From the NCBI GenBank assembly GCA_963576475.1, contig OY754967.1, forward strand, positions 21,973,914-22,037,913: a stretch of 64,000 bases of DNA. The letters run 5' to 3'. Every line of letters begins with the position of its first letter. Position 1 is the stretch's first letter. The stretch is from Molanna angustata. Its lineage: Eukaryota; Arthropoda; Insecta; Trichoptera; Molannidae. Positions 1-64,000 of this stretch are shown piece after piece. A model generated the notes under the pieces. It was given only the letters and a program-made list of their open reading frames with translations, had not been told where the DNA came from and did not search any database. Both the position numbers and the translations under genes were made by a program.

Positions 1-499
1 ATAAATAAAAATAAACAAATAATAGATAACTACTATAAGAATTTTTTTTTCAATTTGACATTAAATTGTTGCAAAATATGAGGCACCTACATAATCAAAT
101 ACCATTTTACTTTTTAGGTTAGACCACACAAATTACTCATATTGTTTTTTCGTCTGACAGATTTGTTACACTACTTGTTAGTTTAACCAACACGATTGAT
201 GTGCATGGCAAATAAATATAATGAGGCGAAACTTATTGTTGTATTAGACGGATTCCTTTACTTTGGTTCAAATATCATCTCAGCTATTACTGGCGGCCAA
301 AAAAGAGGTCACTTACAGCTGTCTGTTGCAGAACCCAGTGAACCAACATGCACGTTATTTGCTCGTAAATTGAACTAAATGTAAACAAAATTCTCCAATG
401 TTCTTGCTTCGCGAAATCTCAGAAAATAAATTCACAAAATCACAATGTATTTCTACCAGTGTAGACTGAAAGAATAAATGCCAATATTTTTACTAAGAA
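1..499. other. A+T-rich sequence, nothing recognised
   Basis: Only very short reading frames occur here and none resembles a known protein. No RNA gene or clear repeat was seen. Confidence 0.5.
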
Positions 500-1215
500 A
501 ACGAATGGGTTGTGGCCAACACTAAACAATCCACTACATTTTTTCTTGAAAGGTTGACAATCCCTTAATACATTTCTATAGATTCCTAAAAAAATATTAG
601 TTTAACAGAGGATTTTTTTTTCATAATACACCCATACAAACAAAAACGTTGGAACGATACTCACACTATTTACTCTCTACATGATACCTGTTGAGACGAG
701 TATATATGAGACGATGCATGAATGTCGATGAAGCGATGGATAGGTGTCAAGATAGAAGAATGTCATGTTCAGTTCTCTCTGCCTACCTCGTGAGGATGAT
801 TGCATGATAGTATTTAGAAGTATATGAATAGGTACTATTACATTCAAAGTAACGAAGAGTAAAAGTGTATTTCTATTTTATCAAAAATTCAAACAAAGTC
901 AATAAATCTCGATCTCCCAGACTGTGAGAGCATTTTGGAAGTTTGGAACAAATTAAATCAACGGATATACTATGGAAAAGTAAGCAGCTCTATGTTTATG
1001 GACTTATCAATATGAAGTTGAACGGACTTATAGTTTGGGCTGTAGAAAGGCACAAAAATAACACGGCGTACGCCATACATACAAACACATCACGGCGGGA
1101 CGCATAATTATGCACACTTCATGATACCCAATGAGAAATTGATGTAAAAATACACTTAAAAATTGTGAAATCACGATTCTCCACTATTTCATAGAAATGG
1201 AGAGTAAAAATGTAG
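500..1215 (+). repeat. Dispersed repeat R1, diverged copy
   Basis: The start (about 500-545, a segment reading AATGGGTTGTGGCCAA) and the end (about 985-1215, including ACACGGCGTACGCCATACAT and the downstream ACTTAAAAATTGTGAAATC) match other copies at 17796-17965, 48038-48610 and, inverted, 50340-51005. The middle is poorly conserved. No coding capacity is seen, so this is probably a non-autonomous interspersed element of unknown class. Confidence 0.5.
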
Positions 1216-1365
1216 ATTCAAAAAGGATTCATTTAAATATATTTAATAGCTACACGACGCTGGGTTCTATGTGGGATTATTTTATTATTACCATAGTAGG
1301 TAATAATAAAATAAAAAACCTCGAACCTCGTACCTAAAAAGTGAACCTCGCAATGTGGGGGTATG

Positions 1366-1490
1366 TCCACTTATGGGGGAAGGATGCACCCCTGGTGACA
1401 TAATTATGGCAAACGACAAGGCGATAGCAGTCGCCGCATATTGGAGTGGCAGGGTTTGAACCAGCCGGACACGTAAAGTAAGTAAGTAAT
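1366..1490 (+). repeat. Dispersed repeat R3, copy 1
   Basis: About 120 bases match 6243-6370 with scattered substitutions; shared words include AAGGATGCACCCCTGG and CATAATTATGG. The second copy lies in a longer open frame, but this copy does not keep it open, so a protein role is unlikely. Class unknown. Confidence 0.55.
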
Positions 1491-1635
1491 ATTTTAGCTA
1501 CATATAATTTTAAAGTTTAGGTAACGTATGTTTGTAATCCAATTTTAAGGGGCCGTTGACAGTCCCCATATGCGGAGCGGGTGGTGGTGGCAGTAGCGAA
1601 TCCAATTGGAAATATTTATTTATTTGGTAAGCCGC

Positions 1636-1850
1636 CACAGTTGGTAAGCAGTTTGGTTTCTGTGCGGGCGTCCTGGGTTCGATTCCCAGCAGAGGAGAAA
1701 TTTATTTAAATTCATTTCTCACGCAAATATTGCTTCTCTGGGCTGGAAGCACTGGTTAGTTGGAAGAAATTGCCATACGGCAATAAACTCGCCACTTGCG
1801 CAGGGTGCAAGGAAGTGTTCATTTTTAATATTATTAATTATTATTATTGC
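1636..1850 (+). mobile_element. tRNA-derived SINE with LINE-like tail
   Basis: The head has a pol III B box (GGTTCGATTCC, 1676-1686) and an A-box-like segment near 1642-1656. The body (CTCACGCAAATATTGCTTCTCTGG) is repeated at 12468-12658 and partly at 19970-20045. The segment 1757-1795 (TTGGAAGAAATTGCC followed by CGGCAATAAACTCGCCA) matches the 3' end of the LINE family at 3175-3530 and 20826-21205, as expected of a SINE that borrows LINE machinery. It ends in ATT-rich sequence. Confidence 0.75.
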
Positions 1851-3174
1851 AAACTTGTTGATCTCGGTTATGATCCGGTAATTTCCTTCACAACGGAGCG
1901 TACTCAAGTTGTATTATTATTATTATTTATCACTAATTTTTTCGCATTTTTACTCTACTACGAAAAAGTCGAGACATGATTTCACAATTTTTAAGGTAAT
2001 AACAATAATTAAAATCGATATAGTTTTTATAACACTTGAATCAAGTGTGTATATTTTTTTATAAGTTAAGTATTAATCTTTTGGTTCTGTTTACATTTTG
2101 TCCTATTTCTAAACGAATGAAGAATAGTGTATGTTTACCATTGAAATTATAGTTTAGTCGATTATTGAACTTCTTGAAGTTATACTATTATAAAAGGTCA
2201 GTAATAAAGGAGTGTCTGGTAGATCTCACAACACCTTTTGCCTTTCTCATCCTTACCTTGTCTTGCCTTGCCTTGTTTCACTTGTATTACCTTCATTGTT
2301 TAGGTGACTACGTCCTTTTAGATTAAAAATGATATAACTATTTTCTATGAAACTATCTCACCAAAGCTAATTTTATAAGTACTACTACTTAAATAGATAT
2401 ATGTGTATCGAAACAATACTGTGTAAAAATATTATTTGAAAAATATATTTATTATCATTGGTAAAACCCCAAATAGTTCTAATAATACCTTTTATTTAAC
2501 ACCATATTATATATTTTCAAGGAAATTTTCATTCTTTTTTAGATTGGAAATAATATTTATCGACTATGTTGTAATTTTATCCAACCAGCCCGAACCTGCA
2601 TGAGAAAGGATTTTAATAAAGTTTACAGAATATGAATCAGAAATTTATTTTAAAAAATACTCAAGTTATTCGGGTCTTCCTGAACTTTAGAAAAAGAGGT
2701 TAGAACTTTAGAATAAGAGGTTAGAGGAGAGAATGCAGTAGTGAAAATAATAATTCACTGTATGATCAAAACAAGCAGATTAAAGAGTCAATTTTATGTA
2801 GGTATCTGTAATAAAATAAATCAAATATTAATTTTATAACCTCTTTACATTTATGTACATCATCATTATGTTTATTGACACCAGTTTCATAAAAATATCA
2901 TTGTTTTTTTTGTGTGATTAAATAACAATTTTATTATAAGATATAAAAGTGAAATCTGCAACCTCGTTAGTCCTATAAAATGAGTAACATGCACCGACAT
3001 GGAACAATGGTGTCCCATAGATTCTACAGCATGTGACTTTATGGCTTTCAAGAACTTATAAATATTTACTATATTTACGTTTTCTTTATGTACCTTCTAC
3101 AGTAGTTTTCAACAAAAGGGTAACTGAATCATTATTAATTGATTTAGTATTGTTTCATTCACAGAATTCATGAC
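1851..3174. other. A+T-rich sequence, nothing recognised
   Basis: No open frame of note, RNA gene or clear repeat was seen. Confidence 0.5.
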
Positions 3175-3530
3175 AAATTATGGAATAGCCTTAGTCCGGA
3201 TATTACGTCGTCTAACTCACTTAGTATTTTCAAGAAAAAACTAAAGAAGGAATATTTATCCTTGAACACCTGATCCCGATTTCCTCTCCTGTCCTTACCA
3301 TATCCTTTTTCTTGCTATGAATTATTATTTTTTTGTTGTAATAGTATTTAAGTGTTATACGTATTTTCTTTGATATCTTTTACTCTTTTTTATTGTTGTC
3401 ATACTTTGTAATCTGGTTGGTTGGAAGAAATTGCCGAATGGCAATAAGCCCGCCAGTGTACAATTATATTTGTTTATATTATGTACAAGAAGATGTATAA
3501 ATAAATAAATAAATAAACAAATAAATAAAA
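3175..3530 (+). mobile_element. LINE 3' end, family A (truncated)
   Basis: The first 99 bases encode a typical LINE C-terminus (KLWNSLSPDI, then IFKKKLKKEYLSLNT and stop at 3271-3273). This is followed by an untranslated tail with TTGGAAGAAATTGCC and a run of AAAT units. A second copy is at 20826-21205, and tail-only pieces in reverse are at 23274-23331 and 26856-27010. It is 5'-truncated, as LINE copies usually are. The clade is not settled. Confidence 0.7.
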
Positions 3531-3534
3531 TACA

Positions 3535-4060
3535 ATCTGAGCAGTACGGACCTGATCACTGGCGCTACAGTCCGCTACAGACTCTGGCATCTTCCAGAAA
3601 TCATCTCCATCCCTCCCTATCGACCGCCAGTCTTCTCCAATTTATCAATTCCATTTCTCTTCAGGGGGGCAAGTCTTGTCCAACCGGCGAAATCAAAACC
3701 CTCACGATTACCCATATCGTGGATATAAATATTATATGGAGTTCTATAATATCTTTAGATGTCATAGAACTCCATATGATAATTATATCCATGATATGGG
3801 TAATCACGAGGGTTTTGATTTCGCCGGATGGAACAGACTTGCCCCCCGTGTCTACCTCTACTTCTTCTCTTCAAGTGTCTAATACCTTTCTATGAATACG
3901 GTCATCATCCGTCCGGCAAACATGTCCAAGCCAAAGTAGGCGCTGGATTTTAATAAATTGGACTACATTTGTTTCGTTGTACATTGCCTCTAGCTCGTGA
4001 TTATACCGTAGTCTCTAGGCCCGTCCATCGTTAGTTGGGCCATAGATTATTCCCTTCAAT
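3535..4060 (-). pseudogene. RTE-like LINE C-terminal relic (interrupted)
   Basis: Read on the minus strand, the sequence gives pieces typical of an RTE-type LINE C-terminus: LEAMYNETNVVQFIKIQRL, then LGHV and DDRIHRKVLDT, and further on NWRRLAVDREGW followed by FLEDARV. Stops and shifts break the frame. A hairpin element (3664-3864) sits inside it, flanked by a 9-bp repeat. Confidence 0.6.
3655..3873 (-). mobile_element. Hairpin element with 9-bp direct repeats
   Basis: Positions 3664-3747 and 3765-3847 form a long, slightly imperfect inverted repeat; the outer ends are runs of six G and six C. The repeat TTCTCTTCA at 3655-3663 and 3865-3873 flanks the hairpin plus 17 extra bases (3848-3864). 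It is inserted in a LINE relic, so the flanking repeat is probably a target-site duplication. No coding capacity. Confidence 0.6.
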
Positions 4061-4209
4061 GGCGAATAATATATAAACTCAAAATAAAGTATCAAAACTA
4101 TTATAAATAAAACATCAAAAATAGAAACATTAGGTTCGATATTTAAAAGATTTTTCAAAATGAAGTAGAATAAGATATATCAGGAACGAAAAAAAGAAAA
4201 AATAACAAG

Positions 4210-4454
4210 GCAATGGCTTCATAATGATCGACGAAGCTTTTATTTTGTAGAATTTCATTATAAATTATGTCTATAATTAAAAGTAAACGACTTTTTGTTT
4301 CTATGTACATGAATTTCATTATGTGCGATAGGCCTATTTTGCCTTGTTAGGGCATAAGCTAGTAAATGCCCTAACAAGGCGAAATAGGCCTATCACGTAG
4401 AATCAAAAAGTGGTTTACTTTGAATTATTATAGACATAATTTGCAATGGGTTCA
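4210..4454 (+). mobile_element. Hairpin element, family H1, copy 1
   Basis: A leader of about 40 bases (4222-4261) is followed by a hairpin (4262-4442) whose arms include ATAGGCCTAT and GCCCTAACAAGGCGAAATAGG. The flanks GCAATGGCTTCA (4210-4221) and GCAATGGGTTCA (4443-4454) differ at one base and look like a 12-bp target duplication. A better-preserved copy is at 25837-26061. Non-coding. Confidence 0.7.
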
Positions 4455-5629
4455 ATTGTGAAAACGCACTAAAATTTTAATGAAATATCAAATTTATTCA
4501 TTTCATGTATTTTCTACTATTTTGGAGATTGATTAAAATAAAGGAAATTTAATAAGAATTAAATGACAAAAGAACATCACTAGTGTATTACAAAATGGAT
4601 ATGCATAGTTTAAGATGACAGTTCTGGTGAAAACATTTTTTGTTTTTCTTGTCTTTAATATCTATTGAAATTTTAATCGTCTTAGGAATTGTACCCGATG
4701 AGTTATTAAATGTAAATTTTAAATAATAGATAATGCACTATATTGGTTAGATTAAGACTGAAGTATTTCAACGAAGCACAAAAAAAAAATATTACAAGAT
4801 AAATAACAGTACCTACTATGATTCTATAAGATTTCAAAATTGTCATTTGACAATATATTATGTATGTGTGTTTTGTAAAACAACAGATTCCATTCTTGAA
4901 CTTAAAGTACTTATACTTTAACGTACTTATACTTTTAAAAAACTATGTGTACAAATTTAGACTTGTTTCTCTCATCACTGATCACGACACGCATCGAAGA
5001 AATGAAGAAAAAATCACTTTTTCTAACACGCAACGGAATCATCAGAATTGTGACGTATTAAAAGGTTGAGATTCGTTGAATTGTGAAAACAAACCTATTA
5101 CTTGTACCTAACTAAAGAATAACAAATGTTATGAGACGGGGACGTGCCGTATCGAAATCAGATTTGAATTGCTAATGACACAAAGTCTTGCGACTTGAGA
5201 ATTTAACTAAAAGAGAGAAATCGACGAATTCAATTAAATGTATGATATTTTTATTATACTTTATGCTCTCGTTAATAAATAAATTCAAACTCTATAAATC
5301 AAATCGTACATAATTGTGATTCAATCTTCTTTATATAACACTCAAATTGATATTAAAATCTACTCAACAATGTTAATTATTCAGTCAAAAATATTATTTT
5401 TATTAAAATGGATAAACGACGTTATTCAGAAATATGCGTAGGAAAATAAATAAAACACGAATACTATGTGAGATTTATTATTTAAATGGTATATTTATGT
5501 ACATATTTTACAAAGCAATTTCCGGTAGTGTATTTAAATTTCATGATGTATGTAGCTTATAGTTAGGTTTATATTGTCCTAATTATTTTTTTTTATATAA
5601 ACAACTCGTGAATCATTAGACGAGATGAT
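4455..5629. other. A+T-rich sequence, nothing recognised
   Basis: No open frame with recognisable content, RNA gene or clear repeat was seen. Confidence 0.5.
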
Positions 5630-5735
5630 CCGATGTCATCAACAAAGCGGAGGAAGGCACAGGAAAGAGACCAGTGGAAGTCCAAGCGGAATGCTTTTGT
5701 CCAATACTGGACTCAAAAAGAGTCTAAGTAAATAT
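5630..5735 (+). pseudogene. LINE C-terminal relic
   Basis: The + strand encodes KRRKAQERDQWKSKRNAFVQ followed by YWTQKES and a stop, the kind of ending seen in RTE-like LINE proteins. No reverse transcriptase is attached. It is short, so confidence is moderate. Confidence 0.45.
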
Positions 5736-6242
5736 GTATCATCTTCCAGTCTTGTTATGAACATCATAATAAAATATGATTAAAAACAATGGTTTTCAAT
5801 TGCAAAACCAAAAACAAATGACAGCCAACTTGCATTATTTCTCTGTGACATGAATTAGGTAGGTACCTATTAAAAACAAAATTGTAAATACTTTTCTCAC
5901 AATAAATTTAAAAACGAAAGCTATATTGAATCTGGATTGTTTTTACTCTTTTTCTATAGGATGATTTTCATTTATCTCTGATGATTCGTTTCCTTGGGAT
6001 CCTCTTTCCCGACTTCCCATTCATCAGCAGTTGGTGTGCCACTTGATTGGGCGTGACTATGTATGGGTTGGGTCATTACTTAGATTCTTGATTGTTTTGC
6101 ATGCTTTCCTGCTATTTTGTTTTAAATCAAGGTTTTCTATTAGTTTGGACCACTTTTCCGCTCTCGAATTTGATATGGCATGCATCAATCGTTCACCTGT
6201 CTGTGTTGTGGCTTCTGAGAATCATAGAGTTCTCTGTAGAGT

Positions 6243-6370
6243 TCCACTTATGGAGGAAGGATGCACCCCTGGAGACATAATTATGGGAAACGACAAGGCG
6301 ATAGTAGTCACCGCATATTGGAATGGCACAAGGTTTGAATCAGCCGCACACGTAAAGCAAGTAAGTATAG
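6243..6370 (+). repeat. Dispersed repeat R3, copy 2
   Basis: This copy matches 1366-1490. It lies at the end of a 114-codon open frame starting at 6031 that I do not recognise. The frame may be fortuitous because the other copy does not keep it. Confidence 0.55.
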
Positions 6371-6375
6371 TATGA

Positions 6376-7169
6376 TCGTTATGATTATCATCTGAATAAA
6401 ATCTATGTTTACAAAATCAAATGAAGTATAACAGGAACATCATAGTTTAATATGCGATCATGTAACATTTGCAGTTGTTTGTAGTGTGTGTTTATTTCAA
6501 ACTTGAATACGTCCGTCGTAGAGATTGCAATCCGGAAAACCGGAGGATCCGGCATCATTACACGTCTAACGGATCCGGCAAATTAAAAGTAGGTATATAT
6601 GAAACCGATTTGTACAAGCAAATAAGGCCTTCTTGGCCGTTGTTTTAATTTGATACTCTGCATCAAGAAGTCAATTGGCAGATGACACAATTAAAAATAT
6701 TTGTTTGCTAGGATCCTTTTTATTTAAAACCAATAGTTATTTATAATGACTTTTCACTAAAAATAATAATTAAACAATCAGAAGTATTCAATTCGTATTT
6801 GTGATAATTTTGTAATTGATTAAACAGATTCAAAATGACTGTCATAATTTTAAGAATGAGACAAATGCCTATTTGTTGTAATCAATATTGATAATATTGT
6901 TCTTATAAACATTTCAAATAGAATAAGATTTCATAAAAAATAAACATTTTTTAATAAAATTTGTAATACATCATTTATAGTGTTGATTTTGGAAAGAAAA
7001 TGAAAATTAGTTTGGATGTGACCAATCCGGTCGTATCGGTACGAATCCGATCGGATTACCATCGGTGCCGGATAATCCCTATTCCGTTGATCTATCAAAC
7101 AAAAACCCATTAACCTTTCATACAAAATAACGACATCAAAATTAATGTAGGTATGTCATAATAGAAAAA
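6376..7169. other. A+T-rich sequence, nothing recognised
   Basis: Two clusters of CCGGATC-like words occur (about 6530-6585 and 7020-7075), but no gene or clear repeat structure is seen. Confidence 0.45.
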
Positions 7170-7510
7170 AAGGTATTCGGTACTCTCTGCCTACCCTACG
7201 AATGGCATGACGTGATGGCATGTATGTATTTAGTAATAGATATTATTTTTAATACATTTCGCTTATGCAGTAATACATGTTTTAAAGATTCTCACCATCA
7301 AATCTCTTGAAAAGTTCAGATGGAACCACCCCAGAAGTAATCCTTTTCTAATAAATTCAGACGACGTGGTAAAGAAATTATCGCAAATTTCAGTTTCTGA
7401 TGATTTCGTCATGGATCCTATCATCAGAAATGGATCAATCGGAAGATATCTCCTTTGTATGGAAAAAAGAATCATCGAAATCGGAAAAAGTGGTAAAAAC
7501 TTATTGCTGA
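7170..7510 (+). repeat. Dispersed repeat R2, copy 1
   Basis: The segment beginning CGGTACTCTCTGCCTACC and continuing to ATCATCGAAATCGGA matches 46840-47190 in order and orientation. Shared blocks include CATCAAATCTCTTG, ATGGAACCACCC and GATGATTTCGTCATG. Head-only matches are near 770-830 and 22170-22260. Class unknown and non-coding. Confidence 0.55.
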
Positions 7511-8100
7511 CTTAATAAAATATTAAAAAAATATATTAATTTATTACATACAAAAAAAGCTTAAGATTAAGATATTTGTGCTATATTAATTTGTATTAGT
7601 TCTCTTCGCAAGGTACAAGGAAATGATACAGTTTAAAAACAATCTAATTGCATTATTATACATTTCTTACACAACTTTTACATAAATTAAAAGTATCATC
7701 CGGTTAAATGTACCTAATACAAATAGGAAGTTAATAACGTGTAAAGCCCGGTAGGTACCTACCTTTTAAATTAATAATTATTTTAATATGAGCCGGTTTG
7801 AAGTGTTAATTGCCGGTCAACAGCACATAGGTAATATGTATAACGTGAATCTGCTTCAAGTTACTGGTTTATTTGCTATTTTAAGTTATATAATAATCCT
7901 ATATCATTTAGAAAGTAAAATTTATTATAATTAGATTGATATGGAGACAAGAATTTTACTGTTGGGTGTACCGATAAGTTATAATGTGGAAAGATCCACG
8001 ATGGAAAAAAGACGTCACTATAATATGTAAATAAAAACCAACATCAGATTTAGAAGATGATAATCGAAAAAGATACCGTAAATAAATTTGGTAAAACGAG
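7511..8100. other. A+T-rich sequence, nothing recognised
   Basis: No gene or repeat was seen. It runs directly into the 112-bp minisatellite. Confidence 0.5.
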
Positions 8101-9219
8101 ACAAGAAATAGTAAGAAAAAAATAAATGCTTATATTGATAATTCATTTACTGTGAAAAAAAATATAGAAACCCTCAACTAGAAGAGATAATTTGAAATTT
8201 TCCGACGGTCAAGAACTAGTAAGAGAAAAAATAAATGCTTATTTTGATAATTCATTTACTATGAAAAAAAATACAGAAGCCCTCAACTAGAAGAGATAAT
8301 TATTTGAAATTTTCCGACGGTCAAGAACTAGTAAGAAAAAAAATAAATGCTTATTTTGATAATTCATTTACTGTGAAAAAAAATACAGAAGCCCTCAACT
8401 AGAAGAGATAATTATTTGAAATTTTCCGACGGTCAAGAACTAGTAAGAAAAAAAATAAATGCTTATTTTGATAATTCATTTACTGTGAAAAAAAATACAG
8501 AAGCCCTCAACTAGAAGAGATAATTATTTGAAATTTTCCGACGGTCAAGAACTAGTAAGAAAAAAAATAAATGCTTATTTTGATAATTCATTTACTATGA
8601 AAAAAAATACAGAAGCCCTCAACTAGAAGAGATAATTATTTGAAATTTTCCGACGGTCAAGAACTAGTTAGAAAAAAAATAAATGCTTATTTTGATAATT
8701 CATTTACTGTGAAAAAAAATACAGAAGCCCTCAACTAGAAGAGATAATTATTTGAAATTTTCCGACGGTCAAGAACTAGTAAGAAAAAAAATAAATGCTT
8801 ATTTTGATAATTCATTTACTGTGAAAAAAAATACAGAAGCCCTCAACTAGAAGAGATAATTATTTGAAATTTTCCGACGGTCAAGAACTAGTAAGAAAAA
8901 AAATAAATGCTTTTTTTGATAATTCATTTACTGTGAAAAAAAATACAGAAGCCCTCAACTAGAAGAGATAATTATTTGAAATTTTCCGACGGTCAAGAAC
9001 TAGTAAGAAAAAAAATAAATGCTTATTTTGATAATTCATTTACTGTGAAAAGAAATACAGAAGCCCTCAACTAGAAGAGATAATTATTTGAAATTTTCCG
9101 ACGGTCAAGAACTAGTAAGAAAAAAAATAAATGCTTATATTGATAATTCATTTACTGTAAAAAAAAAATACGGAAGCCCTCAACTAGAAGAGATAATTAT
9201 TTGAAATTTTCCGACGGTC
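8101..9219 (+). repeat. Minisatellite, 112-bp unit, ten copies
   Basis: The phrase GACGGTCAAGAACTAGT recurs at intervals of exactly 112 bases (unit starts 8211, 8323, 8435, 8547, 8659, 8771, 8883, 8995, 9107), preceded by one slightly shorter first unit from 8101. The copies differ by only a few bases, and the first and last units are the most diverged. Every frame has stops, so it is non-coding. The low divergence suggests recent amplification or ongoing homogenisation. Confidence 0.95.
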
Positions 9220-9240
9220 AATTCTTGATGAAATTCCATT

Positions 9241-9470
9241 ATCAATTATATTATATTAACTAAAATAAGTAAAAGAACTTTAATTTTATTATTTTTCTAC
9301 TTATTCAATTGACTCCACTTATTTACTTTTTAATTGACCACTGACGCGTATCGCTCATAGATGCACTTTGAGCGAAACGCGTCAGTGGTCAAGTATATTA
9401 TATTTTAAGTGGAAAAAAGTTAAAAATTGAGGTTTTTTTTACTTATTTTAAGTAATTTCATATAATTGAT
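9241..9470. mobile_element. Foldback element (MITE-like)
   Basis: The outer arms 9241-9273 and 9438-9470 are inverted repeats beginning ATCAATTATAT. The centre holds a perfect 16-bp inverted repeat TTGACCACTGACGCGT (9334-9349 with 9377-9392) and a second inner pair TCGCTCA/TGAGCGA. No open frame. No clear target duplication was found, so the superfamily is undecided. It lies 21 bases after the minisatellite. Confidence 0.65.
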
Positions 9471-9671
9471 ACAAGAGATTACATTTATAATGAAAATTAG
9501 TTGGTTTAAAAATAACATTTTCATTTTTTTAATAATAAAAGTAATTTAGATTTCAAATACATCTAATTTCGAACGAAAAACAAGTACGAAAATATCAATT
9601 CTTGCTCGACAAATAATAACCTAATGGAGACAAAATAAACTTACTATAATAACCATTGTACTATCATATTA

Positions 9672-9795
9672 TAAACTAGCAGACCCGACAGACGTTGTCC
9701 TACCCGAACGTTGGCTTGCCTGCTATTCCATCAAAATCGGTCCAGTCGTTTAAGAGTTCAGTGACATATACACGTACAGAATAATTATACATATC
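9672..9795 (+). mobile_element. Retroelement 3'-end-like fragment
   Basis: The sequence CTAGCAGACCCGACAGACGT, then AAAATCGGTCCAGTCGTTTA and ACACGTACAGA, is a phrase I associate with common interspersed elements in lepidopteran genomes. A second partial copy of the end is at 10128-10200. No coding part is present. Confidence 0.45.
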
Positions 9796-9861
9796 GATTT
9801 TTTAAAAAAGAATGAATATGTCCTTGACACATGTATGTATACATTTCAAAACATAATTGCT

Positions 9862-9958
9862 TGTGCTATAGGTGAACGAAATCGGTCATGGCAGGTATAG
9901 AACTCGCGATCACTGGATTACTAATCCAGCACGCTAACCGCTCTACTGCCACCCATCT
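9862..9958 (-). mobile_element. tRNA-derived SINE, tRNA-Thr-like head
   Basis: On the minus strand the sequence TGGCAGTAGAGCGGTTAGCG and then CTGGATTAGTAATCCAG looks like a tRNA D arm and an anticodon arm whose loop would carry AGT (Thr). The T arm is degenerate (GAGTTCTATACC). It runs into non-tRNA sequence (GTGAACCTATAGCAC-like) shared with 19853-19925. It is a SINE head rather than a functional tRNA gene. Confidence 0.6.
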
Positions 9959-10127
9959 GAAATTCCTATTTCGCATTTTATCGCATATCTCAAAAGGTAA
10001 ACTGTTTACATAATACCAGGCATACATTTTTTGACATGTTTATTAATATTTTTTATTTCCACTGTTACAATTATTGATTCGATTTTTGAATCTAAGCCAT
10101 CCAGAGACCCATTCAAATACACACGAA

Positions 10128-10200
10128 AAATGTAATCAAAATCGATCCCGCCATTTAGGAGTTCAGTGACATACACACGTACAGAGGAATTAATTATATA
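10128..10200 (+). mobile_element. Retroelement 3'-end-like fragment
   Basis: This is a partial second copy of the 9672-9795 ending: AAAATCGATCCCGCCATTTA, GTTCAGTGACATACACACG and TACAGA, followed by A+T-rich tail. No coding part. Confidence 0.4.
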
Positions 10201-10427
10201 AATGCGTAATTCCTACTTTTGAAGGGCGTCATTGGAAAAATTGGTCTTTCTCAAAATTTGTGTGAGAAATAATTTTTAATTAATCTATCTTGTACTGAAA
10301 TTCGAACCCACAACTCCAACAAAGAATATTTATCATTTTGTCACAGTGTTTGGTGTTCGTCTAATAGATATAAAAATATTTGTTCGGTTTATTTTATCTG
10401 AAAATTTTACCACTTGTTGTATATAAA

Positions 10428-10764
10428 AATCAATGTCAATTTTCATTCATTCATTCATTCATTCATTCATACCATCACGGCATATCCCACAATGTGGGGT
10501 AACCAGCGAAAGGTGTGCGGATGTGCATTGCCTTATAAAAGGGAGAACAACACATCTATGTATACCCACACACCAGTCTCGTTTCACCAAAAAAGGCACT
10601 ACATTCAGAATGGGTGGTGAACCTCATTCCTGGACTATGTAAGATGTTATTGTTGCCTGTTGTATTTTCGATTACCCGGCTCTTACGGGACACTCGAAAA
10701 CAATGATTTAAAAGAATGGAAGCACTATTCTAAGCACACAGCTAATTTAATCAATGTCAATTTT
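10428..10764 (-). mobile_element. SINE-like retroposon S2 with 16-bp TSD
   Basis: The body between 10444 and 10748 matches 53951-54240 in opposite orientation almost throughout, including an open stretch encoding CGCALPYKRENNTSMYTHTP by chance. A run of CATT units at 10444-10469 forms the tail. The direct repeat AATCAATGTCAATTTT at 10428-10443 and 10749-10764 is a perfect 16-bp target-site duplication, showing insertion by retroposition. The minus-strand head reads AGCTGTGTGC. A diverged third copy is at 59612-59800. Confidence 0.85.
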
Positions 10765-12467
10765 AATTAATGTAAATCTTCCATTTAACTAATTGCATAA
10801 ATGAGATATTTTTCATTAGTTGTATTGATTACTAAGGTCATTTATCATATTATTTTTATGATCATTGATGACTTCATCTGTTGTTGGGCAAAAATTGTCA
10901 CACATTCATCATCAACTATAAAAGTCAACGACAGTGATATTTTATTTAATTAACCTACATTGAGTTAATCACTAACTGGTTAAATTCTAAAAAAATACAA
11001 CTAATCATTAATTAATTTCTTTGTAATGAACTTGTAAATTTAAGTCGTCAAGACATAGTATTGATCGGAGAGAATAGGTATGTACCGAATCATTTGAATT
11101 ATTTTTAACTATTATGTTATACCTAGTTGAGAAATATTATAATTTTTAAATTTTCTATCCGATGTTTTTAACACGCTTTTATTCACCTGTCTGTCCGTAC
11201 AGGTATTTTGAAATTGATTTTTAACTAACTTCTCGATCAGTTAAAGCTCTGAAACTTTCAGAATTTGTGTATAACCGATGATAATGCATTTTTAAACTGC
11301 TTGATTCATTTGATATTCTCATAAAATTGAACCATTTTGAATTTCATACAAACTTACATAGTGTAATTGTTTTAGGCTCTTGTATACCTTGGGCTCACGG
11401 TTGTACACAAATATGCACACTATAAATTACCTTCTAATGTATGAAATACGAACAAATATTGTATAGGTACCACCAAATCTGTGATGAACAATATTTTTTC
11501 GTGAATAAAAGGTTAAATTTTGAGTTTATTTTAAAAAGCAAAAAAAATGATTCAAATAATAAAATAGTAAAAAAAACTCAGTCGGTAGATTTTCATATTC
11601 TTAGTATATACTCATAGGCCTGATATTTTTTTAATTTTTAATTTTAATTTTTATATGATAATTTAACTTCCTTTCCTTTATTTAATAATATTACAAATAA
11701 ATTCATAAAATACATAACGATATACTATGGTAAAATTGTTGCATTACCTCATCAAAAAGACTAAAACCTTGTGCTTGATGAGGAGATCATTTGATATTAG
11801 ATAATACAATAAATATGTACATAGTTATACAACGGTGAAAAAAAACTATGCACAATCAAATAACATATATACATAAAAAAAAACAATAGAAAACGGACAA
11901 TTCGAAACAAATAACTTACAAAAAAAATTATAAAAGTATTTTTTTTTATTAGTTACAAAAAAAAATATTAAACAAATTGAAATTTCAAAAAAGTCATGCA
12001 ATATTTTTTTTTTTTTAATAGAATATACAAAAATGTAAATTCAAGTATTTTTTATTTCAAAGACGTATTTTTTGGGGGTACTGGGGTAAAGATTTTCAAA
12101 ATTTACTATAAAGCCTTCTATACACTTTTAAGTAGGTATGCTTCACAATAGATTATGTATGATCTGTATTTGATTTTGTTTTTTATATAAAACAACTGCG
12201 TTTGACATTGATAGTATGAAAGAAAACAATCTACGGATTGACGTAAAATATATTTCTTTCTTCATTTGAACGTGAAGAAAACTTTGAAAAACTTTTTTTT
12301 TTTACTTACTTTTTAATATATCGAAATTATCACAAAGGGAGTTGGTACCTACCAATGAGTTTCTTTATAGTTCTTCATAGGAGACAGTGCACTTTTTATA
12401 TGAATCCATCTTTCCTCGACTTTCGTTTTAAACATCCAACTTGATAGCGTGTCTTGGAATCGATATA
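10765..12467. other. A+T-rich sequence, nothing recognised
   Basis: Long A and T homopolymer stretches occur, notably 11820-12060 and 12290-12310. No gene or clear repeat was seen. Confidence 0.5.
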
Positions 12468-12658
12468 TTGGTAAGCCGTTTGGTTTCCGTGCGGGCGTCC
12501 TGAGTCCGATCCCCAGCAGAGGAGAAATTTGTTTAAATTAATTTCTCACGCTAGTATTGCTTCTCTGGGATGGAAATACTGGTTAGTAGGAAGAAATTGC
12601 CATATATCAATAAACTCGCCACATGCGCACGGTGCAAGGGAGTGTTTATTATTTTTTT
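12468..12658 (+). mobile_element. tRNA-derived SINE, copy 2
   Basis: This matches 1636-1850 through the head (GGTAAGCCGTTTGGTTTCCG), a decayed B box, the CTTCTCTGG body and the GGAAGAAATTGCCAT tail. It ends in a T-rich tract. It is more diverged from the pol III consensus than copy 1. Confidence 0.7.
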
Positions 12659-12726
12659 TTCGCTGTAGGTACCTTCTGGTGTTGCTGGATTTGTGAAATA
12701 ATGAACATATTAAGTGTTCAAAATAT

Positions 12727-12762
12727 GGCAACATGTTATTCGATAGAGAATAACATGTTGCC
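12727..12762. repeat. Short perfect hairpin
   Basis: The 14-base arms GGCAACATGTTATT (12727-12740) and AATAACATGTTGCC (12749-12762) flank an 8-base loop. No terminator or gene context gives it a role. Confidence 0.6.
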
Positions 12763-15249
12763 TTGGCGAGGTGGTATTTATGCATGTAGGTATGCATTTT
12801 CTGATGAAGGGCAACTTCATGAGCCCCCTAAATCTTGAAGCAGCAATACAAGGTATAAAATGTAATAATTCTGTGTTCACACGGATGATGTCGCAACTTG
12901 TAATACAGCATCTGTAAGAGACGGGTGGGTCATCTTAAATGTCAAATGTTTTAACGTTAAATTGTTTCGTAGGGAGGGTACCGTTCTTGCCTCCTTACTG
13001 TTATGTTATACTATTATGTTATACTATGTATTATAATAAATTTCATAACACCAACCTTAAGATAATACAAGTTATTAATACTGGCATTATGCAAAAATAT
13101 AGGTACCAACAGATAAAACGTAAAAATAACACTCAGTTTATTAAAATATTTTTATTGCAACAGTCTAACATTCAAAGTCATTCAGCCATGTGCAAAGAAT
13201 AGAAGAAGGTTTCGAAATAAATTTGCGATATTTTTTTAATGTAGGGTATACCCTACTTTTTAAAAGTGTTTTTGAATCAGAAATTTACTATTGCACAATA
13301 AAGATTCAGTACCAATCATAAGTGCAGCGTTTAGATGAACTTTATCATAGATCGATGTAGACTCAGAATAAATAACAAATTTCTTTGATATTATAACTAG
13401 GTAAAGTCTGATTTTTTTTAAAGTGCCAATTCTATACATAAACAAAAAAAATGCATAGTATTTACGCATGTAAATGTATTAGTAGAATCATGGTTGCTGA
13501 TTGGTTTACACCATTTGGTGTCCTTAACAACAAACATCAACAAACCCGACAGAGTAGCGTCTAGCCCCTGAGTTTCTTTTCTGCATTCTTAGGTTAGGTT
13601 TAAGTTTGTGTATAATAATAATAGCGACTCGCGTGAGCGAGTTGCTTTATAAATTGAATTATAAATTATTATAAATTAAATATATAATATTCTTTTAATT
13701 TTTCGCATTTAATATAAAATTTCACAGCTCATTTGACTTAATACTACGAGATCTCAACCAATCAGAGAGCCAACCGGAAACAGAATGCAAACGGGTAGAT
13801 TCAGATTGTAGACTCTAGTACCCGACAGTACGTATCTATCTCTCGAAGTGAGCGCACGTTTGATTTTTTATGGTGACCATGTGTTCTAAATTAAGAATTT
13901 CATTTTTTATTTCTAATTTATGTATTTTATTTTTTGTTAAATATCGATATATAATTATTATTATAAACATGTGTTATCACCGTCTTAGTATAGAATAAGT
14001 GTCCATTATTTATTTGTATTAGTTACATAGATATATTATTTATGTATGTGTGTTTGCCTCAATGAACTATTATGTAAATATTCTGTAAAATATAATTTAT
14101 TATTTTGTAAAATAATATGTAACTGTTTATTATTATAAGGATTAATTACTTCATAATGTATTCTTTTATTTTCCTAATAAAAAGTATCAAATAAATATTT
14201 TGTTTAAATATTACTTTCCCAGGAGATGCCCATTAACATTTGCAGAAAATACCTAATAATATAGACCCATTGAAGCCGCATGGTACCGGGAGTAAGAATA
14301 GGTAAGAAAAGATTTGAAGGTTTTGAAGATATATGCATGTGAAAGTTACAACCGTTTTATATCATGAAATGATAAAAAAAAATCCCATAATATTTTTTTC
14401 TTTTACACCATGGTCACTCTATGAGCTTTGGCACTCTTAAAAAAATCAGACTTTAAATAACAAACAGAATCGAATAATAGTGTATACTTAAATAAACAAA
14501 ATATATTAATTTTTTGGTACAAAATTCAAATATAATTTTTTGAAAATTTACCAAACTATAAACCCATAAATACAAATTATTTAATATTTTAAGATATTTG
14601 GTTTTCTATACAATACATATACCTAGGTATGTATTTCAAGATAGGATAGTATGGAGGTCAGTCCTTTGATCCTACCCAGAATATCAAAACAGCATGATGG
14701 TATGTATGTATGTTTGGAGATTAGTATCAAACAATTAAGTCTTCTTAGATATTGTGTGTAGGCTACTACCATACAAATTGTATGAAGCAATGTCGTCACT
14801 AAATTATTTTTTTATAAAAATTGTTAAAAAAAAATTGAGATGTGCTAGTACAATGCTAATATTTATTATAGAAAATTAAATTATCTAGTTGGGGTGATTC
14901 GGCTTTTTTCGATATTTTGAAAAAAATTGGAAATATAGGCAGTAAAACTACTGAGTAAAACTCATAAATTTATCATAAAAAAAATAGTTTTCTTAATAAA
15001 AAATGTTTGAGAAACCCTGGAATTTAAAAAAAAACTTATTTGAGATTTTGTATTTGTCTATGTTTATACCAATTTTCAGCGTTCTAGCTTTTATGGTTTC
15101 TGAGATATATGGAAAAATAAACCAAAATTTCAAAAGTTGGCAACCCCTTATTGAAACAAAATTTCGCAATTCTGAGTATAAAAATTTTGTAGGCCTATAA
15201 CTGTTTATATATTCTGAAAATTTGGGCTCTGTAAATTGAGCGGATCAAT
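12763..15249. other. A+T-rich sequence, nothing recognised
   Basis: Only short frames with no recognisable content occur. A CCAATCAGAGAGCC motif near 13755 has no associated gene. Confidence 0.5.
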
Positions 15250-15473
<224 letters not shown>

Positions 15474-15969
15474 CTCACATAAAATGTTCTATTCCGAACT
15501 GTTCTATTCTATAGCATGCAAAAAGTCCACTACGCCATACAAAATTTTCCTTCGTACACGCATCTTGGCTTAATAATGTCGATTCATTCAGAGAATTGAA
15601 TTCTCATGAACGAATCGTTCACAGTTGGATAAAATTCGATTAAAGAAGACAGTTGTTTAAATTCAATGTATTATATCAATCAATATATTATTTAAAATAC
15701 GGATTCATCTCCTATTGACCTTTAGAAGCAATTTTATTCTAGGTAATTAAATAACATCTATATAAAATATCAAAATGTAGATTTATTCAAAGTATGGAAT
15801 GAAATTAAAAATATTAAACCAATAATTAAAAAGGAAATATAAAAATTTGAGTGTATATATCTATGAAAATATAATAGATCCAGCGACAGTCAAGTTAACG
15901 TCATAGTATAAAGGCTGTTTTTTCTGTAAAAGTATACCACGGCATGTAACAACGATTGGATAATATGAA

Positions 15970-16347
15970 CCCTGAGTAGTGGTGGTTTTCGGACACAGCT
16001 GCCTTTAAAGTATTAAAAATTGATACTTTAACACGTCAGTTATAGTATAAACCGTGTTTTTTTATATGTACTACGTAGAACTATTAGAAATCACACGTTA
16101 CATTGACAGACACTTAGTAGAAAGTTCAATAAATTGTTGTCTTTTCAAAGGTGTCTGTCAGGGTGTTTCTTCCAACCAAAGTGTCTGCCAATCTGAGGTG
16201 TGATTTCTAGTAGTCTTCCGTAGTACATTTTTTTAACAAAATCACGCTTTATACCTACTGTAACGCTTCATACTATACTGAAGTGTCAAAATATTAATTT
16301 TCAACACCTTGAAGGCTATTATTTTCGAAAGCCACCACTACTCAGGG
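15970..16347. mobile_element. 380-bp inverted-repeat element (MITE-like)
   Basis: The ends CCCTGAGTAGTGGTGG (15970) and its exact complement (ending 16347) are terminal inverted repeats. Diverged inverted homology continues inward for about 150 bases, including a pair around GTACTACG and AGAAATCACAC near 16064-16095 and 16198-16230. No open frame. No convincing target duplication was found, so the superfamily is unassigned. Confidence 0.7.
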
Positions 16348-16559
16348 TGGCTTAAGTACCAATTTTGAATGGACCAACGATAAATAATGACTAGAATCGC
16401 GGGCTCTAACACTATAAATATTTTATAAGAATAATCTTGGCGGGTAGGTTATACTGTCTGTCATATCTTTAGTATTTTGAACCCAGCTCAGAAACAAAAA
16501 TATATAGGTGAACTAGCGGTAGAACTTGTATTAAGCTGTAAACGTCTTATTTAATGTTT

Positions 16560-17160
16560 GCTATGAATAGCCGAAGAATGGGTCAGAAAGGATCTTTCAA
16601 GTTTTACATCTTCTGACCTCGGTAAGAATCTCATGTCTCAAGGCTGGATTACTGTAATGCTATTTATTGAGTTTGCCCAGTTATCAGCTTGATTTATTAC
16701 AAATTTAATAGTATTCAACGCAGGTGCTAGGTTGATCAATATTGAGCTGACAAAAGATGTGGCATAACGTCTCATCTTAACGAACTACACTGGTTGAAAT
16801 GTCCATAACGAGTAGATAATAAGGTATGCCTGATGATGTTCAAGGCTCTGAATGACTTGGCTCCACACTACATACTAGAACTGTGTCAAAAGAATGTTCA
16901 ATCAGGATGACAGCTTACATTGAGATCATCTGGATCACAGAGTACCAACTCTTAATAGAAATTGGACAGTCAATAAGGCGGCTTACAATGATCGTGGTTT
17001 CAGTGTTAACAGGCATTTAAAGTTGAATAAATTGCCCCTTGAGATACGTGGAACTCAAAACATTGATACCTTCTGTAGACTTCTGTAGGTTGCCTTGTTT
17101 CGTATAGCCAACAAATAATCTACAACAAATAAACGGCACTTAATAAATTATTATTATTAT
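16560..17160 (+). pseudogene. LINE relic (CR1/L2-type C-terminus), broken
   Basis: Shifted frames on the + strand give SRLDYCNAIY near 16640, then HLNELHWLKCP, VCLMMFKALNDLAPHYILEL, and finally AAYNDRGFSVNRHLKLNKLP with LEIRGTQNIDTFCRLL. These are the usual C-terminal motifs of CR1/L2-like LINEs. Many stops and shifts occur and the sequence ends in an ATT-rich tract, so this is an old dead copy. Confidence 0.7.
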
Positions 17161-17164
17161 TGTC

Positions 17165-17795
17165 TTTTAAAATACCCGCATGATAAAGACCCGGAGATAG
17201 CAACAAATAAAACGTGGTTATTAATATCAAAGGGCAAAAATAAGGATGCATGATAAAACTTCATGGTCAAAGTTGATTTTGTTTTCACTACTAGTCATCA
17301 AATTGGATTTTCCTGTATCTCACTGATACTGACATGTGAGATGATGATGCACATTATTGCAGAAAATCCTCGGTATATTTCGTTCATTGTTTCGTGTGAC
17401 CCTCAAAGATGTATCAGACGATATTATCAAACCACCGCAAAAATCCATTATTCAATTGTTAATATAACAAAAGTATACAACTACCAACCAAAGTCAATTA
17501 CTGACATTATGTCGGAAAGAACAAAATTAATCTTACATAGTTAACACGGGGTTTCTTCGTTAACTGATTAATATCAAATCAAAAACAACAATATAATAAA
17601 CGGATTGCTCTAAGCTGCCAATTCTGATTACTTTAAAGATAATAAATCATACAATTAAATCTATAAAACTGTAATAAGCACAAAAAACTAATAAATTGTG
17701 GCCAGGGTAATATATTCTTCACTTCATTGATATGATTGAAATGTGATATTTAATACAAATTTCTAAAAGGTAGATGAAACATAATCAATCAAAAA
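17165..17795. other. A+T-rich sequence, nothing recognised
   Basis: A 93-codon open frame (17263-17544, +) has no recognisable motif. I treat it as chance. Confidence 0.45.
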
Positions 17796-17965
17796 ACGAG
17801 TGGGTTGTGTGCAACGCTATACTCCTAACAACCAAGTCACTCCACCGAGTTTTCAAATTTCGTACGGAATTTTTCAGCATTTTAATGAAACAAGTTTGTT
17901 AAATTATTTTCAATTTAAATATTTTATTTTGAAAACTTGATAGGTCATTTTATAAAAGTGGAATG
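17796..17965 (+). repeat. Dispersed repeat R1, partial copy
   Basis: The segment from ACGAGTGGGTTGTGTGCAAC to GAAAACTTGATAGG matches 48038-48215 at most positions. Non-coding. Confidence 0.6.
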
Positions 17966-18165
17966 ACGTGGTTATAGTATAAAAACGTTTTAAATTGTAC
18001 GCATTACACATACCTACTTTTACCAAAGTCATATTAATTATTAAAAAAATATATATATAAAATAAAATCAATAAAAAAAAAAAAAAAATAAAACACATTA
18101 AAGTAAACACATAAAAATAAAATAAATAAACTTCCATTAATAAAACTGATGTAATCAATGATGTA

Positions 18166-18221
18166 AAAAACCCATATTCAAAATATTACATACAGATGTA
18201 ATATTTTGAATATGGGTTTTT
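18166..18221. repeat. Perfect 26-bp hairpin
   Basis: The arms 18166-18191 and 18196-18221 are exact complements (core ACCCATATTCAAAATATTAC) with a 4-base ACAG loop. It lies in non-coding DNA. It may be a small foldback remnant. Confidence 0.7.
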
Positions 18222-18962
18222 CATGATATTTTGAATAATCCACCCGCAACATAATAATTATACATATGTGTAGGTATATAAAATAGACACTGCACCTTCC
18301 ATACACTGCATAGTGTAGTGTAGTGTAAGTAGGAAACTTATTATATGTACTTCCCATATATAAACTATTATGCGCAGAAATATTTGGGCATTCATGCCTA
18401 TGTCTGTGCTCAATTAAATAAAATGAAATAAAATATGAAAATAAAGGCAATCGAATTACATAAATAGTCTTTTATGAACATTTAATGATGTACCAAAAAA
18501 ATAAACTCCGCCAGTCAAGGAAGCATTTTATGATACAATAGTAACATCAGACACAACCTTATGATGATGTTACTGAATCTTTGTGTTAAAAAGTAGGTAC
18601 CAACTTAATAACCATTTTTTGTCCAATTCATAAAAAAAAACCCGGACATGGTTCACCAACTGCATCATTTTTATTTCTGGTCGATGCATATAAACAATGA
18701 ACAGGAGGTTAAAAAAACAAGAATTTGATGTGAAAACCCTGTTCATTGAAGATCACGAAATTATGGTTTATTGTTTGTTGTCAAAATATGCAGCGATCGA
18801 CTGACAACATCAGTTTTTGTCCAAGGTTCATTGAATATTGAAATTCTGAATATATTTTGAATGAAAATGCATTCGATACTCCTATGTAATAGCATTTCCA
18901 ATATTTACCAATAATGGTAAATATTCTTCGGTAATGGTAAATCCAATAATGGTAAACCAATA
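18222..18962. other. A+T-rich sequence, nothing recognised
   Basis: No gene was seen. A short TGGTAAA repeat lies near 18908-18965, just before the LINE relic. Confidence 0.45.
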
Positions 18963-19375
18963 ATGGTATATCTTCACTGGCTAAAAGTGCCAGAGAGAAT
19001 CAAGTACAAATTATGTTTGTTGACTTTCAAAGCGATCCATGGCATGGCTCCCACATATCTTTCAGACTTCTGCATCCCTCTCACCGTAAACGAGCGACAA
19101 CAAACACTTCGGTCAGCCACCACATCCGTGATTGGCAAGTTGACTGAAATAAATAGTCAACACTTCATCCTTCGGTGATCGTGCTTTTGCTGTGGCCGGA
19201 CCAGCCTCGTGGAATAAACTACCACCTGAACTGAGGCAATTCGACAATTTAGCACTATTCAGGAAACACCTAAAAACTCACTTCTTCCGCGAGTCTTACA
19301 ATAACCCCTAATATATTCAAAGCGCCCTTGAGGTGAGGTTATCACAAAAACGGCGCTATAAAAATAATCCAAATT
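18963..19375 (+). pseudogene. L2/CR1-like LINE C-terminus, one frameshift
   Basis: The first frame encodes LHWLKVPERIKYKLCLLTFK and then AIHGMAPTYLSDFCIPL, the classic C-terminal part of an L2/CR1-type reverse transcriptase protein. Near 19170 the frame shifts. Coding continues as FGDRAFAVAGPASWNKLPPE and RKHLKTHFFRESY to a stop at 19309-19311. The 3' end ACGGCGCTATAAAA resembles L2-type tails. It is 5'-truncated and inactive. Confidence 0.8.
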
Positions 19376-19852
19376 TATTATTTATAATGGACATTAGGTG
19401 ACTTCATGTGAAAAATATAAATTGCCTCAAATTGAAATTCATATTCTGAAATGGTGAAATTAACATAGGTATAGGTATATTATATAGTTATTTTTTATTT
19501 TATTTGCTTCTCTCGCGGTCACTTCGTTCCATACATGAGTCGCTTCGTTAAAATAATATAAATAAAAAAATCAAAATAAGTAAAAAAACACGTGTTATGA
19601 AGAGTAACATATATGTAATTTCTAGATATTTCATATCTGCACCGTAGTTCAAAAATAAGAATCGACATCGGAGTTTGTTTATTACTGAGACTTCGTATTT
19701 TGAATCAATATCCGATGATTTTGTACCCCGTGAAATGTCTATATGAAAAAAACACAGTTTTTATTATTGTTTTATAAAAATATTTAATATTCGATTAATA
19801 CTTTTTTTTAATGAATGAATATGTTTTCATACGATTCCTAAATGAAACATAA

Positions 19853-19925
19853 ATGTTTGTGCTATAGGTGAACTAAATCGGGCTAGGCGACATTTGAACC
19901 AGCGTTCTCTGGATTACTGATGAAA
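19853..19925 (-). mobile_element. SINE fragment (Thr-like family), partial
   Basis: The segment TTTGTGCTATAGGTGAAC and what follows match 9862-9958 in the same orientation, but the tRNA-like head is largely lost. Confidence 0.5.
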
Positions 19926-19969
19926 TATTTCCATTTTCCATTTTGAGCACTCGTAAAAAAATATTCTAA

Positions 19970-20045
19970 CGCAATTCTTGCTTCTCTGGTTTGAAAACAC
20001 TGCTTAGTTGGAATAAATTGCCAAATGGTAATAAACTCGTAAACG
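19970..20045 (+). mobile_element. SINE 3' body fragment, copy 3
   Basis: CTTGCTTCTCTGG and the tail GGAATAAATTGCCAAATGG match the 3' halves of the SINEs at 1636 and 12468. The tRNA head is missing. Confidence 0.6.
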
Positions 20046-20825
20046 ACTGCAATGAAATTATATTATATTATAATATAATAATTGAACATTTATTTTTTAT
20101 TTATCGTTGCCACAAACTTCAAACTTCCCCAAATGGGTTATCCATTATTTAGCCTAACAATGCAAAATATTTTTTCTATCTTTGTGCTATATTTTTCATA
20201 AAAAATAGGTACGTTTTTTTCATTTTTGTCTAAATCATTTGTATAGTAAAAATATTTTAACAAATCATTATTAAAATTTATTGGCGTAAATTATATAAGT
20301 ATGTTTTTGAAAAGTATGATATTGGTCTCAACTGTAGATAAAACCATAAATGAGTGTAAATATATGTCTATGGCCTTTAATCAAAACTATTATACGCCAA
20401 CATAATCCTTTGTTTTATAGACACCATAATATAATAGATAGGTACTATTAACTATTTAATAAACGTTGCAATTAGATACGTAATAATAATTTTCTTATTC
20501 GTCATTTTTTTCAATACTTATCTAAACAAACTAAATGAAATTAAAATAATGACGCAAAAATAATAAATATATTTAAAGTTTTTTTTTTTAATTTTTATCG
20601 AGTGTTATCACCTCCTTTGAAATTGGAAGTTAATCAGTATCAAATATATTCATATAGGTATAAATATACTCATTTCGGCAGTGCATATTATGTAGGTATA
20701 CAAATATGCACAGAGGACGGATCGGACGGAGCGCATCATACGGATTTGTTTGTGACAGTGCGTCTACAGAGGTACAACAATCGGATTGCTGACACAACTG
20801 TCGTTTGGTTTTGACACTTTTTTTG
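20046..20825. other. A+T-rich sequence, nothing recognised
   Basis: No gene or clear repeat was seen. Confidence 0.5.
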
Positions 20826-21205
20826 TAGACTATGGAATAGCTTAAGCTAGATATTGCGTCATATCACTCACTTTATATTTTCAAGAAAAAACTAAAGAAG
20901 GAATATTTATCCCTAAGCACCTGATCCCATTTCTTTTCATTGTCCTTTCCCAACCCTTTTTTTGCTAAGATGTGTTTTTTTTAATATTCATCCACAGAAA
21001 AAAATATCTCAGTATAATGTATCTTTTCATTGCTTTTTTTTGCTTTCATTCTTTTGTTGATCTAGGTAGGTACTTATATAATTTTGTCATTCTTTGTAAT
21101 GTGATTAGTTGGAAGAAATTACCTAATGACAATAAGCCCGCCAGTGTGCATTATATTTGTTTACATTATGTACAAAAAGATAAATAAAGTAAATAAATAT
21201 TAAGT
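20826..21205 (+). mobile_element. LINE 3' end, family A, copy 2
   Basis: This matches 3175-3530. A one-base deletion near 20853 breaks the C-terminal frame that otherwise ends KKKLKKEYLSLST and stop (20932-20934). The 3' tail contains TTGGAAGAAATTACC and ends in AAAT units. Confidence 0.7.
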
Positions 21206-24200
21206 TGCTTTAGTACTATATACCTATAAATAAATAAGTATATGTACCTATTCGTGCAATTTTGGCCAAATAAATACAAGATATTTACTATTCTATTGGA
21301 TAAAACGAATATTAATTTGTAATGTTCACTAAGTGAGAAAGTTCATTTGAGGTGAAAGGTCAAAATAGATAATGTATGTATATTAAGTATATATGTATTT
21401 ATGTATATATATTATTTCTACTTTCTATCTTTTCTAATATTTGTATCTTGTCGATATAATATACCGTTCAAGTTTGACAATATTTATAAATTCATCTTGA
21501 AAAACGGCTCTTAGGAGGTTGACCTTGGGGTCTCTTCTTCACTTAATAATAGATCCTAAGTAAACCAACATTTGATTATAAAATATGTTTCTTGTATAAA
21601 AAAAACCTCTTCTTCATATAAGACTATATTTTTTTCCGAATGTATAGCGAGATTTTTTTACAGATGACTCAGTTTATATAATCGCTTAATCATTTTCTTG
21701 TAGTCTTAAAGCGTCTTTTTAATCCAGACACAATAAATTTATATGCAAAACATTTATTATGAAATGAGTTCTGGTAATTATAATACAGATGTGTAGAAAA
21801 TCAACCAACATGAATTATGTGTAATAAAATTCAAGACGATATAGCATAAAGTTTATAGGTTTTTAATGATTATATTATATTAAAACCAACGATATTTTAT
21901 TATGTTGGTAAAACTTCCCGAGGTTGAATTGCTCTTCTTCGTTTAGTTTCGGATGCTAGACTGAATTATTTAATATAAAATTGATTTGTTTTTCATCGTT
22001 TTTAAATCCTTCAAATTCCTTTCAGAATGTCTTTGGATTTAGAAGTCTAAGGTCGGCAGTTAACATAAAGACCGAATAAATCATAGAACAATCAGGAACA
22101 AGAAGTCAGGGCGATTGTCTTAAAAAGGGCGCTTAAAATTCTATAATGTTAGTCATATAAATAAAAAAAACCGCAGGTATGGCACTCGGTTCTCTTTGCG
22201 TACCCGGATATAGGCTCGGCATGATATTAAAAAATCCCGCTTAGTGCTAATATCTTGCTCGCCTACTTTTAACATGTTGTTTGGGTATTATATCTGGTGT
22301 TGTCAAATAATGTAACATTGGAAATATGTATCTAATATTATTATGAATCTCCAATTGCGGCTATTTTTTATAAATGATAATAAACAACTATATATGTAGG
22401 TTTAGGAAATATTAACAAACTGATTCGTCATTTTAGACCCGATGTAATTTTACATAATTTTAAATTTAAAATTAAAAAAAAAATGGGGAGGGGGGGCGGA
22501 TTCAAATATATTGCTACGGGCACAAAAACACGTTTATCCGGCCCTGGTTAACTTTGACAGATTATGTTGTGTCTATACATATCACGACAAAGTGATTATA
22601 TAAACTTTTGTCGTAAACTTATATACGAAGAAAGTGCAAGATAATTTCTTCGTACTTTTGGTGTAGTTCAGTATTTTAGAATATATGTATACGTTTTTTT
22701 GTAACTCGTGTTTTTAAACTTGCAAATTCGGGATGTTATGACAAAAACATATGATTTATTTCAGTAAATTATTTTCCCAAAAATTGAAATGATATTGATT
22801 TATTGAATCTGCAATGCCCCACTAGGCAAGTAAACCTGTGCCGGGGCAATTATACATCTCGAGACAGTGACACTGTATTAGTTGTTGCCAACATCAATCG
22901 TACATAAACAGTGATAATATTACAAATAAAAAAAATGCACTCATGTACCTACTTAGAGCAAAATAAAGAATGGGGTCGAAAGTTATGGATGAAAAATCTC
23001 CTCTGCATAATGTCAGCCAGATATTTTTTTATCTTAGTTTTAAATGTAAACTCCTATTTTAAAAAAGCATGTATCTGTTTATAAATGATATCGAATACTA
23101 TTTTTCTATAATAGTTGATATTATAATTCACGATTTCTTTACTAGAGTATGTTAAAACTACTCTATACATATTTCGGTCATTGTGATTTCTGTGACACAT
23201 TATCTTTGTAACATTATTTAGTTCATTTATTCAATAATTTGTAACTTCATCATGTATACATATATAATTTATATACTGGCGGGTTTATAGCCGAACGGCA
23301 ATTTCTTCCAATCAACCAGAGTTGATGTTTATATACAATACGTGTACTATGGCAATAAGGTTCTGACCTGACAAAAATAAAAAAAAATTTAAAGATAATT
23401 GAAGGAAAGCAATAAAAAACAAAAGACAAAAAATATTGAATATAATAACAGTTTGTAGCAATGATAGGAAAACAAAAGGAAAAGGAAAAGAAGAGGAGAG
23501 GAAAAAGAAATCAGATAGATATGTTATATCAGAACTTAGACTATTCTATAGCCTTGCTGTAGGAAGGATGAATTGGAATAGATGGTAAAGTACGTTCAGC
23601 AGATCGGAGTGGACGTATGTTATTATCTATTGCATCTCTATTCCATTCCATTCCATTCCATTATTCCATTCGAACTTTACTATCTTGGCTTGAAATATAA
23701 GTAAATTATTTAATAATTATTTTTATAAAATGCTTGGGAACATCGTGATGTGCTGAATTTTTTAATCGGTCTGTGTCAAAATACAAGGTCTTTGAATATA
23801 GACACATAATATATGTACGCTTTGTTTATTATATTTTACAAAAAGATAAAAAAATACATTCCATACATATGAGGTGAGCTCCGAATAGATTCTTATATAT
23901 TTTATTCCCTGCATTCTTATGTTGGAAAACACTTTATATCATCGGTTGATAACGATGTTTTTTACTAACTTGTGTTTTTTCGAAATTGGTTTCTGAATAT
24001 ATCTAATTTTAAAATATAATCAAACACGTTCATTATTAATCTCGCTTGTTTGATTTCAACTGCTGGGAAATTTATCTCAAAACCCTGATAAAAAACATGT
24101 GTTCATTGGTTTCATACAAGGCGAATCAATAAAAACAATATGATTTGGGCATCCATTGTTCGTGCGTTAATAATTATTAGTGTCTATACAGAAATCTACT

Positions 24201-24758
24201 AACAATATAATATATTGTCTGGGTCAAAGAAATTCATTCAAAAACATACAAGTCATATGATTAGTATCTACTTTACCATACTTGGGAATTGAATACAAGA
24301 ACAGACATACATAAGCATATGAAAGTTTTATTTTTTTATATCTTGGGTAGGTACTAACATACACAAACAAATTTAATTGTTTGATATGATTTAAACATAC
24401 ATTGAACTACACTGCCTTGAATTAATTAACCAATGTATTAAATATATCTTTTATTGTTTGAAACTATTACTTCCTGACAGAATTTCATGATTATTTACAA
24501 TGACGTTGAATGTATCTATTGCATGTTTTCCTATATTTTGTTCAAAACTAGTAAAAAATATAGTTGGTATATAATTTATGTTAATTGTAAAATAAATAAT
24601 TATTTGAAATATAAAATAAATAAATAAAACTCATTTAAAGGGGCGCCTACTGCCAGTGTACATATTTTTCAATTTGATTTATTTTGAAAAAAATAACTTA
24701 TAAAAATAAAGGGTTACAGGAGATATTTAAGAATAATGAAAGAAAAAGTTGAGGTCAC
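21206..24758. other. A+T-rich sequence with one LINE tail
   Basis: It contains a reversed LINE family A tail (23274-23331), an ATTCC microsatellite (about 23637-23665) and a head-only R2 match near 22170-22260. No gene was seen. Confidence 0.45.
23274..23331 (-). mobile_element. LINE family A tail fragment, reversed
   Basis: The minus strand reads TTGGAAGAAATTGCCGTTCG and then AAACCCGCCAGTAT, matching the tail at 3417-3460. Confidence 0.6.
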
Positions 24759-24801
24759 GTAAGCAGTATTCTCGCAGTACGGGACCTTACCTTTTTCTTA
24801 C
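24759..24801 (+). repeat. Dispersed repeat R4, copy 1
   Basis: GTAAGCAGTATTCTCGCAGT followed by ACGGGACCTTACC and CTTAC recurs at 59389-59431 (+) and 27588-27630 (-). The ends GTAAG and CTTAC are complementary. It is probably a conserved part of a larger unrecognised element. Confidence 0.6.
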
Positions 24802-25823
24802 AATTTTCTTAAATAACTCTTTTAATACAACTCTTAGATAGTTTGGATAGTTTAATGAAGAGAAATATATCTAACTATTTAATTATGTTCTGTATGTAGA
24901 AAAATAATAAACAAACCCCGATTATTAACATTTTTCTTATATATTTAATAAATTATAAAGCGTAGCTATATTAACACAAAAATTTCTGGTATAAATATGT
25001 TTTGAAATATGCATTAATGCTTCATTTTTAGTAAAGAAAACTAAAAACCTTTATTTTTCATTCAGCACCATTGTAAAAAAAATGTTTTTTAGGTTTCTTT
25101 ACTAAACCTGGAGTATTAATGCAAATGTCAAAACATATTTAGATATATTTACTTGCGCATTCAATGAACAGAAATTTTTTATCAATAATTAATATGAAAT
25201 TATTTGGTCATCATTGAATTCTATGACATGACATGCAATGACGGCTGTCACTGTTGTCAATTTAAATTAACATAAATGTGTCCATAGGCGAAAAAAAGTG
25301 TGCGTGAAAAGGAATGCGTCATATTTTACTCGGACCAAATTTTATAACTTTATACTTTATTGGCCTGTATTTGTGTAATCTTAAAACTATGTAAAAAGTG
25401 GGGAATGAAATGAAAATTCTTCGCATATTTAGGTATGCAATAAAATAAACTTCTAAATTTATTTTTATGGCGTAATATGGGAGAAATCGTATATTCGAGG
25501 TTTTCTTTTATTCAGAAATTTTGTTTTTTATGCATTTGCAATATATACTGAATCTTTCTGTCAGATTAAATGTGGTCAAAATGTTTAATTGTGTTCTGTA
25601 TATATTCTTTGAAATTATCTTTCACGTGTTTTATTTTCTATGGTATAAAAATATTGAAAGACAAAACGACTTTTAAAATAATAGGTATTTTAAATCAAAT
25701 AAATGATTTGGCCTACATATATATTTTTTCCTGAATCATACATATATATTTTTCCTGACTTTAAAATATATATATATAGCATAAAGATCTGACATGAAAA
25801 GGAAATGTCCGCTTAAAAAAAAC
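24802..25823. other. A+T-rich sequence, nothing recognised
   Basis: No gene or clear repeat was seen. Confidence 0.5.
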
Positions 25824-26074
25824 ACATAATGAGACTTAATTATCGATGAAGTTTTTATTTGGTAGAATTCCATTTTAAGTTATATCTATAATTAAAAGTA
25901 AAGACTTTTTGATTCTACATTAATTTTATTCTGCGCGATAGGCCTATTTCGCCTTGTTAGGGCATTAAGCTAGTTAATGCCCTAACAAGGCGAAATAGGC
26001 CTATCGCGCAGAATAAAATTAATGTAGAATCAAAAAGTCTTTACTTTTAATTATAGATATAACATAATGAGACT
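25824..26074 (+). mobile_element. Hairpin element, family H1, copy 2
   Basis: ACATAATGAGACT at 25824-25836 and 26062-26074 is a perfect 13-bp flanking repeat. Inside it, a leader of about 42 bases precedes an almost perfect hairpin (25879-26063) with arms near 90 bases and the core GGCCTATTTCGCCTTGTTAG. It is the same family as 4222-4442. Non-coding. The near-perfect arms suggest either a recent origin or ongoing correction between arms. Confidence 0.8.
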
Positions 26075-26855
26075 ATGTGTGAATGTATTAGATTGATATA
26101 TAATTAAATAGAAATTTACAACAGATGTTATGTAGACACTAATATTGAAAATCGGTTTAAAAAATATGATTTACGTCCGTTTTAAATGTATATATGTAAT
26201 TTTTATTACAGTCCCTATATAGACATCACTTTTATTTGATTGATTGTTGATAAAACAATGTTTGAGTTGCATTATTAAAATAAAACGTTAATATGTTTAA
26301 TATTTTTCTCGTCTGCCTTGGACGAATACTTCGGGCATTTTAAACGAAATCTCCCAGTACATACATTTTCGTAAATAAAATTCAAATTATATCAGTATTC
26401 ATTTTATTTTTTTCATATAGCTTAATATATACAGAATGCTGCAAGAAAACATGTGTAGAAAATTGCTACCTTGAATCGAGAAATAATTAATTAGCGTTTT
26501 GCCAGATTTATAAACAAACTGTGTTGTATTTAGTTGACTACCAATGATAGAAGGAAAGTGAAACATCGTGAAAGATATCTTTGCTTGTTTCAAGGTTGAT
26601 AACGTCCATACGACGGAAGAGGTGTAACACTATTATTAGATAGGTACCTACCTACATTTGAAGGTCCCATCATCATTCAACTCCGTGAGAAGTAAGTTGT
26701 GAGGAGTATTCACATGTTCTTACATTATTGTTATTCACATACTATTTATAAGTTGCAACAATAATTATGTGATCTATTGTTAATTACCATGCACATACTC
26801 GTTGCATCTGCATCCGTTTTATACTCTCCACAACTACGGAATAGTGGAGAATTAT
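26075..26855. other. A+T-rich sequence, nothing recognised
   Basis: No gene or clear repeat was seen. Confidence 0.5.
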
Positions 26856-27010
26856 TTATTTATTTATCTTTTTGAACATAATATAAACAAATATATTGCA
26901 CACTGGGGGTCTTATTGCCACTAGGCAACAAAAGAATGAAAGTATAAAATACAAGAAAATATATATTACACTTAGAAAACGATTAAAACAAAAAAAATGC
27001 TTCTTAGCAA
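26856..27010 (-). mobile_element. LINE family A 3' end, reversed
   Basis: The minus strand reads GTGGCAATAAGACCCCCAGT, then TGCAATATATTTGTTTATAT and AAAGATAAATAAATAAAT, matching the untranslated tail at 21115-21205. The coding part is absent. Confidence 0.65.
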
Positions 27011-27587
27011 AATAAAAGGATAAGGATAGTTATGATTTTATACATAATTAATAACCGTATTTGATTTATATAAATTATTCAACAGGTATCATGCAGAGAG
27101 TGCATAATATAATGAGTTTCCTCATGATAACATATATTTGTGTGTGTCTTATTAGTTCGATTTGCTCTGCAACAAATAATATTAAGTATTTTGATCGATT
27201 TCATATTAATTGATATGTAATGAGCATAAACTTACGGCATAAGCCATTTTCTTGTTACAATGCAAAAATGAATTAATTTTTATTTTTTATACAGAAAAAT
27301 ACATATAATAAAACAATATAATACATTCATAACATAATCTTATACAACGTCGCCTCCCTCTTAAAGCTGACAAAGCTTGTGTAGGGGGAGGCCGTGTGTA
27401 GCTATTATAAAGGCCAAAATATTTATATCTAATTAGTTATTGGCTACATATGTATTTACATATTAAATTTTATTTTATTTCACTCTATTCAAAGTAGACA
27501 GTCAATGACTGGAAAAATACAAGTGATATATAATATATAAAACATAGTCACGTTTAGGGTCGTATTACGGGAGTCACCCAAGAAAAC

Positions 27588-27630
27588 GTAAGAAGAAGGT
27601 AAGGTCCTGCACTGCCAGAATACTGCTTAC
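27588..27630 (-). repeat. Dispersed repeat R4, copy 2 (reversed)
   Basis: This is the reverse complement of the 24759-24801 segment with a few changes. Confidence 0.6.
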
Positions 27631-28624
27631 AAAACCTCAACCCTCTCTCACACTCCCCCCAAACAACTCCCGCAACACGAACCCCAGCATCAACCATATA
27701 TAAACATTTATACCTCATTATAATTAAGCAGTGAAGGAAAAAAGACAAAGAATAATAAATGAAAAAAAAGGAACGCATATATAAATTGGTCATATAGATT
27801 TGATGGCAATTACAAACAAAGATAAAAATATAGAAACAAATAAAAATATTTATTGAGCTTACACAGCTTAAAAAAAAAATTCGATATTTTTTCATTTAAA
27901 AAATCATTCGTGGGATGTAGGGAGGATAAAATTGTGGTTGTATGTATTTTTGGATGAGAAATCTAAAAATAAAATTATAAAATATTTTTTTCTTTTAAAA
28001 ATAGTTAAGATTTCGATAACAGCGGCACCTATTGGGTCCAAACCTATTCTGTCTTTTAAGCTGGAACCAACCGTAGAAATTAGAAATGTAGAAAATCTCA
28101 TTGTAATCGGTTGGGCGGTTTCGGAGATTAACTAAGATAACACATTAATTAAATTTGCAAAACGCTCGTATGAAATCTTAATAGGACCTACGCAGAATAT
28201 ATAAAATTAAAAATAATTAATGTTTAAAAACCAAACCGATATATTATTTATATGTTTATAATAGTATATCAAATGAAGAGTAGGCTAAACTGGTTCAGTT
28301 AATTTCTAAATATAGACGTATAAGTGTCATTATAATAAAATAAAGTATACAAATGATGCCGAGTGAAGTGAATTGATGGTGTGACAGGTAAGAAGAGCCA
28401 TCAGCATAATATGTAGCGCAGTATGTTCAGTGGTCAGTCCAAGGGCGACAACATCAATACGATGGGTCCAATAATAAACTTCTTATATAGTGTAAAGATG
28501 ATACTCGTACCTACCAGCGGCGACTCTATATGAAGTGCGTTGGATCAATTGCACTACCAATTTTTAAATGGTATATTCTAAAAATTAATATTAAAATATG
28601 TTTTTAATATATCATTACGCTTTA
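27631..28624. other. A+T-rich flank of the LTR element
   Basis: No gene was seen. The phrase AATCGGTTGGGCGGTTTCGG near 28106 resembles retroelement tail wording. The last bases before the LTR element are ATTT, which are duplicated after it. Confidence 0.45.
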
Positions 28625-28629
28625 ATTTT

Positions 28630-28653
28630 GTAAGGAGTATAAATACTCCTTAC
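28630..28653 (+). promoter_or_regulatory. LTR-end palindrome with TATA box
   Basis: GTAAGGAGTAT (28630-28640) and ATACTCCTTAC (28643-28653) are perfect inverted repeats separated by AA. The centre reads TATAAATA, a TATA-box sequence. It starts one base inside the LTR end, so it could serve as an integrase end-recognition structure, a promoter or both. The same palindrome is at 37333-37356. Function is inferred. Confidence 0.5.
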
Positions 28654-28702
28654 GACACTCAAATCACACGGCATTGGATTCGGTACAGATGGTGACCTTC
28701 GG

Positions 28703-29010
28703 TGCGCGCGCACCGACACTGTCGCCCCATCGGCAGAGATGAAAAGTACGGGTGCGTGCGCAACAATTCTATCTATATTCCCGTCGAAGGCCGTTCGAGC
28801 TGCGCGCGCCTCAGACGACCGTATCGCCATCGGCAGATATGAGAATTAGAGGTGCGCGCGCGGCGATTTTCGTCTTCTCTCCCATCGAAGGCCGTTCCGA
28901 CCTGCGCGCGCACCGACAGTTTCGCCCCATCGGCAGATATGAGAATTAGAGGTGCGCGCGCGGCGATTTTCGTCTACTCTCCCGCCGTTCCGATCGATCG
29001 GCGCGCGCAA
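28703..29010 (+). repeat. G+C-rich 100-bp tandem array in 5' LTR
   Basis: CATCGGCAGA recurs at 28728, 28828 and 28928, exactly 100 bases apart, within units containing GGTGCGCGCGC and AAGGCCGTTC. About three units occur. The local G+C and CpG content is far above the surroundings. It is duplicated in the 3' LTR at 37406-37713. Confidence 0.9.
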
Positions 29011-29557
29011 GTGACGCCGAGTTGATGTCTGGATTCCCGCCGGCTTTTTTTTCGGTTTTGACTTTGAAAGTATTTTGATCGGAGAAAAATAATATCGAAT
29101 GTGGTGCGATAGAATAATTAATTGAAAATAAAGTAACGGATTAATTGAAAATAAAGTAACTTCAGATCGTTGACAACTTTTTATTCAAAATGTGGAGGTA
29201 TTAGTAACTTAATTATCTTTCACAATTAAACAGTGGTTGAAAGCTAGCACAAAATATAAATTTATTATGGATCAAAAAGATACGTGTTCACACTACACTT
29301 GTGAGAATGATAACTCCAGTGATTAATAATCAAGTGTTGAGATTGAAAAGTAAAATAACCATAGACAGCTCATGTTGATCGGTGTTAATTTTTATCAGAA
29401 TAAAGTTTAAATATTTTTTAATTTTTGCTTTAAAGCATCTTTTTAAAGTTTCGTGTAATTGATATTAATATTGACTGTGATTAATTTGTAAAAGCGTTAT
29501 AATAATGGACGATTTAGAATATCCTGGAATGATTCTACTTTGATGGCTCCCCTCCGA

Positions 29558-29955
29558 GCCAATCGAACTGCTTGGCCTGTAGCTAATATCGAAAGCTTCT
29601 TCTTGCCCGAGTTTAAGATCGACTGTGACACGCACAGCAAGCAATTCAAATATTTGGATGCTATCTCCAAGGTTGCATTTCGCAAAGTACACAAAGTACA
29701 TCATGTTGAATCTAAGAAATTGCTTGCTCTGAGGATTCTGCTCGAGCTCAGATAGTATCCGCGAATTGTTTAAAGCAAGTAAGGGACGAGGTGCGTATAA
29801 AAGAGGTCTGCGGTCGCCATCCTTCATTGTGAGCTGTTTCCTGAAATGGCAGACTGGAGGGAAGCCGTACATAGTCACTGAATTCATTTCCGGTGGTGAA
29901 CTGTCCCATCTCTTGGACAAGTATTTAGTGCTTCTCGAAGAGTCGGTTCGATGCG
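29558..29955 (+). pseudogene. Captured AGC-type kinase fragment in 5' LTR
   Basis: Three + strand frames in succession give one kinase N-lobe. Frame one (to the stop at 29753-29755) has AWPVANIESFFLPEFKI and then AISKVAFRKVHKV (a damaged Gly-rich loop), followed by ESKKLLALRIL. The R codon at 29732-29734 sits where the ATP-binding Lys belongs. Frame two (about 29752-29820) has LKQVRDEVRIKEVCGRHP, a helix-C match. Frame three (about 29821-29952) has FIVSCFLKWQTGG, then PYIVTEFISGGELSHLLDKY, covering strands 4-5 and the hinge. S6K/RSK-type AGC kinases fit best; the parent gene is not identified. At least two frameshifts make it non-functional. Confidence 0.8.
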
Positions 29956-30340
29956 ACGCCGACAAACCCTTCCAAGGCTCCAGGTACCGTCACACCCTTT
30001 TTGTTTATTTTTTTTGTGGAGGTTCAAGATGACACACGCGGCATAATATATTAATTAACTTATTTACGATATATCTCAAATTATTGATTACTAACAAAAA
30101 TAAATTGTATTGACCTTTCGTTGTAGTCATGTATGTAATTGTATCTATGTATAAATTGTATTGAAATTGTATTGGCGGCGTGACAACCCATTCAAGTGAC
30201 CGAGAAATATATTTTGCTAAACCTTAATGTATATATTATTCAACTACCTTAACTTGCAACGAAGACATCCCCTGACGGTGAGAGCGTAGCTCGAACCTGA
30301 GCAGCCGGCAAAGAAGGGCCAACAATTGGACCTTCACACA

Positions 30341-30358
30341 TGGCGCCCAACGTGGGGC
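30341..30358 (+). promoter_or_regulatory. Primer binding site, tRNA-Lys
   Basis: TGGCGCCCAACGTGGGGC starts two bases after the 5' LTR. It is the complement of the 3' end of the tRNA-Lys used by foamy viruses and some insect elements, and the match continues three bases further (TCG). It primes minus-strand DNA synthesis. Confidence 0.9.
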
Positions 30359-30457
30359 TCGTTTTAACTGCCTCGTTGCAAGTTACTGGTAGATTTTCTA
30401 TTTTTTTCTCGTACTTTTTGGTTGAATTTAGTACAAAAATAATTTTCAACTCTAAAA

Positions 30458-31513
30458 ATGAGTGCATCTTCAGCGTGTTCGGTTATCCCCAATGTCAACT
30501 CGTCAAGTGCCGCTACGCTAAAGCATGCGTTGACAGCGCGCGGCGTAGTTCCCAAGCGCGCTCTATCAACGCTTCGGAGGCAGGCCAACGACTACAATAA
30601 AAACCTGGGCCCTGAACTTCCTGAAGTCGCGCCCGTGGTCAGAGCTCAGGCCTCTAGGGACCTCACCCTAGTGATGCAAGCAATACAGACTGATGGCTCG
30701 CTTTTATCTCCACAATTACCCCCAACACCACCTACAAGTTCCTTACTACGTCGGAGGAGCCGATCCCTCCCGCACATCAACACAAACTATAGCACCTGGC
30801 CGGTACCAACGTTTGACGGTTCCGGCGACGCCAGAGAATTCCTTAAAAGGTTAGAGGAGGTGGCCCGCTCCAGACGAGTAAGAGTGGAAGAGCTAACGTT
30901 CGCCCTCCCAGAGTTTCTTCAAGGTAGAGCTCTGGCGTTCTATCGGTTGAAATTTTCCGAGGACGTCTCGTGGCTGGAATTAAAAAAGTCCATTCTTTCC
31001 CGCTTTGAAGCACCAAACTTCATGGAGGAGAGGAGATTGGCGATTTGGAGTTCTGCGCAGAAGCCCCAAGAACCGGCCATAGATTTTATATCTCGCGTCC
31101 AGGAGTTGAACGCGGGGCTGGACGTTCCACTCCCAGAGGCAGATATTATCAGTGTGGTGAAGAGGGGATTACCTCCAGATTACCATTCCCTGCTGGCTGC
31201 GGCTGATCCAACATCTGTAATGGCCATTGAAAGGCTGGTCGCCTCCTTCGACCAACTAAGGAAGCCAGTCTGCCCTCAACCACTTGCTCGCGGACCTACC
31301 GTCACCTCAGTCGCCTTTCCCCCTGCCAAACGTTGCTTCTCCTGCCAACAGGAGGGACACTTTGCCAGGGAGTGCCCTCGCCGACCTATAAGGGACAACC
31401 CTCGCTTCACCCCTCGTCCTGAAGGACAAAACGCCCAGAGGAACTCTCCTTACACCTCGAAATTTTCTCGTCCCCCACCCAAAACCTCTCGCACGACAAA
31501 AAACGCCCAATGA
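30458..31513 (+). CDS. Gag (capsid and nucleocapsid)
   Basis: A 351-residue structural polyprotein of the LTR element, expected to form cytoplasmic virus-like particles and bind the RNA. The ATG at 30458 follows a leader of about 100 bases after the primer site and is the first ATG of a long open frame. The N-terminal third is basic and Ser/Pro-rich. Residues about 113-265 form the capsid-like region (motifs WPVPTFDGSGDAREFLKRLE and FLQGRALAFY, typical of Ty3/gypsy Gag). A CCHC zinc knuckle is C293-x2-C296-x4-H301-x4-C306. The tail is Arg/Pro-rich. The stop TGA (31511-31513) overlaps the pol ATG at 31510. The frame is intact. Confidence 0.95.
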   Translation: MSASSACSVIPNVNSSSAATLKHALTARGVVPKRALSTLRRQANDYNKNLGPELPEVAPVVRAQASRDLTLVMQAIQTDGSLLSPQLPPTPPTSSLLRRRSRSLPHINTNYSTWPVPTFDGSGDAREFLKRLEEVARSRRVRVEELTFALPEFLQGRALAFYRLKFSEDVSWLELKKSILSRFEAPNFMEERRLAIWSSAQKPQEPAIDFISRVQELNAGLDVPLPEADIISVVKRGLPPDYHSLLAAADPTSVMAIERLVASFDQLRKPVCPQPLARGPTVTSVAFPPAKRCFSCQQEGHFARECPRRPIRDNPRFTPRPEGQNAQRNSPYTSKFSRPPPKTSRTTKNAQ

Positions 31514-31553
31514 GCCAATCCCCCGAACACCGTAAGGAGTGGGAGGATTGGCT
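31498..31553 (+). promoter_or_regulatory. Programmed -1 frameshift signal, gag-pol
   Basis: The heptamer A AAA AAC (31498-31504) is in the correct phase for gag (aca-AAA-AAC). An 8-nt spacer (31505-31512) follows. Then comes a stem: 31513-31521 pairs perfectly with 31545-31553, continued after a bulged A44 by 31522-31524 with 31541-31543, giving 12 bp and a 16-nt loop. After a -1 slip the pol frame is open from the heptamer onward. The loop bases GAAC (31525-31528) could also pair with GTTC (31561-31564), which would make a weak pseudoknot. Confidence 0.85.
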
Positions 31554-34500
31554 AAAAACGGTTCAATGCTTCCATAATATATACAACATGAACGCCTTAT
31601 CCATCCGTAACGACCTCTACAGCCGCCCGTTTTTGTCTTGCCGAATTCGTGGCATCCATTTTCGAGCCTTACTGGACACAGGAGCTGCCACAAACGTGTT
31701 GGGAGGTTCCTTGTCATCGAGCCTCGAGAACTTTAAATTAGATTTCTGCCCCACCGGAGGAGTGGTTTATACAGCTGATGCGACCCCCCATACAATCACC
31801 GGGACTATTACTCTTCCACTCTCCTTCGAGAACCGAACCTTGACGGTACCTTTTCGTACAGTACCATCCTTGGAGGACTCGATAATATTGGGTGCTCAAT
31901 TCCTGCGTGACTCAGGCTTGGCCCCCCGACTTTTCCCCGATGCGGACGTAAATATTAATATAAATAAAGAACATGTCGTCATATCGGTCCTCCAGACCCC
32001 CCCCAAGTGCCTTGTATCGTACGACCACCTCTCTGCTACGCAGAAGGGTGGAATAGAAAACATTCGCAGTAGATTCGAAGAGATTTCCTTTGAAAAGAAA
32101 GGACTAGGACGAACCACCCTGGTGTCCCATGTGATTGATACGAACGACCACCCACCCATTAAACAACGTACGTATCCTATATCCCACGCGCGCCGTCAGC
32201 AGATCATTTCGGAACTCGATAAAATGATAGAACTCGGTGTAGTCGAGCCTAGCCGCAGTCCTTGGCTGAACAACTGTTTTCTCGTTCCTAAGTCAGACGG
32301 TACGGCACGTTTCGTATTGGACCCTCGTCGACTGAACGAAGTAACTACGGCAGACTCATATCGTATCCCCAATATTCTACGAATTTTTGACGATCTAAAA
32401 GACATCAAGTTTCTCACTGCGCTGGACCTGAGCCATGGGTATTGGCAGTTGCCCTTATCGCCAGAGAGCAGACCTAAGACCGCCTTTTTTGTTCCTGGAC
32501 GAGGCCTCTTCCAATATACAGTTTGCCCCATGGGAGCTAAAAACAGTGGTATGGCGATGCAACGATTGGTGGATGAACTCTTTTGTGACGTCCAAGATCA
32601 GGTATATTGTTACCTCGATGATATCCTGATCTGTAGTTCAGATTTCGAATCCCACCTCCAGACCCTTAACATTGTTCTTGACCGTCTTCGTGGAGCAAAC
32701 CTCACCATTAAACTTGCAAAATCGGAATTTTGCAAGGCCTCCCTGAAATACCTCGGACACATTATCGATTCAGAAGGAATCCGCACCGACCCAGAAAAAG
32801 TAAGAGTCATGTTATCCTACCCCAGACCTAAAAACCCGAAACAGGTCCGTGGATTCCTAGGAATGTGTTCTTATTACCGCAGGTTCATAAACAACTTTTC
32901 CCGTATAGCCGCTCCTTTGTGCGCACTCACTAGCTCGAAAATTAAATCCAAAGAATTTTCTTGGACGCCTGAGGCAGAGCAGTCCTTTTGTGCTCTAAAG
33001 GAAGCCATGACCACCGCTCCGGTTTTAAAAACACCCGACTACACTGTTCCCTTTTCGTTAACTTGTGATGCCAGTGCCATAAGCGTTGGCAGCTATCTCT
33101 CCCAAAATATGCCTGATGGGTCCGAACATGTAATCGCCTATTTTTCTCGGAAATTATCTCCCCAGGAACGATCTTACTCGGTGACAGAACGTGAATTACT
33201 GGCCATATTAAATTCTGTCGAACACTTCAGACCGTACCTGGACGGAACTTCGTTCACCGTATACTCTGACCACGGATCCCTGAAGTACCTGACAAGCATG
33301 GAATCTCCATCAGGCCGATTGATGCGGTGGAGCTGCCGCCTGTCCCAGTACGATTTTCAAATTGTCTACAAGAAGGGCAAAGAGAATAACTTAGCCGATG
33401 GGCTCAGTCGAATTGAATTGGACAATCTCAGTCTAGTGGAACCCTTTGATGGTTCTACAGACCCTTGGTATAGTAAAATAAAGAAGAGTACAATGACTGA
33501 TCCGGCGTCAGTTCCTGGATTTATGTACAAGGATAATCACTTGTACCGTTATTCAAATTCAAAGCACGACCCTCTTACTGGTAACGACCGCTGCTGGAAA
33601 GTAGTAGTTCCTTCTGACCATGTCAACCCCTTAATCCAGACGACTCATGAATTCCTGTGCCACGTTGGAGCCCATAAGACCTTTGAATTCCTCTCCAGAA
33701 CTTATTACTGGCGAGGCATGTCTCAATCCATCCGTCAATTTCTTTCACACTGTGACATTTGCAAGGCGTATAAACCGAACCGCCAACCACCCTTAGGACT
33801 CATGACCGTCCCCAAAAAAGTTAATCGGCCGATGCAATCTCTCTCAGCCGACCTAATTGGTCCATTGCCACTCTCCAAACGTCGAAACATGTACATTCTC
33901 TCCGTCGTGGACGTGTTTTCAAAATTTGTCTGGGCTTTCCCCTTGCGCCACGCCAATTCTAAAACAATTATTAAACTGATCGAAGAAAACATTTTCCTAC
34001 CTTATTCTATTCCGCGAACAATGATCCTGGACAACGGAAAACAGTTTGTCAGCAAGGAATTCAAAACGTTCCTCGAAAACTACGGTATAAAAGATCTGTT
34101 CTACAACGCCCTGTACCATCCCCAAAATAATGTCGTTGAAAGGTACAACGCATCTATCGTCACTGCCCTGTCTATCTCTGTGCAAGATGACCAGAGAGGC
34201 TGGTGTGGCCACCTTCCCAAAATTTGCTCCGTATTAAATAACACCGTTAACGCAACCACAGACCACTCACCCTTTTACCTAATGCATGGATTCCACCCCC
34301 ACCCGCATGCTTCAATGCATGATGTAGAGAACGACCCACATGACCCTCACCACAACTACCCGAGTTATATCAAATCACTTGAGAACCTTGAAACATTATA
34401 CGACCGAGTAACTTCTCACCTATTAACAGCATTCCAAAAGAATGCTAGTCGTTACAACTTAAGGAGGAAGAATTGTGTGCTATCCGTGGGTCAAACAGTC

Positions 34501-34677
34501 TGGAGAAGGAATTTCGTTCTGTCTGATGGAGCCAAGGGCTTTACTTCCAAACTCGCCCCTAAGTTTGTCAAGAATGTGGTACTTCAGTGTGTGTCCGACA
34601 AGATCTACTTACTGGGTAACATGCAAGGTAAACCTTGCGGTCGGTACCACATTAAAGACATAGTCAAAGTCGATTAG
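31510..34677 (+). CDS. Pol: protease, RT, RNase H, integrase
   Basis: A 1055-residue open frame, probably made as Gag-Pol by frameshifting. Protease active site D56-T57-G58. Reverse transcriptase has catalytic D306 (ALDLSHGYWQ) and Y368-L369-D370-D371. RNase H acidic residues are D520, E560, D587 and D630. Integrase has the zinc motif H713-x4-H718-x29-C748-x2-C751 and the triad D781-x59-D841-x35-E877, the normal D,D35E spacing. The C-terminus (about 995-1055) resembles the integrase tail module of gypsy elements, and no chromodomain is evident. All key residues are present and there is no internal stop. The numbering starts at the ATG overlapping the gag stop; the fused product would have a few residues before it. 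Confidence 0.97.
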   Translation: MSQSPEHRKEWEDWLKTVQCFHNIYNMNALSIRNDLYSRPFLSCRIRGIHFRALLDTGAATNVLGGSLSSSLENFKLDFCPTGGVVYTADATPHTITGTITLPLSFENRTLTVPFRTVPSLEDSIILGAQFLRDSGLAPRLFPDADVNININKEHVVISVLQTPPKCLVSYDHLSATQKGGIENIRSRFEEISFEKKGLGRTTLVSHVIDTNDHPPIKQRTYPISHARRQQIISELDKMIELGVVEPSRSPWLNNCFLVPKSDGTARFVLDPRRLNEVTTADSYRIPNILRIFDDLKDIKFLTALDLSHGYWQLPLSPESRPKTAFFVPGRGLFQYTVCPMGAKNSGMAMQRLVDELFCDVQDQVYCYLDDILICSSDFESHLQTLNIVLDRLRGANLTIKLAKSEFCKASLKYLGHIIDSEGIRTDPEKVRVMLSYPRPKNPKQVRGFLGMCSYYRRFINNFSRIAAPLCALTSSKIKSKEFSWTPEAEQSFCALKEAMTTAPVLKTPDYTVPFSLTCDASAISVGSYLSQNMPDGSEHVIAYFSRKLSPQERSYSVTERELLAILNSVEHFRPYLDGTSFTVYSDHGSLKYLTSMESPSGRLMRWSCRLSQYDFQIVYKKGKENNLADGLSRIELDNLSLVEPFDGSTDPWYSKIKKSTMTDPASVPGFMYKDNHLYRYSNSKHDPLTGNDRCWKVVVPSDHVNPLIQTTHEFLCHVGAHKTFEFLSRTYYWRGMSQSIRQFLSHCDICKAYKPNRQPPLGLMTVPKKVNRPMQSLSADLIGPLPLSKRRNMYILSVVDVFSKFVWAFPLRHANSKTIIKLIEENIFLPYSIPRTMILDNGKQFVSKEFKTFLENYGIKDLFYNALYHPQNNVVERYNASIVTALSISVQDDQRGWCGHLPKICSVLNNTVNATTDHSPFYLMHGFHPHPHASMHDVENDPHDPHHNYPSYIKSLENLETLYDRVTSHLLTAFQKNASRYNLRRKNCVLSVGQTVWRRNFVLSDGAKGFTSKLAPKFVKNVVLQCVSDKIYLLGNMQGKPCGRYHIKDIVKVD

Positions 34678-37331
34678 ACGGAAATTACATGTTTTGAACA
34701 TCGTCGAATTCTTCAAAAGTCTACCTCTGAAAACCGCCTGCAGATTGGGGCCTAAAGAATACCTCTGCCATTTTGTAGTTTTGAATGCGGCGTAAAAGGC
34801 CCCGGATCAATCTACATTTTCGGCACCCAATAGGCCGGGTTTAGTAGAATAGGTCTCTCTTGTTATTGTGTTGCGAGCGGAGTAAAAACCTCCGAACAAC
34901 CTCTTATCCCACTCTCTCATGTGATTCACCTTAATATCTTACCTCTCATCTTTCCCATCCCTTGGACACATATTCGCTAGTCATACTTGAATGTGTTGGT
35001 CGCAAGGTTGAATAAAACTGTCCCTTATTCTGTCTGTCCACCTTCCATGTTGCCTTACATAGGTCATCACGTTCTTAGGCTTAAGTTACGTTAGTTTTAA
35101 GATTTTGTCTACGTCTGATTCAAGCAATTGTGAACCATGTACTTGTAATATTTTTTTACCGTCTTACTGTTGATGTCGAAATCCTTACCAGATGGACGTG
35201 TATCTATTATTCTAATTTTGTTTTGTATATGTATATTCGGTCAATATCCGATTACTGTTAATTTTGATGGTGCTCTCACTCTCCCCGTCTAATATTTCCT
35301 TATACGACCGAAGGTATAGGATGAAATTCTCGGGTTCTTGTTTTCCCTTAAATTAAAACAAGTGGCGCCTATTTACTAAATTATTGTGTTTCATGGTCGA
35401 CAAATACGGGCCGGTGTGTATCACCGTTGTCGACTCGGTTATCCCATCCCCCCCAGTACTTCTTGATTTTCTTACTTGTTTGGACTCGTTATTCGTGTAT
35501 AAATGTATCTTTCCGTGACGAATGATGTATGTTCCATGGTATGACAGATGTTGAGCGAAAGATGAGCCTTGTTTCTGACGAATGTGAGTTGAGTGTGTTT
35601 GTGACGAGTCTAGACACTCTGTGACTGTAGTTGATGTTCTTCTTCTTATGATTATTCAGAGTACCCTTGACTGAGCAGTGATCATGTCATATTGTCAGTG
35701 GCAATAATTGTTGTTGTCACCCTTGAGAAAGCATTGTGGAAGAATGATGAGATCTTGGCTGATCACCAGAGATCTGAAGTAGGAGTTGCAGTCTAGCCGA
35801 TGGCTGGGCGAGTATGATCTGACGAGATCATGGATTGTGGAAAATTGTCTCTGAGGACGGAAAAGTGACTAACTTCCTCCGGAGGAGAAATTGTTCTATC
35901 GGTGGTTAAGTCCGCACTTTGAGGTGTAAGTGATTCTACTTACTGGAAACCTCTAGGACGCTCATGGACTACACCGTTTGTTGGGTGATTGCCGATTCTG
36001 CTTGTATAATCACTCATCTGCGGTCTAAGTGAGATATTGAGAATGGGCATCCAAGTGGATTCCGTCTGCCTATTTGGGCAAAGTATATACTGTGTGTTTG
36101 TCAACTGTATTCCACCTTTGAGTTAATGAGTTCCAGTTGTCTGCACACGTGTTCCCGTCTAATATTGTTTGAAGGATGTGTCAACTTTGCACTTTTAAGT
36201 CCTCCTTACATTCCTATTATGTTATTCTAAGTTACGTTAAACATTTTTATACTCGTTTCCACGGTTGCTTGAATCACCGCGTCTATTTTATCACTGTTTT
36301 ATTTTATACTATCTTATCGTACGACTATTTGATGATCCCTAAACCGTTCATTTAAATTAAGCCCGTACCGTTGATGGTGCTTTATATTTTGTCATTATTT
36401 GTATAAATTTGTTACTGCAGAATGGATTGTCACACCGCAACCAATGTTAATTGGAATATAAGAATTAATTATTAAGTATATATTATGTTGTTAGTATATA
36501 AGTTGATAGTTTCGTACGTAGTTTGTAAGTGTCATACTTGAACCAAAAAATATGTATTCCCTCCGTGTAAAGTTAAATATTCCGACAGCAAGAAATTTAA
36601 ACCACTGGTTTTTCTAATCAGTGTCAGTGAAGTGGGGAAAAAGCACTGCCATTTGTTAAAGGGTTTTTCCCACCCAACATCAAGAAACATAGCTTCAGTG
36701 AACCATTGTGTAAATTAGTTTTATATTGAATTTTGTTGATTTTTAATATTTTTTGTCATGTATATAATGTGTTGTACTTGTATTATTATATGATCTTGTT
36801 GGATGAACAACGTTGCTTAATATAGGCAAGCCTTATTATGGCATCTAGTGTTTGCGATAGCGACCTTGTTCATCTGGACTTATAATCGGAGGTCCTTCGT
36901 TGCTCCTGTTAATATTTTTTTTTGTCATGCATACAATGTGTTGTACTTGTATTATTGTATGATCATTGTTGGATGAACGACGTTGCTTGATATAGGCAAC
37001 TCCGATTGTAGCATATCGTTTGCAATAGCGACCTCGTTCATTTAAACTTGTAGTTTGGGCATCATTTTTTCTGTTAATATGTTTCCTTGACGATGAGAAG
37101 GGTTGATCAAACATGCTGATAATTTTTATGGTAAATCTTGTCCATCGTCCTGTCATCGTGTGTCATCAACTACTAAGAACCGAAAGAGAGAGCCTTGGGG
37201 GAATTTTAGTAGTGAGCAGCGACCGCGATCCCTGGATGTTATTACGATTGACGACCTCATCGTCCGAATTGCTAGACGCTAACCGACGTTAACACTTTTT
37301 TTTTCTTTTTTTTTCCCAAGATAAGATGGTG
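34678..37331 (+). other. Long non-coding 3' region of the LTR element
   Basis: No frame over about 70 codons is open on the + strand between pol and the 3' LTR, and none looks like an envelope protein. The sequence is less A+T-rich than the host flanks in its first part. It includes a two-copy repeat of about 167 bp (36741-37080). The purine-rich stretch just before the LTR (37318-37331, AAGATAAGATGGTG) is a weak polypurine tract candidate. It may be an eroded env region or an untranslated packaging region. Confidence 0.8.
36741..37080 (+). repeat. Two-copy tandem repeat, about 167 bp
   Basis: TTTGTCATG (36752, 36921), GGATGAACAACGTTGCTTAA-like (36801, 36971) and CTGTTAATAT (36906, 37071) recur 165-170 bases apart. 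The two units have diverged moderately. Confidence 0.8.
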
Positions 37332-37405
37332 TGTAAGGAGTATAAATACTCCTTACGACACTCAAATCACACGGCATTGGATTCGGTACAGATGGTGACC
37401 TTCGG

Positions 37406-37713
37406 TGCGCGCGCACCGACACTGTCGCCCCATCGGCAGAGATGAAAAGTACGGGTGCGTGCGCAACAATTCTATCTATATTCCCGTCGAAGGCCGTTCG
37501 AGCTGCGCGCGCCTCAGACGACCGTATCGCCATCGGCAGATATGAGAATTAGAGGTGCGCGCGCGGCGATTTTCGTCTTCTCTCCCATCGAAGGCCGTTC
37601 CGACCTGCGCGCGCACCGACAGTTTCGCCCCATCGGCAGATATGAGAATTAGAGGTGCGCGCGCGGCGATTTTCGTCTACTCTCCCGCCGTTCCGATCGA
37701 TCGGCGCGCGCAA
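37406..37713 (+). repeat. G+C-rich 100-bp tandem array in 3' LTR
   Basis: The same three-unit array as 28703-29010, shifted by 8703. Confidence 0.9.
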
Positions 37714-38260
37714 GTGACGCCGAGTTGATGTCTGGATTCCCGCCGGCTTTTTTTTCGGTTTTGACTTTGAAAGTATTTTGATCGGAGAAAAATAATATCG
37801 AATGTGGTGCGATAGAATAATTAATTGAAAATAAAGTAACGGATTAATTGAAAATAAAGTAACTTCAGATCGTTGACAACTTTTTATTCAAAATGTGGAG
37901 GTATTAGTAACTTAATTATCTTTCACAATTAAACAGTGGTTGAAAGCTAGCACAAAATATAAATTTATTATGGATCAAAAAGATACGTGTTCACACTACA
38001 CTTGTGAGAATGATAACTCCAGTGATTAATAATCAAGTGTTGAGATTGAAAAGTAAAATAACCATAGACAGCTCATGTTGATCGGTGTTAATTTTTATCA
38101 GAATAAAGTTTAAATATTTTTTAATTTTTGCTTTAAAGCATCTTTTTAAAGTTTCGTGTAATTGATATTAATATTGACTGTGATTAATTTGTAAAAGCGT
38201 TATAATAATGGACGATTTAGAATATCCTGGAATGATTCTACTTTGATGGCTCCCCTCCGA

Positions 38261-38658
38261 GCCAATCGAACTGCTTGGCCTGTAGCTAATATCGAAAGCT
38301 TCTTCTTGCCCGAGTTTAAGATCGACTGTGACACGCACAGCAAGCAATTCAAATATTTGGATGCTATCTCCAAGGTTGCATTTCGCAAAGTACACAAAGT
38401 ACATCATGTTGAATCTAAGAAATTGCTTGCTCTGAGGATTCTGCTCGAGCTCAGATAGTATCCGCGAATTGTTTAAAGCAAGTAAGGGACGAGGTGCGTA
38501 TAAAAGAGGTCTGCGGTCGCCATCCTTCATTGTGAGCTGTTTCCTGAAATGGCAGACTGGAGGGAAGCCGTACATAGTCACTGAATTCATTTCCGGTGGT
38601 GAACTGTCCCATCTCTTGGACAAGTATTTAGTGCTTCTCGAAGAGTCGGTTCGATGCG
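38261..38658 (+). pseudogene. Captured AGC-type kinase fragment in 3' LTR
   Basis: The LTR duplicate of 29558-29955, with the same frameshifts and the same Lys-to-Arg change. Its presence in both LTRs is expected because both derive from one RNA template. It therefore shows that the fragment belonged to the element before this insertion. Confidence 0.8.
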
Positions 38659-39045
38659 ACGCCGACAAACCCTTCCAAGGCTCCAGGTACCGTCACACCC
38701 TTTTTGTTTATTTTTTTTGTGGAGGTTCAAGATGACACACGCGGCATAATATATTAATTAACTTATTTACGATATATCTCAAATTATTGATTACTAACAA
38801 AAATAAATTGTATTGACCTTTCGTTGTAGTCATGTATGTAATTGTATCTATGTATAAATTGTATTGAAATTGTATTGGCGGCGTGACAACCCATTCAAGT
38901 GACCGAGAAATATATTTTGCTAAACCTTAATGTATATATTATTCAACTACCTTAACTTGCAACGAAGACATCCCCTGACGGTGAGAGCGTAGCTCGAACC
39001 TGAGCAGCCGGCAAAGAAGGGCCAACAATTGGACCTTCACAATTT

Positions 39046-42000
39046 ATTACTGTTATTTTTCTAAACCAATTGATTATTATATAATATACCCTCGCAATCG
39101 ACATCATATAATGAAATCTACCGCAATACAAATATTATCATTATGTAATGTATGGCGTGCAATATACATATCGCACCAAAATTGATTTCTTTTTAATACA
39201 GCGTATGTATGAAGAGAAAGGGATAGTCCCCTGGCAGATGAAATAGCGATACTTATACTGAACTCATAAGGCAGACTCGTGTAGGCTCGTGCACTGCACC
39301 GAGCTTATCATATCTTAGATGTAATTAGTATGTATACCTCTATCTCGCTCTCTAATTCATTAGCCATTCGTATTGAAAGAGATGAGTATCACGTATACAT
39401 GACATACAGCCGATTCCGCGCCTAAAATACGAGTGTCACAAATTGACACACAACTTTAGACCTAATTACTTCGTATATTAATACTTTATTGAGACGAAAA
39501 TGAAATGAATAATACTCCCATACATTTGTCTATACGACATCTGTTGATAAATCAGTAAAACAATATTGTAAAATAACAATATTACCTATAAAAGAGAACA
39601 TCACTAATTCAAATGTGTACATATCCTTGTTTGAACTTGATTTTTACCAATCGTCAATATCGGGCGCGGTTTTTATTTTGAATTAAAAAATGATTTGAAA
39701 ACAAATACTGTGACTTTAAAACATTTGTTTAAATATCCTATATTGTATTTATGGTTTAAATACCTATTAATTTAGGATAAAATTGCACTACCAAAAAAGA
39801 TCAAAAATACCATAGACCAGTCGCCACTGGTACCTACTATACCATCGTGAACGGTTACTGAACTACTTTATGATGAGAATCAACTATCATTGGCTTTATC
39901 AAGATAAAATGTCATTTACAATGTCATGTTATTTTAATTGAAACTAGTAATGATGTTTAAAAAAAGCCGGGTATTGGAAGTAAAATATCAAAAAAAGTGA
40001 AGGTACTGCAATACGACTGTTAGGGGCACCTCAAATTTTTCGAATATATTCCTAAATAAACTCCCTTAAACTTTATATCTCAATGGGATTCAAAAGGATC
40101 CATCAATCTGCTCAATTGCAAATTGAAAATCACGACTAGACCAGAAAATATGAGCTTTCAAATGTATTTGCAATATTAAAGCATACCTAAAATTTAAGGT
40201 CTTGTAATATTACATTAGGTACTTATACAAATAATTGAAAGTCTTGCAATATTACAGCATATGTAGGTACACAAATTTGAACAATTGATCTTGATTATTG
40301 TAAATCATAAGATTTAAATTCTCAAATATCGAATTATTAACTTTGTGTTACATTTAAATAAAACATAGTTAAACATTTCATAAGATTTAGTTCATTTCAA
40401 TACGATACAACTTTACTATGATGATATATTTGTTTATTTGTATTTGAAATAAATACATTGAAAAAAACTTTACATACACATAGGCACAAGTATGTTAACA
40501 AGCTAAAATTTCTGGAGCGGTTCAAGACATCTACGCGACAGCATTGGCTCTCATTGATAACGAACCAATTACTCAATAGATGGCGTTTGAATAAAGTTTT
40601 ATTGTCATTCATAGATGGCGAAGTTTTCGAAATTTACCATTCAACATATTGTATAGGTAGAAATTTTCAAAAATTTTATTGATAAGAGAAGGTCAATAAA
40701 AAAGCATAATTAACATAAGGCATAATTTTAGGCCTAAAATGATTACGTAGGTGCTTAATACTCCTGTTTTCTTATAAATATATATTCCAACTTCTTCTCT
40801 ATTGAGACATAAATTTTTCAAAAAATATTAGTATTAAGACTCAATAAAAAGGACGAGTGTGAAGTGATCTCGTAAATAAGCTTAAAATTGATATATTTAA
40901 CCGGTATATTAAAAATAAATACTGGTCTTGATATAATATCATATTCTCATACAAAAACTTCCAACTCAAAATTTTGTTGAAATAAAATAATTAACTTTAA
41001 AGTTGTTCATGTGAATACCACCTTATAACTTATGTTTCTTAAAAAGAACTGTGTTTCTACGAACAACCTTTACCTACAGTCTATCGATTACTAACATCAT
41101 ATTATATTATTCATTTATTTCTGCAACTTTGAAATATTTTTCATTGGAATCAGAAAACATTTCGTTTATATAAAATATTTTTATAGCACGTCGTATTTAT
41201 TACAAATGGCACCACAACATTTACGATTAAATAAATCCGTGACCGTAAAAAACTAAGAAGAATGTCCACATAATAGATATTTATGTCACTATATTTCTAT
41301 AGGCTATTATTTTAATTGTACAATTATCTGCTGTTTAATTTCTCGTATTGAAAACAATATTTCGTATACAAACATTTTACAAACCAAATTTACGCTATCA
41401 AAAAATATTACACGATTCAATGGTTTTTACCAAGTTTATTTGGTATTGATAAAATTATGAAATGTCTATCTCATTGAGTCAAATATAGCCCTTTGGTCAA
41501 TATTTGAAATTATCATGTGCTACATCATATTTTAAGAGATTTTTGGAATCCATGATTTTTTCTTAAATGATTATTTACCTGTATTCGTTCTATCAGAAAA
41601 TGAGTTCATAAACTACCACTGTCTTTCCAATGAAGGAAGCATTTTTTATATAAGTACCTACTGCATTTAAAAAAAACGATATTTGTTGTATATTAAATAT
41701 AATATGGCTTACGAGACGAACGATTTAAATAACACATCTACAAGTCGTTATATATTTTATATATGTATTATGAATGAACACAACAAAACCAAAAAAAACT
41801 TATGTAGTATAAATTGTGTTATACAAATTCAACAATTTGGTTTCTTTTTGAATATACACTTCAACGATCTTTGCTTAAGAATATTTCTTATTGAATTTCT
41901 GTTGATATTCGAAATGATACTTCTTCTCGTAAAAAATCTCGTTTGTGGTTTTTGGGTTGGATAAGTGGGCATAATGATAATTATCTTTTTGTCAAATCAA

Positions 42001-42669
42001 AACATTAGACATAATGTCGCTATCTTTGAAACAACAATTAAATTTCTTTTAAACGCTTCCTGTAATTATATTCCACTTGCTTTATTCGCTTGTTCTTTTA
42101 TGACCTTGACGAATGGTTCGTGCCAGTGACATCAAATACCGACGAATGCTTAATGCTTAGGAGTATGTCCGACCTTCAGATCAAACGAGTATCCTGCCTA
42201 TAAAAAAATAAAATAAAATACCTACGTATTGAGTGCGACTTGCTAAGGTACCTACCCATGTACATCCTACTTATTATATTGTTTAAGGATCATAAAAAGT
42301 GCATGCCACAATGCAGGTCGAAGATTAATAGTTTGCATCTCCACTCTGTATGAATGGTCATTAAGAGCAATGCGCGCATTCAAGATCATTTGTGGAGTTC
42401 TAGTTATTAAATGTCCCTATATACATTTAATGAAGTATCAGAGAGATCACTTTTGCTTCTTTAATAGTTTAAAAAACTTGTTCAGGGGGGGACTACTTAT
42501 GACACGTTCTTAATACATTCTTAACTTGCTTTAATATTAAAAATGTATAAAACAGTACTCGATTATAATTTAATCTTAATTTTACTCTACGTTGAATCAT
42601 AAAAAAATTAAGATCAAAGTTTGTTATGAAATTGTCATAATTTTTTTTATAAATTAATATAATACATTA
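39046..42669. other. A+T-rich sequence, nothing recognised
   Basis: Short frames at 40397-40682 and 41683-41964 have no recognisable motifs. Two ATAGATGGCG words near 40575-40620 hint at repeat DNA, but no clear element was delimited. Confidence 0.45.
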
Positions 42670-42934
42670 AAATAATGTATTTCTCTTTGTATCAGTCTAT
42701 ATTAGAATATGCAATTATATCATGGGGAGGCGCTTACCATGTTACAATAGACCCTTTAATAAAACTACAAAAATCCGTTTTAAAGACAATCTACAAGGTA
42801 CCAATCCGCACTCCATCCGACGCATTATTTAATGACTTTAATATACTAAACATATCACAATTATATGCAAAGAACGCTTGTACATACACATATAAAAACA
42901 TAGACAAACTTGACTCTACGCAAACATCTAGACC
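42670..42934 (+). pseudogene. LINE C-terminal fragment, left half
   Basis: Encodes YQSILEYAIISWGGAY and then LIKLQKSVLKTIYKVPIRTP, which match in order the C-terminal part of the LINE at 59823-61904 (YGMMAWGGAF, IQKMLVKKIYQKPIRF). It is 5'-truncated. The frame runs to the 9-bp ATCTAGACC (42926-42934) and resumes in phase at 45618. The open frame continuing to 43007 belongs to the inserted element, not to the LINE. Confidence 0.8.
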
Positions 42935-42970
42935 TTGGAGGAATAAAGGATGGAGGCGCCTTCAGTACAT

Positions 42971-43032
42971 TAAAAATGCAATCAAATTCCCTCATTTTGG
43001 AGTTTAGTCACAAGTTACAGTATTGACAACAA
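42971..43032 (+). repeat. Left inverted arm of P-like element
   Basis: Starts TAAAAATGCAATCAAATTCC. The reverse complement of 45523-45584 matches at 58 of 62 bases. Confidence 0.9.
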
Positions 43033-43181
43033 AATATGTTATCCGAGCAAACTAGCGCGAACTTCATTCTTATTGTTTGCAACGCAAAATATTTCGTAAA
43101 CATCTCGTTTTTTAACCTAAAAATATTATCGCTTCCAAAAATCGTTTTTTCTCGTTTTTCTAACTAATTATTGCAAAGAAA

Positions 43182-44744
43182 ATGTCGAAAAGGTCTTGTG
43201 TGGTGAAATGTAGGAATAAAGGACACGGTATATCTTTTCACTCGTAAGTATTGAAACTAACCTACTATATTTAACAATATTTAACGTAATATTGCGTGTC
43301 CAACTGGCCATGGTTAAATTATAATTGTATAGTTATTTTTTTTAATGATTCGTTCTTAATGATTTAATATTAAGAACGATATAATTATTTGTAATAGTTT
43401 CTTAAAATTTTACTTATTTTTAATTTCATTGGTTTTGTAAATTGTGGATACGACCGTAATCCGCCATTATATTGTAATATGTTTCGGGCACAATTTAAGA
43501 AAAAACATAATTTGTATTTACTGTTAATGCTTTTTCAATCATTTTGTCACATATTTGTAATGTTTTTATATTGTCACCAAATATTTTATTAATGATTTAA
43601 GATAATTGAGCATGTCAATCACATCACATATTTCCGCTGCGATATGGGCCGCCATATTTCATTCGACCGTAGAGTTGGGCATTGGACATGAATTTATTTT
43701 CAATATTTATTTTCTAATAATTTTTCTGCAAATTCAAAATTTTATTTGTTTATTTATTTAAATCCACATTAACATACAAAAATAACAACAATACAATAGT
43801 GCAACATAGTACAATTAAATTATGAAAAATAGACAATTTAGAATATGTTGGCACTGACAAAATGAATACCTACAAGTTACTGGCGTTATTATTTTATATT
43901 TCTTGTGAAACGGGATTTCATATTATTAAAATAATCTTATACGCACTTTATTTATTAATTTTATTTTATCTGACATCTTTAAGTATTACACAATATTGTT
44001 AATGTTTTTATTTTATATTTATAATGTTTTTAATTTATTTATGTAAATGGACGTGAAAAACATGTGTATTTTTTTACAGATTTCCAAAAAATCCAGCTCT
44101 TAGAGCTTTGTGGATTGCCGCTGTCAATCGTCCTCCAAATTGGCAACCATCTTCAAGCACAGTCATTTGTTCAAAGCATTTCAGAGATGATGAAATTGAC
44201 CGAAGTGGTTATAAAGGAAAATTAAGAATAATGTTGTCTCTTCAATTTTCTCTCAATTAGATACTGTTTGTCCTGAGGTTAGTTGATAGTTTTTTTTCTG
44301 ACTTAGTACTTATCATATTATGTGTTTATTAAATACTACTTATTTGTTCTGTTTCGGACTTTTTTGTAAATTTTATATACCTACAAGTTTTTAAATATCC
44401 TTACCTATATACTTATTGAATCATTATTTTGATATACGTTATTAAATTTTATAAATACACTTGCGGACATTCTTAATTTACATTGATTTTTTTTTTCAGA
44501 TAACTTCACCCATCCTTCTTGAACCTTCGGTGCCTAGTTGTTCATCATCAAATCCAACATTGCCTGAAAATTATATTTCTATGCAGGACACTCCAAGAAA
44601 AATACGTTTAAAGAGAGAGCTGTTCGTTCACATATACTTGATAAAAATCGAAAAAAGAAAATCAAGGCATTACAAAATAAAGTATGGAGAAAATGTAAAC
44701 AAGTCACTAATTTGAAAAATATAGAACCGATGGATTTTTTTTAA
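43182..44744 (+). pseudogene. THAP-domain gene, three exons, frameshifted
   Basis: Exon 1 (43182-43243) encodes MSKRSCVVKCRNKGHGISFH plus two bases and ends at GTAAGT. Exon 2 (44080-44277) follows TTTTACAG, and exon 3 starts at 44500 after TTTTTTCAG. The THAP zinc ligands are C6-x3-C10-x40-C51-x2-H54, with conserved P23, W32 and F55. A shift near 44205-44235 leads to a stop at 44258; the neighbouring frame continues as VSSIFSQLDTVCPE up to the GTTAGT donor. A second shift near 44611-44630 separates DTPRKIRLKR from a Lys-rich coiled-coil-like end (LDKNRKKKIKALQNKVWR) stopping at 44744, overlapping AATAAA. It is either a pseudogene or has sequencing indels. Introns argue against a retrocopy. 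Confidence 0.8.
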
Positions 44745-45204
44745 TAAAGCTTGGTATCTAAAAAAATATGCATTTTTTAATATATATCCCCTTTTCTGTA
44801 AATCATTTAAAGTTGCTAAGACCACCATAACATCTGATTTCCGCCAGGAGAAATTAATCAAAAATAATTAATCATATAAATCATGAAGATATGATACTAA
44901 TAATTTTTGTATTTAAAAAAACATTCAAATTAGTAAACTATCAAGTTGTAAACACGACAAAATGACATCTAATTAATTTCAGAAAAAAATATCAATTATA
45001 ATTTAGTATGTAATAATTATTGTCTTATCATACATTAATGTGTCAAACAATAAATGATGAATTTTTTTGCTCTACTGTAAAATTGCCGATTTTGACATAG
45101 TAAGGTTTCAAACGAATGCATGGACAGGCAGACTGACATGAATTTAGCCGTGCACAAACATGTGCAAAACCAATCTTACGAGGTCTACTTTATTTATATG
45201 CAGA

Positions 45205-45400
45205 TGAATGATCCTAATTATTTAATAATCAAAGACAATTGAATGATCCTAATTATTTAATATGAGACATTTTTTGTAGAAAATGACATTTATTATAATA
45301 TGCTTTATCATAATTGTAAATTGTTGTTCATTTATCATAATTGTAAATTGAAAAAGATTTATGCTTGTTCATTTATCATATTTGTAAATTGAAAAATATT
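45205..45400 (+). repeat. Short direct repeats inside P-like element
   Basis: GAATGATCCTAATTATTTAA occurs twice, 35 bases apart (from 45206 and 45241). A phrase like TTTATCATAATTGTAAATTG occurs three times between 45304 and 45400. They may be subterminal binding sites, but this is speculation. Confidence 0.7.
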
Positions 45401-45522
45401 CAATTTTAAAATAATATTTGTCTGAATTGAGCCCATCTCTAACTTCAGGGTCATTTGCTTACTTCAATATTGCCACTAAAAAAAATTTCCATTAGATAAA
45501 AAAAGTACTTATTTTATACTTA

Positions 45523-45584
45523 TTGTTGTCAGTACTGTCACTTGTGACTAAACTCACAAATGAGGGAATTTGATTGCATTTTTA
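45523..45584 (-). repeat. Right inverted arm of P-like element
   Basis: Reverse complement of 42971-43032 with four mismatches. Confidence 0.9.
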
Positions 45585-45617
45585 CTGTAAAGATTATAAG
45601 GCATGGGCGGCCCCTTG

Positions 45618-46085
45618 ATCTAGACCAACTAGACAGACCGAACAGGCTAAACTTCTAATACCTAGACTCAAGACAACTTTTGGACAAAGAAATTTCCTGT
45701 ATTTTGGAGTCAAATTATACAACGAACTACCTTTAACACTTAGACAAAACAGTAACTTGAAAATATTTAAGAGAGACATTAAAATTTGGAATAAAAAAAA
45801 GGGCAGAGACTATATTAAAAATAAATTAATCACCTGAACTCTGAAAATACTCCCATAGTTATTAACCAAAACTGAAAACTAATAAGACATCTATACACTG
45901 TCTCTGAACAGGTTTCACCTAGTGAGGCAGTTTATGACAATAGTAAAATATCTGGTAACTATTATGTAACCTAAGTTAAATATATTATATTGTATTAAAA
46001 AAAAAAAATTGTTACTAGATTTAAGGAAAATTGTATTTTATATAATAAATAAAAAAAATAAAAATACAAAAAGACAAGTGTAAAG
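45618..46085 (+). pseudogene. LINE C-terminal fragment, right half and 3' end
   Basis: Begins with the duplicated ATCTAGACC and continues in the LINE frame: SRPTRQTEQAKLLIPRLKTT, then FGQRNFLYFGVKLYNELPLT, to a stop near 45837. It is followed by an untranslated tail with A-rich tracts (from about 45997 and 46050). With 42670-42934 it forms one 5'-truncated LINE. Confidence 0.8.
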
Positions 46086-46089
46086 AATT

Positions 46090-46839
46090 AAAATAAATAA
46101 ATAAAAAAAAATTATTCAATTAATTATAACCTCACAAAATTCTGAAGCTTCATGAGTAGCCCTGCAAAGGGACGTTATATTACTTTGTTACTACTACTAT
46201 AATGTATTAATATAACATGATTTTTTGAAGTGTACCTATACGAAAGATACTATGTATACCCTTCAAAATATGAAATATCTCGGGGCCTGTGCAAGCAAAA
46301 GTATGTACATAGGTAGGTAAACCAATGATTATATTATACATAATAAATATGGCCTATCACGTAGGTTATCATCGTGGCTAAAGATGAGAGATGTAATAAA
46401 CTAAAATATCTGGTTTTAATAATAACAATTATTTGTGGTGAAGTTCACGAATCAACGAAACCTTTTTTTCAACGCATCAATATCGAAAAGCCTCCGGGCA
46501 GGTCAAGTAAATAAAAATAATTTATGTCCGAACACGAAACTTGGTCATTGCATTTCGAATCGAGGTAAAGAAACAAAAGACATTCAATTACGAGTTCAAT
46601 TAATTAACTCATCTTCTTATGTGTCATGCACTCATAATCATCTCCGTCGATTTCGGCATGAATTGTTGAATAATATTTCTTGAGTGAATTTTTGAGTTAA
46701 GGTTTTTCAGAGTAACTACACGCAATTCATTTTAAAAAGTCTACAATGGGTTTACCTCGCTGCAATCTAATAATCTTTCATATAAAAAAGACTTCAAAAT
46801 GACATATATAAAGATGTAAAGTAATGTAGTAATGTGAAA
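46090..46839. other. A+T-rich sequence, nothing recognised
   Basis: An 82-codon frame (46435-46683, +) has no recognisable motif. Confidence 0.45.
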
Positions 46840-47190
46840 AATGTAGTATTCGGTTCTCTCTGCCTACGTAATGAGGGACATGGCGTGATGGTATGTATCT
46901 ATGTAGTAATATGATCTTTCATACTATTTGCATATACAGTAATACGAAAATCCTTCGCAAATTGACCGAGATTCATGATTTCTCATGATTACCGTCATCA
47001 AATCTCTTGGCTTATTAGTTCAAATGGAACCACCCTTGAAGCAATTCCTTTCTAATGTATAAGGAATCATCGAAATCGGACGACGCGTGGAAAGAATTAT
47101 CGCTGATTTTGCATTTTACTAGTTTTTGATGATTTCGTCATGATAGCGGTTCGTCATGATAGAGGGCCGCGTTGAACAGGGTAGAGATAG
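46840..47190 (+). repeat. Dispersed repeat R2, copy 2
   Basis: Matches 7170-7510 in the same orientation: TTCGGTTCTCTCTGCCTACG, then CATCAAATCTCTTGG, ATGGAACCACCC and GATGATTTCGTCATGATAG. Confidence 0.55.
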
Positions 47191-48037
47191 TTCTGATAGT
47201 CGCCAACCTCCGCAGAGAATTGGAAAGTAAAATGAATCTCCATTTCTTTTAACACCATGTTAATAATAAATGTTTACATGTATCTCGAATCTATTGTGTG
47301 TAGTCTTTTGATTTGAATCAATATTTCTATTCATCGTCTGAACATAGCTAACTAATTAGTGAATGGTGTTAGAATGCTGCTATAATGCGATGGTATGGTA
47401 TTAATTAATGTATCTATAGGTCATCTCAGGTATCAACACTATGCTGTTCTACCTATATTCAAATATCCGTACACATTTGTAAAAATATCAACACAAATAA
47501 ATTAATACATATAAAAGAATATCCATATAATACGTAGATACATACGTAGGTATTGATCGTGGTACAGTGCGAATTCTTTATAATTATTTCTTTTCTATGA
47601 TGTTATGCCGCCTACTTTATTGATGAACTGAAAATGATGCAACGAATCTGTGCCAGTAAAGGTATCTTCTGATACTCACAAATTACAAAATAAATTATAT
47701 TTATTTGAAAAATACATCTTATTCATTAATTAAATTAAATATATTCGAGTTTACGTACCTAATCCTATCGACTATGATATGAAATTCTTTACATGTTGTT
47801 AATCAAAATAAAATTCAGCGCTAAGCATGTTTTCGGTCAGTACTCAATTTGTTTTTCAAAAAAATCTGGAATCACTAGGAAATCTTCACAATTTAGGGGA
47901 AATTATAAACTTATATAATTATAAATATAAGCTGCCTAAACTAATACAATTATAATTATAAGCAGCTTCAGTACAGCTTTTTAACCTAGTGAAACAGTTT
48001 ACGTTCCGCATCTAGTTCTTAAGTATCTTTTTTTATT
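47191..48037. other. A+T-rich sequence, nothing recognised
   Basis: No gene or clear repeat was seen. Confidence 0.5.
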
Positions 48038-48610
48038 TAAAACGAGTGGGTTGTGGCCAACGCTAAACCCCTCACTAACAAGTCATTCTATAAAGTATTC
48101 AAATTTTGTATGGAAAATTTCCAACATTTTCATGAAATGAGTTTGTTAAATTATTTTTAATTTAAATATTTTATTATGAAAACTTGATAACTCTTCAATG
48201 CCATTTTATGAAAGTGATGTGCCTTTTTATGAATTTGAAAACAAAAATTTCAAATTTTAAGTTTCCTGAGCTTGGGGTCACTTTGAAATATTTGACAGTT
48301 AAAAAAATTGAGAAGCACTATTCATATATCGTTAAAAATCTAATGGGATCTAATCGAGTATTAGATATACATATTTGCAAAATTTGAATAGAATCGAATG
48401 AGTACTTTAGTCTATAATCGATAAAGTAAAAAATGAACACGCCGTACATACATAGCTCACACACAGATACATTGTGATGAAACTTTCAGAATACAATCTC
48501 AGCATGATACTAGTTGATAATCTGCAAAAAAATACCCTTAAAAATTGCGAAACCATAACTCCCCACTATATCACCTTGTGTTAGTGAGGAGTAAAAATTG
48601 TATTGTTAAA
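48038..48610 (+). repeat. Dispersed repeat R1, fullest copy
   Basis: Runs from AAACGAGTGGGTTGTGGCCA to AGTGAGGAGTAAAAATTG. It is matched in reverse by 50340-51005, in part by 17796-17965, and more weakly by 500-1215. The frame at 48184-48387 is not conserved between copies. Class unknown. Confidence 0.65.
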
Positions 48611-48674
48611 CTTTGATGTGTATAAAGTAATTGTGTTTTCAGTCTGGAGCTGTGAGACGATTAATAATGTAAGT

Positions 48675-48765
48675 CTCCAGAATGTGTCAACTTGTTATTG
48701 GATGCGTGTTAAATTAATATTTGACAAAGTACCTGTTAGTTGCCCGAGAAGCAATAAAAAAAAAT
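48675..48765 (+). mobile_element. SINE body fragment (Ser-like family)
   Basis: GTCAACTTGTTATTGGATGC, then GTGTTAAATTAATATTTGAC and GTTGCCCGAGAAGCAA, match the non-tRNA body at 55560-55635. The tRNA-like head is absent and an A-rich tail follows. Confidence 0.6.
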
Positions 48766-49280
48766 AAAGATGCCTTTTCGTTTTAATTGACACTACACTA
48801 AATAGCTGTTTGGTATTTTCGGCCTATTTTCATATTTTTATTAAATCCAATGTAACTTATTCAAAATATATCGTAGTTTTCAACGTCAATTCTAAAACGA
48901 ATTGATGTTCATATTTTGAAATCTTTGTTAAGCTCAAATAATTTGTTTGAAATTATCTAGGTACTTTCAAGACAGGTATCACATGAAATAAAATAGGTAT
49001 CGAACAAAGACATTATGTACTAAAGTAGTATCGAACGAATACTTGTTGGGATTTATGGATTCATTCTTTTATTACGATTCTTCTGTTCAAGAACTCGTAC
49101 GATCAAATAGACCAGTTTTAGACCCTTTCTATAAATTCACCTCTCTACTGGAATTTTGCAATCGATTTGTCCTACTAAATTTATTTAACTAGTGTATTTA
49201 TCAATGACAGTGAATCAATACATTAAATACAACACATTAACTTGATTTACAAACTGAGAAATAATATGCTTCCAAAATAT
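48766..49280. other. A+T-rich sequence, nothing recognised
   Basis: No gene or clear repeat was seen. Confidence 0.5.
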
Positions 49281-49755
49281 GTGCAAAAAAGCATCATATT
49301 CAATGCCAATGTTCACACTTACCCTACGAGAGGATGTCAGGAAATATCCTGACTTCCAAAAACGAGATTAACATGTACAGAATACAGTTTATACCTTGGA
49401 CGAGTAAATATGAGTTTATACCATAAAGGTCTCAACATATATAATAGTTTACCACCAAACATAAAAGAAACAACAAGTATTTTCCCCTTTCGTAGGCTAG
49501 GTGCTTAATACATAATTAAAAATTATTTAAGTTATCCGTAGTTTTACATGATGTTTATATAATTTAATGTTATATTCTTACTAAAATTATTTGTTCAAAA
49601 AAAAAAATTTGTTATATTTTTTGTTTTAACTATATACTACTACTAATTCTACTATAGTAGGCACCAAATTAAGTGAGGTTTTTAATTAAGAGTGCCTAAT
49701 GCAAATAAACCCAAGTTTGTGCAAATTTTCACATTAATTCAACAAAATAAATAAA
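49281..49755 (+). pseudogene. LINE C-terminal relic and 3' tail
   Basis: The + strand encodes YSLYLGRVNMSLYHKGLNIY followed by NSLPPNIKETTSIFPFRR, typical of a LINE C-terminus, with a stop in the preceding part. An untranslated tail runs to an A-rich end near 49755. Confidence 0.6.
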
Positions 49756-50339
49756 AACAAACCCCGCCCTTGTATCATTTCACCCGATACCATTTTATTA
49801 TTTAAATCTATTTTTTTCATTTGTTCGTTGAGTCAATAAAACAACGACATTGGTCCGTTTTTACGGATTAATGTGTTTATCCAAGTTTTAAATTTACTTC
49901 TCATTACAAAAGTATTTTCTCTTATGATTCTCATTATTCTTTTTATTTTAACTCATTGTAAAACTGTGCTTACCTCTTCTTTTGTGCAAATACGAAACCG
50001 CAAATTGTGAAATTGGAGCGCGGCTTTACTTTGAATTATTTTTCAAATGAATTCAATTTGTTTACTCGAAGCACTAAGAACAATAATGCGGGTATAATTT
50101 TGAATGCTTGTATTATTTAATGTGTATTTGTACATCTTAAGAATCTAGTTCGTGAATCTTTTGAGAATCATACAACTAAAATGTAATCTTTCTTACATTA
50201 ACTTGATATAATAGACAATACAAGCTATAGATCGAGACCTAATCCACTTAATTCACCTTTTGATATTGAAATTTTCGGCCTAGTCATTAAATATGAATTA
50301 ATATACTGTAGGAAACTTTATAAAGTAAAATCCATACTA
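49756..50339. other. A+T-rich sequence, nothing recognised
   Basis: No gene or clear repeat was seen. Confidence 0.5.
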
Positions 50340-51005
50340 TGAAGTAACTTAGTGAGTACAAGAAAGATTTTTTTACTCCTCACCAACCCAAGAGGATAGT
50401 GGGGAGCTATGAATTCGCAATTTTTAAGGCTATTTATTTATTGCAGATTATCAACTAGTATTATGCTGAGATTGAATTCTTTAAATTTCATCACAGTATA
50501 TCTGTGTGTGTAATGTGTACAATGTGCGGTGTGCTATGTACGGCGTGTTTATTCTACCTTATCTATTAGCGACTAAAGTACTCATTAGATTCTTTTCAAA
50601 TTTAGCAAATTTATATAATATCTAATGCTCGCTTAGACCTCATTAGATTTAAAAAGGATATCTGATCAGTGCTTCTCCTTTTTGACAGTGATAGACTTGC
50701 ATATATAGCGGCGAATGAAATCCCTTCTGGCCGCCGCCTACCCGGAAGACCACCCAAGAGATGGAAGGATAGCTGGACTTCGTCATCCCAGGAGGCATAG
50801 TTTCTGAAGAAAAGACCAACTAGGTCTACTAAACGAAGAAGAAGAAGAAGAATTATCAAGTATTCATGATAAAATATATCAATCCAAAATTATTTAACAA
50901 ACTCATTTCACGAAAATGCTGAATATTTTCCATAAAAAATTTGAATACTTTGTGGAGTGAATTGTTAGTGAGGAGTTTTGCGTTGGGCACAACTTACTTG
51001 TATTT
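50340..51005 (-). repeat. Dispersed repeat R1, inverted copy
   Basis: The reverse complement matches 48038-48610 block by block (for example AGTGGGGAGCTATGAATTCG and GATTATCAACTAGTATTATG on the + strand). It is interrupted by a LINE relic at about 50700-50855. Together with the + copy it forms an inverted pair about 1.7 kb apart. Confidence 0.65.
50700..50855 (+). pseudogene. LINE C-terminal relic
   Basis: Encodes AANEIPSGRRLPGRPPKRWK and then DSWTSSSQEA and a stop. The GRPPKRW signature is typical of the end of RTE/I-type LINE proteins. It ends in a GAA-rich run. Confidence 0.6.
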
Positions 51006-52042
51006 TTAATTGGGAGTGATTTATTGATGAAAAATTATAACAGATTAAAAATAATTATATAAATACATATAATGGGGTCGGTGGTAAATTTGCACAGGGT
51101 CTCCTTAGGTAAGTTCGGGGAATGATGTATTATATTTTTGTACTTGATTGCTGCAAAAATATAATTTTACTTAACAAATTTATTTTAAATTGAGTATCAC
51201 TATTTGAAAGCCTAAAACATATCGAACAAATTCTTGAATTATTATAGATGGGTTTATCAAAATCCGGATAGAAACAAAGATGTTTTGTTTTTTTCCTAGT
51301 TCATGATTTTTATTTGACATTTACTTCAACAATCACAAATACGTACCCATTATAAGTATGGCTAAAATACGTAAACAATTAACCATAAGTATCTAAGTAT
51401 CTGGTTGTATTACATAAACACATAAGAGGCAATATGTTTAGTAAAGATAATCGCTTTCATATACATACGTATAATAATATATATCACATAACACAAGTAC
51501 CTACTTGCATATCATAACCTATATAATTATTTAATACATAATATTGTGCCTTATGCTTTTAAGTTGTTGATCTTTAGTGTAAAAAATGGTATGAACAAAT
51601 TTGTTCCACATTCTCCTACGCTGCCCATAGCTAAAAATTATATTAATTGGCATGTATTTGAAATAACTTAAACAGATATAGCAACACACAGGACAGTAAA
51701 CATGACAATTCCTCATAGAATGAAGCAAATAATTTGAGATTTGCTTAGGTATTCACATTTTTTCAACAGCAAGTTTTTTTAAGACGTATGTACTACCTGC
51801 ATGTTGTAAGTGTCTGCCAAAGACCTTATATACTAAAGTAAAGGTCTTTGGTCTTTGCATACTCATTATGAAATGCAAATCTTTCCAAATGAAAATTAAT
51901 TACAAATTATTTGAAAACATGCAAACCACGACGTCCCGGCGTCGTTTTACTATTCGCCCTATAAAACCACACCTTCCTCTCCTGTCATACAAATTATTTA
52001 CATATTGTTTTAACTTCTTATACTCATGTGGATTCACTGTAG
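51006..52042. other. A+T-rich sequence, nothing recognised
   Basis: No gene or clear repeat was seen. Confidence 0.5.
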
Positions 52043-52400
52043 AATGCTAAGGATATCCTGGACCGACATGGTGAGCAACGTTGAAGTCTTGCGTAGAGCT
52101 AATACTGACAGACAGTTGTTCACGACAGTCAATAGGACAATCAAGTAAGACTTCATATTTTCGTCACATAATGAGAGGCGAAAAATACTGGATCTTACAG
52201 TTGATCATAAAAGGGAAGATTGAGGGCCGTAAAGGGGGCGGCAGGAAGCAGCTATCCTGGCTCCGTAACATTCGGACCGTAACGAGTGGACCGGAGTGAG
52301 GCGTGTGGAGGACTTGTTCCGCATCGCACAGGACAGGGAAAGTTTCTCTCGAGTGATCGTCAACGTCGGGGACAGGACACAGAGAAGAAGATACTAATCT
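52043..52400 (+). pseudogene. RTE-like LINE C-terminal relic
   Basis: Two frames give MLRISWTDMVSNVEVLRRAN, then SYFRHIMRGEKYWILQLIIK, GKIEGRKGGGRKQLSWLRNI and, after another shift, RVEDLFRIAQDRESFSRVIV. This is the standard ending of RTE-like LINE proteins (LRISW, HIMRG, GRGRKQ-SWL, AQDR). At least two frameshifts. Confidence 0.8.
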
Positions 52401-53939
52401 TAAATTTGAATTTCATTTACGTGATCGTGGCAAAATCTGAGTGGTATGTGCCTTTACCTACTGTTCATTCAACACTTTATGCCTTATACTAGGTATTTAT
52501 AATCAAACAAGAATGATTATTTTTCTACATATATATTTCCCTTATAATAGGACGACCGTTTCGGCTGACTAGGCCCTTATCAACTTTATGCCTTGTTTTA
52601 TTACTTTTGTCGATAGTGCATATCTGTCTATAATAAATATTTCCAATGCTATAATCTATAGTAAAATGCCAATTCTTTATGACTGAAGTGAATTTGAAGG
52701 TTCTGAATTTAGATTTTTTTTTTCATCAATTGATTTCATCAAAAGAGTGTGGTATCGCATATCAACTTTATTAAAGAATAAATTGTGAAATGTGTTTGTA
52801 ATTATAAGTTTAACAGTCAATTAAAATACAAATTTTACTTTGTCTTTCAACAAAATATTGAACAAAAAAAAATTTATTGTAAAAATAAACTCACCGTAAA
52901 TGCAACCTTGCATTTGTTAATCATTTTGAAAGCCAGCTCGATGCCTTTGAAGTAATACTGTTAAATCTTTGCAGTCAGTTCTTCTCTTTCTGTGAATAAA
53001 AGTAATACATTTTATAAATTAGATTTAAAAAGTAATAACATCAAGTCAGAAATAAAAAAAAAATTGTTTTTCAATTGTAGTTTGGTAAAAAAAACAGTGA
53101 AGAAAAACTTGACCTGGGACGGAGTTATAAAGCATTATATCAACAATAAACTATTGATAAGAATATAAAACGCTGTAATGCCCCATGCTTCACTTGAAGC
53201 ATATATTTCAAATTTATTTGTGCAAAGCCTAATTTTTAATAATTCTAATTTTAATTTAGGTTGTATACATTTTATAACCAATGAATGGCGTATGAATAAA
53301 ATACTATGCTATTTTGTTATAATTTTAAAATAGGGTAAATTTAAAACCTTTTTTTTATCAAACCAACGTTTTGATACTCATTTTAAGTTTATTCATACTA
53401 AAATTGTATACCTAAAAAGTTAGTTTTGGTATCAATGAGTAAACTTATAACCAGAAAATTTAGTGTCAGTATGTCTTATAAACAAAGATTATTAGAGGCG
53501 AATTTGAGTGAAGGAATGTATTCTAAAATAAGGACCTGATTCTGTTTAATTATATTACTCACCAAATATTGGCGGCCATATTCTTAAATAAGAAAACCAA
53601 CAAAATATATAGAAGCAGCACGACTCATTGCATTACAAATAAAATTCAAATATACATAAATGTACTCTCGTTTAGATGATGGATCCGATTATCTTTTTGT
53701 AGGCTGCAATTAAAAAAAAACACAAGTCATCTTCGATTGCTAATGTACGTGTAACTTGCACGCTTCAATTTAGCAATACTTGTTAAAAATGAGGTCGGCT
53801 AATAAATGGGAAGTTTAGATTTCATAAAACGATAGACATAAAGTGCAAATTTTACAACCGTAAGTTGATCGTAAAATAAAAATCAAATCATAATAAGATT
53901 TGGATCTTGATAAAACCCAGAACGAAAATAATAATTTTA
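52401..53939. other. A+T-rich sequence, nothing recognised
   Basis: No gene or clear repeat was seen. Confidence 0.5.
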
Positions 53940-54251
53940 AAATGATTTTTTTAGCTGTGTGGCACCGGCTTAGAATAGTGCTTCCACTCTTTTAAATCAT
54001 TGTTTTCAAGTGTCCCGTAAGAGCCGGGTAATCGAAAATACAACAGGCAACAATAACATCTTACATAGTTCAGCAATGAGGTTCACCACCCATTCTGAAT
54101 GTAGTGCCTTTTTTGGTGAAACGAGACTGGTGTGTGGGTATACATAGATGTGTTGTTCTCCCTTTTATAAGGCAATGCACACCCGCACACCTTTCGCTGG
54201 TTACCCCACATTGTGGGATATGCCGTGATGGTATGAATGAAAAATGATTTT
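53940..54251 (+). mobile_element. SINE-like retroposon S2 with 11-bp TSD
   Basis: The body 53951-54240 starts near AGCTGTGTGGCACCGGCTTA and ends TATGAATGA, matching 10444-10748 in reverse. AAAATGATTTT at 53940-53950 and 54241-54251 is a perfect target-site duplication. An open stretch in the minus frame is shared with the other copy, but I read it as chance. No pol III box is convincing. Confidence 0.85.
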
Positions 54252-55503
54252 ATAGAAATATGAATAAGTGGGGCATATAACGTAAACACCCCAATTTCAA
54301 ATCAAATTCCTCAAATATGTTAAACATTGTGTTTCTATAAATAATACCATAAGTGTTTTCAACATTTCTCTAGTGAATGTTTGTCACACACTTTAAAAAT
54401 TCAGCTTAAATTCCCTTAAAAAATATTAAAAATATTATTTTTTCAGCATATTTTTGAAATTACTCCATAACTATGTGTCGTAGAGAAATAAATCTTTTAA
54501 ATTCTCAAAGAGAGCGTAAAATAAAAGTGAATGACTGATTAAGTTTTTTCATTTCAAGTAAGGTTTGTTCTTAAAATGCAAAAAATCCACAAATTTTGGG
54601 TTTCCGATGATTTAAATCACGTATAAAACTTTTTTAACGCACGCGATAGTTACGCATTCATGGTTTTAATATATAAAGTTTCCAGTCACTATATTTAGCT
54701 TTATATAACCTCTAAATAAAAAATATATTAAATATAAGTATCTGATCACATTAAAATAACTCATTTATCTGGTCGTATACATATAAGCCATTCGTTTTTT
54801 TTAATCGAATATTCGGGATATGTCATAAATAGTTAAACTGATGATGATGACGGCGACGACGCGCTATTTTTATATTGTAGAACTCTTTTTTTAAGTCATA
54901 GATAAAGCATCAAATGTTCCACAATTTTTTACGATCCCTGTAACAGGCGAAACGATCGTTTGGAAAATATTTTTACTTGATTTTTTTACCAGTGTAAAAT
55001 ATGTCGTGTTTTACTTTGGTTAAATAAAATTTAAAATTTACTTTCCTGGACTATGCAGAGTTATACGATATAATATTTTTTTCTGTTTATTACTATAACT
55101 TAGTATATTCTTGATATTAGGTACAATAATATATAACACAATTTGGAAGATAGCTCACCGTTGTGTGTAGTTACAGATAGCTACAATTTAGCGCCCTAAG
55201 CTATTTCATCTGAACATTCTTTATACATTAGGTACGATCTTCAAGGTACTCAACACGCACTTATAATACATTTTGACATGTGATATCTATATTTCAAATC
55301 GAAGGTTGCTACAATCACGAATATATTACATAAAAGGAACAATATATGTTCATAAAAATCGCGGCTGATTATGTCTGATAAACAGTCTCTCAAAATATAT
55401 TCACACGTAGTCTGTAGATATTTTTCTTCTTAGGAGTTAAATTAATTGATTATACGATTCATAAATCTCAAAAAAGTATTATTGTACAAAATAATAAAAA
55501 AAT
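54252..55503. other. A+T-rich sequence, nothing recognised
   Basis: No gene or clear repeat was seen. Confidence 0.5.
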
Positions 55504-55640
55504 GACCTTCTGGCTCAGTTGGTTAGATGTCTGACTGCTAAGCCAAAGGACCCGGGTGTGGCAACTTGTTATTGGGTGCGTGTTAAATTAAAATTTGACA
55601 TAGTACCTACTTGTTAATTGCCCAAAAAGCAAAACTAAAA
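55504..55640 (+). mobile_element. tRNA-derived SINE, tRNA-Ser-like head
   Basis: TGGCTCAGTTGGTTAGATG is a good A box, and GACTGCTAAGCC looks like an anticodon arm with GCT. The T arm is cut off after GACCCGGGT, where the body shared with 48675-48765 begins. It is therefore a SINE and not a tRNA gene. It ends in A-rich sequence. Confidence 0.65.
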
Positions 55641-55864
55641 TAAAATATAATATATTTTTCTAGTATTTCTATTGCTTCCAGAATCGTTGTAGCATTGAAT
55701 AATAAATATATAACAAAATAATACTTTTATATAACTTTATTCGTATTTTTCTTTCAATTTCTGACTATTCATACCGTCATAATTAAAATAAATATTTTGT
55801 AAAATGTAAAATAATATATGTAAGTGTCTTAACAGGCATTATTATTTTCAAATATCGATTAAGT

Positions 55865-56095
55865 TACTATGCATAAGGATCGGCGATAAAAGGGTTGAAA
55901 AAAGGATCCTGCTCACAAAGCCCCAAGGTAGACGAAACGTAGATAGAACCAAACTCCGATAGCTGGATGGCGTGCAGCGGTATGTGGAGGCTGTTGGCGT
56001 GAGGGACTGGAGAAGTGCGTCCCAGGATAGAGAGAGATGGAGAGGAATGTTGGAGGAGACTAAGGCTCTCAACGTGCTGTGGAGCCATTGATGTG
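55865..56095 (+). pseudogene. LINE C-terminal relic
   Basis: Encodes RILLTKPQGRRNVDRTKLR, then, past a stop, VRDWRSASQDRERWRGMLEE and TKALNVL. DWR followed by AQDR-like RWR..LLEEAK is the usual end of many LINE proteins. Confidence 0.65.
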
Positions 56096-57565
56096 ATAAT
56101 GTATAAGAATTTACTATAATTTTTTACGTTTTTTTTATCTACCAATAAATCTGTTATTTCTAAATAAACACATGTCCTGGCCGATACCTACATATATGTT
56201 CCTTTTCTGTCTTATTACTTTTTTTCAAATACTACTGTAACTTGGGTTTACTTTCATGATTTAAAAACCTTTCTACTATACAAACGTTCGCACACTTCCA
56301 CATTATTTTTCGCCAATAGCACGTCTTCGCTATTTGGGGAACAAATATTCTAGCCTAGGCGATATTTAATACTTATCATTGGCAAACTATAAAATCATTT
56401 TGCATCAACATTTTTTGGTGCAAAATGACACTTTTATTCGTGATAATTGTTTTCGCTTCTTTGAATAAACATCACGATATTTGTATAGGATTTCTTCTTT
56501 TATTGGGATTTATATATTTTTTTTCTATTTGTAATCTGAATTTTTACATTACTTTTTACTTATTTAATATTGTTATTAGTTAATTTCAAAGTTTGTTTCA
56601 TTGGTTATATTCATATATTATAATTTTTCCTTTTTTTGTGCAATACTGTTTTTTTTAATATAAATTGTTTTTGTGTGTATTATCATATTAAAATACTGTT
56701 TTATTTGTATAATATGTAAAAGGCTATTAAGCCGTAAATTGTATTAAATAAATAAATATAATACATATTATAATAATCGTGTGAAAATAAATTTTACAAC
56801 AGCAAATTTCAGCAAAAGATCTAGATATAATAATATGTATATGTTAATTTGGTACTTGTATTAATTTTACAGTTTTAGAATCACAACGTAAACAGATATT
56901 TAATGAGAATAAGAATATCTTTGATCAAGAAAGAAGTATCGTATTGTTATAAAGGTCAACTTGTTAAATATAAAAACAATGTCACGAAGGTATGCACATA
57001 TAAATATAGTTTATTATGAACTTGCATGTATCTACTCATATATCGTATATTACACTTTGACATGACAAAGGTGTAACAAGAATGTCGATCTATTAACTAA
57101 ATATCCCGGATTTAGTTTTGGGTAGAATATTATTATGACATATTCATAGACATGACATGTGTGGATACGTCAAAAAAACAAAAACATTACAATCATAGGG
57201 CCACAGAAAAAAAAAACAGATGCTAAGTTCACGGGCCCACTACAAATAATATTTTCTAATATTTTATTTTATTTTATAAATTTATTTATATCTCAGAAAC
57301 AAGCATTTATGCTTATTTTAGGGAACGTAGGAAGATGTAGGTATATGTACTTGTTTAACAACGACATATTCATTTTTTATATTAAAAAAAATCTCAGAAA
57401 ATAAAATTACTAAATTTAAAGTTCAACAACGCGCCATTAGGTTTTACCTGTTATGAGGCTGTTTTTAAAAATATCTGTATTTGACATTGTGTCACAGCTT
57501 GCACTGTCAAACTAGCTTTACAGTTCACTGTGAATATAATTAGATTCCGATTGTATTTTTTTTTC
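56096..57565. other. A+T-rich sequence, nothing recognised
   Basis: Short frames only. A stretch near 56700-56765 ends in AAAT units and may be a LINE tail. Confidence 0.45.
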
Positions 57566-57695
57566 ATAGATAATATCAAACATATTTATTATTGTATATA
57601 CGCAAACATTTTTTTTCTGTCGGAAGTCAATGATAGATTATGACAAATTTTTAACTTAATCAGAAGACAAAATTAGTGAAAATACAGTTTTAACC
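57566..57695 (+). repeat. Unfolded relative of the 58.1-kb hairpin element
   Basis: TTTATTATTGTATATACGCA, then CTGTCGGAAGTCAATGATAG and GACAAATTTTTAACTTAATC, parallel 58104-58190 with substitutions. The second, inverted arm is absent here. Confidence 0.5.
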
Positions 57696-58078
57696 AAGGA
57701 TATTTTATCAAGTTTATCCATACCACTTGGAAAGGTGTTAAATGTTTTCGGTATGCTTACTTTACGTAATAGTTTGTCCATCTGGGAATTATCAATGTAT
57801 TTTGCACAACTTGTCTAGAATTATATGTATTTTTTACAGGTATATTCATTAGAGAAGTTATGATTTAATATGACTCGATAAGTATATAATTTGCTAACTG
57901 GGAGTATTCCTGTTATATTGCATATCATTTCATCATTATCTTTACATTTAAATAAATCTGATTTGGGTATTCTTAGTTTTAACAATCTCGCTTAACAAGT
58001 ATTGCTAAACCTAACCTCGTACTTAGACGCATGACTTTAATGCTACGAATTATATTATTATTTAAAGTATTTTGTAAG

Positions 58079-58328
58079 TGATACATACTTCGAATATTTT
58101 TATTATTGCATATGCGCAAACATTGGATTTTTTCCCTGTCGGGAGTCAAAGATATTTTTTGACAGATTTTTAATTATCTCAACAGAGACGAAGTTGGAAT
58201 ATTTATTGTAGGAGAACCGGGAAATCAAGATTTCCCGGAACCTTGATTTCCCGGTTCTCCTACAATAAATATTCCAACTTCGTCTCTGTTGAGATAATTA
58301 AAAATCTGTCAAAAAATGATACATACTT
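58079..58328 (+). mobile_element. Hairpin element H2 with 12-bp TSD
   Basis: TGATACATACTT at 58079-58090 and 58317-58328 flanks a 226-bp insert. A leader of 64 bases (58091-58154) precedes a near-perfect hairpin (58155-58316) with arms of about 75 bases (core GAGACGAAGTTGGAATATTT) and a 12-base loop. It has the same layout as the 3.7-, 4.2- and 25.9-kb elements but an unrelated sequence. Non-coding. Confidence 0.75.
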
Positions 58329-59388
58329 TATCCAAAAACAACGGTACCTTTAATTTCATATGAAGAATGCATTATAATTTTCTCATGCAAGTAAATGTTT
58401 TATAAATGAATAATTAATATTATTTTATTTTGTTGTGCCGTGTAGGAGTCTATTTGACATAAAACTACATTCACATATTTTAATCTATATTTATATTATG
58501 CCATTTTTAACTACATTATAAGAGCGTTTATTTGTAAACTAGTTCAAAGCTTGTTGAACCATCTTCTATTATTCAATTTATTAACATTCCTAATTGATGA
58601 GAACATAATATTTTTAACCTTTTTTATATTAATGGAAGTGTTATTTTTTATTTGTGTGATAATGATAAATTAATATCAGATATGATACACCATTTGTAAA
58701 TGCATAATTTCAAAATAAATAATACGCAAATAATTACAATTGATAAATTAATAATATACCCTCAAATTAAATATTATGATAAAACACGAAGATTGAATTA
58801 TTTTTTTATGTCGGCTTACCATATTATTCTAAATTATACGAAGGTTTTTTTTTAATTGATGGAAAATGAAGGTATGCATTGTTTAATTGAATAATAAATA
58901 TAGTTTTATTAGATTGATTATAGTTTGATCGCCGAGCGGCTTGTCGGTACTTGATCCAAGTGCGATTAAGCAGCTCCCCTTTTGAGCTTGGACTCTTAAG
59001 CTGGCCTAACACCAGGTAATATTACAACTCATATTTCAACTCAGAATATGAACTAAAAAAATGACATTGTGCCTGACACGATATCATTTAAATGACTTAA
59101 AAATGTTATCACTCTAAAAACATTACATTGAAATTACATGTCGATATTATAGAAATAATCTCTCTTGACTGTCAAATAACTTGCATTTTTGGGTGCATTA
59201 ATGATTCTCGCTTGTTTTTTTTATTTCATTTTGAGTTTGATTACCTGTTTCGAAATATTTTGAAAATCAAAGGAGACGATCTAGCATAAAATGTACGCGA
59301 AAAAAAAATCAAGGAGTTATTTAGCATATTTAACGAACAAATCTCATTAGAAGATCCATTTGCATAGAAAAATGAGAATGAGAAAAAT
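58329..59388. other. A+T-rich sequence, nothing recognised
   Basis: No gene or clear repeat was seen. Confidence 0.5.
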
Positions 59389-59431
59389 GTAAGCAGTATT
59401 CTCCCAGTACGGGACCTTACCTTTTTCTTAC
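59389..59431 (+). repeat. Dispersed repeat R4, copy 3
   Basis: GTAAGCAGTATTCTCCCAGT and then ACGGGACCTTACC match 24759-24801 with one change. It is followed by a long low-complexity A/T tract (59440-59611). Confidence 0.6.
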
Positions 59432-59439
59432 ATACGACC

Positions 59440-59611
59440 TTAAATCAATAAATAATAAATAAAAATAAAAAAATATTAAAAATAAATAAATTAATAAATT
59501 AATAATTAAATTAATTATTTAATAAATAATATAATAAATAAATTAATTATTTAATAAATAAAATAATAAATAAATAATTAATAAACAAAAAATTAAATAA
59601 ATAATAATAAA
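59440..59611. repeat. AAT/AAAT low-complexity tract
   Basis: About 170 bases consist almost only of AAT, AAAT and AATT units. Confidence 0.85.
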
Positions 59612-59800
59612 TTGGGGTGACCAGCGACAGGTTTTTAGGTGTACATAACCTAATAAAAATAAGCACGACACATGCGTATATCCCCACACGCTATTCTTGT
59701 CTCACCTAAAAAGGCAACATTCGGAATGGGTTGTGAAACTTATTGCTGAGAATGTGAGATTTTATTATTCAATTAACTCGGCTCTTAAAACAATAACAGA
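59612..59800 (-). mobile_element. SINE-like retroposon S2, diverged copy
   Basis: TTGGGGTGACCAGCGACAGG, then ATCCCCACACGC, TGTCTCACCTAAAAAGGCA and TTCGGAATGGGT, follow the 10490-10690 copy in order with many substitutions. Confidence 0.6.
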
Positions 59801-59814
59801 ACAATAACAAACAA

Positions 59815-61904
59815 TAACAAACTTGGGAACAGAAGATGTATTATATAAATTGACAAAGCACATAAATGAAAATTTAGACATTGGGAAAAAAACATTAACA
59901 ATATTTTTGGATCTAAGAAAAGCATTTGATACCGTTAATCACAATATGTTAATCAAACGTCTAGCTAAAATTGGTATAGAAGGTAAGTGTCTTTTCCTGA
60001 TACGGAGCTACTTAAATGAAAGATTTCAAAAAACTAAGGTAGTTAATAACTATAGCTCGCAGCTTAGAGTTCTCCATGGTGTTCCACAAGGTACGGTTCT
60101 TGGACCGATCCTGTTCCTAGTTTATATAAATGACCTCTGCAACGCTAATATTCCTGGTGAGATAATTTCATTTGCGGATGATTCTTCAATAACCATAAGC
60201 GGACATACCTGGCAAGAAACTTTTGTCAAAGCAGATAGGTGTTTAAGAATTGTAAAATCTTGGTTGAATGAAAGTCTATTATCTCTTAATTGTGATAAAA
60301 CGATGTACCTATATGTATAACATATTCAAATACACAAAGATCAGCGCCTGATGGTAGTGATTCACATACTTTGCGATTCCATAATGTTGGTTGTGATAGC
60401 ACATGCTATAGATGCTCAGAGGTAAAAGCGGTCAACTCCACGAAATACTTAGGCATTACTATTGACTCTTATTTAAGGTGGGACAAGCATATAGATTATG
60501 TATGTAAAAGAATTCGATACTTGGTGTACGTTTTCAAAAGATTGGTTGGTATTGTCAAAACAGATTTAGTCAAAATGACATACTACTGCTTAGTGCAATC
60601 GATTTTAACATATGGTATGATGGCTTGGGGTGGAGCATTTAATAATCATATTGCACCTTTGGAAGTTATCCAAAAAATGTTAGTAAAAAAAATCTACCAG
60701 AAACCAATTAGATTCTCAACTTCGCAGCTTTTTGAAGATAGCAAACTCTTAGATCTGAGGAAACTCTACATACTCCAATGTCTTAAATTTATCCATAAGA
60801 GGCTTCATTTATTCAATCTAAACACACAGAACAGAGTCAGCCAGCGATTAAATAATATGTACAAGGTCCCTAATTATAAAAGGAGAAGGACACAAAGACA
60901 CGCTGTATTTGTTGCACCTAGAACATTTAATAAATTATCCAACTCTTTAAAGACAATCAAGAATCATAAAACTTTTATCAGACATATAAAATCTTGGCTA
61001 CTCACAGACCAATGTAATGTGCAAGAGTATTTGTTGTGATTTTGATTTTTATTACTCGATTTTTTATTTTTGTTTATTTGTTAATTAATTCATTTATCTT
61101 TCAAATTAAATTTTGATTGTTCACTGCTTGTATTATCTGAGTTGATAAATAAATCATACTTTTTGGTTCTTGTCTCCTGACCCTGCTTCTATTATTTTTC
61201 TTTTATTTTTATATAAGTATTTTTTTTCTACTACAGATTTTACTTGTTGGTGTTACAACTCTATTAAAAATTTATTCTGAATTTATTAATATTAATCTAC
61301 TCCTCCTTATTATAATTTGTATTTATTTGTTTCTTACTTGTTGGGTTTTCAATTTGGTGCACTTATGTCTTTCTTTTTCTCAATATTCTGCTCTTGTGTA
61401 AAAGTTCAATGATTTTTTTATATTATTATTATTATTTTTTTTTTTTTAATCACTATTGGAAATTCTCAATTTTAACTAGAAAGTGTAGATTGACTGCGAC
61501 ATGCATATCCTTGTACTTGCCAAGTATTGTTACTATCGACTGCGGGTATAATATTTGGTAGCACCGCTGTCAGTCTGCTGATTCATGTAAACTTATTGAT
61601 GTTTCGTATATAAATATGTGTATGTATATTTTTCATATATAATTTGTATACTTTATATTTTTTGCACTTGTTTCCTGCCTAAGCAATTTGCTATATTTTA
61701 TTTTTATAAATAACTAATGTTACTAACGAAATAATTTTGAATATTTTTAATTGGTATACCCACAGACAGGCTATGCCTTGTGGGATTTTTGTGTGTACGG
61801 TTGATTTATTATTATAATTGATATTATGTTTATGTATATTGTATGTTAACCGTGTACCAAAACTTAAATAAAAAAATAAAAAATAAAATAAATAAAAATA
61901 GTAA
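59815..61904 (+). pseudogene. LINE reverse transcriptase 3' half, one frameshift
   Basis: The first frame (59823-60320, read here from a TTG) encodes the RT fingers-palm: TIFLDLRKAFDTVNHNML with catalytic D30, HGVPQGTVLGPILFLVYIND, and F117-A118-D119-D120 in place of the usual YADD. Near 60310-60320 a shift moves coding to the next frame, which continues through STKYLGITIDSYLRWDKHID and YGMMAWGGAF to the stop at 61037-61039. An untranslated A+T-rich tail ends in an A-rich run near 61904. The endonuclease and 5' half are missing, so the copy is inactive. A CR1/Jockey-like relationship is inferred. The LINE fragments at 42670 and 45618 are relatives. Confidence 0.85.
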
Positions 61905-61984
61905 CTGAACAAATGAACACCTCGGCACAGGACTTCCTAGTGAGGTGATCATTGTAAAATCGAAATTACACATTTACTAATAAC

Positions 61985-64000
<2,016 letters not shown>

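Follow-up and report, generated by a model that had tools for sequence, protein, structure and literature searches.

Host mRNA capture by LTR retroelements and retroviruses is known, and the captured sequence is usually described between the LTRs. The case analysed here shares with those captures an intron-less host sequence within an LTR element, but differs from them in that the captured piece, derived from a kinase gene of the S6KL type, lies within the LTR itself and is non-coding. Host-gene capture by retroelements is already known; here the captured piece is a spliced mRNA within an LTR, and no such arrangement was recognised among the open-access papers searched, judged by titles and the starts of abstracts. 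A second comparison is offered by TART-A, a non-LTR element. TART-A of Drosophila melanogaster captured nxf2, and an antisense piRNA effect on the parent gene was proposed (PMC7785250). Both systems consist of a retroelement with a host-gene piece that is absent from relatives and whose flanks are present in a relative; TART-A is telomeric, its capture is recent and its piRNAs have been studied (PMC7785250), whereas the S6KL piece is spliced and sits in LTRs at about 160 places. The kinase type has been described in Drosophila as S6KL, an AGC kinase of the S6K family (PMC4351882). The conserved ATP-site Lys of this kinase corresponds to the Arg of the LTR piece, which further differs from the kinase in having no C-lobe, a shifted frame and a damaged Gly loop. 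Taken together, our results indicate that the LTRs of a Ty3/gypsy-type family probably hold a reverse-transcribed piece of spliced S6KL mRNA, acquired through a template jump of reverse transcriptase (RT).

A Ty3/gypsy-type element with a kinase fragment in both LTRs

The window, that is, the whole stretch of DNA analysed, comprises 64,000 nucleotides of Molanna angustata (C3:21,973,914-22,037,913), and the genome searched comprised 995 Mb in 131 contigs. The element in the window has the following parts:

28629..30338, plus strand: 5' LTR, 1710 bp, TG...CA, with ATTT directly before it
28704..28983, plus strand: 2.8 tandem copies of a 100-bp repeat, located in the LTR before the captured span begins (3' LTR copy 37407-37686)
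30458..31513, plus strand: gag-like ORF, 351 aa, with Retrotrans_gag and a CCHC zinc knuckle
31510..34677, plus strand: pol ORF, 1055 aa, with protease, RT, RNase H and integrase
37332..39041, plus strand: 3' LTR, same as the 5' LTR (0 mismatches over 1710 bp), with ATTT directly after it

The ATTT on both flanks is a 4-bp target-site duplication. With its TG..CA LTRs, this short duplication, gag, and the order PR-RT-RH-IN, the element is, on its architecture, a Ty3/gypsy-type LTR retrotransposon, a label given here without a finer clade. The 2.65 kb between pol and the 3' LTR (34678-37331) contained no ORF above 103 aa, and thus no intact frame above that length for the env of an errantivirus or endogenous retrovirus; the 103-aa minus-strand ORF found there had no significant Pfam match (best E 0.039). 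No relative was found in the viral contig collection searched. The tandem repeat of the LTR is GC-rich and is matched in part by a related LTR, C6; an inverted repeat around TATAAA opens the LTR (28630-28653) and, by eye, is present in C6 as well. On the minus strand of each LTR, an antisense ORF of 166 aa runs across the kinase fragment (29465-29965 and 38168-38668). Elsewhere in the window, two ORFs at 59823-61039 look RT-like, of the non-LTR element type, by eye.

The original prediction had placed a fragment of a host AGC kinase at 29558-29955, repeated at 38261-38658, and the repetition was confirmed within the two identical 1710-bp LTRs (0 mismatches). Also as predicted, the pieces of the kinase N-lobe follow one another in order (Gly loop and Lys, helix C, hinge) in three plus-strand frames in both LTRs. 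The ATP-site Lys is replaced by Arg (ALK in the gene, ALR in the LTR), the Gly loop is damaged (KGAFGKV against KVAFRKV) and the reading frame is shifted. The predicted extent was too narrow: the host-derived span runs from about 29102 to 29952. Three blocks within it, about 585 nt altogether, match the predicted S6KL mRNA, and two stretches have been replaced. Its layout is as follows:

29102..29177, plus strand: part of the S6KL 5'UTR, start of the capture, edge approximate (3' LTR copy 37805-37880)
29178..29312, plus strand: non-mRNA sequence where the central part of exon 1, start codon included, would be expected (3' LTR copy 37881-38015)
29313..29381, plus strand: end of S6KL exon 1 joined to the start of exon 2 (3' LTR copy 38016-38084)
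29382..29512, plus strand: sequence replacing most of exon 2 in the window copy (3' LTR copy 38085-38215)
29513..29743, plus strand: last bases of S6KL exon 2 and most of exon 3, with the Gly loop and Lys position (3' LTR copy 38216-38446)
29744..29873, plus strand: the very end of exon 3, followed without an intron by S6KL exon 4 (helix C onward; 3' LTR copy 38447-38576)
29874..29952, plus strand: S6KL exon 5 (hinge), following exon 4 without an intron and broken off within the exon after ~80 nt (3' LTR copy 38577-38655)

An active kinase would need an open frame together with the Gly loop, ATP-site Lys, HRD and DFG, a set that the LTR piece does not have. Because it carries frameshifts and has neither a start codon nor a C-lobe, the fragment cannot make a kinase.

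Source of the fragment and edges of the capture

Searched separately in Pfam, none of the three translated pieces (0/3) gave a match. Joined with X, they matched Pkinase at E 1.9e-6 (27.9 bits, under the curated cut-off of 31.7) and, in the PDB, p70S6K at E 3.5e-9. In separate searches against a small subject set, made up of the S6KL gene of this genome plus three further loci, pieces 1, 2 and 3 matched the gene at 86% over 66 aa (E 7.5e-37), 73% over 22 aa (E 5e-10) and 85% over 27 aa (E 3e-10), respectively. At the DNA level the LTR matched the predicted spliced S6KL mRNA at 88.6% over 430 nt (E 3e-160; LTR 897-1324), which rules out a chance kinase similarity. The kinase similarity on which the original prediction depended is thus above chance, and its source is a host kinase of the S6KL/SGK494 type.

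The parent gene, on contig C11, was located with what we take to be the human SGK494 sequence, and the name S6KL/SGK494 rests on resemblance to it. Exons 1-5 have GT..AG borders and form a single open frame with the Gly loop, the ATP-site Lys and the hinge (Pkinase E 4.7e-18); further exons carry YRD, DFG and APE in a gene traced in part, not to its end. In agreement with the assignment, the gene combines an AGC-type kinase domain and the ATP-site Lys with the lead-in WPV..F.LPEF, a motif presumed from the same human sequence. Against PDB chains, several AGC kinases scored alike, with PKC iota at the top. A tandem array of kinase exons was also seen on contig C27 (~43.995-44.039 Mb), with four places exactly 2353 bp apart and others spaced by ~1.5-3 kb.

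LTR 897-1324 corresponds to S6KL exons 3, 4 and 5, joined without introns at the GT..AG borders of the gene and in sense orientation. As read from these junctions, the source of the capture is spliced S6KL mRNA. When a relic, C25, and the LTR copies were combined, about 777 nt appeared to have been captured, corresponding to the 5'UTR and roughly the first 210 codons.

The edges were read against the C6 LTR, which is 73-78% identical to the window LTR and matches pieces within LTR 2-420 and LTR 1328-1710. Its homology resumes 4 nt past the 3' edge of the capture (LTR 1324), and no S6KL match was found in the 1.5 kb between its matching parts. On the other side, C25 and C6 share LTR-type sequence up to the 5' edge, which lies at about position 5821 of the gene region, directly after TTTCAG; this may mark a start site or a splice acceptor. 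At either end of the fragment, spliced host sequence gives way abruptly to sequence of the element, the configuration expected of template switching. In a DNA search the next downstream S6KL exon was found at one place, the gene, and so the capture is 3'-truncated; its 3' edge carries no poly(A). The sequence at LTR 367-488 was also considered as an upstream 5'UTR exon, and rejected: the S6KL locus was absent among the best 40 of 128 candidates in a search with the upstream piece of C25, and, since C6 shares this sequence, it is read as LTR.

No gag or pol match was found in the 9 kb examined at the C6 locus, and ACAT flanks the LTR on both sides (by eye), which together suggest a solo LTR. 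Its 1.5 kb consist of ~1 kb absent from a further relative, C12, and ~0.5 kb of other sequence. Since this one old relative, with ~0.5 kb of other sequence at that place, is the S6KL-free LTR available, replacement and insertion both fit. The ~1 kb inserted stretch looks LINE-like by eye. Two peptides from C6, considered as another host piece, had no Pfam match (0/2).

Other copies and the age of the capture

Six other loci (L003, L004, L006, L007, C19 and C20) were aligned to the predicted S6KL mRNA. Five of the six (all but C20) gave a contiguous match to mRNA 242-839 at 85-87% with four exon junctions; in these five, exons 1, 2 and 3 are joined and exon 2 is kept, unlike in the window copy. 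C20 matched mRNA 410-839 at 91%, with its upstream pieces broken. The central part of exon 1, which includes the start codon, had no match in the window LTR or in any of the six loci and is present in C25, where ~100 bp of LTR-type sequence adjoin spliced mRNA 63-727 at 93%. A 9-nt absence at the exon 2-3 join is common to C25 and the LTR copies aligned there. We read C25 as a remnant of an early LTR; an independent retrocopy is the less likely reading. In L062 (C19) and L061 (C20), parts of the captured exon 1-2 stretch are present twice. L007 has internal-type sequence on both sides (contig C2, ~14.75-14.76 Mb, with L008), which suggests a tandem LTR-internal-LTR-internal-LTR arrangement.

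To count copies genome-wide, a 39-base pattern from captured exon 5 was searched with up to 2 mismatches. It was found at 160 places, 83 and 77 by strand (0 for the reversed control); one of these is expected to be the parent gene, which differs from the pattern by one mismatch. Among the 100 places listed, 84 could be grouped into 42 pairs on the same strand at distances of 4-14 kb, 35 of them spaced by 8-9 kb, and 16 were unpaired. In line with the original prediction, a piece of a host AGC kinase is thus carried within the LTR, at both ends and in many copies, with the related C6 LTR free of S6KL. The captured mRNA makes up about half of the LTR, where the promoter and the poly(A) signal normally lie, yet the family went on to multiply. 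As the parent gene, a closer relic, older and younger copies and an S6KL-free LTR occur in one genome, they allow the edges to be located and the events to be put in sequence.

Near-identity within LTR pairs (0 differences over 1710 in the window, 1/1640 for L004/L005 and 0/1628 for the tandemly arranged L007/L008) indicates that transposition was recent. The capture looks old from the comparison of LTR copies by which it was to be dated, the main family appearing more distant from the gene than some copies (C19, C20) and the relic C25 are. When exon 3 was searched, the best 40 of 162 candidates ranked the gene at 100%, C25 at 96%, two C20 places and C19 at 93%, and the others at 91-93%. In exons 3-5, C25 and all seven LTRs agree against the gene at eight sites, seven of them synonymous; a rough estimate gives ~0.1 changes per synonymous site. 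These shared sites fit an old capture followed by change of the gene under constraint, or else a donor gene that belonged to another species. An element that arrived with its insert already in place, taken from the S6KL gene of a related species, would account for them and for the common 9-nt absence in the copies aligned at the exon 2-3 join; however, change of the gene after an old capture in its own lineage gives the same pattern, and we consider the foreign donor unlikely.

As for the LTRs themselves, changes in only some of the seven comprised 25 nonsynonymous and 10 synonymous; those in all LTRs comprised 6 and 4 where C25 equals the gene, and 7 and 3 where C25 is missing. In total, 17 of the 55 changes were synonymous (31%, compared with 21% expected if random, in copies that are non-independent). 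By these counts the changes look near-neutral; weak constraint or mutation bias possibly lies behind the difference in synonymous share.

Route of capture and possible effect on the parent gene

From the spliced source and its edges we infer co-packaging, an RT jump, its direction and the order of steps. S6KL mRNA would have been co-packaged in a particle of the element. During minus-strand DNA synthesis, RT would have left the LTR template of the element and moved onto the S6KL mRNA, copied it from mid-exon 5 to its 5' end, and then returned to the LTR template; the captured fragment has since decayed and was carried along passively. A jump at this stage would explain the loss of introns, the sense orientation, the internal 3' edge and the edge in the 5'UTR. 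It would also account for the simultaneous presence in the two LTRs: as a new copy derives both of them from a single U3-R-U5, one event suffices to supply each end with the insert. No intermediate of such a jump was seen.

Alternatively, a processed S6KL pseudogene produced by LINE-type machinery could have inserted into one LTR, with later replication copying it to both ends. The absence of introns and the LINE-like piece (by eye) in the C6 LTR are in keeping with this route. LINE retrocopies, however, are usually truncated at the 5' end and complete at the 3' end, whereas the capture has the opposite shape, keeping the 5' side with the 3' part missing. The mRNA 3' end with poly(A) expected of such a pseudogene was not found, the 3' edge having no poly(A) and the next exon occurring only in the gene, which makes this origin improbable. 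Joining of S6KL genomic DNA to the LTR by read-through or ectopic recombination, as the original prediction proposed, would set host sequence beside LTR sequence, but the introns are missing exactly at the exon borders and the spliced junctions point to an mRNA source, leaving this route scarcely credible.

Compatible with the capture of S6KL mRNA by an RT jump is a use of the fragment by the element, either through antisense small RNAs that lower S6KL or through a sense RNA decoy. Its sense orientation and exact runs of 39, 32, 24 and 22 nt between LTR and mRNA would allow for such a use, and TART-A/nxf2 provides a precedent (PMC7785250). On the other hand, the near-neutral look of the LTR changes speaks against it, and we regard it as quite doubtful. 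Antisense small RNAs against the element could, by analogy with the proposal for TART-A and nxf2, pair with S6KL mRNA; that the LTRs act as a dispersed antisense source, from which small RNAs directed against the family would also strike S6KL mRNA, seems more doubtful still. In this system it can be examined directly whether small RNAs against a transposon are redirected to host genes by the host pieces that it has captured. In terms of complementarity only, of the 845 25-mers of the predicted mRNA piece, 23 matched the LTR exactly, 102 with at most 1 mismatch and 280 with at most 3 mismatches.
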